64,000 nucleotides of DNA from Thermococcus sp. AM4 (GTDB taxonomy: Archaea; Methanobacteriota_B; Thermococci; Thermococcales; Thermococcaceae), in contig NC_016051.1 in assembly GCF_000151205.2 (NCBI RefSeq), positions 186,001 through 250,000 on the forward strand. The letters are read 5' to 3'. Positions within the stretch are counted from its first letter, which is position 1; every line of letters starts with the position of its first letter. The translations under genes and the position numbers were made by a program. Under the pieces are notes generated by a model, which had not been told where the DNA came from, did not search any database, and saw only the letters and a list, made by a program, of their open reading frames with translations. Of the stretch, positions 1 through 64,000 are shown one piece after another.

Positions 1-1
1 C

Positions 2-91
2 GAGATTGACGAAGAGACAGCGGAAGAGATAATCGAAGAAGCCGAGAGATTCATTGAGGCAGTTAAAAAAGCCCTGAAAAAGCTCACTTGA
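2..91 (+). CDS. C-terminal fragment of a gene entering from the left, possibly HEPN domain
   Basis: An open frame enters the window and ends with TGA at 89-91. The visible 29 residues form one charged, amphipathic helix rich in Glu, Ala and Lys (AEEIIEEAERF, FIEAVKKAL). This pattern resembles the last helix of HEPN-domain proteins, which often pair with a nucleotidyltransferase antitoxin, but the piece is too short for a firm assignment. The start and the main domain lie outside the window. Two hairpins follow immediately downstream. Confidence 0.5.
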   Translation, partial: EIDEETAEEIIEEAERFIEAVKKALKKLT

Positions 92-108
92 ACACGGCTC
101 GGAATGCT

Positions 109-145
109 ACTACTGCCCCAGTAGTTAACTTCTGCCCCAGAAGTT
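109..145 (+). repeat. Two adjacent perfect hairpins sharing the core CTG-CCC-CAG
   Basis: The first hairpin has a 7-bp stem (ACTACTG, 109-115, with CAGTAGT, 119-125) and a CCC loop. One base later the second has an 8-bp stem (AACTTCTG, 127-134, with CAGAAGTT, 138-145) and the same CCC loop. The distal stem sequences differ but each is self-complementary, while the inner CTG-CCC-CAG is identical. The pair lies 18 nt after the stop of the upstream gene and could be a 3' end or processing structure, or a protein site. Function unknown. Confidence 0.7.
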
Positions 146-182
146 GGCGCTATGTTTTTCAGTCAAAGTTCCCAGTCTTGGT

Positions 183-238
183 GGCGATGACGAGCCTCAC
201 GGTAGCTGAAGAATGATGAGGGGTATACTGACCGAGCC
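183..238 (+). ncRNA. Box C/D sRNA candidate with variant C and D boxes
   Basis: In order: terminal stem GGC (183-185), box C ATGACGA (187-193), 12-nt guide (194-205), box D' CTGA (206-209), 3-nt spacer, box C' ATGATGA (213-219), 12-nt guide (220-231), box D CCGA (232-235) and GCC (236-238), which closes the stem. This is the geometry of archaeal 2'-O-methylation guides bound by L7Ae, Nop5 and fibrillarin. C'/D' are canonical; C and D each carry C where U is expected. Ten of the 12 guide nucleotides before D' are complementary to UACCGUGAGG, a conserved 23S rRNA segment. No guide target was recognised for the D box. Confidence 0.8.
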
Positions 239-273
239 GTTAGGCTTTTATCCTTCCCTTCTTGAAAGAAACC

Positions 274-330
274 GAGCGATGACGACCTCTAGGGTATCTG
301 ACAAAATGATGAGAGCCAAGGGCCGAGCTC
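274..330 (+). ncRNA. Second box C/D sRNA candidate with the same variant boxes
   Basis: Terminal stem GAGC (274-277) with GCTC (327-330); box C ATGACGA (279-285); 12-nt guide (286-297); D' CTGA (298-301); spacer CAAA; C' ATGATGA (306-312); 10-nt guide (313-322); D CCGA (323-326). It lies 35 nt after the first sRNA and repeats its unusual combination of a C box with C at position 5 and a D box with C at position 2, with different guides and a different terminal stem. The 3' end overlaps by 2 nt the end of the convergent gene at 329-670. Targets of the two guides were not recognised. Confidence 0.78.
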
Positions 331-670
331 ACTCCTCCTCAAGCTCTTCAATTTCCTCAAGGATTTCCTCAAACTTCTTGAAGTCCTCGGTTTGGGCGAG
401 GAGCGTTATGAAGTCGTCTATCTCCCTCTTCTCGAGGAACGCTCCGGCAAGGAGCTTTCCGGTGTAGCGGTTGTTCTTAATCTCCCAGAACATGTAGAAC
501 TCGGGGAAGTTCTCCTTTATCTTCCTGTAGGCGACGCCGTACTTTGAATCTTTGAGCGGGTTCTGTTCGAGGTAGAAGTGCCCCGGCTCCAGTTCAATCA
601 TGTGGAGAATCGCTCCCCTCTTTGTCCTGACAAGCTTCACCTTAACGTCCCATTCCTTCAGAACCTTCAT
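329..670 (-). CDS. Conserved hypothetical protein, 113 aa
   Basis: The start ATG at 670 is chosen because GGTGA lies 5 nt upstream; a GTG three codons earlier is less likely. The small protein begins MKVLKEWDVKVKLV, has a basic beta-rich first part and ends with a long acidic helix (EEILEEIEELEEE). No signal peptide, membrane segment, cysteines or known catalytic motif are visible. I do not recognise the family; the good ribosome site and codon use support a real gene. The next gene on the same strand, gcvH, ends 54 nt upstream of its start, so they may be cotranscribed. Confidence 0.7.
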   Translation of the reverse strand: MKVLKEWDVKVKLVRTKRGAILHMIELEPGHFYLEQNPLKDSKYGVAYRKIKENFPEFYMFWEIKNNRYTGKLLAGAFLEKREIDDFITLLAQTEDFKKFEEILEEIEELEEE

Positions 671-724
671 GGCAATCACCGGAAAGAATAAGCAAGAAAA
701 TACTTAACAGTTGCGTTCAGAGGC

Positions 725-1129
725 TCAAAGGCTCTCCAGGTACTTCGCGTAGGCCTCGGCGTCCATGAGCTCCTTGAGCTCTTCCTCGAGGTTGCTGGGC
801 TTTATCTTGGCGATCCAGTGCTCGTAGGGGTCCTCGTTGAGGAGCTCGGGGCTGTCTTCGAGTTCTTCGTTGACCTCGATTACCTCGCCACTGACCGGGG
901 CGTAAACCTCGCTGACGGCCTTGACGCTCTCTATCTCACAGAGAACGTCGCCCTTGCTGACCTCGGTTCCGACCTCGGGAAGCTCGACGTAGGCCAGATC
1001 GCCCAGCTCCTTCTGGGCGTAGTCGCTTATGCCGACGAGAACGGTTCCGTCGTCGAGGACCTTCGCCCACTCGTGGTCCTTCGTGTAGTAGAGGCCTTCC
1101 TTAACCTTGTAGTCTCCGACTTCGATCAT
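725..1129 (-). CDS. gcvH: Glycine cleavage system H protein
   Basis: The lipoyl carrier of the glycine cleavage system shuttles the aminomethyl group between the P, T and L proteins. The protein has the H-protein fold signatures: YTKDHEW near the N terminus, VGISDYAQKELGDL, and the lipoylation site in ESVKAVSEVYAPVSG, with the acceptor Lys about residue 70. The C-terminal part has the family's WIAKIKPSN. The start ATG at 1129 has GGTGA 5 nt upstream; an earlier GTG at 1138 is unlikely. Length 134 aa is normal. No gcvP or gcvT is in the window. A TATA-like GGTTTAAATG lies at 1161-1170 on the minus strand. Confidence 0.95.
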   Translation of the reverse strand: MIEVGDYKVKEGLYYTKDHEWAKVLDDGTVLVGISDYAQKELGDLAYVELPEVGTEVSKGDVLCEIESVKAVSEVYAPVSGEVIEVNEELEDSPELLNEDPYEHWIAKIKPSNLEEELKELMDAEAYAKYLESL

Positions 1130-1186
1130 GAACATCACCGCTTGAGGTAGCAGGTTTGGGCATTTAAACCTTTCTCGAAACGGAAG

Positions 1187-1198
1187 GCTTATAAAACC
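1187..1198 (+). promoter_or_regulatory. BRE/TATA promoter of the secreted protein gene
   Basis: GCTTATAAAACC is a near-consensus Thermococcales TATA element. It lies about 45 nt before the ATG at 1238, which puts transcription start near 1220, just ahead of the GGAGGT ribosome site (1227-1232). Confidence 0.75.
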
Positions 1199-1237
1199 GT
1201 CTCCGAAAAATTTTCACCGGCTTTTGGAGGTAGAGTG

Positions 1238-4509
<3,272 letters not shown>

Positions 4510-4540
4510 CTTCTCTCCCCCAGAAATCTACTCCCCGGAA

Positions 4541-4552
4541 GTTTTTATACTT
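4541..4552 (-). promoter_or_regulatory. TATA promoter inside the L21e-rsmA cluster
   Basis: On the minus strand AGTATAAAAAC lies about 35 nt before the DUF655 ATG, in the 63-nt gap after rpoF. It should give DUF655-rsmA a transcript separate from L21e-rpoF. Confidence 0.65.
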
Positions 4553-4572
4553 TGTGAGGAAAAAGAGAAGAG

Positions 4573-4947
4573 TTACTCGAGGGGTCTGTACTCGTCTATC
4601 AGGCCGATTATCTCCTCGGCCTCTTCCCTTGTGGGCATGTGCTCCTCCTTGGCGAAGATGACCCTGATGTCGAAGTAGTCCTCAGGGAGCAGGTCAACGA
4701 GCTTGGCCGCGATCCTCTCGTCGATCCAGTCGAAGAGGTTAACCAGCTTCTCCTTGAGCTCCCTCGCCTGCTCGGGCTTCAGTTTGGCGAAGCGCTCCGC
4801 GTGCTCCAGGCTAACCCTGGCCTCATAGAACATCGGCTCCTCTGGGTTCTCCTCCATGCCCTCCTCTTTCCTGCGCTCGAGGAGCTCCTTGGCCTCCGCC
4901 AGCGTGACGTAGTGCTCCTCAAGCTTCTTTCTCCCGATCATGCTCAT
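4573..4947 (-). CDS. rpoF: DNA-directed RNA polymerase subunit F (Rpb4 homologue)
   Basis: Archaeal RpoF pairs with RpoE (Rpb7-like) to form the stalk of RNA polymerase. The 124-aa sequence matches the family in size and pattern: [16 protein letters not shown] at the N terminus, an Rpb4-type helical bundle ([18 protein letters not shown]) and the terminal [13 protein letters not shown] and [11 protein letters not shown]. The start overlaps the L21e stop by 4 nt; an alternative ATG lies two codons on (4941). Coupling to a ribosomal protein gene is the usual archaeal arrangement. Confidence 0.93.
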
Positions 4948-5240
4948 CCCTTCTGGGGCCTGAGGTGGACCGGGTGTATGAAGAAGGTCTTAACCTTGCC
5001 GCCGTCCCTTATCTCGACGATGTAGGCGTCGCCGCGCTTTCCGACGACGGTTCCGGTCCTTCCGTGGAACCTCGGGTCGGGCATGCCCTTGTGGTAGCTC
5101 GGCTCGATGACGATGTGAACTCTCTGCCCGACTTCAAACTCCTGGAGGAACCTGGTGAGCGGGGGAAGGCCCCTTCTCCTCGGGTGCTTGCTGAGCTTTC
5201 CCCTCGTCTTTCTCCTGAAGCTGTGCGCCTTCTTAACCAT
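4944..5240 (-). CDS. rpl21e: Large-subunit ribosomal protein L21e
   Basis: 98-aa basic ribosomal protein of the archaeal/eukaryotic large subunit. Typical features are the N-terminal [20 protein letters not shown] and the central SH3-like barrel with [23 protein letters not shown] in segments, ending [19 protein letters not shown] at 5240 is chosen because GAGGTGG precedes it; the GTG three codons upstream falls inside that ribosome site. It is the first gene of the operon leading to rpoF, with a leader of about 110 nt. Confidence 0.96.
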
Positions 5241-5350
5241 TCCAACCACCTCTCAACGTCCGGTATTATCCAGCGGGATCAACCAGGGATCTAATTTTTC
5301 AAAGGGGGAACCTTTTCGCTCCGTTTAGACCTACGACTAACCCCCTTGAG
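5241..5350 (-). promoter_or_regulatory. Long structured leader of the L21e-rpoF mRNA
   Basis: The TATA box at 5372-5381 predicts a start near 5350, leaving about 110 nt before the L21e ATG, long for this genome. On the minus strand CAAGGGGG (5348-5341) can pair with CCCCCTTTG (5308-5300). Downstream, GATCCC occurs twice, followed by one GGAT, so either copy could pair with it. The stretch CTGGTTGATCCCGCTGG resembles the conserved 5' end of small-subunit rRNA (GGTTGATCCTGC). A regulatory role is inference. Confidence 0.5.
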
Positions 5351-5371
5351 TCACTAAAAGCCTCTTCGACC

Positions 5372-5381
5372 AATTTATAAA
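5372..5381 (-). promoter_or_regulatory. TATA promoter of the L21e-rpoF operon
   Basis: On the minus strand TTTATAAATT, preceded by a purine-rich BRE-like stretch, lies just before the end of pus10, 130 nt from the L21e start codon. Confidence 0.7.
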
Positions 5382-5390
5382 ACTTTGCCC

Positions 5391-6548
5391 TCAGTCGAGG
5401 ATGTTCAGCACGTCGAGCCTTTCGCACCAGGCTTTCTTTCCGAGCAGATCGCTGACACTCGGCTTTGTTCTTCCCCTATCCCCCGAAACCAGCTCCTTGA
5501 TGTAGAGCCCTCCGTCTGTGATAAGGCGAAGCTCGAAGTGCTTCTCGTCGATCCACCTCGCCTCGGCCTCGTGAACCTTCCTCACCCGAACTTTGTCTGC
5601 CCTCGCCTTTCTGACGCGCCAGGGCGTTCTCTGATGTATCTCAAGGCCCATTAGCTTTCTCGCCACTTCCTCTGCTTCTTCTGGCGTTACGCCCTCCTCA
5701 ACGAGAACGAGCGCGAGGTATTCCTTCATGTGGTTCTTCGTGAGGACTTCCTCGGCCTCCTTCGCCGAGACGAAGCGAAGATTAAGAACCTCCACCTTTC
5801 CGCTCGCGTTTATCTCCTCCGCTATTTTCCCCAGATCGACTTTCCTTCTCTTTGGGCTCTTAACCTCGACGATGAAGGGTCTTCCATTGCCGAGCATCCT
5901 AACATCAACGTCCTCCCTTCCAGCGCCTTTGAAGACGCATTTGCCTTCAAAGGCCTTAGAAAACGCCCGGCAGATTATCGAGGCTACGCTGTCCTCGAAG
6001 TCGGGTAGAGGTGTCTGAGGAATCCCGCGCACGAGCTTCCTGTAACGCCCGTAAACATAAACCGGGTTGATTTGAAGCTCTATCTCGCCAGAGAACGGCT
6101 CGACTATGAAAACAAGGTCGGGGTTCTTCGAGGTCTCCTTTCCCGTTGCCTTCCCGAAGGCCTTGCCGAGCTCGCGGTTGAACTCACGGTTTATCGGCTC
6201 CGCGGTTTCGACCTCGAACTCCTCCCAGATGGCCTTTTCCTTCTCCCTGATTTCCTCCGGGAAGCGGGAACCGACGAGAAACGTCTCGAACTCGATTCCT
6301 TCGCTGGCTTTCTTCATGGCCTCTACGAGCTCGGGAATTCTCTCAAAGACGTTGTGGCAGAGCTCGCACTCCTCTGGCTCAGCTATTGGATCCAGTCCCC
6401 TCGCGGAGCGCTCCATGTTGAGGACGAACCTTATCGCCTTTCCACGCTCCTCGTTTGTCCCCTTACCGAGCTTGGCGAAGAGCCTGCCGAGGCAGTGATC
6501 GCAGAGTTTGTGCTCCTCAAGAACCCTTTCGGCCTTCTCGACTATCAT
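5391..6548 (-). CDS. pus10: tRNA pseudouridine synthase Pus10
   Basis: Archaeal Pus10 makes pseudouridine 54 (and often 55) in the T-loop of tRNA. The 385-aa protein has a zinc-binding N-terminal region with CDHC (16-19) and CELC (61-64), a THUMP-containing accessory part, and the catalytic core with the presumed catalytic Asp in REDVDVRMLGNGRPF. The C-terminal motif TDGGLYIKELVSGD and TKPSVSDLLG fits the family. ATG at 6548 follows GGTGGGACG. It lies upstream of the L21e operon on the same strand, 150 nt apart. Confidence 0.95.
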   Translation of the reverse strand: MIVEKAERVLEEHKLCDHCLGRLFAKLGKGTNEERGKAIRFVLNMERSARGLDPIAEPEECELCHNVFERIPELVEAMKKASEGIEFETFLVGSRFPEEIREKEKAIWEEFEVETAEPINREFNRELGKAFGKATGKETSKNPDLVFIVEPFSGEIELQINPVYVYGRYRKLVRGIPQTPLPDFEDSVASIICRAFSKAFEGKCVFKGAGREDVDVRMLGNGRPFIVEVKSPKRRKVDLGKIAEEINASGKVEVLNLRFVSAKEAEEVLTKNHMKEYLALVLVEEGVTPEEAEEVARKLMGLEIHQRTPWRVRKARADKVRVRKVHEAEARWIDEKHFELRLITDGGLYIKELVSGDRGRTKPSVSDLLGKKAWCERLDVLNILD

Positions 6549-6592
6549 CGTCCCACCCTAAAGCTTTTTATTCCTCCGCCCAAGTTCCTTCG

Positions 6593-6892
6593 ATGGCCAC
6601 TCGACGGGAACGGATAATAAGCCTTTTGGAGGAGCGGGACTATTCCGTGAGCGAGTTAGCCCAGGTTCTTGGTATCAGGGGCAAGGGTAGCAAAAAGCTC
6701 ATCTTAGAGGACCTCAAGGCGATTCAGAAAATCCTGAAGCGTGAGGGAAAGGTTCTGCTCGTCAAGCCAGCCGAGTGCAGGAACTGTGGCTTCGTTTTTA
6801 AGCCGGAGATAAAGATCCCTTCCCGCTGTCCGCGCTGTAAGAGCGAGTGGATCGAGGAGCCGAGGTTCAAGATCGAGCCGAAAGGCTTATAA
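6593..6892 (+). CDS. Predicted regulator: N-terminal HTH plus zinc ribbon
   Basis: A 99-aa protein starting at ATG 6593. Residues about 5-55 form a winged-helix/HTH domain (SVSELAQVLGIRGKGSKKLI). The C-terminal half is a zinc ribbon with CRNCGF and CPRCKSEW, two CxxC pairs. Archaeal proteins of this architecture are annotated as transcription regulators; the target is unknown. A TATA-like GCTTTTTATT lies about 30 nt upstream, so the mRNA is nearly leaderless. The gene diverges from pus10 with only 44 nt between start codons. Longer in-frame starts overlap pus10 and lack a ribosome site. Confidence 0.88.
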   Translation: MATRRERIISLLEERDYSVSELAQVLGIRGKGSKKLILEDLKAIQKILKREGKVLLVKPAECRNCGFVFKPEIKIPSRCPRCKSEWIEEPRFKIEPKGL

Positions 6893-6947
6893 CCACGACG
6901 TGTTTTCTACCTAAGGAGTAAAAAGAACATCCTGCCGAGGGGTACTA

Positions 6948-8315
6948 ATGTCCGCGGTGAAGTATCTCCTCGTGTTTACCATCGTGCTTGTTTTCGTCGC
7001 CCCTACGGTCAACGCGGCGAAGGTCGTGTGTCCAAGGGAGATAGACCTTGAGAAAACCTCCGAGCTTATCTGCCACGTCTACGGTAAGGGTAACGCCTCC
7101 GTAAGGGTAATTTACATAAACGGGGTAAACCTTTCACGTTCAGGATCTTCGTATCTTTACGCGTACGATTTCAGAGGTGAGTACCTGGACAGAGGGGAAG
7201 CGGGGAAAATGCCCTTAAAGCTCAGGGTTTTTATGAGCTGGCTGATTGAGTTATCCCCTCCTAGAACGGCTGAGGGGCTGTATTGGGTCTACTACAACAA
7301 GGTTAACCACGTTGGGTTTTTAATCTCGGAGGAAAACGGAAGCGAGATAGTTGACGTTCCGGTGTACGTGAAGGGAAGCGTATGGGATGAACTCAGGTAT
7401 TTTCTGTACATAGGATTGCTTGGGGTTCTCGTCCTTCTCGTTCTTTACCTAATCTCCCTGCTCAGGGGCAGGAATAAGAAGGCCGAAAAGGCCGCCGAGT
7501 CCATAACGAAGATTGGCTATTTCTTCCTCGTTATGGGTTCAACTAAAATCCTCAAGGTCTTTGCCGCAGGTCTCGTTTACTACCTCGGCAGGTCCGGGCT
7601 TGATGTCCCCTCCGATCTTGTCCTGAGCTGGTCCTCGGTAATCCTTGGCATGCTACTTTTAACAGTCCTTGATCTGGCGAAGACACCTCCGGAACGTAGA
7701 AAACAAACGTGGCTGACTGGTCTTGAGTGGATTCCGGTTTCGCTGTATATGCTAAGCATTAAAATGGCCCTTCTCAGCTTCCTGTTTCTGGTGGTCTACC
7801 TCGTGCTGGTCAGGATAAAACCCCTTGTCGAGGGTATGAGGAGGGTTTCTCTCCTGGCTTCACCGCTGTGGGCAATTCTCCTCTACGGGTACGTTGGAGG
7901 AGAAGCGGTGTTCTTCGGTCTGTTACTGTTTTTGTCCCTTCTGATACCCTACTTGATTCACGTTCTCATCCCCGGGGAAGATGAGGGGTTCGTGGAGGAG
8001 GACGGCATCATAAGGGTTTACGGCACTTCTCCAACAGTGATCGCCGAGAGCCTTCCGGTTAGGGATGAAATCCCGTTGATAGACGAGCCCAAGAAAAAGA
8101 AAGTGCTGAACACTGAACCCCCGACTGCTAAAGAACTCGTGGCCCGATTTGAGTGGGTTATCCGGGACAGGGAGTTCGAAAACAAGTATCTGAAGAATAA
8201 CCGAACTTCTGAGGATCTCCCGGACGTTCCTGAGAGTTCTCCCGATTCAAACAGGGTCTTTAGCCTCGAGCACTATACGGGATACCTCGGAATTGGTGGG
8301 GAAAGGGGGGAGTAG
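6948..8315 (+). CDS. Signal-peptide membrane protein with paired extracellular Cys (paralogue family)
   Basis: 455 aa. A signal peptide ends at VNAAK, followed directly by an outer domain with VVCPRE and LICHVYG, two Cys spaced as a likely disulfide. After residue about 145 come a membrane segment (LYIGLLGVLVLLVLYLISLL), a short charged loop and several further membrane spans, then a hydrophilic tail with FEWVIRDREFENKYL. The motif TGLEWIPVSLYML and the tail match the protein at 29245-30474 (TGIEWIPLALLSF, FERVLKEREMEK). Function unknown. The gene abuts the convergent PRC-barrel gene with no spacer. Confidence 0.8.
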   Translation: MSAVKYLLVFTIVLVFVAPTVNAAKVVCPREIDLEKTSELICHVYGKGNASVRVIYINGVNLSRSGSSYLYAYDFRGEYLDRGEAGKMPLKLRVFMSWLIELSPPRTAEGLYWVYYNKVNHVGFLISEENGSEIVDVPVYVKGSVWDELRYFLYIGLLGVLVLLVLYLISLLRGRNKKAEKAAESITKIGYFFLVMGSTKILKVFAAGLVYYLGRSGLDVPSDLVLSWSSVILGMLLLTVLDLAKTPPERRKQTWLTGLEWIPVSLYMLSIKMALLSFLFLVVYLVLVRIKPLVEGMRRVSLLASPLWAILLYGYVGGEAVFFGLLLFLSLLIPYLIHVLIPGEDEGFVEEDGIIRVYGTSPTVIAESLPVRDEIPLIDEPKKKKVLNTEPPTAKELVARFEWVIRDREFENKYLKNNRTSEDLPDVPESSPDSNRVFSLEHYTGYLGIGGERGE

Positions 8316-8525
8316 TCAGTCCTCTTTGGCCTTAACGAGGATTATATCGCCGATTGCAATGACCCTCTCGTAGGGGATGCCCACCTTCTCCCCCGGAAGC
8401 GCTAGGGCCAGAACCCTTCCGTAGCCGGTGTCTATCTCTATCAGAACCTCATCAACGTAACCGACGTAGTTCCCCTTGGTGTTGTAGATCTGCTTTCCGT
8501 ATATCCTCGACAGCCTCATGACCAT
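8316..8525 (-). CDS. PRC-barrel domain protein, 69 aa
   Basis: The whole protein is one PRC-barrel: SRIYGKQIYNTKGNYVGYVDEVLIEID, then the strand pair GRVLALALPGEKVGIPYERVIAIGDIILVK. In archaea stand-alone PRC-barrels occur as small proteins of uncertain role in RNA metabolism or division. GGGTGG lies ahead of the ATG at 8525; an ATG two codons on is possible. The stop abuts the end of the convergent upstream gene. Confidence 0.9.
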   Translation of the reverse strand: MVMRLSRIYGKQIYNTKGNYVGYVDEVLIEIDTGYGRVLALALPGEKVGIPYERVIAIGDIILVKAKED

Positions 8526-8561
8526 TTAAACCACCCCCTGGATTCTGCTTTTCAATCGTAT

Positions 8562-9080
8562 TTAAGGTTTCGGTTTCGCGAAGAGCAGCCTCGCGGCGGC
8601 ACCGGTAACGACGCCTATCATCCCGAGGAAGCCTATGAAGACGGTTGCCATCGCAGTCCCCAGCATGCTCCCAAAGAGGTTTAGCGCCCCTCCAACGGCC
8701 AGAACGGTCATCGCTCCTGAGAAGTACAGGGGCCCCGCGAGCAGGACGTCAGCAACACCACTCGGAGTGGGGTAGAGCACAACCAGCAGGGACAGTGCAA
8801 TAACGAGTAGGATAACCCCCATCCCAACGTCCACGTGCCGTGAGAGAACCAGCACTAGGCTCACTCCCACGAGTCCAGCGAGGTAGCTCAGCGCGGACGT
8901 CCTGAACCGCCATTCCCTCGTTGAAAAGACGAGAGCGAAAACCGCCATCAGGGCAAGGTACATTCCAAGAACCGCGTGAACGTCCGTCTTGTCGGGCAGG
9001 ACTGTGACGGCAAGAAGGAACGCCACCAGCGCTCCGGTTCCAGCTCCGGTTATTGCTTTAAAGAGTTTCTCCAACTTCAC
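8562..9080 (-). CDS. Hypothetical membrane protein, 172 aa
   Basis: About five or six hydrophobic spans fill the protein (for example [80 protein letters not shown]). It has no recognised catalytic motif. It starts with GTG at 9080, overlapping the stop of the riboflavin kinase gene (GTGA), so it is the last gene of the translin-endonuclease V-riboflavin kinase operon. A link to riboflavin is possible but only by position. Confidence 0.8.
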
Positions 9081-9721
9081 CTACCTCCCAGGGCCTTTAT
9101 CCTGATTTTACTGCCATCCTTAAGGTTGAGGGCCTCCCTGAGGTTCACGGGAGCTATTATCTCGGCTATCTTCGGCGGATGAACACTCCGGGAGGGAACA
9201 ACGATTGCGCCTTCAACGTCCTCTATCTTCACGGGATAGGCCTTGACGTCCCCGAAGGTTCTGCCGTCCCGAACGAAACCGGGAATGAGGATCGGCCTCA
9301 CGTCCACGAGGGCGTCGAATATAGTCTTGGGAAAGAGCACCCTCACGTTGAGCGTTCCGGGGAATGGATCGAAGCCGAGGTACTCCCTGATCCTATCCCG
9401 GTAAAGCCTGACGTAGTACGAGCCCTCCCCGAGGCCGGACACCACCTCCCCGAGGATGAGGCCGCAGTAGAGGGCCCTTTCGAGCCTTTCGTAGAGATCC
9501 TCAAGAACTCTCAGCCCCTTCTCCGTCAGGCCAACCCGGGTCTTCCTACCGGAGGTCTCCCGGGAGATCAGCCCTTCCATCTCCATTTCTCGGATGAGCC
9601 TGAGAACACTCTGGGGTGAGGTGTTGAGTAGAGATGCAAGTTCCCTGAGCGTTACCTCCTTCTTCCGTCCGATCGCGCCGAGTTCGGCCAGCTTAACCAG
9701 AAGTTCAATTCTCTCGCCCAT
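9077..9721 (-). CDS. ribK: CTP-dependent riboflavin kinase with HTH domain (RbkR type)
   Basis: 214 aa in two domains. Residues about 1-85 are a winged HTH ([23 protein letters not shown]). The remainder is the archaeal DUF120 riboflavin kinase with [10 protein letters not shown], the loop [12 protein letters not shown] and GVRP-like RPILIPGF. Proteins of this architecture phosphorylate riboflavin to FMN using CTP and also act as riboflavin-pathway repressors (RbkR). ATG at 9721 overlaps the endonuclease V gene by 17 nt. No rib biosynthesis gene is nearby, so any operator targets lie elsewhere. Confidence 0.94.
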
Positions 9722-10280
9722 TTCGCTTCCCCTTGGAGAGTTCGTCCGCCAGCTTCAGCGGTAGTGGATAGCCTCCCCGGCTTAAAGCCTTAACTATGGC
9801 AACGGCTGAGGGGAGATCTATGAGGTGCCCCACGCTCACGTAGGCCTTGCCGACCTTTGCCAAGGATCCCTCCGGGGCGCCCCTGAGGGGCCTCTTTGCA
9901 ACTCCTACCGTGGGTATTCCCGTGATCAGACCGATGTGGGAAGCGAGTCCGTATCCCCGGGGATGCGCCCGCCCGTGCCCCTCGACGATCAGAACGTCTG
10001 GTCTCTCCTTCCCAAGGGCCATGAGAACCGGTTTGGTTTCGCGAAGGAAGAAGAAAGTGGGAACGTACGGAAATTTAACGGTCGTTTCGATGGTCCGGAC
10101 TTTTAAAAGCCTGCACTCCGGAAAACTGCAGAGGACGAAGGCGCCCCTGGCCTTCTCTCCCCGGTATGAAACGTCAACGGCTCCAACTGTCGAGATCACG
10201 TTCGGATCCACAGGCTCTTCCACTATCCTCTTGGCCAGTCTGAGCTGAACCTCCGCAATTCGTTTCAGGATCTCATCCAT
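9705..10280 (-). CDS. nfi: Endonuclease V
   Basis: Cleaves DNA (or RNA) next to deaminated bases, mainly inosine. 191 aa, slightly short as usual in Thermococcales. Catalytic acids are in place: Asp about 36 in GAVDVSY, Glu about 81 in FFFLRE and Asp about 95 in DVLIVEGHG; the product-binding [15 protein letters not shown] follows. ATG at 10280 overlaps the translin gene by 8 nt and the 3' end overlaps ribK by 17 nt, so these genes are translated from one mRNA. Confidence 0.96.
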
Positions 10281-10893
10281 TCCCCATCGCCGCTTTCAGT
10301 TTTTCCTCCAGGCTCTTGTTCAGTTTTGCCCTCGTGAGGTCTTCAAGGGTTCTTTCAAGGGCGTATCTGGCCTGATCCTGCTTCACCCTGACGTTCACGA
10401 CGCCCTTCGGGTATTCAAGCGTCATCAGCTCACCGTACAGCTTTTCCATAAACTCGTACACACCCTCTGCCCTCTCTATCTCGCCCCTCAGGAGCAGGTG
10501 GAGGAAGTGCCTCCTCAGCTCGCCTATGAAGTCTCCGAGACCCAGTAGGTAGTCGGCCTCCGGAACTCCTAAGTCCCACGGGGAAGGCAGTTCTTCCTCC
10601 GTCAGGTACGCCAGCAAAAGGCTTGCCTCCACAAACTCCTGATGGGCGCTCTGCACGTAGCCGGAGTAATAGAGCATCGGATAGGGGGATAACAGATCCC
10701 TCAGCTCGCCAACGAGGTTTCCGGCCAGTTTAAGCCTTTCCCGGGCTTTGTCAACATCTCCCCGGTGGAGGGCCTTGACCGCATCGCCGCTCAACCGGAC
10801 TATCTCGCGCGTTATCCTCAGGGCCTCCTCCCTTGCTCCATCAACCTCATCGAGCCTCTTCCTTATGCCCTCGATTATCTCCTCGATCCTCAT
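10273..10893 (-). CDS. Translin family protein
   Basis: A 206-aa all-helical protein with the translin pattern: REEALRITREIVRLSGDAVKALHRGD near the N terminus, the YVQSAHQEFVEASLLL helix, DYLLGLGDFIGELRR and the C-terminal RYALERTLEDLTRA. Translin and TRAX form ring-shaped nucleic-acid-binding complexes; TRAX-type members are RNases with acidic catalytic residues. Glu in the HQEFVEA segment fits that idea, but activity is not proven. GGTGGGAAC precedes the ATG. It heads the operon with endonuclease V and ribK. Confidence 0.9.
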   Translation of the reverse strand: MRIEEIIEGIRKRLDEVDGAREEALRITREIVRLSGDAVKALHRGDVDKARERLKLAGNLVGELRDLLSPYPMLYYSGYVQSAHQEFVEASLLLAYLTEEELPSPWDLGVPEADYLLGLGDFIGELRRHFLHLLLRGEIERAEGVYEFMEKLYGELMTLEYPKGVVNVRVKQDQARYALERTLEDLTRAKLNKSLEEKLKAAMGNG

Positions 10894-10920
10894 GTTCCCA
10901 CCGGTTCACATTCGAAAAAG

Positions 10921-10951
10921 AACTTATAAGGGCCCCGGCGTTGTTTATACT
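10921..10951. promoter_or_regulatory. Divergent promoter region between translin operon and gatD
   Basis: A self-complementary CTTATAAG at about 10921-10930 serves the minus-strand operon, about 30 nt before its start codon. A second TATA-like GTTTATACT at about 10943-10951 serves gatD on the plus strand. The two core promoters are only about 15 nt apart, so the two directions probably compete. Confidence 0.6.
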
Positions 10952-10980
10952 GTGTTGAGGGCAAGTGCGGGGGAAGGAAG

Positions 10981-12300
10981 ATGAGGAAGGTTGAGGAGTT
11001 CATGAAGAGACATGGACTTGAGGTAGGCGACCTCGTGAGGGTCGTCAAGAAGGAAGGGGACGAGAGAATTACCTTTGAGGGCCTCGTGATGCCACCCTAC
11101 GAGCTTTCGCCCGGCGAAACGCTGACTATAAAGCTCGACAACGGCTACAACGTCGGCGTTCTCATCGATGCGATTGAAAGCGTTGAAATCCTTGAGAAGG
11201 CCGCTGAGAAGCCGAAGATGGAGTTCAAGGAAGTTCTCCCGAGGAAGGAGGGCCTCCCGAACGTCAGGATTCTCGGAACCGGAGGAACAATAGCGAGCAG
11301 GATTGACTACAAAACCGGCGCCGTTCACCCTGCTTTCACCGCTGAAGAGCTCGCCAAGGCCGTTCCCGAGATATTCGAGATGGCCAACGTTACGCCCGAG
11401 CTCATAATGAACATTTTAAGCGAGGACATGAAGCCGGCCTACTGGGCGAAGATAGCCGAGGAGGTAGCCAAAGCCCTCAATGGCGGTGAGGACGGCGTTG
11501 TAATAGCGCACGGAACTGATACAATGGCCTACACCGCCTCGGCCCTGAGCTTCATGCTGAGGAACCTTACGAAGCCGGTCGTCCTCGTTGGCGCGCAGAG
11601 GAGCTCCGACAGGCCGAGCAGTGATTCGGCCATGAACCTCACCTGCGCGGTCAAGATGGCGACGAGCGACGTTGCCGAGGTCATGGTTGTGATGCACGGC
11701 GAGACGAGCGATACCTACTGTTTAGCCCACCGCGGAACGAAGGTCAGGAAGATGCACACCAGCAGGAGAGACGCCTTCAGGAGCATCAACGACGTCCCGA
11801 TAGCGAGGGTATGGCCCAAGGGCGAGATAGAGTTCCTCAGGAACGATTACAGAAAGAGAAGCGAGGGAGAAGTCATAGCCGACACCAGGATGGAGGAGAA
11901 GGTTGCAATCCTGAAAATCTACCCAGGAATCAGCGGAGAGCTCCTTGACTTCCTCGTTGATAAGGGCTACAGGGGTGTTGTGATAGAGGGAACGGGTCTC
12001 GGTCACGTTCCGCAGGAGTTTATCCCCCACGTCCAGCGCGCGGTCGAGGAGGGCGTGGCAGTTTGCGTCACGAGCCAGTGCCTCTACGGCAGGGTGAACC
12101 TCAACGTCTACTCCAACGGCAGGAAGCTCCTTAAAGCTGGAGCGATACCCTGTGAGGACATGCTCCCGGAGACGGCCTACGTCAAGCTCATGTGGGTCCT
12201 CGGCCACACCGATGACCTGATCGAGGTAAGAAAGATGCTCCTCACGAACTACGCCGGTGAGATTACGCCCTACACGAGGTACGACACGTTCCTGAGGTGA
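10981..12300 (+). CDS. gatD: Glutamyl-tRNA(Gln) amidotransferase subunit D
   Basis: Archaeal GatDE converts Glu-tRNA(Gln) to Gln-tRNA(Gln); GatD is the asparaginase-like glutaminase that releases ammonia. The 439-aa protein has an N-terminal barrel (residues about 1-80), then the L-asparaginase type I signatures LGTGGTIASRIDY with the nucleophilic Thr and AHGTDTMAYTASAL with the Thr-Asp pair, and VLVGAQRSSDRPSSD. ATG follows GGGGGAAGGAAG. Its partner gatE is 650 nt downstream, separated by a toxin-antitoxin pair. Confidence 0.97.
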   Translation: MRKVEEFMKRHGLEVGDLVRVVKKEGDERITFEGLVMPPYELSPGETLTIKLDNGYNVGVLIDAIESVEILEKAAEKPKMEFKEVLPRKEGLPNVRILGTGGTIASRIDYKTGAVHPAFTAEELAKAVPEIFEMANVTPELIMNILSEDMKPAYWAKIAEEVAKALNGGEDGVVIAHGTDTMAYTASALSFMLRNLTKPVVLVGAQRSSDRPSSDSAMNLTCAVKMATSDVAEVMVVMHGETSDTYCLAHRGTKVRKMHTSRRDAFRSINDVPIARVWPKGEIEFLRNDYRKRSEGEVIADTRMEEKVAILKIYPGISGELLDFLVDKGYRGVVIEGTGLGHVPQEFIPHVQRAVEEGVAVCVTSQCLYGRVNLNVYSNGRKLLKAGAIPCEDMLPETAYVKLMWVLGHTDDLIEVRKMLLTNYAGEITPYTRYDTFLR

Positions 12301-12305
12301 TTGGG

Positions 12306-12518
12306 ATGGGAATCCGGGCCGTTTACAAGAACGGCGTTTTCAAGCCCCTCGATAACGTCAACCTGCCCGAGGGGACCGAGGTTGAGGTGGTTATAGCAAA
12401 CCCCCTGGAGATTGTGAGAAAGTACGCGGGGGCACTCAGGGAGCTTAAGGACACTCAGGACGTTGATTGGGAGGAGGCGTACCATGAGTATGTTCTCAAG
12501 AGAGCCAGTAATGGTTGA
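12306..12518 (+). CDS. Putative antitoxin, DUF104 (AF2212-like) family
   Basis: 70 aa. It starts GIRAVYKNGVFKPLDNVNLPEGTEVEVVI, the compact beta domain of DUF104 proteins, followed by a helical tail ([26 protein letters not shown]) that would bind the toxin. Such proteins are paired with PIN-domain toxins in archaea. ATG 12306 has GGTGA, part of the gatD stop region, 5 nt upstream. It starts 5 nt after gatD and its last 35 nt overlap the toxin gene. Confidence 0.88.
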   Translation: MGIRAVYKNGVFKPLDNVNLPEGTEVEVVIANPLEIVRKYAGALRELKDTQDVDWEEAYHEYVLKRASNG

Positions 12519-12957
12519 TTCAAACGTCTGGATAGACTATCTGCTTGGCGAAGAGCGTGGAGTTGAGCTAATGGAACGTTTGGTTAGCGAGTATAGCCTT
12601 GCAATAACCCCCACAATATACGGTGAGGTCGTCTTTCAGCTACTCGCGAGGAACTACACGAAGCTCAAGGGAAGCTACAAGTTCTACTCGCTCAGAAAAG
12701 AGCTTTCCAAAAACCCCGACCTCTACAAGCCAGTGGATACCTTTGATGAACTCCTAACCTCGCTCTTGGCCTCGAATGCTTTGGTTTTCCTCGATGAAAC
12801 CTGGGAAGTAGTGCGCCTCTCCCGCGAAATACGGAAAAAGTTTGGTCTGCTCCCGAACGATTCCCTGATCGCGTCCGCCTGTGAATACTACGGGATAGGT
12901 AAGATTGCAACCTTTGATGATGACTTTTTGAGAACCAATCTGGAGGTGTTGAGATGA
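12484..12957 (+). CDS. vapC: PIN-domain toxin (VapC family)
   Basis: 157-aa PIN-type ribonuclease. The acidic residues of the active site are visible: Asp in [10 protein letters not shown], Glu in [11 protein letters not shown], Asp in [15 protein letters not shown] and Asp in ATFDDDF. The start ATG 12484 has GGAGG 6 nt upstream, inside the antitoxin gene. Its stop overlaps the gatE start (ATGA), so the toxin sits translationally coupled between two essential amidotransferase genes. Confidence 0.92.
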
Positions 12958-14840
12958 CCGAGAAGTTCGATTACAGGGAGCTCGGCCTTAAGGTCGGCCT
13001 TGAGATTCACAGGCAACTCGATACCAAAAAGCTGTTCTCGCCCGTTCCGAGTGAGCTGACCGAGAAGGTTGACTTCACCTTTGAAAGACACCTCAGGCCC
13101 ACGATGAGCGAGCTCGGCGAAATTGACCCCGCGGCACTTGAGGAGTTCAAGAAGGGAAGGAAGTACATCTACGAGGGCAACTACGAGCTGAGCGACCTCG
13201 TTTACATGGACGAGGAACCGCCGAGGGGACCTGACAAGGAGGCTTTGGAGGTTACCCTCCAGATTGCCTACCTGCTGAACGCTAAGCCCGTTGACGAGGT
13301 TCACTTCATGCGTAAAATCGTCATTGACGGCTCGAACGTCTCCGGCTTCCAGAGGACGGCGATAATAGCGCTCGACGGAAAGGTTGATACTCCGTGGGGA
13401 AGCGTTGGAATCCCGACCATATGCCTTGAGGAAGACGCCTGCAGAATCGTCGAGAGGAAGGAGAAGGAGGTAATCTACCGCCTCGACCGCCTCGGCATTC
13501 CGCTCGTCGAGATAAGCACGACCCCCGACATACACCACCCGGAGCAGGCCAAGGTGGTCGCGAAGTACATCGGAGATGCCCTCAGGGCGACGAGAAAGGT
13601 CAAGCGCGGCTTAGGGACGATAAGGCAGGACCTGAACGTCTCGATTAAAGGCGGCGCCCGCGTCGAGATTAAGGGAGTGCAGGAGCTCGACATGATTCCG
13701 CTTATCATCGAGAGGGAAGTTGAGAGGCAGCTCAACCTGCTCAAGATAAGGGACGAGCTCCGCGCGAGGGGCGTTAAGCCCGAGGACATCAGGGAGGAGT
13801 TCTACGACGTTACCGACGTCTTTGAGAACACCGAGTCCAAGATAATCGCCCGGACGATAAAGAAGGGCGGTAAGGTTTTGGCAGTCAAACTGCCGAAGTT
13901 CAGGGGTTTAATCGGCAGGGAAATCCAGCCCGGCAGGAGGCTCGGCACTGAGATGGCCGACAGGGCTAAGAAGTACGTGAAGGGCATCTTCCATATCGAT
14001 GAATTGCCGAATTATGGAATTACAGAAAAAGAGGTTAATGCAGTTATTGAAAAACTCGGCCTCGGAGAGCTCGACGCATTCGTTCTGGTCGCGGCGGACG
14101 AGGAGACTGCAAAGAAGGCCCTCCGCGAGGTGATTAAGCGCGCGAGGGAAGCCATTGAGGGCGTTCCAGAGGAGACGAGGAGGGCTCTACCGGACGGAAA
14201 CACCCAGTACATGCGCCCGCTCCCCGGAAAGGCCAGAATGTACCCTGAAACGGACATACCCTCGATTTTCATTCCGCCGGAGGAGAAGAAGAGGATTAAG
14301 GCGAACCTGCCCGAGCTCCCGCAGGAGAGGATTGAGCGCTACGTGAAGGAGTACAAGATTGACAAAAGTCTTGCCGAGACCCTCGTAAACGACGAGCGCG
14401 ACGAGCTCTTCGAGGAGCTCGTGAAGAAGGGAGTTAAGCCGTCTTTAGCGGCTTCAATCCTCGTGGTCGTCCTCAAGGGCCTCAAGAAGGAGGTTCCGAT
14501 TGAGAACATCACGGACGAGCACATCAGAGAAGCATTTGAGCTCTACCTCGACGGTAAGATTGCCAAGGAGGCCTTTGAGGAGATATTCAAGGAGCTCGCG
14601 AGGAACCCGGAGAAGACCGCCGAGCAGGTGGCAGAGGAGAAGGGCCTGACGCTCCTCAGCGAGGAAGAGGTTGAGAAAATCATCGACGAGGTAATTCAGG
14701 CAAACATAGACGTCATCAAGGCCAAGGGAATGGGCGCGATGGGCATGATAATGGGAAGGGCAATGGCGAAGCTCCGCGGAAGGGCCGACGGCAAGCTCGT
14801 GAGCTCGCTCGTTAGGAAGAAGATTCAAGAGCTGAGCTAA
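12954..14840 (+). CDS. gatE: Glutamyl-tRNA(Gln) amidotransferase subunit E
   Basis: 628-aa GatE activates the gamma-carboxyl of Glu-tRNA(Gln) with ATP and uses ammonia channelled from GatD. Visible parts: the GatB/E core with [19 protein letters not shown] and [16 protein letters not shown], an inserted AspRS-like GAD domain in the middle, and a C-terminal YqeY-type tail ([17 protein letters not shown]). The metal/ATP site [14 protein letters not shown] is intact. The ATG overlaps the toxin's stop by 4 nt. Confidence 0.97.
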
Positions 14841-14870
14841 TCTTTTTATTCTTCTCTTCGAACTTCTTCC

Positions 14871-15374
14871 ATGAAGTACCGGTACCGAGTGCTCTATTAC
14901 ACCTATCCCTCGGAGCCTGAAGTTCTCTCGCGGCTGAAGGAAAAGCTCAAAAACTACACACTCCTCATTAACCCCGACAAGACTTCCCTCTATGATGCCC
15001 TTCTAATGACGGCCGCGACGAGCGGAGAAGTAATCATCGTGAAGTCTGGGGAGACGTTTCTCGTAGCACCGTTTCAGGAGGTTCCGCCCGGCTGGAGCTC
15101 GGGTGAGGAGTTTCTGGTTGGGAAGGAGAGGGGCCTTGAGAAGGTGGCGGAAGATATTGTCGGGAGAGACCAGAGAAGCACCGCCGTGAAAGGCTTTGTG
15201 ATAGCTGGCCTCGTTCTCATCGCCCTCTACGCTAGCTACCTCTATCACGTTCTGGATCTCGTCAACAACGTTTTCTTCCTCGTCGGTCTCATTCTAAGCC
15301 TCTTTGGTGGTCTGTTGCGGGGCTATCGGAAGAGAAGGGTCAGAGCATCGGCTCCTCATCACACCTCAGAGTGA
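14871..15374 (+). CDS. Hypothetical protein with two C-terminal membrane spans
   Basis: 167 aa. The soluble N-terminal part (MKYRYRVLYYTYPSEPE, LYDALLMTAATSGEVIIVKSGETFLVAPF) is followed by two membrane segments, GFVIAGLVLIALYASYLY and VFFLVGLILSLFGGLL, and a basic, probably cytoplasmic tail RGYRKRRVR. No signal peptide or catalytic motif is seen. A TTTTTATT element lies about 28 nt upstream, giving a short leader. Not recognised; likely a Thermococcales-specific membrane protein. Confidence 0.7.
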   Translation: MKYRYRVLYYTYPSEPEVLSRLKEKLKNYTLLINPDKTSLYDALLMTAATSGEVIIVKSGETFLVAPFQEVPPGWSSGEEFLVGKERGLEKVAEDIVGRDQRSTAVKGFVIAGLVLIALYASYLYHVLDLVNNVFFLVGLILSLFGGLLRGYRKRRVRASAPHHTSE

Positions 15375-15442
15375 GGGAAACTGCTCATCATCCCCCACAA
15401 CGTTGGAGTAGCCTTTTAAATGCCTTTGCCCGAGGTTGAGTG

Positions 15443-16507
15443 ATGCTGGTCGAGATCCTCCTCTCCCTCATCCTGCTCTGGGACGGCTACTTCTTCCTCC
15501 GATACCTGTTCAGTCTCAGAAAGGCCTACCCCACGCGGGAGTGGAGGCCGAGGGTCAGCGTTCTCATCCCAGCCTACAACGAGGAGGAGAACATCGAGGA
15601 TGCGGTTAAAGCTGCCCTCTCCCAGGAGTATCCAAGCTTCGAGGTAATCGTGGTGGACGACGGCAGCACAGATGGAACTTACGAGAGGGCCCTCTCGATC
15701 AATGATGAGCGGCTCAGGGTCATCAGGATTGACCACGGGGGAAAGACCAGGGCTCTGAACAGGGGGCTCCAGATTTCCGGGGGAGAGATTGTAGTCACGA
15801 CCGACGCTGATGGCATCCTCGAGAAAAACGCCCTTTCCCGGCTTGTTGAGAGGTTCTACTCCGATGACGTCGTCGCGGTTGGCGGCCAGGTGAGGGTTCG
15901 GGGAAAGACTTTCCTGGAGCTCGCCCAGGACATCGAGCACCTGAGAATAGCGACCTTCAGGAGGGCAAAGGAGCTTGATGACCTCAGCCTTGCCCCAGGA
16001 CCCATCTCGGCCTTTCGGAGAGAGGCCCTGCTTAGAATTGGGGGCTTCGTCGATGATCTCGTGGAGGACTACGCGACCACGCTGGCCCTGAAGAGAATTG
16101 GCCGGGTGGTCTACGCTCCAAAGGCGAGGGTGTGGGTTAAGATGCCCTCCAGTCTCGGGGCCCTGTGGAGGCAGCGGAAGAGGTGGTTCCTCGGCGATCT
16201 GCCGAAGCTCTCGTCAAAGCCCCTCAAAGAGAAACTCGTCTTCGTCATGAGCGATCTGGTGGCCCTCTCGGACGTTCTGTTTCCCCTGGCCGCGATCCTA
16301 ACGGGAAAGTTCCCCCTGCTGCTGTTCTTTCTGGTTCTTGAATGGGCCATGATGTACCTTATAGTCCGGGAGGAAGGGGGCACCATCTTGGAGGTTCTCC
16401 TCTTCCCAATTATCCTCTGGTTCTGGGCGGCCTTTTACCTCAGCCTGCACATCTACGGCCTGATCCGTTATACCTTCGGAAAGGAAACCAAGATTCGGTG
16501 GAATTGA
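15443..16507 (+). CDS. Family 2 glycosyltransferase, membrane-bound, processive type
   Basis: 354 aa. An N-terminal membrane segment is followed by the GT-A domain: VSVLIPAYNEEENIEDAV, the nucleotide-binding VIVVDDGSTDGT, the metal motif DAD (VTTDADG), the acceptor ED motif (LVEDYATTLALKRIG) and QRKRW, the QxxRW motif of processive beta-glycosyltransferases such as cellulose, chitin or hyaluronan synthases. Three or four C-terminal membrane spans follow. The sugar donor and product cannot be told from sequence. A TATA-like CTTTTAAATGC lies at about 15412-15422. Confidence 0.92.
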   Translation: MLVEILLSLILLWDGYFFLRYLFSLRKAYPTREWRPRVSVLIPAYNEEENIEDAVKAALSQEYPSFEVIVVDDGSTDGTYERALSINDERLRVIRIDHGGKTRALNRGLQISGGEIVVTTDADGILEKNALSRLVERFYSDDVVAVGGQVRVRGKTFLELAQDIEHLRIATFRRAKELDDLSLAPGPISAFRREALLRIGGFVDDLVEDYATTLALKRIGRVVYAPKARVWVKMPSSLGALWRQRKRWFLGDLPKLSSKPLKEKLVFVMSDLVALSDVLFPLAAILTGKFPLLLFFLVLEWAMMYLIVREEGGTILEVLLFPIILWFWAAFYLSLHIYGLIRYTFGKETKIRWN

Positions 16508-16582
16508 TCCGGGAAACGGTTAAAAACCCTTAGTTTGGGAAACTCTTTTTATGGGTTTACCGAAGTGTCCATGGTGAGTACG

Positions 16583-17256
16583 ATGAAAACAAAGACGTGC
16601 GAAGTCGAACTTCCCTACGGCTGGGACGTGGTCGTTGGTGTAATCAGCAAACCCGAGAAAACGCTTCCCTTCTTCCCCTACTTCGAGAGCCTTGAGGGGG
16701 ACACCGTCAGGTTCAAGGTCTCCCGCTTCATGGCGAAAATAGGTTATGAATTCAAGCTCAGCGTGGCCGTTCAGGAGAACCGCGCGGTCTACACCTTCAC
16801 CGGAGACAGGGGTATACTGACGGTAGTCTTCGAGATGAAGGGGAAGCGCTTGAGGGTCACCGCCAGCTGGTCCGGGTTTGCAGAGCTCATTATGGGGAAA
16901 CCCCTCCAGAGGTTTGTGGAGGGAATTGCAAACGCCGTGAAGGAGTTCTGCTCCGCGGAGACGTGTCCGCTTGCCCCCACGGGAGGCGAGGGTTATCTGG
17001 ATTTTAGAACCGTGTGCTCCCTCTTCAAGAAGACAGCCATGGAAATGGGCGGCGACTTTGAGGTGGAGTGCACCTCGGAAGACGGCACGGTTCTCAGGGG
17101 CAAGGTTCGCGATGGAAACCTCGTTGAGGTCGAGGTAATTGAACCCTCCGGCAGGAAGACGACGATCCAGGCGGAGATACCGGTTCTTGAAGTCGATGCC
17201 GATATGTTCAGGGATCTTCCCCTCGATAAGAGGTTCAAGATAAGGGTGAAAAAGGA

Positions 17257-17260
<4 letters not shown>
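16583..17260 (+). CDS. SRPBCC/START-like hypothetical protein, 225 aa
   Basis: Starts at ATG 16583 with GGTGA 5 nt upstream and TTTTTATGG about 30 nt upstream. The N-terminal part (VELPYGWDVVVGVISKPEK, FFPYFESLEGDTVRFKVSRF, YTFTGDRGILTVVFEMKG) has the alternating strand pattern of polyketide-cyclase/START-like lipid-binding folds, ending in a helix with FVEGIANAVKEFC. A second small domain follows after a CPLAPTGGEG linker. Ligand and role unknown. The end overlaps the convergent HIT gene by 4 nt. Confidence 0.65.
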
Positions 17261-17754
<494 letters not shown>

Positions 17755-17787
17755 CCTCTCACCTCCGGTGGGAAATAAATGGAGGGG

Positions 17788-20166
17788 TTAAAAAGTTTCC
17801 TGGGATCCGCGAACCCTGCGGAGGATAGGTGCTATTGCGAGGAAAAGGAACGCCGCCGGCCCGCAGATCCCGTGGGTGCTTTTCCTCCGGGTCTTGGCCT
17901 GATAGAGCAGCGTTCCGTTTTTGAAAGAGACTGGGGTAAACCTTACCATAACCTTCGTGCCGTTTGCGGGAACGATCTTGAGCTGCGGTTTGAATTCACG
18001 CTCTATCACTCCCGCGATCTTTGTTGTGGTGACGTTGCCAAGTTTGCGGTAGTAGGCATCCCGGTAGAACTCCTCCGGTGGGATTTCGCTTAGGCTCGTC
18101 TTGGACCCCCGTAGGTTGCCGCTTTCGATGTCAACATGAATCGTGTCTTCGGACACTTCTACCCACTTGCATTCCGGCAGGGCTGGCAGTTTCTTCCCGG
18201 GTTTAACCTCCACGATCCCATCCCTGCCGTAGGCAACAACCGTTGAGTCCGTGACATTTAGGATTCCCAGGAGGGGCAGCTCAACCATTGCTTCGTTTAT
18301 ACTCCCTTTCTCGTGGATCAGGATAATCTTCGTCTGATTTATGCCCAGAACCGGGTTGTAACCCCTCGCCAGAATTGCCAGCGATCTCCGAGCCATCGCG
18401 ATGGAGACGTTCCCGCCCCATCCCAGTGTTGTGGTCCTGTACGTGCCGTCCTTTTCAACCGTCACGAGACAGAGCATTCCCCCGCTTTCCACGAGGACAT
18501 CTAGAGTCCCGTTGAACCTGAAGGCCCCCAAGACAGCACCCCCGGAGATGGAGTACCTCCTGGCAGTGCCTGGTTTCTTCTCTCCCACTGCTATAACGTA
18601 CCCGCTGCCCCAGAGCACCGTCTGGTTGCCCCCTATGATTCCTCCCGCTATGGGACCCTTGAGAAGAGCCTCAAGGGGCATCACGAGTTCCTTGAAATTG
18701 CTGGGGGATTCTATGTAATACGGCCAGTAAAAGGAGTGGAATTTCACGAGGAGTCCATCTCTCGTGCCGCTTAGAAAGCTCCCCCCTACGGGGTACGGGC
18801 CGGAGGTTTCCCCTCCCTGAGGCGAGTAGGATTTTCCTTCCGTCAAAACCTCAAGGGTTTCGCTCCCGTTGCGCGACAGCAGAACGTAGACGTCACCCCC
18901 GTAGTGAGCGATCCCCTCAACGACGCGCCCTTCGGGTATTTTGAAGACGTTCTCAACGGTGCCGTTGGAGGAATAATGAACCACATAACCCCAGGGCCAG
19001 GAGTTGGTCTTCAGGTACGCCCAGTAGCCATTGTTGTGGACAACCCCTTCCAGGATAAGCTCCTTCATGAACGTTCTGGCCCATTTCAGCTTCATATCCC
19101 TGGAGAGCAGGTAGACGTTTATCCCGTCCCGGGAGGCCGAGGCGATTGCGAGGTAGTCTCCGTATCTGCCCAGCTTCCCGGGGTTTTTCACATCGAGGGA
19201 GATTCCCCTCAGGAAGTCCCCTCTCTTCGAGAACTCCATGAGGTATGTCTTGTTATCGTTCCCCCGCAGGAGTATCGCGAGGTTTTCGCCGAGGAGCGTG
19301 AGGGACTCGGGGATTGGGTTTATGGAGCCTTTGCTCCCTGATCTGATGAGGTAATCCATGCTAAACTTTACCTGGGGTTTTCCTGTTGGAGTTCCTGTCA
19401 TTATCGGTCCGAAATCGTTGGGCTGGAAGGCAACGATTCCAAGGGCGGTGCCCTCATCTGAAAAGGCAGTGCCGATTAGATAAACGAAACCTTCCATTTC
19501 CACCCCGTAGAAACCTGCTATCCCGTCCATTTGAACGCTCCAGTTGACTTCTCCGCTGGGTGTAACGAAGACGAGTCTTGTGAAAATCCCCGGAACGCTC
19601 TCCAGAACGTATGCTCCAAAGGGCGTTGGGATCACGTCAAAGGTTGAGCCCACCCAGTGTGTTGCTAGAATGCCGTTCCCCTTTTCTAGCTCAACGGTCC
19701 ATTTCGTTCTCAGATCCGGTAGCAACTGGCTGAGGTACAGGCCGTCTCCAGCCCAGAGAACGTACAGAAAGTTACCAGATTTGGCCACGGTTATGCCATT
19801 AACGATTGCATCACTAACGGGTTTGACGGCACCAACAATTCCGCCGGTCTCGTTTATTTCGATTATCTTCCCATCAACCGTGAGCACGTAGAGGTTTCCT
19901 CCCAGAACGACCGCGTCCTCTGCAATGAAGTTGTCATAAGCAAGGGCCTTTCGGAGTATTCCATCTTCGGAGATCAGCAAAAGGAGCGTTCCCTGGCCGG
20001 ATGTGAGAACCGCGAGATCGTCCCCTAGTTCGCCTACCCACACCACCTGGCCCTCGTATTTGCCCGGGTTTTGAAGTGGGGGCAGGTGTCCGGCATTAAC
20101 ACTGGGAATGAGTGTTCCAAATACGATCAGGATCCACGCAATGGCAGTCACTCCACGTCTCCCCAT
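17788..20166 (-). CDS. Large secreted protein with CGP-CTERM anchor
   Basis: 792 aa. Signal peptide at residues about 1-24 (VTAIAWILIVFGTLIP), then a long series of beta strands with propeller-like repeats (GNLYVLTVDGKIIEINETGG, GNFLYVLWAGDG, GGDVYVLLSRNGSE), many potential N-glycosylation sites (NGTV, NKT, NVT), and a C-terminal THGICGPA, hydrophobic span and RRVR: the CGP-CTERM signal. Start ATG 20166 follows GGTGG by 5 nt; the frame continues upstream but through the tRNA-Val gene, so that part is not coding. A TATA-like GCTTTTTAAG is near 20200. Confidence 0.87.
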   Translation of the reverse strand: MGRRGVTAIAWILIVFGTLIPSVNAGHLPPLQNPGKYEGQVVWVGELGDDLAVLTSGQGTLLLLISEDGILRKALAYDNFIAEDAVVLGGNLYVLTVDGKIIEINETGGIVGAVKPVSDAIVNGITVAKSGNFLYVLWAGDGLYLSQLLPDLRTKWTVELEKGNGILATHWVGSTFDVIPTPFGAYVLESVPGIFTRLVFVTPSGEVNWSVQMDGIAGFYGVEMEGFVYLIGTAFSDEGTALGIVAFQPNDFGPIMTGTPTGKPQVKFSMDYLIRSGSKGSINPIPESLTLLGENLAILLRGNDNKTYLMEFSKRGDFLRGISLDVKNPGKLGRYGDYLAIASASRDGINVYLLSRDMKLKWARTFMKELILEGVVHNNGYWAYLKTNSWPWGYVVHYSSNGTVENVFKIPEGRVVEGIAHYGGDVYVLLSRNGSETLEVLTEGKSYSPQGGETSGPYPVGGSFLSGTRDGLLVKFHSFYWPYYIESPSNFKELVMPLEALLKGPIAGGIIGGNQTVLWGSGYVIAVGEKKPGTARRYSISGGAVLGAFRFNGTLDVLVESGGMLCLVTVEKDGTYRTTTLGWGGNVSIAMARRSLAILARGYNPVLGINQTKIILIHEKGSINEAMVELPLLGILNVTDSTVVAYGRDGIVEVKPGKKLPALPECKWVEVSEDTIHVDIESGNLRGSKTSLSEIPPEEFYRDAYYRKLGNVTTTKIAGVIEREFKPQLKIVPANGTKVMVRFTPVSFKNGTLLYQAKTRRKSTHGICGPAAFLFLAIAPILRRVRGSQETF

Positions 20167-20287
20167 TATTTCCACCACAATTAGTACTCCCATGTTCTTA
20201 AAAAGCTTTTCACGACCAAACGTTCGGTTGCATTCTCGGGGATTGCGGAGAAGAGAAGACGTAACTACAACATGCTGCTCAACGAAC

Positions 20288-20365
20288 TGGTGGGCCCGCG
20301 GGGCTTCGAACCCCGGACCTCCGCCTCGTGAGGGCGGCGTCATAACCAGACTAGACCACGGGCCC
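20288..20365 (-). tRNA. tRNA-Val (anticodon CAC)
   Basis: The minus strand gives a 78-nt cloverleaf including encoded CCA. The acceptor GGGCCCG (5' end 20365) pairs with CGGGCCC, followed by A73 and CCA (20290-20288). The anticodon stem CCGCC/GGCGG closes the loop CTCACGA with anticodon CAC for GUG codons. The T-arm has GGTTCGAACC. No intron. The TATA element at 20391-20400 lies about 30 nt upstream. Confidence 0.97.
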
Positions 20366-20390
20366 GCCCGGTTATGGGAGGAAAGGCCGG

Positions 20391-20400
20391 GTTATAAATT
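20391..20400 (-). promoter_or_regulatory. TATA promoter of tRNA-Val
   Basis: Minus-strand AATTTATAAC about 30 nt before the mature tRNA 5' end. The trm5 gene diverges from here and has its own TTTTTAAAG at about 20418-20427. Confidence 0.7.
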
Positions 20401-20450
20401 TTTCGTCAGCTGGCCTCAACTTTTTAAAGGCCCCGGGCGATTTTCCTCCG

Positions 20451-21446
20451 ATGCTCGCCGTCAGAGTCCCAAAGAGAGAGGCCGAGAAAGTGCGGAGAAA
20501 GCTCCTCGAGCTCGGCGTTTTAGCTAAGGAATACGCCGTCAGACGAGAAGGTGAGTTCGTTCTGTTTCCCGTGACGGAGGAAGTTGAGGGCTTTGAGCTG
20601 GTCGAGGCCGAGTTCGAGAGGCTTGAAAAGCGGCCCCACAGCTACCGCGAGGTCGTTGAGGTTCCCGACGGAGTTAGACCGCTCCTCCCGAGCTCTTTCG
20701 ACATAATCGGCGATATTGCAATAATCGAGCTCCCCGAGGAGTTGATGCCCTACGGAAGGGCCATCGGCGAAGCAATCCTCAGGGTTCACAGGCACATAAA
20801 GGCAGTCTTCGCCAAGGGGAGCAAGGTTGAGGGCGAATACCGCGTTAGGGAGTTAATTCACCTCGCTGGGGAGAAGAGAACCGAAACCCTCCACCGCGAG
20901 AACGGGATACGGCTCAGGCTCGACGTCGCCAAGGTCTACTTCTCGCCCCGCCTCGCCACCGAGAGAATGAGGATTTTCAGGAAGGCAAAGCCCGGAGAAG
21001 TCGTTTTTGACATGTTCGCCGGTGTTGGGCCGTACTCAATACTCCTCGCGAGGAAGGCCAAGCTCGTCTTCGCCGTTGATTTGAACCCTTGGGCGATTCG
21101 CTACCTCGAGGAGAACATCAGGCTGAACAAGGTTTACAACGTCGTTCCAATCCTTGGAGACGTGAGAAAAGTTGCCGGAAAGCTCATGGCCGACCGCGTT
21201 ATAATGAACCTGCCCAAGTTCGCGGACCGATTTTTGAGGGAGGCTATGCTGAGCGTTAGGAACGGGGGTGTTGTTCACTACTACGGCTTCGGCCCGGAGG
21301 AGGACCTCTACTCGGAGCACGAGGCGAAGATTAAAGCGGTTGCCCGGGAGCTGGGCTTTTCGGTCGAGTTCATTGAGCGGAGGAAAGTCCGCCCCTACGC
21401 TCCGAGGCAGTTCAACATCGCGATTGACTTCAGGGTTCTGAAGTGA
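20451..21446 (+). CDS. trm5: tRNA (guanine37-N1)-methyltransferase Trm5
   Basis: 331 aa. Makes m1G37 next to the anticodon, which keeps the reading frame. N-terminal D1 domain, then a domain with [13 protein letters not shown], and the SAM-binding Rossmann core with [13 protein letters not shown] and the catalytic [10 protein letters not shown]; the C-terminal PRQFNIAID matches the family. Thermococcales have two Trm5 types; the length and absence of a wyosine-specific insertion fit Trm5b, but that choice is inference. It is divergent from tRNA-Val. Confidence 0.93.
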
Positions 21447-21479
21447 TGTTTTGCGTGGAGAACAAAGTTTTTAAAAAGA

Positions 21480-21499
21480 ATGTTTTATATATAAAACAT
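21480..21499. promoter_or_regulatory. Perfect 20-bp palindrome at the start of the AAA ATPase gene
   Basis: Two 10-base arms (ATGTTTTATA and TATAAAACAT) meet without a spacer and run into the start codon at 21498. A TATA-like GTTTTTAAAAAG lies about 22-30 nt before the ATG, so the palindrome covers the expected transcription start. This is the position of an archaeal repressor operator. It may alternatively itself supply a TATA box. Confidence 0.6.
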
Positions 21500-22796
21500 G
21501 ATTGAACGCGAGACGTGGGAGGAGGTCATAGCGGACTACCTTGAGCTCAGGGTTGATTACGTTCCCCGGCAGGTTGAGGTCAAACTCCCCCTGTCGAGAG
21601 CTCTAACAATCGTTGGACCGAGGAGAGCGGGAAAGACCTACTTCCTCTTTCAGCTGTGGGACGAACTCGACGATGAGAGGCGGAAAAGCCTGTACGTGAA
21701 CTTCGAGGACCCCCGGCTGATTGGAGCGACTTCAAACGACCTCATGGAAATGCTCAGGGTCTATTACTCCCTCGTCGAACTCCCGAGAAACGAAAAGCTG
21801 ACCTTCCTGCTTGACGAGGTTCAGGCGGTTGAGGGCTGGGAGCGCTTCGTCCGCTACCTCCTGGACAGGGGGCACAGGGTTATCCTGACCGGCTCATCTT
21901 CAAGGCTTCTCTCGAAGGAGATAGCGACAGTCCTGAGGGGAAGGTCTGTAACGCTGAATCTCTATCCCTTTTCCCTCCACGAGGTGCTGAAACTCAAAAT
22001 CGGAAACGAACTGCCGAGCCTTGAGGTAAGGGGAAAGGTCCTCGGCGTTTTAAGGGAGTGCCTTGAGTGGGGCTTGTATCCGGAAGTCGTTCTTCAGCCA
22101 GAGCTCAGGAGAGAGCTCCTCAGGGAGATTCTCGACGTGACGATTTACCGGGATATTGTGGAGCGGTGGCGCGTGGACAACATCAAGGCCCTCCGCTTCC
22201 TCTTCAGGCTTCTCGCAAGGTCGAGCCACACCTCGGTAACGAAGCTCCACTCCACGATGAAAAGCCTCGGGATAGCGGTTGGAAAGCCGACGCTCGCCAA
22301 CTACATTGAGTACCTCAACGATGCCCTCGTCCTTTTCCCGCTCAGGGCTCACGTCAAGTCCGAGAAGAAAAGGGAACTCCTCGGTTTCAAGCCGTACTTC
22401 GTGGACAACGGCCTTCTTGGCGTTTTGGGAGTTACTGACCGGGGCAGGCTCTTTGAGAACCTCGTCTTCACGGAACTTCTCAAGGCCGGCCTTGAACCCA
22501 ACGAGGAGCTGTTCTTCTACGTCACCGAATCCAAACGAGAGGTTGATTTCATAATTCCCGGGGAGGAGCTAATCCAGGTGACGTGGAAGCTCTCACCAGG
22601 GAACGAGGGCAGGGAGCTCTCGCCTCTAATCGAGGCCTCAGCTGAGACAGGGATTGAAAGACTAACCGTTGTCACGTGGGAGGGCAGAAAAACGCTCGAA
22701 ATCGGGGGAAAGATAGTTCAGGTAGTCCCACTCGATAAATGGGTGAAAGAGAAAAGGGTTACTTCCCCGCTATCTTCACGTTCTCAAACCTTATGA
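21498..22796 (+). CDS. AAA ATPase with DUF4143 domain
   Basis: 432 aa. Walker A GPRRAGKTY, Walker B FLLDEVQ and the sensor ILTGSSSRLLSKEIATVLRGR define the AAA_14 ATPase of archaea; the C-terminal DUF4143 part (FKPYFVDNGLL, RGRLFENLVFTEL, SKREVDFII) looks like a degenerate restriction-endonuclease fold. Such genes are common, variable and mobile in archaea; their role is unknown, with defence or toxin-antitoxin-like functions proposed. The 38-nt 3' overlap with convergent tldE is large for this window. The promoter has a perfect palindrome. Confidence 0.9.
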   Translation: MIERETWEEVIADYLELRVDYVPRQVEVKLPLSRALTIVGPRRAGKTYFLFQLWDELDDERRKSLYVNFEDPRLIGATSNDLMEMLRVYYSLVELPRNEKLTFLLDEVQAVEGWERFVRYLLDRGHRVILTGSSSRLLSKEIATVLRGRSVTLNLYPFSLHEVLKLKIGNELPSLEVRGKVLGVLRECLEWGLYPEVVLQPELRRELLREILDVTIYRDIVERWRVDNIKALRFLFRLLARSSHTSVTKLHSTMKSLGIAVGKPTLANYIEYLNDALVLFPLRAHVKSEKKRELLGFKPYFVDNGLLGVLGVTDRGRLFENLVFTELLKAGLEPNEELFFYVTESKREVDFIIPGEELIQVTWKLSPGNEGRELSPLIEASAETGIERLTVVTWEGRKTLEIGGKIVQVVPLDKWVKEKRVTSPLSSRSQTL

Positions 22797-24084
22797 ACGG
22801 CGTCGTTATGGTGTTCATGAAGGGCATCACGGTCTGCTCCCTGCTTACCTCGCTCGCCTGCCTGAGGAGCTCGTAGACGTTGCCGGCGATGAGGAAGACG
22901 CTTGAGCCGACGACCTCACCGTCCTCGATGAGGAAGGCGGGGTTGGCAGTTACGGCAAAGTTTCCGTTATCTGGGTTGCTGGAGTGTGCGCCCTGGAAGC
23001 CGTCCACAAAGTAGCCGCGCTCGATTTCGGCTATCATGTCCTCAAGGGAGCGCTTGCCCTTCTCTATGACGACGTTGTGGAAGCCGATGTTGATTCCACC
23101 GCTCCTTAAGTCCCTCTTCCCGTTTCCGGTGCTCTCGGTTCCGTAAACCTTCGCCCAGTAGTTGTCCCAGACGAAGCCCTTGAAAGTTCCGTTTTCGATT
23201 AGGACGTTCTTCCTCGTCGGAACGCCCTCGCCGTCCGCTATGACGGGCTCAAGCGACAGCTCGTGGAAGGGGTCGTCGTAGAGCGTTATCACGTCGCTCG
23301 CAATCTTCTCGCCTACCTTTCCAGCTAAGGGCGTTGTTTCCTTGACCAAGCGCTCGCCGCTGAAGGCCGGAAGGAGAGCGTAGCTGAAGAGGCCTGCAAT
23401 CGCCCATGGACCGAGGATTACCGGTACTTCCTCGTTCCTGCTCGGCTTGACGCTGTAGGCCCACTTGACCTTCTGGACGGCCCTCTCGACAACCCCTTCA
23501 ACGTCGAGGTTCAAATTCCTCTTCGCGTCGAAGTCGAAGATGCCCGGCGTTACAACGTCGCCCTTCCTGCCTACCAGCTCAACGAAGAAGAACGCCGCGC
23601 CGCCCTCCTGAAAGACGTCTATCCCGTGGGAGTTCACTACATGCCTCTCCTCCCAGCTTACGCCGCCTTCCCCGCCGGCCACGACCGCGTGGGGATCCTT
23701 CTCGCGGGCGAGCTTTATGGCCCTGACGAGCATCTCAACGAGAACGTCGGGAGAGGTTTCCTTCAGCTCGTAGTTGGACTTGGGCTTCTCCCTGTATTTC
23801 CCCGGCTCCGGCAGGGAGACCCACTTCTCGTCCCTGCTGTTGAGCCTCGCCATCTTCGCGGCCTGCTCTATCGCCTCCTTAACGCGCTTCTCCTCGTCGC
23901 TGTCCACTATAGCCAGACCGAGGCGCTTGTCCTTTATACCGCGGATTATCGTTACGGCACCGCTCCTCGTCGAGGCCATTGAAATCTCGTTGAGCTCGAC
24001 GCTTGCGCTCACATCCCTTGAGCGGTAAACTGCAATCTCAACCTCGTCGAAAAACTTCTCGGCGTAGCGTATGAGGTTCTCCAT
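22759..24084 (-). CDS. pmbA: TldE/PmbA family protein
   Basis: 441 aa. Non-catalytic partner of TldD; the TldD-TldE heterodimer is a metalloprotease acting on unfolded peptides or ribosomally made precursors (microcin B17 and CcdA in bacteria). Typical segments: the N-terminal YAEKFFDEVEIAVYRSRDV, IVDSDEEKRVKEAIEQA, the central VILGPWAIAGLF where the HExxxH of TldD is absent, and the glycine-rich GNGKRDLRSGGINIGFHN. ATG 24084 follows GAGGTGGTGACG; it starts 10 nt after the tldD stop. Confidence 0.93.
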   Translation of the reverse strand: MENLIRYAEKFFDEVEIAVYRSRDVSASVELNEISMASTRSGAVTIIRGIKDKRLGLAIVDSDEEKRVKEAIEQAAKMARLNSRDEKWVSLPEPGKYREKPKSNYELKETSPDVLVEMLVRAIKLAREKDPHAVVAGGEGGVSWEERHVVNSHGIDVFQEGGAAFFFVELVGRKGDVVTPGIFDFDAKRNLNLDVEGVVERAVQKVKWAYSVKPSRNEEVPVILGPWAIAGLFSYALLPAFSGERLVKETTPLAGKVGEKIASDVITLYDDPFHELSLEPVIADGEGVPTRKNVLIENGTFKGFVWDNYWAKVYGTESTGNGKRDLRSGGINIGFHNVVIEKGKRSLEDMIAEIERGYFVDGFQGAHSSNPDNGNFAVTANPAFLIEDGEVVGSSVFLIAGNVYELLRQASEVSREQTVMPFMNTITTPFIRFENVKIAGK

Positions 24085-24094
24085 CGTCACCACC

Positions 24095-25462
24095 TCACCC
24101 GATGAGAATTCCCCCGTCAAACCTCATGTGCGGGCCGCCGGAGCTGACGAATGCCGTCTGTCCCTTGCCGCAGAAGCCGACCTCGAGGCCGAAGTCCTTG
24201 CCGACGGCGCTTATCTTCTTGAGGGCCTCTATCGCGACGCCGGTAATCGAGGTGTCCCTTATCGGCTCGGCTATCTCTCCGTTCCTGATGACGTAGCCCT
24301 CCTGGATTCCGACCTGGAAGGCGCTGTTGAGCTGGGCCTGCCCGCCGCGGAAGTCGACGACGTAGTAGCCGAACTTGATGTCCTCAATGAGCTCCTCAAA
24401 GGAGTGGTCGCCCGGCTCAAAGACTGTGTTGCGCATCCTGATTATCGGCGGGTAGCGGTAGCTCTCGGCCCTCGCGTGGCCATTCGGCTCCATGCCCCAC
24501 TTGTGGGCGTACTCGCGGTTGAGCATTATCTCCTTCAGGATTCCGTTCTCGATGATGTGAATGTCCTTAACCGGAACGCCCTCGTCGTCGTACTTGTCGT
24601 TTCCGAAGCCGCCCTCAACGTAGCGCTCGCTCATCATGACGTACTCCGGTGCAATCTGCTTGCCTATGAGGTCCTTGAAGGGCGAGTTTATCGTAAGGTC
24701 TGCCTCTGCGAGGTGCCCCAAAGCCTCGTGGGCGATGATTCCGACGACTATCGGGCCGGCCACGATCGGCCACTCACCGCGCTTTGGAGCTACACCTTTC
24801 AGCTGGCTGTGCATCTTCCTGAGGAGTCTCTCCTTCACCTTCTCGTTCGGCTCTATCTCGGTCATGAGCTCCCAGCCGTAGTCAACGGCTCCAATGCTGT
24901 CCCTCGCCATCGCGAGCTTTCCGTCGGCCTTACCGGTGACGTATGTTCCCTGGTAGAGGTAGTTGTAGTCCCACTCTATCCTCGTTCCCTCGTTGGTGAG
25001 GAGGATTTTCCTTCCACCGCCGTCCTCGTAGCGAATCTGGACGCTTTTTACGGCTTTATCCTCCTTGAGGAGTCTCTCAAGCTCCCTGAGGTGGGAAACC
25101 TTCTCCTCGATGTCCACTTCCCTTGGCTTGATGCGCATCTTGCTCTCCACGAAGTCCTCGACCGGCTTTATCTCGGCCAGCTGGATTTTCTCCTTCTTCG
25201 TCTGCGCGGCCGCTCTGGCGAGCTTGTAGGCCTCTTCAATCTTCTTCTCGAGGTTCTCAAGCTCGCTCGTCGAGGCGAAGCCCCAGGCACCGTCCGCCAG
25301 AACCCTTATGGCAACGCCCCTGTGAAGTTTCCCCGTGAAGCTCGTGAAGACGCCGTCCTTGAGGCCGAGCGTGGTCTTCCTGAGGTCCTCGTAGCGTAGC
25401 TCGATGTACTCAGCCTTCAGGTTTTCCTCAGCCCACTTAAGGGCCCTTTCAAGTGCCTCCAT
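24095..25462 (-). CDS. tldD: TldD metalloprotease subunit
   Basis: 455 aa with the zinc motif HEALGHLAEAD in VVGIIAHEALGH, the signature of the catalytic TldD half. Other family segments are YIELRYEDLRKT, LADGAWGFAST and the C-terminal GQTAFVSSGGPHMRF. ATG 25462 has GGTGGTGAAC upstream; the longer frame would begin close to the TATA box. The native substrate in Thermococcales is not known, and no precursor peptide gene is apparent beside the pair. Confidence 0.95.
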   Translation of the reverse strand: MEALERALKWAEENLKAEYIELRYEDLRKTTLGLKDGVFTSFTGKLHRGVAIRVLADGAWGFASTSELENLEKKIEEAYKLARAAAQTKKEKIQLAEIKPVEDFVESKMRIKPREVDIEEKVSHLRELERLLKEDKAVKSVQIRYEDGGGRKILLTNEGTRIEWDYNYLYQGTYVTGKADGKLAMARDSIGAVDYGWELMTEIEPNEKVKERLLRKMHSQLKGVAPKRGEWPIVAGPIVVGIIAHEALGHLAEADLTINSPFKDLIGKQIAPEYVMMSERYVEGGFGNDKYDDEGVPVKDIHIIENGILKEIMLNREYAHKWGMEPNGHARAESYRYPPIIRMRNTVFEPGDHSFEELIEDIKFGYYVVDFRGGQAQLNSAFQVGIQEGYVIRNGEIAEPIRDTSITGVAIEALKKISAVGKDFGLEVGFCGKGQTAFVSSGGPHMRFDGGILIG

Positions 25463-25507
25463 GTTCACCACCGTTGACGTTTGTCCAATCCCTTGTGGGG
25501 TGGACAA

Positions 25508-25517
25508 CTATAAAAGC
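25508..25517 (-). promoter_or_regulatory. TATA promoter of the tldD-tldE operon
   Basis: Minus-strand GCTTTTATAG about 45 nt before the tldD ATG at 25462. A separate plus-strand TTTTTAATGG at about 25573-25582 serves the lipoprotein-like gene at 25609. Confidence 0.65.
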
Positions 25518-25608
25518 CTTTTGAGCATTTCGATGAGCATCTAAACTTAGTCAGGACGTTGGGGAATAAAGTTTTTAATGGGGTAAGAACTAGAACGCTG
25601 GGGATGCC

Positions 25609-26265
25609 ATGATGAAAAAAGTTGTACCATTGGTTATCCTAGTCGTTGCCCTTTCCCTCGTTGCTGCCGGTTGTGTGTCCGTTGAGGAGCACGTGAAGGT
25701 AAGTTCCGACGGGAAAATAGCTCTCCTCAAGATGACCATCAACATGAGCAAGGATGTGTACTCTCTCGCGCTCTCCAACACCAGCGAGGGCTCCTTCTGC
25801 GCGGACTTCAGGAAGAACCTGACGGATTACGAGAGGGAGCACTTCACCTGCGAGGAAAAGGTTTCCGGGGAGACAGCGACGATCGTTATAACGGGGAAGG
25901 ACATAGACCCCTCCAAGCTCACGGGAGACACTAAAATGAAAGTGGAGAGGCAGGGCGATTACATTGAGTTCTGGGACTACACCTGGTACGATGAGGGCAA
26001 AAAAGAGGAGAAAAATGAAACCGACTGGGATAAAGAGATCGCAAGCCTTTTCACGATAGACTACTACCTTGAAATGCCTGGAGAGATCGTCGATTCCAAC
26101 GCTCAGGTGGTTAACGGGAACAAGGCCGAGTGGCACTGGAACCTGTACGTGGCCTCAAAGCATCCGATCTACGCCAAGGCAAAGGTTGAGGAGAAGAAGG
26201 GTCTCTGCGGGCCGGCTTTCCTCGTGGGTCTGGCAATAGTGCCGCTTCTCTTCAGGAGGCACTGA
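25609..26265 (+). CDS. Secreted protein with both a lipobox and a CGP-CTERM anchor
   Basis: 218 aa. The signal peptide ends in LVAAGCVS, a lipobox that would put a lipid on the following Cys (about residue 22). The mature region is a beta-rich domain with SSDGKIALLKMTINMSKDVYS, CADFRKNL and FTCEEK. The C terminus is KKGLCGPA, a hydrophobic span and FRRH, the CGP-CTERM signal. Anchoring signals at both ends are unusual. GGGGATGCC precedes the tandem ATGs (25609, 25612). Function unknown; the gene is a single unit with its own promoter. Confidence 0.86.
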   Translation: MMKKVVPLVILVVALSLVAAGCVSVEEHVKVSSDGKIALLKMTINMSKDVYSLALSNTSEGSFCADFRKNLTDYEREHFTCEEKVSGETATIVITGKDIDPSKLTGDTKMKVERQGDYIEFWDYTWYDEGKKEEKNETDWDKEIASLFTIDYYLEMPGEIVDSNAQVVNGNKAEWHWNLYVASKHPIYAKAKVEEKKGLCGPAFLVGLAIVPLLFRRH

Positions 26266-26297
26266 TGGCTTCCTTTTCTCTTTACCTGGAACGGCAC

Positions 26298-27230
26298 TCA
26301 GCTGGAACAGTTCAGGGAAAGGGCCTTCCTCAGCTTCTCAATCTCGCTCTGGCTTAATTCGTGCTCAAGGTATTTGAAAGCCTCGCAGGAAACCCGTTCC
26401 TTGTGGGAGTACGTGTACTCGAGTGATTCATCATAGAGTTTCTCATACAACTCATAGTAGCGAACTCTGAGGCATTCATGGTTATGGGTGCTCGTCCATC
26501 CGTCATTTTCTCCCAAAACGGCCTTTGCCACTTGGACAACTCCCCAGCCCGCGGCCGTGGAAATTAGGACGAAGAGGGCAAACGCGACAATCTGTTTGAG
26601 CACCCTGGGTCTGATCCTCATTTTGGCCACGATGATGAGCCAGAGGAAGAACGCTGCGAATATCGCAAAGGTGAGGAACGTTGCCAGGAACACGACTTTC
26701 AGCCCCATGAGGGAAGCGAGCTCCCTGAGGCCCTCTTTTCCCATCAAAACCCATCCGAGTGGGGGAGATGGCTTTAAAATGACCTCGGTGAGGTTCCTTC
26801 TTCCGTATTCGCGGGCGAGCTTTAGGACGACGTAGTTCCTCTGGAAAAATTCAAAGCTAAGCCTTATGTGGTCGGGATCCCCCTTCGCGATGTTCTGCCT
26901 GAGGGATTCAATTGAAGCGTTCAGGTAAAGCGATGCCGCGTACAGCAGGTCATCGTACCCGGGGCTTTTTCTACCCAGTTTTTTCGCGATCACGAACTCA
27001 AGCTCACCAGAATAATCGTAGCGATGGCCGATGCCCTTCTTCAGGAGTTCCTCCGGCGGCAGGAAGGATGTAACCTCGGCCCGGTAGGGGGTCACGTTCG
27101 GATCGCAGGGCAGCGATAGGATCTCTTTTTTCGCGTTCTCGTAGGCCCACCACTGGACGGCTGAGATGATAAAGATAAGCACGAGGGCCATCAGCAGAAG
27201 TGCGGGGACAAACCTCGAGGTGGACCTCAT
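26298..27230 (-). CDS. Hypothetical membrane protein, 310 aa
   Basis: An N-terminal membrane segment (FVPALLLMALVLIFIISAV) is followed by an outer region of about 140 residues with helices and SEF-like charged stretches, then two membrane spans (VVFLATFLTFAIFAAFFLWLIIVA and IVAFALFVLISTAAGWGVV) and a C-terminal region with CLRVRYYELYEKL, VSCEAFKYLEHELSQSE and SLNCSS. The Cys residues could form disulfides. TATA-like AATAAATAC lies about 22 nt before the ATG, so the mRNA is leaderless. I do not recognise a family. Confidence 0.72.
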   Translation of the reverse strand: MRSTSRFVPALLLMALVLIFIISAVQWWAYENAKKEILSLPCDPNVTPYRAEVTSFLPPEELLKKGIGHRYDYSGELEFVIAKKLGRKSPGYDDLLYAASLYLNASIESLRQNIAKGDPDHIRLSFEFFQRNYVVLKLAREYGRRNLTEVILKPSPPLGWVLMGKEGLRELASLMGLKVVFLATFLTFAIFAAFFLWLIIVAKMRIRPRVLKQIVAFALFVLISTAAGWGVVQVAKAVLGENDGWTSTHNHECLRVRYYELYEKLYDESLEYTYSHKERVSCEAFKYLEHELSQSEIEKLRKALSLNCSS

Positions 27231-27354
27231 GGACTATGGATCGGGTTTGTATTTATTACTTTTTTGGTGAGGATTTATGTTAGATTTCGGTCGAAACGCT
27301 AAGCTTTTATACGAAAAGAGCCGATTTACCTCGGTGGTTTTCATAGCCAGGGGA

Positions 27355-29241
27355 TTGAGTGTTAAAGACCTCGGAAAGTTCAAGCTCGTCGGCAACCTCG
27401 ACGCCTTCAGGCGAAAAGTGGTTTTTCAAGTTACCGAGATAAGCGTCGAGAAGGACGACTACTTCTCAAAGCTTTACCTCTACGACGGCAGAAGGGTTAG
27501 GCCCTTCACATCGGGGAAGAAGGACTCAAACCCGAGATTTTCGCCAGACGGGAGGCTGATAGCCTTCACCTCCAAGCGCGATAAGGAGGGCAAGGAAGCC
27601 GAGCTCTACGTTATCCCAACCGACGGCGGCGAGGCGAGACTCTTAGCGAAGTTCAAGTACGGTATTAAGAACCTCCGCTTCACCGAGGACGGCAAGAGCA
27701 TAGCTGTTATAACGCCGATAGACATTGAGAAGAAGCCAAAAGATGACGTTCACCTTATCAAGGAGATTCCCTTCTGGTTCAACGGCGTTGGCTGGGTCTA
27801 CGGGAAGAGGAGCGTCGTCTATCTGGTGGACGTTGAGACTGGCAAAAAGAGGCGCGTAACGCCCAAGAACCTCGACGTCTCGCAGGTCCGCTTCCACAAA
27901 GGGAAGCTTTACTTTATCGCCCAGGAGGACCGCGAGAGGAAGCCGATGGTGAGCGACCTTTACCTGCTCGAAGGCAGGAAGGCGAAGCGCCTGACTCCAG
28001 GAAAATGGAGCGTGAGCGACTTCATTCCGCTCGACGACGGCACTTTCATCCTCAAGGCCAACACGCGCGAGCGCGGGATTCCGACGAACACGCACATCTA
28101 CCACTACAACCCCGAGACGGGAGAGATGAGAAAACTCACCGCTGAACTCGACCGCTCGGCATACAACTCCCTCAACAGCGATGTAAGGGGAAGCCAGAGG
28201 GCCGAGCTGGTCTTCAGGGACGGCTGGGTTTACTACGTCGCAACCGACGGCCCGAGGGCGAACCTCTTCAGGGTAAACCTTGGGGGGGAGATAGAGCGCG
28301 TCATAGGTGGAGACAGGAGCATCGAGAGCTTCGCAATCGGCGACTACATAGCCTTCACCGCCCAAGACGCGGTCACCCCTCTGGAACTCTACGTCCTCCG
28401 CGACGGCAGGGAGAAGAAAATCACGGACTTTAACGGCTGGATTAGGGAATACAGGCTCTCCAGACCGGAGCATTTCACGGTTAAGGCCAGCGATGGAGTA
28501 GAGATAGATGCCTGGATTATGAAGCCCGTTGACTTCGAGCCTGGAAAGAAATATCCGGCCGTTCTCGAAATCCACGGCGGGCCGAAGACGGCCTACGGCT
28601 ACGCCTTCATGCACGAGTTCCACGTTTTGACGGCCAAGGGCTTCGTGGTAATATTCTCCAACCCGCGCGGTAGCGACGGCTACGGTGAGGAGTTCGCCGA
28701 TATAAGGGGCCACTACGGGGAGAGGGACTACCAGGACCTCATGGAGGTCGTTGACGAGGCCTTAAGGAGATTCGACTTCATCGACGGGGAGAGGCTCGGC
28801 GTTACGGGCGGTTCCTACGGAGGTTTCATGACCAACTGGATAGTCGGCCACACCAAGCGCTTCAAGTCTGCTGTAACCCAGCGCTCAATCTCCAACTGGG
28901 TGAGCTTCTTTGGCACAACGGACATCGGCTACTTCTTCGCCCCAGACCAGATAGGGGGCGACCCCTGGAGCAACGCCGACGGCTACTGGGAGAAGAGCCC
29001 GCTGAAGTACGCGCCGAACGTCGAGACTCCTCTGCTCGTCATCCATTCGATGGAGGACTACCGCTGCTGGCTTCCGGAGGCGTTGCAGTTCTACACCGCT
29101 TTGAAGTACCTCGGCAAGACCGTTGAGCTCGCCCTCTTCCCGGGCGAGAACCACGACCTGAGCAGGAGTGGAAAGCCGAAGCACAGGGTCAAGAGGCTCG
29201 AACTCATCGTAGAGTGGATGGAGAGGTGGCTGAAGGATTAA
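27355..29241 (+). CDS. Acylaminoacyl-peptidase, S9 prolyl oligopeptidase family
   Basis: 628 aa. An N-terminal seven-bladed propeller (repeats such as PRFSPDGRLIAFTSKRD and VYLVDVETGKKRRVT) covers a C-terminal alpha/beta hydrolase with catalytic Ser 487 in GGSYGGF, Asp 568 in HSMEDYRCW and His 600 in GENHDLS. It removes acylated N-terminal residues or cleaves short peptides. The start is uncertain: a TATA-like GCTTTTATAC at about 27303-27312 rules out the upstream part of the frame; TTG 27355 gives a start (SVKDLGKFKLVGN) like the family, GTG 27334 is the alternative. Confidence 0.93.
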   Translation: MSVKDLGKFKLVGNLDAFRRKVVFQVTEISVEKDDYFSKLYLYDGRRVRPFTSGKKDSNPRFSPDGRLIAFTSKRDKEGKEAELYVIPTDGGEARLLAKFKYGIKNLRFTEDGKSIAVITPIDIEKKPKDDVHLIKEIPFWFNGVGWVYGKRSVVYLVDVETGKKRRVTPKNLDVSQVRFHKGKLYFIAQEDRERKPMVSDLYLLEGRKAKRLTPGKWSVSDFIPLDDGTFILKANTRERGIPTNTHIYHYNPETGEMRKLTAELDRSAYNSLNSDVRGSQRAELVFRDGWVYYVATDGPRANLFRVNLGGEIERVIGGDRSIESFAIGDYIAFTAQDAVTPLELYVLRDGREKKITDFNGWIREYRLSRPEHFTVKASDGVEIDAWIMKPVDFEPGKKYPAVLEIHGGPKTAYGYAFMHEFHVLTAKGFVVIFSNPRGSDGYGEEFADIRGHYGERDYQDLMEVVDEALRRFDFIDGERLGVTGGSYGGFMTNWIVGHTKRFKSAVTQRSISNWVSFFGTTDIGYFFAPDQIGGDPWSNADGYWEKSPLKYAPNVETPLLVIHSMEDYRCWLPEALQFYTALKYLGKTVELALFPGENHDLSRSGKPKHRVKRLELIVEWMERWLKD

Positions 29242-29244
29242 CGA

Positions 29245-30474
29245 TTAACTTTTCTCCATTTCCCTCTCCTTTAGTACTCTCTCGAAGGTGTTTAGGATTC
29301 TCTCGACTTCAGGACTTCTGAAGACGGGCTGAACCTCTTCTAAACTGGGAGCAGTTTCTGCTTTCGACTTAATCAGGTATGGATAGAGGTATGAGAGCAG
29401 GAGAATTCCGGCGATGAAGGTGAAATCTCCTGTAAAGCAGACGATAAGGAGCAGAGCAGTGATGGGAGATATTATCACGGCTACCTTAATGAGTTGCCTG
29501 CTGAGCTTTCTGTTCATGCTGAGTGCAAAGGTGGCGAGATACCCAAAAAATCCAGCGAGGACAACCCAGCCCCTGAATGAAAGGAGCGCAAGAGGTATCC
29601 ATTCGATTCCCGTAACAGGTGGAGTCCTGAGCAGATAAGCCCTGCCACTCTTCTCGGCTACGCTTGTAAATGCCCTCCATTCAATGATAAGGCCGAGCAT
29701 AGCCGTGATTGGGATGTAGAGAACGACATCGCTCACCATCTTTGGTGGGGTTGCAAACAGGTACAGTGCCCACGGGAGCAGGAAAAGTCCGAAACCAACC
29801 CCTATAAGACCAGAAAATGCAAAGGACGTTCTCAACTTCCCAAGCTTCGGTATTTCATCGTCTTCCTTTTCCTCACTCTCCTCGCTTTCAAGGGAATTCC
29901 ATCGAATAAACCTGTAGACCTGATACGCAAGAACTATGAGCAACAACAGAATGTATGGAAGAGCCAAATGAAGTAAAAAATCTCTCGTTTCCCTGTCTCT
30001 GAGTGGAGAGGGCACCTTCCCGGAAATGTAAACTCCAACCTGTGTTTCTTTGGCCGTCCCGTTTGGATAGCTGAGCTCAAAGGTCAGCGTACTAACCTTG
30101 TTGTAGAGAATCCACTTATTGCTTGAATTAAGGTAGAGACGGTCCATGAACTGCTCTATGGGGGAGTTTAAACCCAGCGAGATACTAAAGGGCACTTCTA
30201 CGAATTCTTTTTCGGGGTTAATTTGAACTTCCTGGCCATTTACAAGTTTTGTTCCTGCGAGTTTGAAGTGAACTGGAACACCGTTGAAGGACTTTAATTT
30301 AACCTTAACTTTCTCCACTGGACTTCCCGAGATTGTGCATTCTAAGACGGGGTGGGTTGCGTTTATCATTTGAGAACACACAATATCCGCTCCAAACACG
30401 GGTTTAGCAGATGGGACGGCTACCATTATGACAATTAGCGTTACGACAAGCTTCCACCAGTTTCCTTTCTTCAT
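29245..30474 (-). CDS. Signal-peptide membrane protein, paralogue of the 6948 protein
   Basis: 409 aa. Signal peptide to about VFGA, then the outer domain with IVCSQM and LECTISG, the same first-Cys, second-Cys arrangement as the genes at 6948 and 30471. LYNKVSTLTFEL and VGVYISGK also have counterparts there. A membrane segment (LPYILLLLIVLAYQVYRF), a charged acidic loop (EESEEKEDDE) and about six spans with TGIEWIPLALLSF follow, then the tail NTFERVLKEREMEK. ATG 30474 has GGTGG 5 nt upstream and overlaps the stop of the upstream frame (ATGA). Function unknown. Confidence 0.8.
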   Translation of the reverse strand: MKKGNWWKLVVTLIVIMVAVPSAKPVFGADIVCSQMINATHPVLECTISGSPVEKVKVKLKSFNGVPVHFKLAGTKLVNGQEVQINPEKEFVEVPFSISLGLNSPIEQFMDRLYLNSSNKWILYNKVSTLTFELSYPNGTAKETQVGVYISGKVPSPLRDRETRDFLLHLALPYILLLLIVLAYQVYRFIRWNSLESEESEEKEDDEIPKLGKLRTSFAFSGLIGVGFGLFLLPWALYLFATPPKMVSDVVLYIPITAMLGLIIEWRAFTSVAEKSGRAYLLRTPPVTGIEWIPLALLSFRGWVVLAGFFGYLATFALSMNRKLSRQLIKVAVIISPITALLLIVCFTGDFTFIAGILLLSYLYPYLIKSKAETAPSLEEVQPVFRSPEVERILNTFERVLKEREMEKS

Positions 30475-30858
30475 ATCTCCCACCTCTTATCACTTCCCAA
30501 GAAGAATGGAATGTCCTTGCCAGCAACCATTGCACACAGGATCAAAAACGCCGGCCCGAGCCAGAGAATGGCCATTGGTGGGAAGGCTCCCATTACGAAA
30601 CCGAGACCCAACCACAGGGCTGATACAATCGGTGAAACTTTTCTCAGGGCAGTTCTCGCTCGGTCGAATCGTCCTAAGAGCACAAGTAAGGGAAATCCCA
30701 TCGGCGCTCTCCAGGTACAGCTTTCCCGTTCCGTTGCCCTCCAGCCTGCAGACTACCTTCTCGGCCGGGGCTTTGGCGGGACAGTTCAGAGTTGCACCCT
30801 CAACGAGCGGGAGGAACATGAGGAGCAGGATTACCACTACGAAGGGGCTTCGTCTCAC
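30471..30858 (-). pseudogene. Frame-shifted third member of the signal-peptide Cys membrane family
   Basis: Reading from 30858, MRRSPFVVVILLLMFLPLVEG is a signal peptide followed by ATLNCPAK and VVCRLEGNGTG, the Cys pattern of the family. Near 30701 the other frame continues with hydrophobic, clearly coding sequence (MGFPLLVLLGRFDRARTAL, VSALWLGLGFVMGAFPPMAILWLGPAFLILC) to a TGA overlapping the next gene. Either one shortened gene has a frameshift near 30700, or two ORFs are coupled: ATG 30701 has GGAG 8 nt upstream. A TATA-like ATTTATAAGC lies at about 30888-30897. Confidence 0.6.
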
Positions 30859-31026
30859 CCAATCACCGCTCGGGGTATGCTGTGGTGCTTATAAATGTTT
30901 CTCCCCAAGCGCGTAAAGAATGGTAACTCGAAAACAGAAGAAAGCCTCAGAGCGGGTAGTTCAACTTGGGGCTTGTGAAACCAAAACTTAAATACGTGAA
31001 CTCACATAATTCCGTGCGGTGATGAC

Positions 31027-31299
31027 ATGCCGAACATAACCCTCTCAGTCCCGCCCGACCTCTACCGGAGAATGAAGAAGCACCCGGAAATAAAGTGGAG
31101 CGAGGTGGCGAGAAAGGCCATAGCGGAGTATCTGGCCAAAATCGAGGCCGAAGAACTCAGTTCGGACGAACTGCTCTCGCTCCTTGGTGAGGACTTCAGG
31201 AAAGAGCTCGAGAACACGCCAGTTGATGAGTACGAGAAGGCGCTCAAGAAAACGAGGGATGTCGAATGGAAAAGGCTCTCTACGACACCAACGTCCTGA
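31027..31299 (+). CDS. vapB: Ribbon-helix-helix antitoxin (VapB family)
   Basis: 90 aa. Residues 1-45 form a ribbon-helix-helix DNA-binding domain (ITLSVPPDLYRRMKKHPEIKWSEVARKAIAEYL), and the tail ([35 protein letters not shown]) would embrace the toxin. Such antitoxins repress their own promoter; a GTGAACTCAC near 31000 between the TATA-like ACTTAAATAC (about 30986) and the start could be the operator. It overlaps the toxin gene by 34 nt. Confidence 0.9.
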   Translation: MPNITLSVPPDLYRRMKKHPEIKWSEVARKAIAEYLAKIEAEELSSDELLSLLGEDFRKELENTPVDEYEKALKKTRDVEWKRLSTTPTS

Positions 31300-31592
31300 T
31301 TGATGCCCTAAAATCTCGCAGGAAGCTCGAAGGGTACACAACGATTCTCAATGTCGTGGAGTTTCCAAGGGCGCTTGAGCTCGGTCTGACCGTGATAACG
31401 CCGAGCCTCGAAGACTACCTGCTGGCAATCAAGATATCGCAGGCGATGGTCAAAAGAGGAACGCCCGTTCCGGCAGTGGATGCTATAGTTGCTTCGGTTG
31501 CGATAAACAGGGGGCTAACTCTTGTTGCACGAGACAAACACTTTAAGTGGATAAAGGAAGAGTTTGGAGAGCTAAAACTTCAAAGCGTGTAG
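31266..31592 (+). CDS. vapC: PIN-domain toxin (VapC family)
   Basis: 108 aa, at the short end for PIN toxins. Active-site acids appear in [39 protein letters not shown] and ARDKHF. The ATG at 31266 lies inside vapB, so the two proteins are made together. Ribonuclease activity on tRNA or mRNA is known for the family; the target here is unknown. Its end overlaps the convergent DUF1931 gene by 13 nt. Confidence 0.9.
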
Positions 31593-32041
31593 TCCAGAAC
31601 CTTCTTGGCCTCCTCGATGTGCTCGGGGTAGACGTTCTTAATCTCCGGGTGGAGGGCCTTGATGACCCTTCCGATGAGCACGAAGAGGGTTCCCGCGATA
31701 ATCGGGAGCTCGTTGACTACATCTTCCTCGAGCGGGATGTCGCCGGGTATCTTCTTCAGCAGGAACTTCCTGATGGGGTCTATCTGGACCTTCTCGTCCT
31801 CGATGACCGCTCTAAAGAGGTTCAGGCTGTTCTTGAAGCCCTTGGTAATCGGTATGTGGCGCATCTTTATCGTGCTCGAGCGCTCGGCCTTGGCGTTCTC
31901 GTAGGCAACCTCAAAGAGGTCGCTGAGCTTCTTTTCGACTATCTCCATCATCTCCTCTGCCCTCGGCTTGATGACCGCGAGCTCGCAGGTCCTCTCCAGG
32001 ATCTTCTGGAGCTGTGGGTAGGGTATTATCATCTCTGCCAT
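31580..32041 (-). CDS. DUF1931 histone-fold protein, 153 aa
   Basis: The sequence resembles DUF1931, a family of pseudo-dimeric double histone folds found in archaea and some thermophilic bacteria: [32 protein letters not shown] in segments, then a second fold with [29 protein letters not shown] binding is suspected but not established. ATG at 32041 follows GGAGGTGATGGGAA. A TATA-like GTTTTATATACC lies at about 32087-32098 on the minus strand. Confidence 0.82.
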
Positions 32042-32142
32042 TTCCCATCACCTCCGCGTTCTTGCCGGTGAATTTTAGTAACCCGGGGTATATAAAACTT
32101 TCGGGCCGGGAGATTTTTAAAGAAAACCCTTTAGTTCGCACC

Positions 32143-32733
32143 ATGCTCGGCGTTATACTGGCGTTTCCGGAGAAGCGGTGGGAGAACTACACCCTGCCCG
32201 TGAATGGAGAACCAGTCGTCAGGCTCACCGAGAGGAGGCTTTTGATGAGCAAGAGAATCAACGAAACGCTCACAATTGTTAGAAAGGACAAGCTGAAGAC
32301 TTACTCCCTCCACGTTTCCAAACCCATTCCCGTGACCGCGAGAAGCAAGATGGAAGCGCTCCTCAAAGCCCTTCCTGACGAGCCCTTCTTCCTGGTCGAG
32401 GGCAACATGCCCCTGATAATGCCCTTCCTCGTAAACTACCTCATAGGTCTCTTCTACGAAAGCGAGCCGGAAGCTCTGATCCCCGTCTGGAACGATGGGA
32501 GCACCGAGGTATTTCACGCGGTCTACGAGCCGGACGCGCTGAGGGATGCAATAGAATCGGCCCTCGCCGAGGGCTATCGGAGTTTTTCGAGGGTTACCGA
32601 GTTCCTCGACTACGAGCCGGTTTCGATAGAGGAGCTGGCGAGGAGGAACCCCAAGGTTACGCTGAGCTTCTTCAGGGTGAGGAGCGGGCTCGACATCAGG
32701 TTTGCAGAGGAGACCCTGATGTCTGGAGTTTAG
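32143..32733 (+). CDS. MobA-like NTP transferase fold protein, degenerate active site
   Basis: 196 aa. The overall plan follows molybdenum-cofactor guanylyltransferases: an N-terminal GVILA strand, LPVNGEPVVRLTERRL, then EGNMPLIMPFLVNYLI, ALIPVWNDGSTEVFHAVYEPDALRDAIESAL. However the nucleotide-binding loop (usually LAGGxSxRMGxDK) reads LAFPEKRWENYT, and the metal-binding GDMP is GNMP. It is therefore probably not an active transferase. TATA-like GATTTTTAAAG lies about 25-30 nt before ATG 32143, so the transcript is leaderless. No other moco gene is near. Confidence 0.75.
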   Translation: MLGVILAFPEKRWENYTLPVNGEPVVRLTERRLLMSKRINETLTIVRKDKLKTYSLHVSKPIPVTARSKMEALLKALPDEPFFLVEGNMPLIMPFLVNYLIGLFYESEPEALIPVWNDGSTEVFHAVYEPDALRDAIESALAEGYRSFSRVTEFLDYEPVSIEELARRNPKVTLSFFRVRSGLDIRFAEETLMSGV

Positions 32734-32782
32734 CGACCATAACGTTTAAGGCCTCCCCGCTTGAGTTTCCCCGGTGGTTGGG

Positions 32783-34654
32783 TTGAAGGGTGCGTACCTC
32801 ACGGCGATAACGTTCATGCTGCTCTTCTCTACCTTGGCAGGGGCCTCCGACTACTGGGTGGGCTTCTACGGCACGACCGGCTACGACGAACTCAGGGCAG
32901 TTTCGGTCATGCCGAACGGGGACATCGTGGCCGTTGGAAAGGTTTCCCTCAACGGCACAACCGCTCCCTGGGCGATACGGCTCGACCGTTACGGAAGGGT
33001 TCTTTGGTCGAGGTATTATCGGATCCAGGGCGTGGAGGCCGATCTTAGGGCGCTCGCGGTGGATAACGACGGCAACATCGTAGCGGTTGGGTCGGTTAGA
33101 AGGAAAGTCGGCGAAACGCTGACCTCTGACATGCTCGTCATGAAGCTTGACGGAGACGGAAACGTCCTGTGGGCGAGGGATTACGATGCGGGATCGCTTG
33201 AAGTCGGGAATTCCGTCGTGATCGAGAACAACGCAATCTTTGTCGGCGGCTACGCGACGCCCGAAAGTCCCGAGCTCTGGGTTCTCCGCCTGAATCCCTA
33301 CGGCGACGTTGTCTGGGGGAAGCTCTATCTGGGGGTATACCCTACCTTCAAGCCCTTCCTCGCCCTCGACGGGAGCGAGGTTTTAGCCCTCGGCATTCTC
33401 GGATCGGGAAGTCCCGTTTTGATGAAGCTCAACCCCCTCAGCGGGGGAGTAACAACTGCCATGGAGTACCTGAACCTATCCCTCTCATCGCCCGTCCTCG
33501 CAGTTGGAGGAAACCCCTCGATACTGAACGGCAACGGAACCTGTTTGACAGTTCTCCTCCCCTCCGGAGAATGGAAGTGCTACAATCCGGGCTTTGGGGG
33601 CGTTGACGTTGTCGGCGCCGCCTATTCCAGCGGGGGAACCCTCTACACCCTTAGCGTTGCGAAGCCCTGGCCGGGCATCAACTTCTACATTCTGGGCCTC
33701 AGCGGCGGCTCGGTTGCGGTCAGCAGGGCCTATCGGCTGAGCGATCTCGACGTTCCGAGGGGGATAGATGTTTCAGCAGATTCCATTCTCGTCGCCGGTT
33801 CAAGCGAACGCTTCTCTTCTGCCGTCAAAACAGAGGGTTTCGTAGCGAAGCTGCCCTTCAACGGGGCCATCGGAAACTACGAGTCAAAGGACGTAAGCCC
33901 GGCTGTTTTCACAGGGAGTTCTGAAGTCCGGGCGATAAGGGTCTCGTCCAGAACGCTCCTGCCAAAGGTCTCTTCCCTCGAGGTCAGGGCCCGGAACGTC
34001 AAACCCGTTGGGTTCCTGAGGGTCGAGGTTGGAATAAACGAACCCGTCAGGCTTTACATCGACGGAAACTTCAGGGCGCTCCTGAGCGGGGAAGGGGTTC
34101 TCGCCCTTAGCCCTGGGGAACACGTGGTGAAGCTTACGGCCAATGGATACAGGGACTACGAGGCGACGGTTTCGATACGGGACGGGATGGAAACCCTTCT
34201 CAAGGCCGAACTCGAAAAGAAGATCGAGCACGGCACGCTCATCGTCAATTCAAGCCCGTCTCACGCGGCCGTTTACCTCAACGGCACTTTAATCGGGTGG
34301 ACACCCATGGAGATGAACCTCACTCCCGGTGCGTACGTTGTTGAGATCAGCAAGGGAGGATACCGTCCGTACAGGGAGACCGTGAGGATTTCGCCGGGTG
34401 AGAAAAAAGTACTCTCTGTGGAGCTTGAAAAGATCCCGGTTTCGAGCACTTCAACCACCAGCGTCCCCACTACGACCTCAGCAACGAGCACGAGCAGGAC
34501 GACTTCATCTTCGACAATTCCAACGGGCACCCGGGAGGGGACGAGTTCATCGACGACCAAAGGGAAGGGGGGCTTCTGCGGGCCCGCGGCAATCGTTGCC
34601 CTCTCGGTTTCCCCACTCGTGCTGAGGAGGATGTTTCGGAGGGAGGACCGGTAG
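32783..34654 (+). CDS. Secreted propeller plus PEGA protein with CGP-CTERM anchor
   Basis: 623 aa. Signal peptide (about 1-20), then propeller-type repeats (LRAVSVMPNGDIVAVGKV, LRALAVDNDGNIVAVGSV, DMLVMKLDGDGNVLWARDY) resembling delta-60 proteins. Residues about 415-555 hold two PEGA domains (SPSHAAVYLNGTLIGWTP, PGAYVVEISKGGYRPY). A Ser/Thr-rich linker, probably O-glycosylated, leads to GGFCGPA, a hydrophobic span and RRMFRRE: the CGP-CTERM signal. The start is TTG 32783, 5 nt after GGTGG, rather than the GTG at 32774. Likely displayed on the cell surface; ligand unknown. Confidence 0.88.
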   Translation: MKGAYLTAITFMLLFSTLAGASDYWVGFYGTTGYDELRAVSVMPNGDIVAVGKVSLNGTTAPWAIRLDRYGRVLWSRYYRIQGVEADLRALAVDNDGNIVAVGSVRRKVGETLTSDMLVMKLDGDGNVLWARDYDAGSLEVGNSVVIENNAIFVGGYATPESPELWVLRLNPYGDVVWGKLYLGVYPTFKPFLALDGSEVLALGILGSGSPVLMKLNPLSGGVTTAMEYLNLSLSSPVLAVGGNPSILNGNGTCLTVLLPSGEWKCYNPGFGGVDVVGAAYSSGGTLYTLSVAKPWPGINFYILGLSGGSVAVSRAYRLSDLDVPRGIDVSADSILVAGSSERFSSAVKTEGFVAKLPFNGAIGNYESKDVSPAVFTGSSEVRAIRVSSRTLLPKVSSLEVRARNVKPVGFLRVEVGINEPVRLYIDGNFRALLSGEGVLALSPGEHVVKLTANGYRDYEATVSIRDGMETLLKAELEKKIEHGTLIVNSSPSHAAVYLNGTLIGWTPMEMNLTPGAYVVEISKGGYRPYRETVRISPGEKKVLSVELEKIPVSSTSTTSVPTTTSATSTSRTTSSSTIPTGTREGTSSSTTKGKGGFCGPAAIVALSVSPLVLRRMFRREDR

Positions 34655-34714
34655 AAACTCTTTTAACGAGGGGCAGTTTATGTAACCCAAGCGTAAGGGA
34701 CAAAAGGTGAGATC

Positions 34715-36523
34715 ATGTGCGGGATCATCGGTTACATAGGCGATAGAAAGGCCTGTGAGGTCATAGTTAAGGGTCTGAAGAGGCTTGAGTACCGGGGCTA
34801 CGATTCTGCAGGCGTCGTTACGGCCAGCGGCGACAGGATTGAGGTCAGGAAAGGTGCCGGCAGGATAGACGAGCTGACCCAAAGGCTCGGCTTCCTTGAG
34901 ATGGAGGGCAACAGGGGAATCGGCCACACCCGCTGGGCGACCCACGGCGTCCCCAACGATGTAAACGCCCATCCCCACACCGACTGCACTGGCAAAATAG
35001 TCGTCGTCCACAACGGCATCATCGAGAACTTCGCCGAGTTACGAGAGGAACTCCTGGCAAAGGGTCATACCTTCAAGAGTGACACCGACACGGAGGTCAT
35101 AGCGCATCTCATAGAGGAGGAGCTAAAATCGAGCGGGAACTTTGAGGAAGCCCTCAGGAGGGCCCTCAAGCGGCTGAAGGGTTCCTTCGCCCTGGGCATA
35201 ATCTACGCGGACGAGCCCGACAGGATATACGTCGTCAGGAACGAGAGCCCGCTCGTGATCGGGGTCGGAAACGGGGAAAACTTCGCGGCAAGCGACGTTC
35301 CCGCCTTTCTCGAGTACACCAACAGGGTGGTTTTCCTCGACGACGGTGAGTACGCGATCCTCAAGAAGGACTCCTATGTGGTCAAGAGACTCGACACGGG
35401 CGAGATCGTTGAAAAGCCGGTTCACGAGATAGAGTGGACGCTCGAAATGGCCGAGAAGGCCGGCTATCCTCACTTCATGCTCAAGGAGATATACGAGCAG
35501 CCGAGGGCAATCAGAGACGCGATACACGGCAACAGGGAGGTAATAGGCAGGGTAGCGGAGGAAATAGCGAACTACGAGAGGATCATCTTCGTTGCAATGG
35601 GGACGTCTTATCACGCGGCCCTCGCGGGCAAGTACCTTTTCCAGAGGCTCGTCAAGAGGGTCCCCCTCGTGGAGGAGGCCAGCGAGTTCCGCTACGAGTT
35701 CGAGGATCTGATAGACGAGAAGACTCTCCTGATAGCGATAACACAGAGCGGGGAAACGGCCGACACGCTCGCGGCGATGAGGCTGGCGAAGAGAAAGGGG
35801 GCAAGGGTGCTGGCGATAGTGAACGTCGTTGGAAGCATGGCCACGAGGATAGCCGATCTGACCCTCTACACCCATGCCGGACCGGAGATAGGCGTGGCCG
35901 CGACAAAAACCTACACGACCCAGCTCACGGTTTTGACCATGCTCGCAATGGAGCTCGCCAAAAGGCTCGGCACCGCGGACGAGGACTATCTCAAGAAACT
36001 TGAGGAGGATCTTTTAAGGGTCCCCGAGCTCGTTGAGAGGGCTCTGGCCCATGACGAAGCCCTAAGGGAGCTTGCCGAGTCCCTCGCTGACAGGAGGGAT
36101 TTCTTCTACATAGGCAGGAGCATAGGCTTCCCAACGGCCTTAGAAGGGGCGCTGAAGCTCAAGGAGATCAGCTACATCCACGCGGAGGGCCTGAGCGCCG
36201 GAGAGCTGAAGCACGGCCCGCTGGCGCTCCTTGAGGAGGGCGTTCCCGTCGTTGCGATAGCACCGAGCGGTAGGACCTTCTCCAAGATGGTGAGCAACAT
36301 AGAGGAGGCCAAGGCAAGGGGTGCCCTCATAATAACGCTCTCCGACAGGGACGATGCCAAGAACTTCTCGGACGTTTTGATCGAGATGCCCCGGCTTGAT
36401 GAACTCCTAACTCCGATTACCTACGTCGTCCCCCTCCAGCTCCTCGCGTATCATCTGGCCGTACTGAGGGGCAACGACCCCGATAAACCGAGAAATCTTG
36501 CCAAATCCGTTACCGTTGAATGA
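34715..36523 (+). CDS. glmS: Glutamine-fructose-6-phosphate aminotransferase (GlmS)
   Basis: 602 aa, normal length. Makes glucosamine 6-phosphate from fructose 6-phosphate and glutamine, the entry to UDP-GlcNAc and surface glycans. The N-terminal glutaminase has the nucleophile Cys 2 (MCGIIGYIG), [11 protein letters not shown] and GHTRWATHG; two SIS domains follow ([50 protein letters not shown] in segments) with the terminal [22 protein letters not shown] precedes the ATG. It is followed closely by aglB, consistent with sugar supply for N-glycosylation. Confidence 0.98.
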
Positions 36524-36533
36524 GGTGATCGAG

Positions 36534-39491
36534 ATGGTTAAGAGCAAGGTAAAGAAGAAGGAAAAGGTCAAAAAGTCAAAGGGGGCGCGTAAAGAGCCCG
36601 AGAGCCTCAAGAAGATAGCCTCCGTTTATCCCAAGCTGAAAACCTACGGCCTGGCAATAGTCACGCTGATAATCGCCTACTACGGCTACATCATAAGAAT
36701 GAAGACCGCGAAGCTCAAGTACTTCATCGACCCCGATACCTTCTACCACTTCGAGATCTTCAGGGAGGCCGTTAAGCACGGCATACCGAGCTACTTCTCC
36801 CGCGCGAATCCCCCAACGGGCATAAAGCTGGGTGGATCTCTCGGTCTTTACGTCATCCCGGCCAAGGTTTACAGCTTGATCTTCAGCCACCTCGGCTACA
36901 CTGAGCTGGAGTTCTTCAAGATGTGGACGCCGCTCGTTGGGGCCATAACGATAGTCGGAATATACCTCCTCGGGCGCAAGCTCCACTCCGACTGGGCGGG
37001 GTTCTGGGCTGCGGCGTTCCTGGCTTTCTCCTACGCCAACTACTCCAAGACCTACTCCGGAAACGCCAGGGGTGAGGCACCGTTCCTCATGTTCTTCGTC
37101 TTCGCCCTGGTTGCGATGACCTACTACCTCGACGAGAAGGCAGACTGGAAGAATCTCTCCAGGTCCTGGAAGAAGATCCTCTGGGGAGCCCTATTCGTGA
37201 TCCTCAGCTGGCTCTTCATGATGAGCTGGCAGGGAAGCGAGTTCGGTCTCGGTGTGCTGCTCGTCTTCATGGGCCTCTATCCGATACTCCTCTTCGTCTT
37301 CGGGAAGATGGAGGAGCTCAAACGCTTCGCCTACGAGTTCTACCCGCTGATGCTGATCGTTCTCTTGGGCGCGCTTCCGCTGACGGGAATTCCCCTCATA
37401 GGGTACAGGTCCTTCCTGATCTTTGCGCTCGAGGTCTACCTAGCGATAGCGGCACTCACCGCGATAATGCTCTTCGGCGAGAGGATAGGCCTCAACTACT
37501 CGGACAAAAAGCACAGGTTCGGAACCGTTCTGGCGATCGGCGTTCTGGGCTTCGCCGGGGCTTACCTCTACTTCGGCCCGGACCTCTGGAAGTTCCTTGC
37601 CGGAGCCTATCAGTCGAACCCGCTCTACCAGACCGTTGCAGAGCTGGCCAAACCCAACTGGGCGTACATTAAGAACGTCTTCAGCATACACTACGTCAGG
37701 GGCGCGGGTCAGGACGGAATGCTCTACGTGTTCTCGATCGTTGGCTTCCTCATCCTCCTCAGCAGGATTTCCTGGAAGCTCTACCGCGGGGACGTTACCG
37801 GCTACAAGGAGGTCTTCTTAGCTGTCTACTACGGCGCGGCCACTTACTTCCTCTGGACTGCCGTCAGGTTCAGCTTCCAGGCTTCCGGAGCGGTCATACT
37901 CCTCGCGGGCGTTTTCCTCGGGGAGATAATAGTGGCCATCGAGAGGATGGAGGAAACCCTCGGAACCAAGGCGATGTTCGCGGTTGTGCTCATCCTGCTC
38001 TTCATCCCCCTGCCGGTGATAGCGGCGAGGGACATGGGCACGCTCGCAAAGGCTCAGGCTTCCGCCGAGGCCGTTCCCAAGTCCTGGCAGGACACGCTAC
38101 TCTGGCTGAAGAACAACAGCAACCCCCTCGACAGCGCGACCAGCTGGTGGGACTACGGCTACTGGATTGAGTCGAGCCTCCTCAGCGACAGGAGGGCCTC
38201 AACCGATGGAGGACACGCCTACGACAGGAGGTACATCCTAGCGAAGTTCTTCTCCCACAGCGGGGATAAGGGCGAGGTGGACTTTGAGGCGTGGGGTCTC
38301 AACTACCTCATAGCCTGGCAGAGCGACATCTTCAAGTTCAACGCCATAAGCTATCTCGGCGGTGCGATTACCTACGGTGAATACCGCGGAAACCCAATGT
38401 TCATGCCAGTAGGCCCGCAGTACGGCTCGACGATAGTCTACGACAACAAGACCAAGACCTACTACGTGCAGGTCTCCTACGGCGGCAGGGTCTACCAGTA
38501 CATCCCCGACACGATAATAGACATGGGGACCGGTTCCGTTTACCAGAACAAGCAGCCGAACGTTCCCTACGTCCTCTACAAGTACCCGGGCAACTGGGGC
38601 GTTCTCGCCTACGACAAGATAGCCTTCAGCAACTTCGTCCAGCTTGCCTTCAACTACCTCAACCCCAAGAACATAACCGAGTCCATGAAGCTCCGCTCCA
38701 ACTTCGTCCCCGTGAAGATGGAGAACGGCGTCAACACCTACCGCTTCAGGCCCTTCGCGGTTTACAAGATAGACCTCCTCGTGAACGGTACCCCCTCAAA
38801 CGGAACGTGGAGGCAGGTCTATTCCCCGTTCTTAGCCATGAAGCTGCCCGTCGGCAACCACACCTTCAGGATCTACATTTCGGCCTTCGGAAGGGACGTG
38901 AAGAACGCGACCCTGATCTTTGAGGCCTACAGGAACGGAACCCTCGTGAAGAGGGAAACCCTCGCCGAGAACCTCTACATAAACCACCTCCACGAGACCC
39001 CGATCACAGTGAGCATGGACATCCCCAACGCCACGAACTACCGCATGGTTCTCATCCAGAAGGGACCAGTCGGAGTGCTCGACGGCCCGGTTAAGGTCGA
39101 TGGAAAGGAGGTCAACCCGAGCTTCCCGATAGCCCCGGGCAGGAGCGGCGACATCGATCTGAGGGCGGCCTTCAGAAAGGACTACAACGTCACCTTTGCC
39201 CTCAGGGCGATGGTCACCTACTACGTCACTCCCAACGGAAGGGACATCTACAAGAAGGACTTCTACCTCGAGCCACACCAGGACATCATCGCCTACATCC
39301 CGATCAAGGAGCTGAGCGTCAGAGCCGGCGACAACAGGATAAGCGCCCACGTCAGCGTTCCGAGTGACGTCTTCAGCAATTACATCGAGAAGCTGAAGCA
39401 GAAGTACGGCGACAACTTCGTGGTTTACAGGAAGAGGCTCGAACCTGTCTTCATAACGGAAAAGGCCTACGTGATATGGAACGGGAGCTAA
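36534..39491 (+). CDS. aglB: Oligosaccharyltransferase AglB (STT3)
   Basis: 985 aa. Transfers a lipid-linked oligosaccharide to Asn in N-X-S/T sequons outside the membrane. A basic cytoplasmic N terminus is followed by about 13 membrane spans; the metal motif DPD is at residues 66-68, and the invariant WWDYG at 538-542 begins the large C-terminal outer domain. The size fits the long AglB-L form of Thermococcales. ATG 36534 follows GAGGTGATCGAG, 10 nt after glmS ends. Many surface proteins in this window carry sequons that it could use. Confidence 0.97.
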   Translation: MVKSKVKKKEKVKKSKGARKEPESLKKIASVYPKLKTYGLAIVTLIIAYYGYIIRMKTAKLKYFIDPDTFYHFEIFREAVKHGIPSYFSRANPPTGIKLGGSLGLYVIPAKVYSLIFSHLGYTELEFFKMWTPLVGAITIVGIYLLGRKLHSDWAGFWAAAFLAFSYANYSKTYSGNARGEAPFLMFFVFALVAMTYYLDEKADWKNLSRSWKKILWGALFVILSWLFMMSWQGSEFGLGVLLVFMGLYPILLFVFGKMEELKRFAYEFYPLMLIVLLGALPLTGIPLIGYRSFLIFALEVYLAIAALTAIMLFGERIGLNYSDKKHRFGTVLAIGVLGFAGAYLYFGPDLWKFLAGAYQSNPLYQTVAELAKPNWAYIKNVFSIHYVRGAGQDGMLYVFSIVGFLILLSRISWKLYRGDVTGYKEVFLAVYYGAATYFLWTAVRFSFQASGAVILLAGVFLGEIIVAIERMEETLGTKAMFAVVLILLFIPLPVIAARDMGTLAKAQASAEAVPKSWQDTLLWLKNNSNPLDSATSWWDYGYWIESSLLSDRRASTDGGHAYDRRYILAKFFSHSGDKGEVDFEAWGLNYLIAWQSDIFKFNAISYLGGAITYGEYRGNPMFMPVGPQYGSTIVYDNKTKTYYVQVSYGGRVYQYIPDTIIDMGTGSVYQNKQPNVPYVLYKYPGNWGVLAYDKIAFSNFVQLAFNYLNPKNITESMKLRSNFVPVKMENGVNTYRFRPFAVYKIDLLVNGTPSNGTWRQVYSPFLAMKLPVGNHTFRIYISAFGRDVKNATLIFEAYRNGTLVKRETLAENLYINHLHETPITVSMDIPNATNYRMVLIQKGPVGVLDGPVKVDGKEVNPSFPIAPGRSGDIDLRAAFRKDYNVTFALRAMVTYYVTPNGRDIYKKDFYLEPHQDIIAYIPIKELSVRAGDNRISAHVSVPSDVFSNYIEKLKQKYGDNFVVYRKRLEPVFITEKAYVIWNGS

Positions 39492-40156
39492 GGCCTGACT
39501 CCCCGGACGGCTATGAAGGCCCCGAGCCCCTTACATTTTTTGTAACATTTTTTATCCACCCTTTCCGCGAGATCTAGAAACGGCCAGAACGATGGGAAGA
39601 ATATCACCCCGGCGCTCTCGATGTTCTTAAAACCGGCGTTTGTTAAGAGGGCCTCCAGTTCTCCGGGCGTGTAAAAGCGGGCGTAGCGATAGGCCGTTTC
39701 AACGAAGAGGCTTTTGAGGCGTTTGAAGAGGAACCACGCGCTCCTGCCGTTCATCGTGCCGATGAGCGCCTCGCCGCCGGGTCTCAGAACCCGGTAGATC
39801 TCTTCCAGAACTTTCTCCGGCTCGTGGATGAACTCAAACATTGTAACGCTCAGCACGAGGTCAAAGCTCTCGTCCGGAAAGGGAAGAGAGTAGGCGTCTC
39901 CTCTGATGCAGTTCAGCCCCTTCGAGCGCGCTATCCTGAGCATCCCCTCGCTCGCGTCGAGGCCGATCACGTCGAAGCCCCTTCTCCTGAGTTCGAGCGT
40001 GTAGTTGCCCGTTCCGCAGCCGAGGTCGAGCGCTTTTCCCGATCTCGTTCTGAGCATGGAGAAGACCAGCCACTTCTCAATCCTGTCCACGTACCGTCCG
40101 GTTCTCGTCCTGTACCAGGCATCGTATCTATCCGCGATCCTGTCGAAGTACTCCAT
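39488..40156 (-). CDS. Class I SAM-dependent methyltransferase (UbiE-like)
   Basis: 222 aa. SAM-binding motif I is ALDLGCGTGNYTLELR, with the acidic GLDAS after strand 2, GDAYSLPFPDESFDLVLS and RVLRPGGEALIG. The C-terminal region adds FYTPGELEALLTNAGF, typical of methyltransferases acting on small molecules such as quinones or lipids. It ends with two KKCYKKCKG cysteines. Substrate unknown. It starts immediately after the MTH1187-like gene and its end overlaps the convergent aglB by 4 nt. Confidence 0.92.
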   Translation of the reverse strand: MEYFDRIADRYDAWYRTRTGRYVDRIEKWLVFSMLRTRSGKALDLGCGTGNYTLELRRRGFDVIGLDASEGMLRIARSKGLNCIRGDAYSLPFPDESFDLVLSVTMFEFIHEPEKVLEEIYRVLRPGGEALIGTMNGRSAWFLFKRLKSLFVETAYRYARFYTPGELEALLTNAGFKNIESAGVIFFPSFWPFLDLAERVDKKCYKKCKGLGAFIAVRGVRP

Positions 40157-40438
40157 CTACCTCCCCAGCTTGCCCTCTATGCTGAGGGGTTTATCAACCC
40201 TGTCGTCTATCTTCAGGCTGATGACGACGCGCTTCGCTCCGGCCTTCAGTATTGCCTCGTGGCATTTTTTGACGAGCTCAAGTATCTCCTCAATGGACCC
40301 CTCGACCACCGTCCCCATGGGGCACACCATGTACTTCAGGCCGCTCTTTTCTATGACCTCGATGACAGGCTCCAAGTACTTTCCGACGCTCGGACTTTCG
40401 GTTCCCAGGGGGAAGAGGCATATCTCCGCAACGGCCAT
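40157..40438 (-). CDS. MTH1187/YkoF-type thiamine-binding family protein (DUF77)
   Basis: 93 aa, a ferredoxin-like small protein of the MTH1187 family: VAEICLFPLGTESPSVGKYLEPVIEVI, KYMVCPMGTVVEGSIEEILEL and the ending KRVVISLKIDDRVDKP. Family members are tetramers; some bind thiamine or hydroxymethylpyrimidine. ATG 40438 follows GAGTGATACCT and lies 5 nt after the adenylate kinase stop. The stop abuts the methyltransferase gene; the three minus-strand genes form an operon. Confidence 0.9.
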   Translation of the reverse strand: MAVAEICLFPLGTESPSVGKYLEPVIEVIEKSGLKYMVCPMGTVVEGSIEEILELVKKCHEAILKAGAKRVVISLKIDDRVDKPLSIEGKLGR

Positions 40439-40443
40439 AGGTA

Positions 40444-41118
40444 TCACTCGTGCTCCTTTCTCTTCTTCTCCCTCTCGTGGATGTAGTCGAGGAGGGGTTG
40501 TATTCTCTTCCACACGTCGGGGATGAGGCCGTGACCGTCGACTCTAACGTAGATGCCCTTGGCCCGGTAGAACTTGATTATCGGCTCCATGTTCCTGATG
40601 TAGATGCGGTAGCGCTTTCTTACAACCTCCTCCCTGTCGTCAGCCCTCTGCACGAGCTTTGAGCCACAGAGGTCGCAGACCCCCGGAACCTTCGGGGGAT
40701 TGTACTTGACGTGATAAACAGCCCCGCAGTTCGGGCATATCCTCCTGCCGGAGATCCTCTCCACGCTCGCCTCCTCGTCGATGAATATCTCCAGGGCCAG
40801 GTCGAGCCTTATCCCGTGGTCGTAGAGGTAGTTTTCGAGGGCTATGACCTGCTCGGGCGTTCTCGGATAGCCGTCCAGGATGAAGTTCTCCCTCTGGCGC
40901 CTCAGGCGGGAGATGATGAGAGTGTTCACTATCGTGTCGGGGATCAGGTCGCCCCTGCTCAGGTAGGCGGCCATCTCGACTCCGAGCGAGCTTTTTCTCT
41001 CGATTTCCCTCCTGATCAGGTCTCCGGACGATATGTACGTGAGGCCGTACTCCTCCACGATCCTCCTCGAATGGGTGCTCTTTCCCGAGCCAGGGGGTCC
41101 GAAGATCAGAATGTTCAT
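40444..41118 (-). CDS. adk: Adenylate kinase
   Basis: 224 aa. Interconverts 2 ADP with ATP and AMP. P-loop GPPGSGKST at residues 7-15, the AMP-binding YISSGDLIRREI, the FILDGYPRT motif and the lid with a zinc site formed by CPNC and CDLC. This is the bacterial-type Adk with a zinc lid found in Thermococcales. The start ATG 41118 follows GGTGGCTACCC; the frame is open further upstream only because of codon bias in the antisense gene. Confidence 0.96.
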   Translation of the reverse strand: MNILIFGPPGSGKSTHSRRIVEEYGLTYISSGDLIRREIERKSSLGVEMAAYLSRGDLIPDTIVNTLIISRLRRQRENFILDGYPRTPEQVIALENYLYDHGIRLDLALEIFIDEEASVERISGRRICPNCGAVYHVKYNPPKVPGVCDLCGSKLVQRADDREEVVRKRYRIYIRNMEPIIKFYRAKGIYVRVDGHGLIPDVWKRIQPLLDYIHEREKKRKEHE

Positions 41119-41175
41119 GGGTAGCCACCAATAAGCATTTATGCACTGAAGTTGAATAATCTTTTGGTGATCGCT

Positions 41176-41622
41176 ATGAAGCTGAGCACCGGTTACGTCC
41201 GGGCATCTGGCTACGCCCACAAGGTCAGGAGGGTTCTCTTCGCCCTTACCCGGGGAAAAGTTGACCCCAAGGAAGTTGTGAGGGCGGCCGGGGAGCTGAA
41301 CCAGTACATCTTTGAGAAGTTCCAGGAGCTGAAGGTTGATAAGGCCGACGTCGTGAGGATAACGGTTCCCTTCGAGATCAGGGACGGGAAGATCGTCTGG
41401 GATTACGAAAGGCTCAACATAGAGGTTTACAGAAAGAGCGAGGAGGAGAGACTGGCGAAGGCCCTTGAGGAGGTGGAGGAGAGGGAGAAGGAACTGGAAG
41501 AACGCATCAGCGAGATCGAGAAAACCGCGGTAAAGCTCAGGGACCTCGCTGAGGAGCTCCTCGAAAGGATAGAGCGGCTGAAGGAGGAGCACACATCGCT
41601 CAGACTGAAGGCGGAGGAGTGA
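41176..41622 (+). CDS. DUF2258 family protein with coiled coil
   Basis: 148 aa. The N-terminal half (LSTGYVRASGYAHKVRRVLFALTRG, DVVRITVPFEIRDGKIVWDYERLNI) matches the archaeal DUF2258 family, which is of unknown function. The second half is a continuous charged coiled coil (KALEEVEEREKELEERISEIEK, LEERIERLKEEHTS), suggesting dimerisation. ATG 41176 has GGTGATCGCT directly upstream. It diverges from adk with only 57 nt between start codons. Confidence 0.82.
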   Translation: MKLSTGYVRASGYAHKVRRVLFALTRGKVDPKEVVRAAGELNQYIFEKFQELKVDKADVVRITVPFEIRDGKIVWDYERLNIEVYRKSEEERLAKALEEVEEREKELEERISEIEKTAVKLRDLAEELLERIERLKEEHTSLRLKAEE

Positions 41623-41773
41623 CCTTTTATCCAATTTTGGCTTTCTTACTCTGGGAGAGTTCAATTTTCAAACTAAAGTCCCTCATAGGAAAGGCCTATC
41701 GCCAAAATACACCGTGAGGTTCTTTAAAATCCAACTCTAAGTTTAAAGCCGAGGTATTTTCAGTTTTTCGCCG

Positions 41774-41803
41774 AAAAGCATTTATATTTCAAAAATGTAC
41801 ATT
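41774..41803 (+). promoter_or_regulatory. Promoter of cstA with a palindrome near the transcript start
   Basis: AAAAGCATTTATATTT (41774-41789) is a strong BRE/TATA. The 10-bp palindrome AATGTACATT (41794-41803) lies between it and the expected start near 41810, a classical repressor position. The remaining 41623-41773 contains only AT-rich sequence with no gene. Confidence 0.6.
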
Positions 41804-41833
41804 GGAGTGCAAAACTTTAATGGAGGTGCAGAG

Positions 41834-43549
41834 ATGAACTCCGCTGTTATAATCTTGATAGCGGCGGCCATATACGTCGGTATGTACTTTACCTACGGCA
41901 AGGCCCTTCAGAACAAGGTCGTTAGGGCCGATCCCAACAGGCCAACTCCCGCCCACAGGCTCTACGACGGTGTCGACTACGTTCCAGCGAACCCGATAGT
42001 GCTTTACGGCCACCACTTCGCTTCTATAGCCGGTGCCGGACCGATTGTCGGTCCAGCGGTTGCGATGGCCTGGGGATGGCTTCCGGGACTCCTGTGGGTC
42101 TGGTTCGGAAACGTCTTCATCGGTGCGGTTCACGACTATCTGGCCCTGATGTCATCGGTTCGCTACGATGGAAAATCAATACAGTGGATTGCAGGAAAGC
42201 TCATGAGCAGGAGAACCAGCCTTGCATTCGAGCTCTACGTCTGGTTTGCTCTTGTCCTCGTTGTGGCTGCCTTTGGCTGGGTTATCAGCAGTATATTTGT
42301 TGGCAAGCCGGGTGCTGCGACTGCCTCATGGCTCTTCATGCTGGTGGCAGTGATCCTGGGACTTCTCCTCTACAAGTGGCAGGTTGACTTCAAACTTGGA
42401 ACTGCTATCGGAATAGCCTTGCTCATACTGGCAATATACATTGGCTTTAAGTTCCCGATAAATGCCAGCTACCACGCCTGGCTCATTGCCCTCGGAATCT
42501 ACGTCATCATAGCCTCTTCCCTCCCGGTGTGGATCCTTCTTCAGCCCAGGGACTACCTTAACGCCTACATCCTGTGGTTCGGCCTTATACTCGGTGGCCT
42601 TGCATTCATTGTAGTTGGGCTGAAGGGCACCGGGACGTTTACTGCCCCCGCATTTACGACCTGGAGTGCCAGCGTCGTCGGCGGAAAGCCCTCACCGTTC
42701 TGGCCAACAATCCCGCTCGTCATTGCGTGCGGTGCTCTCAGCGGCTTCCACTCAATCGTCGGTTCTGGTACAACCAGCAAGCAGCTCGACAACGAGCTCC
42801 ACGGCCTTATGGTCGGCTACGGTGGAATGTTCACCGAGGGCTTCCTCTCAACGCTTGTCATATCCTCAATAGCGGTCTACGGTCTCCAGATCTTCCAGCA
42901 GAAGGGAATCCCCGTTAACTACAACAACTGGGGAAGCCAGTATGCCATTCAGGTCATTGCCCACAAGCTGAAGGTTGGAATATTCTCACAGAGCTACGCT
43001 ATGGGTGTCCACGATGCCTTCGGAATCTCAACCTCCGGAGCGGCGCTCTTTGCCAGCCTCTGGGTTGCAGCTTTTGCACTGACGACCCTTGATACCGCCA
43101 CCAGGCTTGGAAGGTTCACCTGGCAGGAAGTCATGGACATGGTCAACGCCCCGGAGATCCTTAAGAACAAGTGGGTTGCCTCCTTTATACTTGTGGCATT
43201 CGGCATCTACATGGCATGGGGTAAGGACTTCCTGGTTCTCTGGCCGGCCTTCAGCGGAATGAACCAGATGCTCGCGAGCATTGCTCTAATGACTGCTTCC
43301 CTCTGGGTTGCAAAAGTTCAGAATCCGAAGGGGGCATGGAAGTGGGCAGTGCTTATTCCAGCGCTCTTCCTCTGGATTACGGTGACAGCAGCACTTATAT
43401 GGTTCCTCGTCTACGTGGCCCTTCCGAAACACCTGATCTGGGTCAGCATAATAACCTTAATTGGCCTGCTCCTGAACATAATGCTGGTCATCGACTGGTA
43501 CGCGGCATGGAAAAAGCCGGCTGAGGAGTACGCCGCGATGGCCAGCTGA
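41834..43549 (+). CDS. cstA: Carbon starvation protein A, peptide/pyruvate transporter family
   Basis: 571 aa with about 16 membrane spans. CstA-family transporters import pyruvate or peptides when carbon is short. Family segments: HHFASIAGAGPIVGPAVA, the GNVFIGAVHDYLAL motif, GFHSIVGSGTTSKQL and the C-terminal LDTATRLGRFTWQE. ATG 41834 follows GGAGGTGCAGAG. The strong promoter with a palindrome suggests regulated expression. The four-gene ArsA-like cluster follows 38 nt after the stop and may be cotranscribed. Confidence 0.94.
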   Translation: MNSAVIILIAAAIYVGMYFTYGKALQNKVVRADPNRPTPAHRLYDGVDYVPANPIVLYGHHFASIAGAGPIVGPAVAMAWGWLPGLLWVWFGNVFIGAVHDYLALMSSVRYDGKSIQWIAGKLMSRRTSLAFELYVWFALVLVVAAFGWVISSIFVGKPGAATASWLFMLVAVILGLLLYKWQVDFKLGTAIGIALLILAIYIGFKFPINASYHAWLIALGIYVIIASSLPVWILLQPRDYLNAYILWFGLILGGLAFIVVGLKGTGTFTAPAFTTWSASVVGGKPSPFWPTIPLVIACGALSGFHSIVGSGTTSKQLDNELHGLMVGYGGMFTEGFLSTLVISSIAVYGLQIFQQKGIPVNYNNWGSQYAIQVIAHKLKVGIFSQSYAMGVHDAFGISTSGAALFASLWVAAFALTTLDTATRLGRFTWQEVMDMVNAPEILKNKWVASFILVAFGIYMAWGKDFLVLWPAFSGMNQMLASIALMTASLWVAKVQNPKGAWKWAVLIPALFLWITVTAALIWFLVYVALPKHLIWVSIITLIGLLLNIMLVIDWYAAWKKPAEEYAAMAS

Positions 43550-43587
43550 AGCTTTCGTTTTTTCATTTTCCTTCTGGGGGTGAGAAC

Positions 43588-43854
43588 TTGCAGAAGATTC
43601 GGGACTTCTTGAAGGGATTCGGTGAGGCCTTCAAGCATCAGTCGACTGAGTATATTGAATTCGAATTGCGGGAGCTTGAGAACGTCTTCGCGCTCATCCT
43701 GATGGGCTCGTTCATAGGAATACCCAGCCCGCCGACCACGCTTGTTATGAGACTCATGCCTCATATGGTCAAGGAAATCCGGGTCATGGAAAGTCGAGCG
43801 ATAAATCTCGACGACGTCTTTGCTGAGGTTGCCGGAATGTTCGATATAGACTGA
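43588..43854 (+). CDS. Small conserved hypothetical protein before the ArsA-like ATPase
   Basis: 88 aa starting at TTG with GGGGGTGAGAAC upstream. It has an amphipathic start (KIRDFLKGFGEAFKHQSTEYIEFELRELE in segments), a hydrophobic middle (VFALILMGSFIGIPSPPTTLVMRLMP) and an acidic end (DDVFAEVAGMFDID). The middle could be one membrane hairpin or segment. Not recognised. It stops 9 nt before the ATPase and is probably its partner, since the order small membrane protein, ArsA-like ATPase, DUF59, membrane protein is tight. Confidence 0.75.
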   Translation: MQKIRDFLKGFGEAFKHQSTEYIEFELRELENVFALILMGSFIGIPSPPTTLVMRLMPHMVKEIRVMESRAINLDDVFAEVAGMFDID

Positions 43855-43863
43855 GGTGGTATC

Positions 43864-44856
43864 ATGAGAGAGTACCTTATCCCCAAGGAGGGTTTCAGGG
43901 TTCTGTTCGTGATAGGAAAGGGTGGAGTTGGCAAAACCACGACGAGCGCTTCAATAGCCGTTGGGCTGGCCGAGAGGGGATACAAAACACTGATAGTTTC
44001 CCTTGACCCCGCCCACAACCTCGGCGATGTCCTCATGGAGAAGCTGAGTGATAAGCCAAAGAAAATCATCGACAACCTCTACGCGAGCGAGCTCGATATG
44101 GAGAAGCTGATTAAGGCCTACCTCAAGCACCTTGAGAAGAACCTCAAGAACATGTACCGCTACCTTACCGTTATAAACCTTGAGAAGTACTTCGAGGTCC
44201 TCAGCTACTCGCCGGGGATAGAGGAGTACGCAACGCTCGAAGCCATAAGGGAGATCCTAACAGAAGGTGATCAGTGGGACGTTATAGTCTTCGACACGCC
44301 CCCCACGGGTTTAACGCTCCGCGTTCTGGCCTTGCCGAGGATTTCTCTTATCTGGGCCGACAAGCTGATTGACATAAGACGCAAGATACTCCAGAGAAGA
44401 AAAGCGATAGCGAATATCAAGGGTGAGGAAGAGTACGAGATTGAGGGTGAGAAGTTCAAGCTTCCGAAGGAGGAGGCTGAAGATCCGGTTATGAAGGAGC
44501 TCCTCCAGTACAGGAGCGAGGTTCAGTTCGTCGAGGACGTTATAACGAATCCGAACAAGACGAGTGTCGTTGCCGTTATGAACCCAGAGATGCTCCCGCT
44601 CTACGAGACCGAGAGGGCCTACGAGAGCCTGAAGAAGTTCAAGGTTCCTCTGCGGCTAATCGTTGTGAACAAGGTAATTCAGCTAAGGGAAGAAATTCCT
44701 GAGTTAAAGGTTAAAATGGAAGCCCAGAGGAAGGTTCTCGAAGAAGTCGAGAGAAAGTTTAGAGGGGTAGACGTGATAAAGCTCCCGATGTTTGCAGAGG
44801 AACCCAGGGGAATTGAGTGGCTGAGAAAGCTTGGAGGTATGGTTCTTGAGGACTGA
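43864..44856 (+). CDS. ArsA/Get3-like ATPase
   Basis: 330 aa. Deviant Walker A GKGGVGKTTTSA (from residue 18) with the signature Lys, switch I DPAHNLGD, DTPPTGLTLRVLALP (switch II) and NKVIQ near the end define the ArsA/Get3 branch of SIMIBI ATPases. It lacks the CxxC zinc motif of eukaryotic Get3 and has no second ATPase half. Archaeal members are suspected in tail-anchored protein insertion or metal transport; with no arsenite pump nearby the former or a metal-cluster role seems likelier. It is the second gene of the cluster. Confidence 0.9.
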   Translation: MREYLIPKEGFRVLFVIGKGGVGKTTTSASIAVGLAERGYKTLIVSLDPAHNLGDVLMEKLSDKPKKIIDNLYASELDMEKLIKAYLKHLEKNLKNMYRYLTVINLEKYFEVLSYSPGIEEYATLEAIREILTEGDQWDVIVFDTPPTGLTLRVLALPRISLIWADKLIDIRRKILQRRKAIANIKGEEEYEIEGEKFKLPKEEAEDPVMKELLQYRSEVQFVEDVITNPNKTSVVAVMNPEMLPLYETERAYESLKKFKVPLRLIVVNKVIQLREEIPELKVKMEAQRKVLEEVERKFRGVDVIKLPMFAEEPRGIEWLRKLGGMVLED

Positions 44857-45139
44857 TGCCATACTAGAACTCCTCAGATCCGTGAAAAATCCATTTACGG
44901 AGGTTGATATAGTCAGTGAGGGACTGGTTTCAAAGATCCAGGTTGATGAGGAGGGTGTGAAGATTTACCTAGCGTTCGCTAGAAACACCCCCCCAGGTCC
45001 AGTTTCAAGTGCACTAGCTTGGCCCGTTCAGGCTAGGATAATTCGAGATATTGTGAAAGTACTTGAAGGAGCAGGAATCGGAAATCTTGAAATACTTGAC
45101 GATACAACCCTTCAGAGGTACTATCCGGAGGGCGATTGA
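44846..45139 (+). CDS. MIP18/DUF59-like iron-sulfur assembly protein
   Basis: 97 aa. The fold pattern AILELLRSVKNPFTEVDIVSEGLVSKI, FARNTPPGPVSSALAWPVQARIIRDIVKVLEG resembles DUF59 (PaaD/SufT/MIP18), proteins that help mature Fe-S enzymes. The usual conserved Cys is not present. The start is TTG 44846, 7 nt after GGAGGT, overlapping the ATPase gene by 11 nt, so the two are translationally coupled. Confidence 0.75.
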   Translation: MRTDAILELLRSVKNPFTEVDIVSEGLVSKIQVDEEGVKIYLAFARNTPPGPVSSALAWPVQARIIRDIVKVLEGAGIGNLEILDDTTLQRYYPEGD

Positions 45140-45140
45140 A

Positions 45141-45794
45141 ATGGAGATAACCTCAACCCTCTTCCTTGCCATCATGGTTGTGGCAGCTTTAACCTCCATT
45201 CAGTTCTACAAGGGGCGGAAGCTCAACCTCCAGCTGATGCAACACTATCTCCGCACTATTGAGGACGTTGTGAAGCCCAAGGACAAGGACTACGTTTGGC
45301 TCGGTGGTTATATCGGGTTCAGGGCTAGCTATAAAGTCAACCGGGATAACATTAGAAAGTTTGAGTACACTCTGACACTCCTTCCGAGACAGAGCCTCCT
45401 CTACTTTCCTATAGCCCTGCTGACGAGCAGGCACGATAAGATTTACTTCGTTATAAGGCCTGAAAGTCAGATAAAGCGCGAGGCCCATTTGATTCAAAAA
45501 GGTTACTACCGAATGAAACCCAGCATTGAAAACGAGGATTTTCTCCAGAGGGAGACGATTGAGATAGCCGGCAAGGAGTACGAGGCCCTCTACGAGAAAA
45601 AGAGGGATATTGTCAAGCTCAAAGAGCTCGTTCAAAATCTTTCAAAGCCCCACAACGTCAAGCACGTCTCACTAACTCCAAAAACCAACGTCTTCTACGT
45701 TCTCATGAAGCCCGAGCCCGAGACGATTGGAAAAGACGTCGAAAAGCTCGTCCGCTTCACCAACGAGAAGCTCAGGGAGAGCCCGTTCTCCTGA
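45141..45794 (+). CDS. Membrane-anchored hypothetical protein of the ArsA-like cluster
   Basis: 217 aa. One N-terminal membrane anchor (TSTLFLAIMVVAALTSIQFY) with the rest probably cytoplasmic: DYVWLGGYIGFRASYKVNRDNI, LLYFPIALLTSRHDKIYFVI, IEIAGKEYEALYEKKRDIVKLKEL. It is rich in beta strands, with no known catalytic motif. The ATG is 1 nt after the DUF59 stop. Within the cluster it is the only clear membrane-tethered protein, so it may dock the ATPase to the membrane; this is inference from position. Confidence 0.72.
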   Translation: MEITSTLFLAIMVVAALTSIQFYKGRKLNLQLMQHYLRTIEDVVKPKDKDYVWLGGYIGFRASYKVNRDNIRKFEYTLTLLPRQSLLYFPIALLTSRHDKIYFVIRPESQIKREAHLIQKGYYRMKPSIENEDFLQRETIEIAGKEYEALYEKKRDIVKLKELVQNLSKPHNVKHVSLTPKTNVFYVLMKPEPETIGKDVEKLVRFTNEKLRESPFS

Positions 45795-45863
45795 ACTCTT
45801 CCTTTCTCCGCTTTCTTCGAAAGCTTTATTTTGTTGAACCGTGAGTTATACAAGGTGATACCT

Positions 45864-46139
45864 TTGGTTAGCATACGCCTGAAGGTCGGCCCCAAAGGAC
45901 AGATCGTCATCCCCAAGGTCTTCCGCGAGGCCTACGGCATAAAAGAGGGAGGAGAAGTTATAGTCGAGCCGACGGAGGAAGGCCTCGTCATCAAAAAGCC
46001 GCCGAGCAAAGAGGAACTCCTCAGAAAGCTCAAAGAGTATCACGAGAAGCGGAAAGGCACCAAACCGGCGAAACTGGGGGAGCTGAAAGGGATAAGCCTC
46101 GAAGACGAGTTCGACGAGGTCTGGGGGATTGAAGAATGA
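45864..46139 (+). CDS. AbrB/SpoVT-type antitoxin
   Basis: 91 aa. The N-terminal swapped-hairpin DNA-binding domain reads VSIRLKVGPKGQIVIPKVFREAYGIKEG, followed by VIVEPTEEGLVIKK; the tail is Lys- and Glu-rich. Such proteins neutralise and co-repress PIN toxins. It starts at TTG 45864, 5 nt after GGTGA. Its last codons overlap the toxin gene by 4 nt. Confidence 0.9.
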   Translation: MVSIRLKVGPKGQIVIPKVFREAYGIKEGGEVIVEPTEEGLVIKKPPSKEELLRKLKEYHEKRKGTKPAKLGELKGISLEDEFDEVWGIEE

Positions 46140-46543
46140 AGCTCTTCATCGATACAAACCTTTTCGTTTATCTCAACTCGCGGATTCCAGAAGACATTGC
46201 CAACGAGCTCGATGAATTCTATGCCGATCTTACCCAGAAGCATGAACTCTACACGGACATGCTGGTTCTCGATGAGTTAATCCATGTCTCAAAGCGCAAG
46301 TATGGAATAGCTTACAAGGATACAATCGAGTTTATAGACGACATCGTTCTGCCCGCGGTTAGAGTTCTTCCACTAACGTTTCAGGACTACTTAACAGCCA
46401 AGGGGGTTATCTTCCAGTACAACCTCCGTCCCTCTGACGCCCTTCACGTTGCGGTTATAGAGAACAACGGCCTGCAAGCGATAGTTAGCGAAGATGAAGA
46501 CTTTGACGTTCTCCCTCTCAAACGGGTCTGGCTGGGTGATTGA
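46136..46543 (+). CDS. vapC: PIN-domain toxin (VapC family)
   Basis: 135 aa with the PIN acids in FIDTNLFVYLNS, LVLDELIHVSK, RPSDALHVAVIENNG and VSEDEDFD. The start overlaps the antitoxin's stop (ATGA). A downstream lipase gene starts only 1 nt after the toxin stop, so the toxin-antitoxin pair and the lipase share a transcript, which is unusual for a stand-alone addiction module. Confidence 0.92.
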   Translation: MKLFIDTNLFVYLNSRIPEDIANELDEFYADLTQKHELYTDMLVLDELIHVSKRKYGIAYKDTIEFIDDIVLPAVRVLPLTFQDYLTAKGVIFQYNLRPSDALHVAVIENNGLQAIVSEDEDFDVLPLKRVWLGD

Positions 46544-46544
46544 A

Positions 46545-47321
46545 ATGGAGGTTTACAAGGCCAAGTTCGGCGAACCGGAGCTCGGTTGGGTCGTTCTCGT
46601 TCATGGCCTTGGGGAGCACAGCGGGAGGTACGGACGGCTGATTAGGGAGCTCAACGAGGCCGGCTTTGCCGTTTACACCTTCGACTGGCCTGGACACGGC
46701 AAGAGCCCCGGGAAGAGGGGGCACACGAGCGTCGAAGAGGCTATGGAAATAATTGATTCCATAATTGAAGAATTAGGTGAGAAGCCCTTCCTCTTCGGCC
46801 ACAGCCTCGGCGGTTTAACGGTTATCAGATACGCTGAGACGAGGCCCGATAAGATTAGGGGAGTAATCGCTTCGTCGCCCGCCCTTGCCAAGAGCCCGGA
46901 AACGCCTGGCTTTATGGTGGCCCTCGCGAAGTTCCTCGGAAAGGTAGCTCCTGGCCTTGTCCTCTCCAACGGCATAAAGCCTGAGCTTCTCTCAAGGAAC
47001 AAAGATGCCGTGAGACGGTACGTTGAGGACCCGCTCGTCCACGACAGGATTTCGGCGAAGCTCGGCAGGAGCATCTTCGTTAACATGGAGCTCGCTCACC
47101 GAGAGGCTGAAAGAATAAAAGTTCCTATTCTCCTACTCGTTGGAACAGGGGACGTGATAACGCCTCCAGAAGGCGCGAGGAAGCTCTTTGAAAAGCTGAA
47201 GGTGGGGGACAAAACGCTCAGGGAGTTCAATGGAGCCTACCACGAGATATTCGAGGATCCCGAGTGGGCGGACGAGTTCCATCGTGCAATCGTTGAGTGG
47301 CTCGTGGAGCGTTCGAAGTGA
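46545..47321 (+). CDS. Alpha/beta hydrolase, monoacylglycerol lipase/lysophospholipase type
   Basis: 258 aa. The oxyanion motif HGLGEHSGRYG, the nucleophile elbow GHSLGG (Ser 87), Asp 203 in GTGDVITPP and His 233 in AYHEIFEDP complete a catalytic triad. FDWPGHGKSPGKRGH is typical of the lysophospholipase family; a close relative in a Thermococcus is a studied thermostable esterase. ATG 46545 is 1 nt after the toxin gene; the preceding GGTGATTGAA supplies the ribosome site. Confidence 0.93.
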   Translation: MEVYKAKFGEPELGWVVLVHGLGEHSGRYGRLIRELNEAGFAVYTFDWPGHGKSPGKRGHTSVEEAMEIIDSIIEELGEKPFLFGHSLGGLTVIRYAETRPDKIRGVIASSPALAKSPETPGFMVALAKFLGKVAPGLVLSNGIKPELLSRNKDAVRRYVEDPLVHDRISAKLGRSIFVNMELAHREAERIKVPILLLVGTGDVITPPEGARKLFEKLKVGDKTLREFNGAYHEIFEDPEWADEFHRAIVEWLVERSK

Positions 47322-47432
47322 AAAAACGTCCTCACTTTTGTTTTTCCGGTGTTTCAATTTGGAGTGCTCCCCCTAACGGAACGCGCCGACACAGTTTTAT
47401 CCTTCCGGGCACTATTAAATGCTGTGATGCCC

Positions 47433-49505
47433 ATGAAGTGGGACGAGCAGGTAATCCTCATGGCTCCAAAGGACGTCATTCTCGAGGGCCTCGTTGAGCT
47501 CCTCTCCAGGGCGGGCTTCACCGAGCAGTCTAGGGAGTACAAACGGAAGGGCGGTCTTGAACTGGTCGTTCTCAGGGGGGTTCGTGAAAACCCCTTCACG
47601 GGCAGGGACGTTATGAGCGTTGCCTTACTCAGCGGAAGGGCAGATGAAAAGGCCCTGGAGGAGCTTTTGCCGGTAATAAAAGACTCCGGAGTTGTGGTAA
47701 ATCTGATCCCGGGCCTGGTTCTTTCAGAGGGAAGGGCGATAGGCCCAAAGGAACTTGCGGAGGTCTTCAACCGCTACTCGATCAAACCCCCTGTGAGCCT
47801 CGTTGAAAAGCTCCTGCCTGACGTCGTGGAGGGTGAGGAGGAAGGCTTAAAGGAGTTCGTGCTCGACGGCCCCCTGCTGGAAGAGGTTAAGCATGGAGAA
47901 CTGCTTGAGAGGGTCAAGAGGGTGCTGGGATACAGATACAAGATACCGGGGGAGCGCGTGCACCTTGAGAAACTCACGATAAAGCTCCGGCCCCTGTACG
48001 TGACATCCTGGACGCTGGGGGACGGTAAGGTAAGGAGATCCCTTGTGAACGGCGAGAAGGTCAGGCTAAACGCCGAGATCGGAAGGCTCAAGGGGCTCAC
48101 AATGAGGATCCTGCTCGAGGAGGACGGTAAGGTTCTTGCCTCCGGGCTGGAAGTTGAGGGGCCCGGGGCAAAGGGGGCCGAGGCACTTCTGAGGGAAGAA
48201 CTCGGTAAAAAGTACGATGACGTGAGGATCCTCGAGACCAAAAGGGCCTACGTGCCGGTTGAGGCTTTCATCGAGTTCTCGGCCGGAAGGAACCGGGGGT
48301 CAGCGAGGATAAGGCTTCCGAAGGGAGCTCCATCCGTTTCCCTCAAGAAACTGGAAGAGCCGATCCTCAGGGAGATCGTCTTGGAGCACGTTAAAGGGGT
48401 TACCGGTGAAAAACCGCTCAGCCTCACGGTCAAAAACGACAAGAGGCGGCTCCTTAGGGAGTTCATTGGAAAGACCGAGCGCTATCTTTTCGACGTTGCG
48501 GTGAACTCGTATTCCGGAGAGGTGGTTGCATCGACGATTTCCCTAACCGAGGAAGCGGTGCTGGCGATAGTTCACTCCAGATACCCCGGCGCAAAGGTCA
48601 TCGGCGTTGAGAGAAGAAGGGGCGTAACCCTCGTCGATCTGCTGGCGGATGGAAGCCTGTACGTTGTCAGGGTGAACTCCCTCACCGGTGAAGTTGAGGA
48701 CGTCAAGGCCCTCTACCATCCGAAGGAGATCCTGGAGGAGGGACTCAGGGAGCACGATGGCGTTGTAACTCCCGGTTCCCTCGATCTGGCCGAGTGTCAG
48801 GTTAAGAACCACGAGATCGTGAGGGCGGTTTTCAGGGGCGGCGACGGGATCGTTGAGTTCACGTACAACGGGCATAGCGGCGAGATAATTGAGTGGAAGC
48901 TGGAGATAAGCCAGGATAAGGCCCTTGAACTGGTCTCGTCCGCGTACCCGGAATTCAAGCCGGTTTTCACCGGCGAGTTTGGGGACCATTACATGATGAC
49001 CCTCGAGAGCGAAGACCGCATCCTGAAGCTGAGGGTTTTCAAGGACGGAAGGATGGAGAAGCTCGACGAGTTTCTCCGCGAGGCCGCCGTTGAGAGGCGT
49101 GCCCTCGAGTACCTCCGAGAAATCGAGCCAAAACCCGTCATAGAGAGCCTCAAGCTTGAGGAGAACTGGGTGGTTGAGTTCACGGGAACGAAGTGGACGG
49201 GAACGCTCGTTCTTCACAGATCGAGCGGTGAGCTCTTGAACAGGGAACTTAACCTCACCGAGAAGTTCATGGTGAAGAGCTTCCTCGGCATGATCGCGGA
49301 GGAGTACGGGGACAGCGCAAAGGTCGAGGTCGTTTCCCATCACGTTGAGGAGGGCATAGCCGGTCTGAAGGCGGTTGGGGAGAAGGGCTACTACTTCGCG
49401 AAGATCGACGTAAGGAGCGGCGAGATAATTGCCCGGGACTTCGTTCCCAAGGGATTGAAGTCGAAGCTGAAGCTCTCGCAGGTGGAGGGGAGATACGTGC
49501 GGTGA
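47433..49505 (+). CDS. Large protein with repeated PepSY-like domains
   Basis: 690 aa with no signal peptide or membrane segment. Residues about 1-130 form an alpha/beta domain (DVILEGLVELLSRAGF, GLELVVLRGVRENPF) resembling a restriction-endonuclease-like or restriction-system fold. The rest has repeating units such as LFDVAVNSYSGEVVAST, EEAVLAIVHSRYPGAKVIG, LYVVRVNSLTGEVEDV and VEFTGTKWTGTLVLHRSSGEL, the beta-helix-beta pattern of PepSY domains with SGE turns. Role unknown. ATG 47433 follows TGTGATGCCC and a TATA-like GTTTTATCC. The partner at 49510 starts 4 nt after it. Confidence 0.75.
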   Translation: MKWDEQVILMAPKDVILEGLVELLSRAGFTEQSREYKRKGGLELVVLRGVRENPFTGRDVMSVALLSGRADEKALEELLPVIKDSGVVVNLIPGLVLSEGRAIGPKELAEVFNRYSIKPPVSLVEKLLPDVVEGEEEGLKEFVLDGPLLEEVKHGELLERVKRVLGYRYKIPGERVHLEKLTIKLRPLYVTSWTLGDGKVRRSLVNGEKVRLNAEIGRLKGLTMRILLEEDGKVLASGLEVEGPGAKGAEALLREELGKKYDDVRILETKRAYVPVEAFIEFSAGRNRGSARIRLPKGAPSVSLKKLEEPILREIVLEHVKGVTGEKPLSLTVKNDKRRLLREFIGKTERYLFDVAVNSYSGEVVASTISLTEEAVLAIVHSRYPGAKVIGVERRRGVTLVDLLADGSLYVVRVNSLTGEVEDVKALYHPKEILEEGLREHDGVVTPGSLDLAECQVKNHEIVRAVFRGGDGIVEFTYNGHSGEIIEWKLEISQDKALELVSSAYPEFKPVFTGEFGDHYMMTLESEDRILKLRVFKDGRMEKLDEFLREAAVERRALEYLREIEPKPVIESLKLEENWVVEFTGTKWTGTLVLHRSSGELLNRELNLTEKFMVKSFLGMIAEEYGDSAKVEVVSHHVEEGIAGLKAVGEKGYYFAKIDVRSGEIIARDFVPKGLKSKLKLSQVEGRYVR

Positions 49506-49509
49506 TAGC

Positions 49510-50448
49510 ATGAGGGTGCTCGTTTACAGGAGGTACTCAAAGAGGTACGTGCTTTTCCTGTTCTCACTTCTTCTGCTCGTCGCGGTGATCATCCTCAAGC
49601 TCGCCCTTTCCGCGCCTCCTCAGGCTTCAGCTGCCTTCCGTGCCCTTGCAACGGCCCTTGTGGTGGTCTCCCTCTCGGTTTCTCTGTTCGCGGTCAGAAA
49701 CTACCTCGCCGAGGATCGTGCGCTCAAGGCCTTTCCAGATCAGATGATTGATGGAAAAATACCGTTCCCCACACAGGTTGAGTACGAGCTCGGTGTCTAC
49801 CGGAGCAGGGGAGAGTGGAAGAGGGGCGGAAGGGGAAGCTACGTAAGTTCACACTCTTTCGACGTCCGGTCGAGGGGCAGTGGATCGGTGATAGAGCTCC
49901 CGGAGGGGCCCTTCATCGTCACTATCAAGAGAAACGGCGACGGTTTTATGGAGTTCCCGGCTCTGAGAATTGTTTCCGGCCCGGCTAAGGATCTGCTCTT
50001 GCTCGTGGCAACAAAGGATGGGGAAGTTACCGGCTCGGGCAGGATAACACTCACCTGGGAAAGCGACGGGGCGGAGCTCGTGTTCGAGGGTAGGGGCAAG
50101 CTGATAGAGGGCAGGGTCTACGCGAGCCTCGTGAGGGCCCGGAAGGCCAAGGCTGAGATCTTCCATTCGGCACTTGAGTCGAACGTTTTCGGGCTCGGTG
50201 GGGGGATAAACTTCTCCTTTTCGAGGGAGCTTCTCCCTGAGGAGGACGTGCTGATAGTTGCACACCGCGCCATCTCTCCCAGGGAGCTCCTTCGCCTGCT
50301 CGTGAGGGAAAACCCCTTCGGAGGGGAGGGCTTCGAGTGCATCGCCGGTCACGGGAGGTACGGAATACGGCTCGCACTCGACGCCCCCATGAGGCCGGAC
50401 GTTGGCGAAGAGGGCCACTTTGAGGTGGTGTTAAAGAAAAGGAGCTAA
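49510..50448 (+). CDS. Hypothetical protein with two N-terminal membrane spans
   Basis: 312 aa. Spans at about 13-35 ([20 protein letters not shown]) and 45-63 ([17 protein letters not shown]) are followed by a large soluble, beta-rich region ([37 protein letters not shown]) with no recognised motif. It is coupled to the PepSY-like gene by 4 nt spacing, so the two probably act together at the membrane. Its end overlaps the convergent purA by 4 nt. Confidence 0.75.
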
Positions 50449-51464
50449 ATAACCTCTCTCCTGTCGATGATGTGCCCCAGCTCGGGCCCGGTCTTTATGA
50501 GGGCCACTGGAACTCCAACGCGCTCCTCTACCTCCTCCACGAACTCCTTTGCCTTTTTCGGCAGTTTGTCGTAGTCTGTCACGCCAAAAGCATCTTTGTC
50601 GTACTTGTCAAGCATCGTTAAAGCGAGCATCGTTGCCCCGTTGATCCTGGCGGAGTAGCGGGCGAACTCGAAGTCGAACCAGCCGACGCGCCTCCTCCTG
50701 CCTGTTACAGTCCCGTACTCGACGAGACCGAGCTTCTCCGCTTCCTCCTGGCTCATCTCCGTCGGAAACGGCCCGGCACCGACCCTCGTCGGGAAGCTCT
50801 TGAAGACGACTATGACATCATCAACCCTCGTCGGTCCCACTCCGACGTCGCTCGCTATCGCTGAGGCGGTTGTGTCCTTGGAGGTAACGTAGGGATAGGT
50901 GCCGTAGTAGAGGCTCAGCCCGAAGCCCTGCGTCCCCTCGATGAGGACGAGCTTCCCCTCGTCGAGCGCGTCGTTCACTTCCGCGGCAACATCCGTCAGG
51001 TAGGGCTCAAGCTCGGGAATATCCCTCGCGAGCCTTGCCTTCCTCATGACCCTGTCCGCGTTAGCCGGCCCGCAGCCGCTTCCCGTCGTCCCTATCTTCT
51101 CATGTAGGTGGCTGTTGGAGCGGTCGAGTTGCCTGTGCCTCTCCTCGATTATCGCGCAGCGGTGGTCTATTCCAACCCTCTCGGCGACTTTGAAGTCCCC
51201 GAGGTGTTCGAGTTCGTGGAAGAAAACCTCCGGGTCAACGAGAACGCCGGCCCCGACGAGGAGCCTCGCCTTGGTCTGCATGAAACCCGTTGGAAGCTGT
51301 CTCACCGCGTACTTCTTTCCGTTGATAAAAACGCTGTGGCCCGCGTTCGTCCCAACGCCGCCGCGCGCTATGACCTCGGGCTCGTCCTTCAGGGCGAGGT
51401 ACGCTATGATAGAACCCTTGCCCTCGTCACCCCATTGACCGCCAACGACTATGTAGCTCGGCAT
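50445..51464 (-). CDS. purA: Adenylosuccinate synthetase
   Basis: 339 aa, the short archaeal form typical of Pyrococcus and Thermococcus. It joins aspartate to IMP with GTP in AMP synthesis. The family signature [36 protein letters not shown] and the [21 protein letters not shown] loop are present. GGAGCC is upstream and TATA-like ATTATAAGGG lies about 35 nt before the ATG at 51464. Confidence 0.97.
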
Positions 51465-51597
51465 GGCTCCTTACCAACGTTTAAGTCAAGAGGGCCCTTA
51501 TAATGCTTTCGAATTAGGCATTTTTGCGTCAATGCCTGAGGCGGAACACCTGAAAAAGGTTAAAACTCTTGAGTAACACCAACGGTTGGGGATCGGA

Positions 51598-52530
51598 ATG
51601 AGGAACAAGCTGATCGTCGTCACCGGCGGGGCTGGATTCATAGGTTCTCACATCGCCTGGGAGCTCGTCAAGGACAACGATGTGATCGTTATCGATAACC
51701 TTTACACCGGCAAGCCTGAGAACGTTCCGCCCGGGGCGAAGCTGGTTAAGGCCGATATAAGGGACTACAGCGCAATAGCCGAGCTGATAAGCCAAGCTGA
51801 CTACGTCTTCCACGAGGCGGCGCAGGTTAGCGTCGTTGAGAGCATTCGCGACCCTGTTTTCACGGAGGAGGTAAACGTTCTCGGAACCCTCAACATCATC
51901 AGAGCTCTCCTCGAAGGGCACGGAAAGCTCATATTCGCCTCCTCGGCCGCCGTCTACGGCGACAACCCCAACCTTCCGCTGAAGGAAACCGAACGACCGA
52001 GACCGCTCTCGCCCTACGGCGTGACGAAAGCTACCGCTGAAGAGTACCTTCGCGTTTACCACGAACTCTACGGTTTGCCCGTCGTCGCGCTCCGCTACTT
52101 CAACGTCTTCGGGCCGAGGCAGAGCTTTAATCAGTACGCGGGAGTGATAAGCATATTCATCAACAGGGCCTTGGCAGGAGAACCGCTCGTAATCTTCGGC
52201 GACGGCAAGCAGACGAGGGATTTTATCTACGTGAAGGACGTCGTCAGGGCCAACCTCCTCGTGGCCGAGAGCAGGAAAGCGAACGGGAGGGTCTTCAACG
52301 TCGCCACAGGAAGGCAAACGAGCATCCTCGAGCTCGCGATGAAAATAATCGAGATAACCGGGACGACGAGCTCGATAATCTTCGACAAACCGAGGCCTGG
52401 CGACATAAGGCACAGCCTCGCGGACATAAGCGAAATCAGAAAGCTAGGCTTTGAGCCGGAGTTTTCACTGGAGGAGGGGCTTAAGAAGACTGTCGAATTC
52501 TTCCGGGAAACTGGGAAACGTGCTGAGTGA
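51598..52530 (+). CDS. galE: NAD-dependent nucleotide-sugar epimerase, UDP-glucose 4-epimerase type
   Basis: 310-aa short-chain dehydrogenase/reductase. NAD-binding GGAGFIGSHI near the N terminus, the catalytic Ser in ASSAAVYGD and YGVTK with Tyr and Lys, RYFNVFGPRQ and FIYVKDVV. These fit the GalE/extended SDR group that interconverts UDP-hexoses for surface glycans; exact sugar specificity is not evident. ATG 51598 is preferred to the earlier frame start. The convergent DUF2341 gene ends 3 nt downstream. Confidence 0.92.
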   Translation: MRNKLIVVTGGAGFIGSHIAWELVKDNDVIVIDNLYTGKPENVPPGAKLVKADIRDYSAIAELISQADYVFHEAAQVSVVESIRDPVFTEEVNVLGTLNIIRALLEGHGKLIFASSAAVYGDNPNLPLKETERPRPLSPYGVTKATAEEYLRVYHELYGLPVVALRYFNVFGPRQSFNQYAGVISIFINRALAGEPLVIFGDGKQTRDFIYVKDVVRANLLVAESRKANGRVFNVATGRQTSILELAMKIIEITGTTSSIIFDKPRPGDIRHSLADISEIRKLGFEPEFSLEEGLKKTVEFFRETGKRAE

Positions 52531-52533
52531 GGT

Positions 52534-53964
52534 TTATCCGGGTGGTGAGGGGTAGAATACCAGTGCCCCATACCAGTGGCCAACTGTGACAGTCGGTTCG
52601 GGGGAGGCATGCTTCCTTATGGCTATCCAATCGTACTCGCTTGGGGTTCTTCCCGTTATTTGACCGAAGCCGAAGGGCCCGCTCATTACGTACGAGGAAT
52701 TTAGGGTGTACCCGACTACAAGAGTTCCATCTTGATACGTATATACTGTACCGTTTGAGTTTACGTAGATTTCAAATATGCTCCATGTGTTGAGGGAGTA
52801 GGGATTGTTTATATAATCCAAAACTGTCCCGCTTCCATTTATTATGCTCCTCCTGGTCAGGGCATCGTATTCGTTCAGGTTATTGTCGTACTCTATGGTT
52901 TCACCATATCCTATCCCGGAGGTTGTATTTATATAAATCGCGTAAAAAGGGCCCGGGGTAAAGCTAGTACTGCCAAAGGCAATCCACCCGTCAGGATAAG
53001 AAAGACTCGCATTCATTATAACTTCATATGAGGTGGGTAGGTTTATCTTGGTCCAAATCCACGTAGGGCTCCCATACGCCCACCACAATATTTTATAAAC
53101 ACCGCTCATGTAAAGGATCCCGCCACTCACTGAGGGGGTTCCATGGACGTTCCATATAGTTGTGTTTACGCTGGTTCCATCGAAGTCGTCGAAGAGCAGG
53201 AACGTCCTGTACGGGTCATTGTAGGATGAGTATGGATTGGTGCCACCGTAGTGCATGCACACCACAACGCTTCCACCCGCTGGTATGTAGGGAACCTTCA
53301 CCCAGATGATTGCCTGCTCGTTTGTGGAGTCCAGCTGTTGCACCCAATAATAGAGGGGACTTCCCGCGGATGTCGTGAAATATACGTTTGTCGAGTTGAT
53401 ATAACTCCAGAGAACGTCGGAGGTTGAGTTGAGGACAACCTTTAGGGTGTAGTTGTAGAGAGGGGTTATACCCGGGTTGTTTACGGCTATTGGATTGCAG
53501 ATATCCCCTGTAAACAATCCAGCTCCTATCTTCTTAACCACAAGCTGGAAACTGCCGGAACCGGAAACGTAGTCTGGAGAATTGAGAACGACGTGAATGT
53601 CCGAAACGTCGTAGATGCTGACTTGACTGGATGGGGAGACGTTGATCTCTTCCAGAGCTGGGAGAACCTGCGTCAAAGTTCTGCTCCAGACCGCTATTAA
53701 GTCCCCGCTCGAGTTGTAAAGCTTGACGTATATCGTCGTTCCAGCACTCAGGTTGTCGGCAAACATCAGTGTAACGTTCAGGATGTTATACGTTGCCGTT
53801 GAGATCCAGAAGTAGAAGCCCCCTGAACCCGTGGGGCTGTACACTGGTGTTGTTGAGCTTCCAATCCCCTGAACCTGAACGCTGATGTTGGGCACGGCTA
53901 ACCCGAGAACGGCAATGGCTGTGAGAATGAGCATCAGCACTGTTGCGGATTTTAGGGCCCTCAT
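52534..53964 (-). CDS. Secreted DUF2341/concanavalin-like domain protein, low GC
   Basis: 476 aa. Signal peptide (MLILTAIAVLGLAVP), then a beta-sandwich domain (NLSAGTTIYVKLYNSSGDLIA), a DUF2341 domain (YNYTLKVVLNSTSDV, LYYWVQQLDSTNEQAIIWVKVPYIPAG in segments, CMHYGGTNPYSSYND) and a LamG/laminin-G-like domain ending TVTVGHWYGALVFYP. These domains occur in carbohydrate-binding or adhesin-like surface proteins. It has no CGP-CTERM. AT-rich codons and many Tyr, Ser, Thr and Asn residues differ from the neighbours, suggesting horizontal acquisition. The ATG sits close to a TATA-like CGTTTTAAGACC at about 53988. Confidence 0.83.
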   Translation of the reverse strand: MRALKSATVLMLILTAIAVLGLAVPNISVQVQGIGSSTTPVYSPTGSGGFYFWISTATYNILNVTLMFADNLSAGTTIYVKLYNSSGDLIAVWSRTLTQVLPALEEINVSPSSQVSIYDVSDIHVVLNSPDYVSGSGSFQLVVKKIGAGLFTGDICNPIAVNNPGITPLYNYTLKVVLNSTSDVLWSYINSTNVYFTTSAGSPLYYWVQQLDSTNEQAIIWVKVPYIPAGGSVVVCMHYGGTNPYSSYNDPYRTFLLFDDFDGTSVNTTIWNVHGTPSVSGGILYMSGVYKILWWAYGSPTWIWTKINLPTSYEVIMNASLSYPDGWIAFGSTSFTPGPFYAIYINTTSGIGYGETIEYDNNLNEYDALTRRSIINGSGTVLDYINNPYSLNTWSIFEIYVNSNGTVYTYQDGTLVVGYTLNSSYVMSGPFGFGQITGRTPSEYDWIAIRKHASPEPTVTVGHWYGALVFYPSPPG

Positions 53965-54050
53965 TAATTACGGATATGGATCGAGGGTCTTAAAACGATT
54001 CCTCAAGGTTTATTAACCCAAACCCCGGAATATAACCGGTGGTCATTACG

Positions 54051-54626
54051 GTGATCATACCCCGGCCCATCGATCCCTCAGTGATCAGGAAGATCAGAAA
54101 GGAACTCGGGATAACCCAGGAAGAGCTCGCCAGAAAAGCTGGGGTTACGCAGGCGTATATAGCGAAGCTCGAGAGCGGCAGAGTCGATCCCCGGCTGTCC
54201 ACGTTTAACCGAATTCTCCAGGCCCTCCTTGAGTGCAAGAAGGCCCTCCCAAAGGCCCGCGATGTAATGTCATCCCCGGTTATATCGGTCAAGCCCTACG
54301 AAAAGGTCGAGACCGTGATAAAGCTCATGAACTCCCACAACATCTCCCAGATCCCCGTCATAAGCGGGAACAAGGTCGTCGGTTCGGTTACGGAGCGTTC
54401 CCTCGTCCGTCGAAGCCTCGAGTACGAGGACATCTACGACAGGAAGGTTCTTGAGGTAATGGACGAACCGTTCCCCATCGTGAACGAGGAGGAGGATCTG
54501 GAGGTCGTTAAGTACCTCCTCGAGGAGCACCCGGCCGTTCTCGTCCAGGACAGGACCGGCAGGATCGTGGGGATAATAACGAGGGTTGACATCTTCAAGG
54601 GCAGAACCGCTGCGGAAAGCCTTTAA
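54051..54626 (+). CDS. HTH (Xre-type) plus CBS-domain transcription regulator
   Basis: 191 aa. An N-terminal helix-turn-helix ([29 protein letters not shown]) is followed by two CBS domains (about 75-125 and 130-185: [32 protein letters not shown]) that usually bind adenine nucleotides or SAM. The pair is a typical ligand-sensing archaeal regulator. The start is uncertain: GTG 54051 (GGTGG 8 nt upstream) or GTG 54039. TATA-like TTTATTAACC is at about 54008. Target genes unknown; prefoldin follows 32 nt downstream. Confidence 0.85.
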
Positions 54627-54658
54627 ACCACCCCTCCCAATTTCTGGAGGTGATTCGG

Positions 54659-55081
54659 ATGGAAGAGAACGTGAAGAAAAGGGAAGAGCTTGAGAAGCTC
54701 GCGTACGAGTATCAGCTCCTTCAGGCTCAGGCTCAGCTGCTGGCCCAGAACCTCGAGCTCCTGACCCTCGCGAAGAACGAGCTGACAGCCCTCAAGGAGA
54801 CCCTGGAAGGGTTGAAGAGCATAGACTCCGAGAACCCGGAGATCCTCGTGCCTATCGGGGGCGGTTCCTTCCTCAAGGGAACCATAGCGGACAAGGAGCG
54901 GGCTATCGTCAGTATCGGAGCTGGCTACTCCGCGGAAATGCCCGTTGAGAACGCCATAGAGTTGATTGACAGGCGGATCAACGAGTACGATACAGCTATC
55001 CAGAGAACCCAGGAAGCACTCAGAAGACTTGAGGGACAGCTTCAGGACCTGGCAAAGCGCGCCCAGTCACTCGAGAAGTGA
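54659..55081 (+). CDS. pfdA: Prefoldin alpha subunit
   Basis: 140 aa. Prefoldin (alpha2 beta4) binds unfolded proteins with its coiled-coil tentacles and hands them to the thermosome. The two long helices ([44 protein letters not shown] in segments) flank the beta hairpin region [15 protein letters not shown] and [12 protein letters not shown], as in the alpha family. ATG 54659 has GGAGGTGA 5 nt upstream. A separate prefoldin beta gene is not in the window. Confidence 0.96.
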
Positions 55082-55245
55082 TTTTTCCGTTCCATTTTCA
55101 AACCTTTGTAGAAATTCTAATTGTTCTTGATGGCTGGACTGGAAATGTTGGATTTATCCTAACGGGCTGGCCGAATATGTAGGCATTTATGTAGGTACAT
55201 GGTGAATTTCCAAAGAAAATCCTTTTGCCCTGGATATCTCGAACA

Positions 55246-55268
55246 AAAAAGCTTATATAGAGCTTTTT
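55246..55268 (+). promoter_or_regulatory. TATA box flanked by an 8-bp inverted repeat
   Basis: AAAAAGCT (55246-55253) and AGCTTTTT (55261-55268) are perfect inverted repeats around TATATAG. This strong promoter points to the right, but no plus-strand gene begins before 56561, so it should drive the structured RNA at about 55278-55435. Confidence 0.65.
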
Positions 55269-55277
55269 CTACCGTTT

Positions 55278-55435
55278 TGCGACTGAGTAATCCTTAAAAT
55301 CAGAATCTCGATAAAATTGGCGGCGATCCCACCCTTACCGGGGTGGCATGATCTTGGTGGATCAAATAAGGGGCTAAAACTCACGATCCGTTAGAATAAT
55401 GAAAGCTCAACTGCGTCCTTTTGTTTGCTTTTGTC
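55278..55435 (+). ncRNA. Candidate structured non-coding RNA between pfdA and a phosphoesterase gene
   Basis: Its own promoter lies about 25 nt upstream and T-rich stretches (TTTTGTTTGCTTTTG, 55420-55434) end it. The core, 55319-55390, is GC-rich against AT-rich flanks. Hairpin CCACCC/GGGTGG (55329-55334 with 55341-55346) competes with CCCTTA/TAAGGG (55332-55337 with 55367-55372), and a GATC/GATC hairpin (55350-55353, 55360-55363) lies between. No open frame or C/D or H/ACA boxes are evident. The rest of the 356-nt gap (55082-55245) has no gene; it contains a direct repeat TATGTAGG. Confidence 0.5.
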
Positions 55436-55437
55436 TA

Positions 55438-56091
55438 TCATTTCATTCGTATTTTTCCGAGATATATCCCTTCAGGTAGGAAAACGTCAACGTATTCAAC
55501 GTCCTTTAGAAACGGCACCATTCTCAGGCCCTCTTCGATGGGGAACCCCTCTATGTACGGGTTCACCGTCGGCAGCACGAGGTAACTTCCAACCCTCGCG
55601 AAAACTTTCACCTTTCTCCTAACTCCCCGATCCTTGAACACGTACGCGGGATGGATGTGCCCGAGGTAAACCTCCCTGAACTCGCCCTCCGGAAGCTGAG
55701 TGTGGCCGTGGAGGAACAGCATCCCGTCGAGGGTGAAGTACTGAACAACCCTGACGTCCCTGAAGGCCCCAACGGCATCCTCTATCCTGCCGTCGTGGTT
55801 TCCCTTCGTGATGATCGTTGGAATTCCTTTAAGCTCCGAGAAGAATTCCATGAGGATCTTTTTGAGCCCGAAACTGAGGCCCAATGGTTCCTTAACGTCC
55901 CCGAGGAGTATCAGAAGGTCAGGATCTTTCTCCACGATAAAGCCGGCGAGGAGTTCCTCAAACCTCGTTCTGATCCGCAGTCCCCGGGAGAACTCGAACC
56001 CGATGTGAAGATCCGCGAGGAGAAGGGTTTTTCCGCGCGAAGTCCGGAGCTCAAGTGAGAGGTCATTGAAAGAAAAGGGAGAAATCCCCAT
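55438..56091 (-). CDS. Calcineurin-like metallophosphoesterase
   Basis: 217 aa. Motifs of the dimetal phosphoesterase fold are in order: LLADLHIGFE, ILLGDVKEP, TKGNHDG, FLHGHTQLP and GHIHPAYV. This group resembles archaeal YfcE/ICC-like phosphoesterases (COG1407 type), often next to helicases; substrate unknown. The start ATG 56091 has GGTGGTGGT upstream, 20 nt after the L41e stop. The frame continues upstream but in a different frame from the L41e gene, so it is not coding there. Confidence 0.9.
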   Translation of the reverse strand: MGISPFSFNDLSLELRTSRGKTLLLADLHIGFEFSRGLRIRTRFEELLAGFIVEKDPDLLILLGDVKEPLGLSFGLKKILMEFFSELKGIPTIITKGNHDGRIEDAVGAFRDVRVVQYFTLDGMLFLHGHTQLPEGEFREVYLGHIHPAYVFKDRGVRRKVKVFARVGSYLVLPTVNPYIEGFPIEEGLRMVPFLKDVEYVDVFLPEGIYLGKIRMK

Positions 56092-56111
56092 ACCACCACC
56101 GGGAAGCGGGA

Positions 56112-56225
56112 TCAGATGAGACCGCGCTCCTTCTTCCTCTGCCTCTTGAGCCTGCGTATCCTCTTCTTGATCCACTTCCACCTCATCCTGCCCTTCTTCT
56201 TCCACTTCCTTGGACGCCTCTTCAT
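56112..56225 (-). CDS. rpl41e: Large-subunit ribosomal protein L41e (37 aa)
   Basis: ATG 56225 to TGA 56112 on the minus strand encodes 37 residues, mostly Arg, Lys and Trp: [16 protein letters not shown] at the start and ERGLI at the end. This single basic helix matches archaeal L41e. GGTGACGATC lies directly upstream and a TATA-like AAGCTTAAAAACC is at about 56258-56270. It is too short for ordinary ORF calling and is read from a different frame than the longer open frame that overlaps it. It precedes the metallophosphoesterase gene by 20 nt. Confidence 0.9.
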
Positions 56226-56560
56226 GATCGTCACCAGCTCCGGGTTCCCGGGAGGGTTTTTAAGCTTTTTCCCTTTGGCTTTTCCCCGCGTATCCTCACG
56301 GCCCTCTAAACCGGAAAAAGCCGCCCATCCATCCTTTTACAGTCGGCCGAACAAAACTGAATTCAAAGGCTCAATCCTTGATTTTTTCCGGTAAAACGCT
56401 CTATATTAACCAATGCGTTGAGATATAAAACGCACTCATGGTTTAATGCCGTTATCTTGGCTGAAAATCTAATTTGCCCTGTTAAAACCTTTTCAGCAAT
56501 CCCTTTCCTTCCACGACAACTTTATTTACTCCAACCGCGTAGGTGCTCAAGGTGGGAGAA
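56226..56560. other. Intergenic region between L41e and nitrilase
   Basis: About 335 nt. It holds the minus-strand L41e promoter near 56260 and a plus-strand TATTTACTCC element (about 56520-56530) before the nitrilase gene. The AT-rich middle contains a possible stem AACGC (56395-56399) with GCGTT (56415-56419) and a second copy of AAAACGC at 56427-56433 beside an isolated ATATAAAA. No convincing gene was seen. Confidence 0.55.
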
Positions 56561-57352
56561 ATGGTAAAGGTCGCTTTCGGCCAGATGAGACCCGTCCTTC
56601 TCGATCCCGAGGCAAACTACTCCAAGGCGGAGAGACTGGTTGCCGAGGCCGCTGAGAACGACGTCAGGCTCATAGTTCTTCCCGAGCTCTTCGATACTGG
56701 CTACAACTTCAGCAGCAGGGCCGAGGTGGAGGAAGTCGCCTCCCCCATACCCGACGGCAGGACGACGCGCCTTCTCTTGCGCCTCGCCAGGAGGTACAGG
56801 ATCTTCATAATCGCCGGAACGGCCGAGAAAGATCGCTTCGGCAGGCTCTACAACTCGGCGGTTGTGGTTGGCCCGGCCGGATACCTCGGGAGGTACAGGA
56901 AGGTTCACCTCTTCGCCAGGGAGAAGGAGTTCTTTGAACCCGGGAACCTCGGTTTTGAGGTTTTTAACCTGGGCTTTGCCCGGGTAGGGGTGATGATATG
57001 CTTCGACTGGTTCTTCCCGGAATCGGCGAGAACACTCGCCCTTAAGGGGGCCGAAATAATAGCCCATCCCGCAAACCTCGTCATGCCCTACGCTCCCAGG
57101 GCCATGCCGATAAGGGCCCTCGAAAACCGGGTTTACACGATAACCGCGGACAGGGTTGGTGAGGAGAGGGGTCTCAGGTTCATCGGCAGGAGCCAGATCA
57201 ACTCCCCCCTCGCCGAAACCCTCGTGGAGGGAAGCGAAGACGGGGAGGAACTCGGCATAGCTGAGATAGACCTGTCCCTAGCCAGGAACAAGAGACTGAA
57301 CGACTACAACGACGTGTTCCGCGACAGGAGGCCCGAATACTACGCCCGGTGA
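56561..57352 (+). CDS. Nitrilase/carbon-nitrogen hydrolase
   Basis: 263 aa, the size of the characterised Pyrococcus abyssi nitrilase. Catalytic triad: Glu 42 in VLPELFDTGY, Lys 114 in RYRKVHLF and Cys 147 in MICFDWFFPES. This branch acts on small aliphatic dinitriles or amides in vitro; the natural substrate is not known. ATG 56561 has AAGGTGGGAGAA directly upstream; the earlier frame start lacks a site. The 3' end overlaps the convergent methyltransferase by 13 nt. Confidence 0.94.
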   Translation: MVKVAFGQMRPVLLDPEANYSKAERLVAEAAENDVRLIVLPELFDTGYNFSSRAEVEEVASPIPDGRTTRLLLRLARRYRIFIIAGTAEKDRFGRLYNSAVVVGPAGYLGRYRKVHLFAREKEFFEPGNLGFEVFNLGFARVGVMICFDWFFPESARTLALKGAEIIAHPANLVMPYAPRAMPIRALENRVYTITADRVGEERGLRFIGRSQINSPLAETLVEGSEDGEELGIAEIDLSLARNKRLNDYNDVFRDRRPEYYAR

Positions 57353-58110
57353 GGGAATGTTCCGTAGATCACATCGTCCACTCCAACGATCCCGTGTTCG
57401 CTCTTCGAGACGATGCCAACCCGCTCAAAGACCATCGAGAGCATTCCCGCGATTCCCGCCAGATCCCAGAACCTGATCTCGATTTTCTCAACGGGCTCCC
57501 AGCCGGGGAGTTTGTAGAACCCAACGAGGGCGGTTCCCTTTTTTCTGGAATAGCCCTCGTCGAGGGAAACTAAGGTCCAGTCGTCTCCCCTGGCCTCGAC
57601 GTGGGGACTGCGGTACCTCCCCCGGTAGAAGAGCCTCTCGAAGTTGTCGGTTTCCTCTATCAGGAACACCCCCTCGGGACCGAGAGCTTTAGCGACCTTC
57701 TGGAAGAGCTCCGCCGCCTGGAAGGGGTTGAAATGGGCCATGCTGTGTCCCCACAGCAGGGCAACGTCGTAGTCCCTCAGCTTCGGAAGCTCGGTGAGAC
57801 AGTCCCCGATGATTCCAATGACTTCCCTCTCGCCGGGCAGCCATTCCTCCACGAGGAGCAGGTCCTCTTTCCTCCTCTCGATCAGGGTCAGCGAGGCCTC
57901 AACGCCCCATTCCCAGAGGGTCTCCAGAAGGGCTGCTCCCGCTATACCGGTTCCCGCACACAGATCGAGGATTCTGAGCTCCCTCTTCCTCGGTACGAGC
58001 TCCTCCTTGAGGGCCCAGTTGAAGAAGCTCCTTATGGCCACGTACCTCCTCTGGGCGAGCTCGCTGGACGGATCCATCGGCCGCCTCATGTAATCGTACA
58101 GGGAAGTCAT
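57340..58110 (-). CDS. SAM-dependent methyltransferase, class I
   Basis: 256 aa. SAM-binding motif I is ILDLCAGTGIAGAALL, followed by LIERRKEDLLL and the strand with DYDVALLWGHSMAHFNPFQ. VFLIEETDNF and GYSRKKGTALVGFYKLP are part of the substrate side. It does not show the NPPY or DPPY motif of nucleic-acid adenine methylases. Substrate unknown. ATG 58110 follows GGTGGTTCC. Confidence 0.88.
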   Translation of the reverse strand: MTSLYDYMRRPMDPSSELAQRRYVAIRSFFNWALKEELVPRKRELRILDLCAGTGIAGAALLETLWEWGVEASLTLIERRKEDLLLVEEWLPGEREVIGIIGDCLTELPKLRDYDVALLWGHSMAHFNPFQAAELFQKVAKALGPEGVFLIEETDNFERLFYRGRYRSPHVEARGDDWTLVSLDEGYSRKKGTALVGFYKLPGWEPVEKIEIRFWDLAGIAGMLSMVFERVGIVSKSEHGIVGVDDVIYGTFPHRA

Positions 58111-58148
58111 GGAACCACCGGATAAATTTGGAGAAAAGGGTTAAAAAC

Positions 58149-59309
58149 TCAACCCATCTGGAGCGCCTGCCCGCGCAGTTCTCCGCGCTCGAAGCGGTAC
58201 GGGTCGTACCACTCGACTGGCAGGTCTGTTCTGCCCCTCGTAATAAGGTCCGCCACCATCTCTGCCACAGCCGGGGCCATCATGAAGCCGTGCCCGCTGA
58301 AACCCGCGGCAATGTAGTAGTCGCTCAGCTCCTCGATTTTCCCTATGGCTGGATTGCTGTCGGGTGTCTTTGCGTAGTAGCCGGCCCAGGTTCTCAGGAT
58401 TAGGAGCTCCCTTAAAGCCGGAATAATCTTGGTGAAGTAGTAGCTCACCTCGCGCAGGAACTCGTAGGTCGGGCTGAGGTCGTAGGTTGGCCCGAGCTCG
58501 TAGCCGACTCCGCCGACGACGCCGCCGTGGGCGGTCTGGGTGAGGTAGGCGTGCCCGTACTTGAAGGATATGACCATCGGCTTAATCGCTCCCTTCTTTA
58601 TGGGCTGCGTGATAACAGCTTGATGCTTGTAGGGCTCTATCGGAATCCTCGTGCTTATTCCTGCCATCGCGTTGATGAGCTTGGCCCAGGCGTTGGTGGC
58701 GTTGACGACTATGCCCGTCTTTATGACTCCCCTGCTCGTCTTCAGCCCCTTAATCTCGCCGTTCTCGATGATGAAGTCCTTGACCTCGGTATACTCGACG
58801 AGCTTGGCCCCGAACTCCTCGGCCTTTATCGCGAACTTCGCGGTGGAGTGGAAGGGGTCCGCCTTTCCGTCGGTTGGGTTCCAGGAAGCGGCAATGACCT
58901 CGCTGATGTCGAGGAGCGGCACTATCTCCTTGGCCTCTTCCGGCGTTATGAGCCTCGTCGGGACGCCGAAGCGGTTCTGTATCGCGATGTTGCGCCTGAA
59001 CTCCTCGACCTCCTCGTCGTCGTAGAGCAGGAAGAGGTAGCCGGTCTGCTCGAAGGAGAAGCCGTACTCCTCGCTGTACTTCTTCCACAGCTCGACGGAG
59101 CGCTTCATAACCTGGACGTTGGCCTCGTCGTTGAACTGCTGTCTTATTCCTGTTCCGCAACGGAAGGTGGAGCCCGAGCCGATGAAGCGCTTCTCTATTA
59201 CAGTGACCTCCTCACCGCGCTTAGCTAACTCGTGCGCTATTGTAACGCCGACTATTCCGCCACCGATAATCGTTATCTCGCTCCTCTCGGGAAGTTCCCT
59301 CGTCGGCAT
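58149..59309 (-). CDS. L-proline dehydrogenase beta subunit (FAD-dependent DAO family)
   Basis: 386 aa. N-terminal Rossmann motif IIGGGIVGVTIAHELAKRG binds FAD; STFRCGTGIRQQF, KHQAVITQP, DSNPAIG and AAGFSGHGFMMAPAVAEM are typical of the sarcosine/proline-oxidising branch. Together with the alpha subunit just upstream it forms the dye-linked L-proline dehydrogenase PDH1 (alpha4 beta4) known from Pyrococcus. ATG 59309 follows AGGAGGGATTGAAG; the alpha stop is 2 nt upstream, so the two are coupled. Confidence 0.92.
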   Translation of the reverse strand: MPTRELPERSEITIIGGGIVGVTIAHELAKRGEEVTVIEKRFIGSGSTFRCGTGIRQQFNDEANVQVMKRSVELWKKYSEEYGFSFEQTGYLFLLYDDEEVEEFRRNIAIQNRFGVPTRLITPEEAKEIVPLLDISEVIAASWNPTDGKADPFHSTAKFAIKAEEFGAKLVEYTEVKDFIIENGEIKGLKTSRGVIKTGIVVNATNAWAKLINAMAGISTRIPIEPYKHQAVITQPIKKGAIKPMVISFKYGHAYLTQTAHGGVVGGVGYELGPTYDLSPTYEFLREVSYYFTKIIPALRELLILRTWAGYYAKTPDSNPAIGKIEELSDYYIAAGFSGHGFMMAPAVAEMVADLITRGRTDLPVEWYDPYRFERGELRGQALQMG

Positions 59310-59311
59310 CT

Positions 59312-60790
59312 TCAATCCCTCCTCGCGGGAACCTTCATCTTGATGTTCTTGAGCGGGGGCCTCGCGACGGGAATGTCGAGTTTATCCATCGGCGTTCCGG
59401 TTCTCTGGGATACAACGATGGCACCGTTGAAGAGGCAGAAGCGTCCCTGGCAGAAGCCCATGGCGAGGTGGGTCAGCCTTTTGATTATCTGGAGGTCGGT
59501 GATGCCGGACTTCACGACGTCGTCGACCTTTCTCAGCGTCACGTCGCAGCCGCAAATCTGGACGTCCTCGCCGTTGAACTCGTCGAGCGGAAGCCTGTGG
59601 ACTGGGACAGCTATCGGCTCGTAGTTCTTCAGCCTCTCCTCGTATATGCAGGGCTCGGCCTCGAAGCCGAACTCCCTGAGAATGTAAGCACCTACGAGCC
59701 TTCCCTCGAGGTAGTTCGCGTAGTGGGGCTTTATCGAAACCGCACTGCCTGCAACGTAGATTCCCTCGCGGATTCTGTGGTTTGAGTCGAGAACCGGACG
59801 GTAGTAACCGCGCTTGAAGTACAGCTTTCCGCCGGCCTGGGTTACGGGGTTTATGTCGGGTCTTCTGCCGTCGGAGACTATGACGGCGTCGACCTCGTAA
59901 ACGTTGCCGTTTGCGTCTATGAGCCTCTCGACCTTCTCTTTACCCTCAACGCGCTTCGGGTTGGGCACGACGACGTACTCAATCCCCCAGCGGTCGAGCT
60001 CGGCCGTCAGCTCCTCCGGAAAGGCCCCGACGACGGCCACCTTCTTTCCTGGCGCAACTCCCCAGACGTTCATGACTTCGAGCGCGTCGCTCCTCCTGAA
60101 GACGCCGGGATAATCGTTGTTCTCGAAGAGCATGATGTTGTCAACGGCTCCGGTAGCCAAAACCACGCGCTTGGCGAGGAGCTCAATCAGCTGGTCGCCC
60201 CTAACGATAGGCACGAGGAAGTACTCGCCCTTGTCGAAGACACCTATCGCGACGCTCTTCAGGAAGATGCGGGTGTTCTCTGGCAAATCGGTGAGCTCCT
60301 TCAGGGCCTCCATGGGGTCTCCAAAGCCCTCCTGCTCGACGCCCTTGAGCTTTAAGTCTCCGCCGAGCCAGCCCTTCTCCTCGATTATCGCCGTCGTGAG
60401 CCTTCCGCCGATTTCCTTGACGACGCCAAGGCCAGCCGGACCGGCGCCGATAACGGCCACGTCAACAACATAGCGGAGAACGGGCTTGCTCTCGTCGATT
60501 TCTACAGTCTCCTGGAAGTCGCCGTAGCCCTGCTTCTCAAGCCTCATGCCGTCTCTAACCGTTGTCTTCCTCGCGTTGACGTTCTTGACGCCGTTGACGA
60601 CCATCGGAACCGGGCCGAAGGTGAAGGCACCCCTCTTTCTGCCCTCGGTGCTCGTCGTGAGCCAGTAGACCCCGTTCGCGAGAAGCGCGACGGTAATCTT
60701 CTCGCCCTCGTAGGCCTCCAGGGGTTGTCCCTCAAAGTAAATCGTGACTCTCTTAGAAGGGTCCTTCTCGGTAAGGTCGAGCTTTCGCAT
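59312..60790 (-). CDS. L-proline dehydrogenase alpha subunit
   Basis: 492 aa. The N-terminal region (VTIYFEGQPLEAYEGEKIT) is a 2Fe-2S-ferredoxin-like fold without its cysteines (GAFTFGPVPM, where active relatives have Cys). A pyridine-nucleotide-disulfide-oxidoreductase core follows, with VAVIGAGPAGLGVVKEIGG and VAVVGAFPEELTAEL. The C-terminal BFD-like region keeps CGC and CQGRFC for a cluster. In this family it supports electron transfer and nucleotide binding for the beta subunit. ATG follows GGTGGGAGC. Confidence 0.92.
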   Translation of the reverse strand: MRKLDLTEKDPSKRVTIYFEGQPLEAYEGEKITVALLANGVYWLTTSTEGRKRGAFTFGPVPMVVNGVKNVNARKTTVRDGMRLEKQGYGDFQETVEIDESKPVLRYVVDVAVIGAGPAGLGVVKEIGGRLTTAIIEEKGWLGGDLKLKGVEQEGFGDPMEALKELTDLPENTRIFLKSVAIGVFDKGEYFLVPIVRGDQLIELLAKRVVLATGAVDNIMLFENNDYPGVFRRSDALEVMNVWGVAPGKKVAVVGAFPEELTAELDRWGIEYVVVPNPKRVEGKEKVERLIDANGNVYEVDAVIVSDGRRPDINPVTQAGGKLYFKRGYYRPVLDSNHRIREGIYVAGSAVSIKPHYANYLEGRLVGAYILREFGFEAEPCIYEERLKNYEPIAVPVHRLPLDEFNGEDVQICGCDVTLRKVDDVVKSGITDLQIIKRLTHLAMGFCQGRFCLFNGAIVVSQRTGTPMDKLDIPVARPPLKNIKMKVPARRD

Positions 60791-60840
60791 GCTCCCACCC
60801 CGAAAATTTTACGGTAAGCGTTCGACCTTATACACCAATG

Positions 60841-60850
60841 CTTATAAACG
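60841..60850 (-). promoter_or_regulatory. TATA promoter of the proline dehydrogenase operon
   Basis: Minus-strand CGTTTATAAG about 55 nt before the alpha subunit ATG. The flanking 60791-61127 also contains a TTGTACAC stretch (60855-60862, plus strand) and a short coding-like remnant at 60945-61127; otherwise no gene is seen. Confidence 0.7.
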
Positions 60851-60944
60851 TTAGGTTGTACACTTAAGGTGGAACAAGATAGAACGCAGGAAGAAATGGC
60901 ATGTTTGAACATCCGAGGGAGATAGAATACAGTAAAATAAAAAC

Positions 60945-61127
60945 TCACCCAACAATGGCCTCGTGTACCAGTATCTCCGCCTTCTCGATAAGCTCAACCG
61001 GGAGTTCAAGGCCCTTCTCCATGCGGAGCTTTATCTGCTCCCTCACCTCTTCGAACTGGACTTTTGAGCTAAAGTTCTGGGAATGGAAAAGATTGAAGAG
61101 GGATGATGAGACGCTTTGATAGTCGCT
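60945..61127 (-). pseudogene. Coding-like remnant directly downstream of the duplicated membrane protein
   Basis: Immediately after the TAA at 61128, the same minus-strand frame stays open for 60 codons to a TGA at 60945. The translation (SDYQSVSSSLFNLF, VQFEEVREQIKLRMEKG, LPVELIEKAEILVHEAIVG) looks like a real amphipathic helix. There is no obvious start; an internal Met in LRMEKGL is too late. It could be the original C terminus of the upstream protein cut by a nonsense mutation, or the end of an unrelated decayed gene. Confidence 0.4.
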
Positions 61128-63398
61128 TTATGATTCTAGTATCTCTCTTATCGCGCTGATGATTCTATTCTTAGTGCTCAGGTACTCGTCTCGGAGTCTT
61201 GTCACTTCGTGAAGCTTTCTTTCGATGCTTTCGAGGAGTTGCACGGCCTCTTCCTTTTCCTTCTTCCTGCGTACCTTCTCGTCTGCGATCTCTATCATCG
61301 ACTTAAGCTCTTCGTAGACGGACAAAGCCTCCTCGGGAAGTTCCAACGGCGAGATTCTTGAGTATTCTTTCCTGAGAACTTTCAGCCGTTTTTTGGGCGG
61401 CAACTTACTCAATTCCGTCTCACTTTCTTTGGAATCTTCCACTTGAAACGTTGTGAACATGTTGGGAGACAACACAAGGAGAAGAACTGAAGGCAAGAGT
61501 ACCATGAGAACTCCGAAAATAATTCCCTCGATATTATACTCGCCATAATGGAAAACACTACTGGAGAAAATGATGGGGAGAATGAGGGTTGTGTACTTTA
61601 TTCTGGAGTTGCGCACCGGGATGATGGAAAAAGCAGGCATCGTCATAGGCAAAATGATCCCGAGTATACCTTTTACATCTCCCATTAAAACGGTGAACAA
61701 AACGGAGGCTAGGAAGGAAACAGTAAATAGGGTTAATAGGATCTTGGTGGATGATTTTAAAGCTCTCCAGTGGAGAATTTCTTCAATCATCGGCAATTCC
61801 CAAGCCAAAAACATCAAAGAAAACAGCATTAGCTCAACTATCGAATTCCTCGTGAGGTGGTATTTCCGGAATGTAATAACAATGAGCATTTGGAAAGCCA
61901 ATGCAATGACGGCCAAAAGGAGCGCGGCGATTCTTCTGGCTTTTGACCCTATTTCTAACATGTAACACGCCACAAAACCAAACACACTCATAAAGAATGC
62001 AATGTAACCACTCCAAATTGGCAATTCCCACTCTACTGTATGTATAATTGAGAACCAAATAATCCACATAATCCGCCAGTGATAGACCGTCCACCAGTAA
62101 ACGATCAGCACGTTGGTTATAGCCAGTGCAATTACTGGTAGATACTTCGAAATATTTTTTGCTCGATTGGTAAGTTTAAGAACCGGATAGACAAACATAA
62201 GAATAGTCACAAGATAGAATGTAAAATCTACCAACTTTTCGAGTTCTCCCCAATAGCTAAGTTCTATGAAAATTTTAAACACCGTAAGGAAAGTTAGAAT
62301 GGAAAAATATCCAAGCACGATGTTTTTTCTGTTTGGTGTGTCCTTAGACAGCACAAAGAGGAAAACTGGGGGCAGTAGTGTCATAAAACTCCCGAAAAGG
62401 ATTGTCATTGCAGTGTACCAGTTCCATTCTTTGGGCATGAAGAAAACATTAATAATGAAAAAAAGTGGAAAAATAAGGGTAGTGTACTTTATTCTGGAGT
62501 TGCGCACTAGAGTAACGGAGAAGACAGGCATCATCATTAGAGCGAGTGTAATTCCTAGTGCAATCTTACTCACAGAGTAACAGTATAAATAAGATGGGGT
62601 TACTAACGTAATATCGGCTTTATTCGGTCCTTGAGCTACGAAGAAAACAAGAACCAAGAAAGAAACCCCAAAGAGTACCAACAGAATCTCAGTGGTGAAT
62701 TTTAAAGCTTTCCAGTGGAGAATTTCTTCAATCATCGGCAATTCCCAAGCCAAAAACATCAAAGAAAATAACAAGAGTCTCCCCCAATCCAGCCACACAT
62801 GCTCTTTCCATGTGATAATAATAGCGAGCACTTGAAAAACCAAAGCGAAGACAGCCAAAAGGAGCGCGGCGATTCTTCTGGCTTTTGACCCTATTTCTAA
62901 CATGTAACACGCCACAAAACCAAATGCACCAATGAAAAACGCAATAGAGAGAAATGCAACAGAAAAATAATCTACAAAGTACAATGGGTGCCAATATTGT
63001 AACGATGGTGAATGCAGATCGCCAAAAAGTACTGCACTAAGTACTTTAAGCCTGATTAAGTTTATATGATGGGGATTGTAATAACCCTTGGCTACCTGAT
63101 AGGCTTGGTACCATCTGTAAACGACCAGCACGTTGATTATGGCCAGTGAGGTTACTGGTAGATACTTCGAAACGTTTTTTGCTCTATTGGTGAGCTTGAG
63201 GATTGGAAAGAGGAACATTAGGATAATTGTCAGGTAGAACGCAAATATCATCCAAGTTATGCCCTGACTTTTGAATTCCTCGAAAATTTCAAGCACCGTA
63301 AGGAAAATTAGGACGAAAAAGTATCCAAGGGTGACGTTTTTCCGGTCCATCTTTATTCCTCCATTTGGACGCTTTGTCTCTTGAACTTCTCTACCCAT
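61128..63398 (-). CDS. Internally duplicated polytopic membrane protein with coiled-coil tail
   Basis: 756 aa. Two similar halves of about 8 membrane spans: RKNVTLGYFFVLIFLTVLEIF versus RKNIVLGYFSILTFLTVFKIF in segments, LKLTNRAKN-SKYLPV, FGFVACYMLEIGSKARRIAALLLAV, LMFLAWELPMIEEILHW and RNSRIKYTTLI occur once in each half. Cytosolic residues about 650-756 form a charged coiled coil (KKRLKVLRKEYSRISPLEL, EIADEKVRRKKEKEEA). Low GC compared with the surroundings. ATG 63398 has GGAGGGAGAAAG upstream; ATG 63350 (GGAGGAATAAAG) is possible. Function unknown. Confidence 0.82.
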   Translation of the reverse strand: MGREVQETKRPNGGIKMDRKNVTLGYFFVLIFLTVLEIFEEFKSQGITWMIFAFYLTIILMFLFPILKLTNRAKNVSKYLPVTSLAIINVLVVYRWYQAYQVAKGYYNPHHINLIRLKVLSAVLFGDLHSPSLQYWHPLYFVDYFSVAFLSIAFFIGAFGFVACYMLEIGSKARRIAALLLAVFALVFQVLAIIITWKEHVWLDWGRLLLFSLMFLAWELPMIEEILHWKALKFTTEILLVLFGVSFLVLVFFVAQGPNKADITLVTPSYLYCYSVSKIALGITLALMMMPVFSVTLVRNSRIKYTTLIFPLFFIINVFFMPKEWNWYTAMTILFGSFMTLLPPVFLFVLSKDTPNRKNIVLGYFSILTFLTVFKIFIELSYWGELEKLVDFTFYLVTILMFVYPVLKLTNRAKNISKYLPVIALAITNVLIVYWWTVYHWRIMWIIWFSIIHTVEWELPIWSGYIAFFMSVFGFVACYMLEIGSKARRIAALLLAVIALAFQMLIVITFRKYHLTRNSIVELMLFSLMFLAWELPMIEEILHWRALKSSTKILLTLFTVSFLASVLFTVLMGDVKGILGIILPMTMPAFSIIPVRNSRIKYTTLILPIIFSSSVFHYGEYNIEGIIFGVLMVLLPSVLLLVLSPNMFTTFQVEDSKESETELSKLPPKKRLKVLRKEYSRISPLELPEEALSVYEELKSMIEIADEKVRRKKEKEEAVQLLESIERKLHEVTRLRDEYLSTKNRIISAIREILES
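61756..61823. repeat. Intragenic DNA repeat, copy in C-terminal half
   Basis: 68 nt matching 62701-62768 with one mismatch; encodes LMFLAWELPMIEEILHW. Confidence 0.92.
61912..61982. repeat. Intragenic perfect 71-nt repeat, copy in C-terminal half
   Basis: Identical to 62854-62924, 942 nt away; encodes the GFVACYMLEIGSKARRIAALLLAV region of the second half. Confidence 0.92.
62701..62768. repeat. Intragenic DNA repeat, copy in N-terminal half
   Basis: Partner of 61756-61823, 945 nt apart, 67 of 68 identical. Confidence 0.92.
62854..62924. repeat. Intragenic perfect 71-nt repeat, copy in N-terminal half
   Basis: Partner of 61912-61982; 71 of 71 identical, including silent codon positions. Confidence 0.92.
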
Positions 63399-63413
63399 CT
63401 TTCTCCCTCCTTA

Positions 63414-63473
63414 TCATCTTGGAACTACAATCGATGATAGGATGAGCGTTATGAACAGTGCCGCCTTATTCAC
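63414..63473 (-). CDS. Candidate 19-aa hydrophobic microprotein or leader peptide
   Basis: GTG 63473 to TGA 63414 encodes MNKAALFITLILSSIVVPR, a short hydrophobic helix with a basic residue near each end. GGTGG lies 5 nt before the GTG, and the TATA at 63499-63510 puts transcription start near this codon. It ends 15 nt before the ATG of the duplicated membrane protein, whose GGAGGG site falls in that gap. It may be a small membrane protein, a leader peptide, or the remnant of a signal peptide. Confidence 0.5.
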   Translation of the reverse strand: MNKAALFITLILSSIVVPR

Positions 63474-63498
63474 AACCACCACCCAAACTTACCATGAC

Positions 63499-63510
63499 GT
63501 TTAAAAACAT
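63499..63510 (-). promoter_or_regulatory. TATA promoter of the microprotein/membrane-protein transcript
   Basis: Minus-strand ATGTTTTTAAACG about 28-35 nt before GTG 63473 and about 105 nt before ATG 63398. The AT-rich stretch 63511-63623 up to the next gene shows no feature. Confidence 0.55.
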
Positions 63511-63623
63511 AAGAGATTTTCGATCGACTCAGCGTCATCCCCAGCACTTTTAACATACCTCCCAATTTTTAGGTTTCTTTTCGTTCATACACTCCAACGT
63601 GCCATCTCAAAAAGTTCAAGAAA

Positions 63624-64000
63624 TTATTCTCCAAACTCCTCCGCCCACTTCTCGTATTTCTCGATGTTTTTCCGCGTCAGCGGGCTCTTAATTCTCCTAA
63701 AAGATGTCTCAAAATCCTCCATTTCAAGGGGCCTGACCTTCAGCCTGAGATCCTTGACTTCCATGCTCGAGAGCCTTTCCAGGTCGGCGAGCTCTGGATT
63801 GACGTCTTCGAGCATGTGATGAATGGCCATGCTACACAGGTTGGCTATCTCCCTGCCCGAGTACAGCCGTCTAACGCTCTCCTCAGCTATGACATTGAGG
63901 TCAAGCTTTGAGATGTCCAGCCCCCGGGTGTGTATCTTCACGATTTCCCTGGCGGCTTCTTTGTCCGGTAGGGGCACGTATATCCTCAGCGGAAACCTGC
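63624..64000 (-). CDS. C-terminal part of a CDC48/p97-type AAA ATPase
   Basis: The gene enters from the right edge; 125 residues plus stop are visible. They include the end of the ATPase core (RFPLRIYVPLPDKEAAREIVKIHTRG), the lid subdomain with the sensor-2-like SVRRLYSGREIANLCSMAIHHML (in segments) and the terminal FETSFRRIKSPLTRKNIEKYEKWAEEFGE (in segments), which resembles the end of CDC48/VAT and Vps4-like AAA proteins. The Walker motifs lie outside. Role: ATP-driven unfolding or membrane remodelling, not decidable here. Confidence 0.85.
   Translation of the reverse strand, partial: RFPLRIYVPLPDKEAAREIVKIHTRGLDISKLDLNVIAEESVRRLYSGREIANLCSMAIHHMLEDVNPELADLERLSSMEVKDLRLKVRPLEMEDFETSFRRIKSPLTRKNIEKYEKWAEEFGE

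Follow-up and report, generated by a model that had tools for sequence, protein, structure and literature searches.

Do two adjacent guide RNAs that lack the U-U pair in their terminal k-turn represent a separate class of RNA, or ordinary guides in a variant form? Box C/D k-turns have been described as strongly U:U at position 3b:3n, and are said to have evolved so that they do not fold in the absence of protein (PMC5689011). The window, the 64,000-nucleotide stretch of DNA from the 2.09-Mb genome of Thermococcus sp. AM4 that was analysed here, carries two such RNAs near its start, sRNA1 and sRNA2. Neither follows the RUGAUGA/CUGA consensus with U-U at 3b·3n, since both have C·C. Most probably, although not with certainty, they are ordinary guides in which the two bases of 3b·3n drift together among a number of accepted pairs, with C·C arising more often in GC-rich genomes.

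Two tandem C/D box sRNAs

The first-pass annotation had placed two tandem C/D sRNAs at 183-330. They were found at 183-238 and 274-330, with the boxes exactly as it described, and their features are as follows, together with a third sRNA of the window used for comparison.

183-238, + strand: sRNA1, C/D box sRNA of the sR51 family (RF01305); Rfam match of 56.9 bits, 47 orthologs read in Thermococcales loci
187-193, + strand: sRNA1 box C, AUGACGA, with C at position 5 (3b); from the sequence
194-205, + strand: sRNA1 D' guide, candidate target 16S C1083 (T. kodakarensis numbering); from rRNA match
206-209, + strand: sRNA1 box D', CUGA; from the sequence
213-219, + strand: sRNA1 box C', AUGAUGA; from the sequence
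220-231, + strand: sRNA1 D guide, predicted target Um1218 of 16S rRNA (T. kodakarensis numbering); from rRNA match
232-235, + strand: sRNA1 box D, CCGA, with C at position 2 (3n); from the sequence, the overlapping CTGA at 228-231 being rejected
274-330, + strand: sRNA2, C/D box sRNA, ortholog of T. kodakarensis sR38; orthologs in about 80 genomes, circular junction in T. kodakarensis (PMC9014305)
279-285, + strand: sRNA2 box C, AUGACGA, with C at position 5 (3b); from the sequence
286-297, + strand: sRNA2 D' guide, CCUCUAGGGUAU; conserved order-wide, no target assigned
298-301, + strand: sRNA2 box D', CUGA; from the sequence
306-312, + strand: sRNA2 box C', AUGAUGA; from the sequence
313-322, + strand: sRNA2 D guide, unconserved; no significant rRNA match
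323-326, + strand: sRNA2 box D, CCGA, with C at position 2 (3n); from the sequence
15337-15395, - strand: third C/D sRNA, canonical U·U, for comparison; Rfam RF00095 at 49.8 bits, and sequence

In full, sRNA1 reads GGC (183-185), G, ATGACGA (187-193), a 12-nt guide, CTGA (206-209), AGA, ATGATGA (213-219), a second 12-nt guide, CCGA (232-235) and GCC (236-238). Similarly, sRNA2 reads GAGC (274-277), G, ATGACGA (279-285), a 12-nt guide, CTGA (298-301), CAAA, ATGATGA (306-312), a 10-nt guide, CCGA (323-326) and GCTC (327-330). Both thus have boxes C, D', C' and D in the order that defines the class, with two guides of about 10-12 nt each. The GA dinucleotides of the tandem G·A pairs are intact in all eight boxes, terminal and internal, and the internal motifs are canonical (AUGAUGA and CUGA in both RNAs), as the first reading had held. 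Its view that position 5 of box C faces position 2 of box D as 3b·3n agrees with the established nomenclature (PMC4382518, PMC5689011). The terminal stems GGC/GCC (sRNA1) and GAGC/GCUC (sRNA2) bring boxes C and D together and are retained in orthologs. Compared with the archaeal box C/D k-turn of A. fulgidus (PMC5689011), the two RNAs share the tandem G·A pairs, the 3-nt bulge and 4b:4n = G:C, but have C·C in place of U:U at 3b:3n and C:G in place of G:C at -1b:-1n. Minimum free energy folding was uninformative (z of 1.19 and 0.30), as expected of k-turn RNAs, and a sigma-70 promoter scan was set aside as irrelevant to archaea.

In sRNA1 a canonical CTGA at 228-231, overlapping the end of the D guide, was rejected as box D; it gives no stem and an 8-nt guide, and is absent from orthologs. 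The T. kodakarensis ortholog (CATACTGGCCGA), located at 1167377-1167425, has no overlapping CTGA, and orthologs of this kind retain CCGA. CCGA is therefore the real box D, being the sole choice that closes the stem, as had been claimed, and the one that leaves a 12-nt guide complementary to 16S rRNA. This guide pairs with 16S rRNA at 12/12 positions (one G-U), and none of 150 shuffled guides did as well, so that Um1218 is its predicted target. The D' guide pairs at 11/12 positions around the candidate C1083, a match equalled by 6/150 shuffled guides and hence weak support. The Rfam match of sRNA1 to sR51, a Pyrococcus C/D sRNA, reached 56.9 bits with an E value of 4.9e-10 in a search of the entire window (gathering threshold 38 bits). 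It aligns across 56/56 positions, with the same box order, D guide and spacing; the consensus of RF01305 is U·U (AUGAuGA/CUGA), whereas sRNA1 is C·C.

Two further observations concern sRNA1. In some species (L029, L052, L054-L059) the D' guide is swapped for a GCYCYRGAGTGG-like guide and the D guide is kept, apparently a switch of one guide's target. Just upstream, at 103-147, lie two palindromes, ACTACTGCCCCAGTAGT and AACTTCTGCCCCAGAAGTT, an element occurring once in the window. A similar element (CCCCAGTAGTTAACTACTGGGGCAGAAGTTATAA) stands at the same site in some relatives and is missing in others (loci L005, L006, L014 and L018), a distribution that suggests a small mobile palindromic element or a promoter insertion.

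No single Rfam family was matched by sRNA2 above threshold. Its ortholog in genome G024, which we take to be T. kodakarensis from the agreement with published sRNA coordinates, lies at 1167284-1167333, inside the published sR38 circle (junction 1167276-1167338). The two RNAs are alike in D' guide, synteny beside sRNA1, stem and C·C boxes, and differ in the D guide and the D'-C' linker; circularity is established for T. kodakarensis only (PMC9014305). Candidate rRNA targets of sRNA2, and likewise 23S C2543 as a candidate for related Pyrococcus guides, were rejected as no better than those of shuffled guides, and matches to the guide complement were no more numerous than with a reversed control. 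That the two loci are sRNA pseudogenes in decay, or motifs arisen by chance, is hardly credible. The unconserved, targetless D guide of sRNA2 and its overlap with the stop codon of a convergent gene (329-679, - strand) would fit such decay, but the D' guide, boxes and stems are conserved across the order, sR38 gave 11,287 reads in T. kodakarensis, with 106 circular reads (PMC9014305), and sRNA1 is a strong Rfam match.

The surroundings of sRNA2 also vary. Among its orthologs (for example L004, L005, L007, L022 and L065) the D'-C' linker spans 3 to 24 nt, and the long linkers contain an inverted repeat (such as GTCCGTG...CACGGC), so that a stem may take the place of the K-loop to give a full internal k-turn. 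The tandem is interrupted by about 1.2 kb in one genome (G040 C2, L062) and by 3.6 kb in another (G039 C6, L064), apparently through insertions between the two sRNA genes. The convergent gene encodes 116 aa, and its relatives, 54-71% identical, come from contigs assigned by binning to Aquificota, Hydrogenothermaceae and Nautiliaceae, a pattern suggestive of exchange between vent microbes or of faulty binning.

The 3b·3n pair within and across genomes

Coupling of the two positions was measured with an unbiased genome pattern, which admitted any base at 3b and 3n under a purely mechanical filter. This gave 55 matches, of which 54 were used, sRNA1 being entered with CCGA as box D. The 34 matches with a D' box comprised UU 14, CC 11, GC 4 and one each of CT, AT, AG, TG and TA, with no U·C, and the two positions were coupled (permutation p = 5e-5); the 20 matches without a D' box behaved as background (p = 0.45). 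The C·C pattern had 11 matches in this genome versus none with a reversed control. Curated lists also show the coupling, in T. kodakarensis (p = 3e-4), G012 (p = 1e-4) and G006 (p = 4e-4). The internal C'/D' pair is likewise coupled, with CC and GC in place of UU in three of four genomes; sRNA1 and sRNA2 keep it canonical, while other sRNAs carry C·C or G·C there.

Across 94 Thermococcales genomes the U/C counts were UU 948, CC 302, CU 142 and UC 34, with an odds ratio of 59, all uncorrected for shared ancestry and with some chance matches among them; the tests within genomes are less exposed to this ancestry effect. Pattern searches of Thermococcales, where the first-pass annotation had proposed a covariance search for RTGACGA paired with CCGA, uncovered a large, genus-wide class. 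The coupled C·C change occurs in about one-third of the guide RNAs recognisable across the genus, so 3b and 3n evolve together and are not fixed. Outside Thermococcales, the C·C pattern was found in none of 21 other genomes of the phylum, irrespective of recognisable C/D sRNAs there.

Such a pattern might be ascribed to pure mutational drift, that is, GC-biased U to C change that strikes each box separately and involves no structural coupling. C·C is indeed commoner in GC-rich genomes, its share following locus GC, as estimated from 2-3 kb loci, with a Spearman coefficient of 0.65 across the order (n = 87); inside genus g1 alone the relation is weak (rho 0.22, p = 0.09). A member of the Pyrococcus genus with a locus GC of 0.56 (G012) has 6 C·C sRNAs versus 0-1 in its relatives. 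Changes also occur one side at a time, as drift would have it. However, if the two positions were independent, about 105 C·C and 231 U·C would be expected across the order, where 302 and 34 were observed, and the association is highly significant among unrelated sRNAs within single genomes. Nor would G·C, A·U and C·G pairs co-arise through GC bias alone. Drift without coupling is largely refuted by the within-genome tests, and we consider it very unlikely.

How the two sRNAs change state

The orthologs of both RNAs occupy many 3b·3n states. For sRNA1 (n = 47) these are CC 21, GC 14, CU 5, CG 3, UU 3 and GU 1; for sRNA2 they are AU 30, CC 29, CU 7, CG 5, AG 3, GU 3 and one each of GC, AC and AA, with no UU. 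At the outer stem pair -1b:-1n, 126/127 of these orthologs have C:G. Loss of the terminal stems, which the first-pass annotation had named, together with independent drift of the C and D boxes, as counting against it, was not seen, and its suggestion of a tolerated variant class is borne out by the genus-wide C·C, the strong coupling and the stems that are kept. Its other suggestion, that a paired change in adjacent guides is meaningful in itself, fails. Among the 43 genomes in which both sRNAs were read, both are C·C in 7, and others have such combinations as C·C with A·U or G·C with C·C. The idea that the two neighbours change in concert was rejected, the states being taken independently; because neighbours switch state independently, the matching changes are no special event.

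A rough single-locus tree showed no enrichment of simultaneous double changes (4/30 changed branches for sRNA2, p = 0.15; 0/11 for sRNA1). State changes were mostly one-sided, via C·U, C·G or G·C, so that change proceeds by single steps such as these. One C/D family (CCCTTGCCCAG...GTATTAGCTGA; G000:1827-1875 and orthologs) has retained C·U, an asymmetric pair, at 3b·3n in most Thermococcales. Since C·U is stable in this widely conserved family, neither U·U nor C·C is strictly required, and U-U at 3b·3n is a consensus, loosely kept across Thermococcales. With U·C rare, the likely order of steps is UU, CU, CC. A C-U pair lowers L7 affinity and an A-U pair does not, according to Kuhn 2002 as cited in PMC6461891; as reported there, the result agrees with the A·U orthologs and is less easily squared with the family in which C·U is stable. 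C·C thus appears as one among several accepted 3b·3n pairs, and an account of C·C alone would be incomplete.

Tolerance of C·C and protein-free folding

Departure from U·U goes with a stronger terminal stem. In this genome C·C sRNAs have a mean stem of 4.75 bp, all of at least 3 bp, against 2.53 bp for U·U sRNAs (p = 0.0008), several of which have stems of 1-2 bp. In T. kodakarensis the values are 4.2 and 3.0 (p = 0.035). The L7Ae protein is nearly identical, with few residues different, in the four genomes compared, and remains near-unchanged between genera; no specialised L7Ae was seen in these four, so an adapted protein is not needed.

The ordinary-guide reading accommodates these facts as follows. 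Both RNAs would be archaeal C/D box 2'-O-methylation guides in a normal guide RNP, and the terminal C/D motif would form the usual L7Ae-binding k-turn, with C·C replacing U·U after the tandem G·A pairs. L7Ae would recognise the sheared G·A pairs and the bulged U, leaving the next pair to be only mutually compatible; 3b·3n could therefore drift within a restricted set, which in Thermococcales appears to comprise U·U, C·C, G·C, A·U, C·G, C·U and A·G. C·C would preserve a pyrimidine-pyrimidine pair, the strong stem that accompanies departure from U·U may compensate for it, and GC-rich genomes would arrive at C·C more often.

Published folding rules predict that protein-free folding of C·C k-turns should differ from that of U·U. 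The same position has been studied systematically in a Kt-7 variant series (PMC4382518, PMC4914095), in which 3b = C variants fold in Mg2+; those are ribosomal Kt-7 constructs, whereas the window RNAs are natural C/D sRNAs. Kt-7 with 3b = C can fold in metal ions, provided that 3n is not G (PMC4382518), the other main requirement being -1b:-1n = C:G (PMC5689011), and known C-C k-turn structures belong to the N1 conformational class, U-U ones mostly to N3 (PMC4914095). C·C sRNAs might accordingly form a functionally distinct subclass that folds in metal ions before L7Ae and whose RNPs assemble or circularise unlike those of U·U sRNAs. Both window RNAs agree with these Lilley sequence rules, having -1b:-1n = C:G and 3b = C without 3n = G, and C:G at -1b:-1n is found in 9/12 C·C sRNAs here and 5/5 in T. 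kodakarensis; the difference from other sRNAs is weak, however (p = 0.24 and 0.04 respectively), and 4b:4n = G:C, present here, impairs ion folding. The C·C sRNAs sR28, sR31, sR38 and sR41 of T. kodakarensis are expressed and circularised (PMC9014305 Table 1), yet circularity there (4/5 C·C versus 9/21, p = 0.32) does not differ significantly. In addition, one sRNA family switches freely among C·C, A·U and G·C, opposite folding classes by the rules, and the ease of passing between C·C and Watson-Crick states speaks against strong selection on protein-free folding. A distinct subclass is thus unlikely. A more specific form, which we hold to be quite unlikely, has two kinetic classes, in which U·U k-turns await L7Ae and strong-stemmed C·C k-turns pre-fold in ions (N1), assemble first and are preferentially circularised; if true, it would go against the idea that selection keeps box C/D k-turns unfolded in the absence of protein.

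The individual RNAs are of known kinds, and C·C members are present in published catalogues, the available text of which passes over them without comment. A full-text literature search, with older Pyrococcus sRNA papers outside its scope, found no report of the 3b-3n coupling, its scale or its association with the stem. SnoReport 2.0 demands that the U-U pair contain at least one U (as described in PMC7994747), and finders with this requirement, or requiring RUGAUGA/CUGA, would miss the C·C class. About 90 genomes amount to a natural mutagenesis of 3b·3n, in which real guides have arrived at coupled C·C, G·C, A·U and C·G pairs, so that the selection hypothesis can be tested directly. The longer stems found in C·C members likewise suggest that one half of the k-turn is traded off against the other, an idea open to testing.
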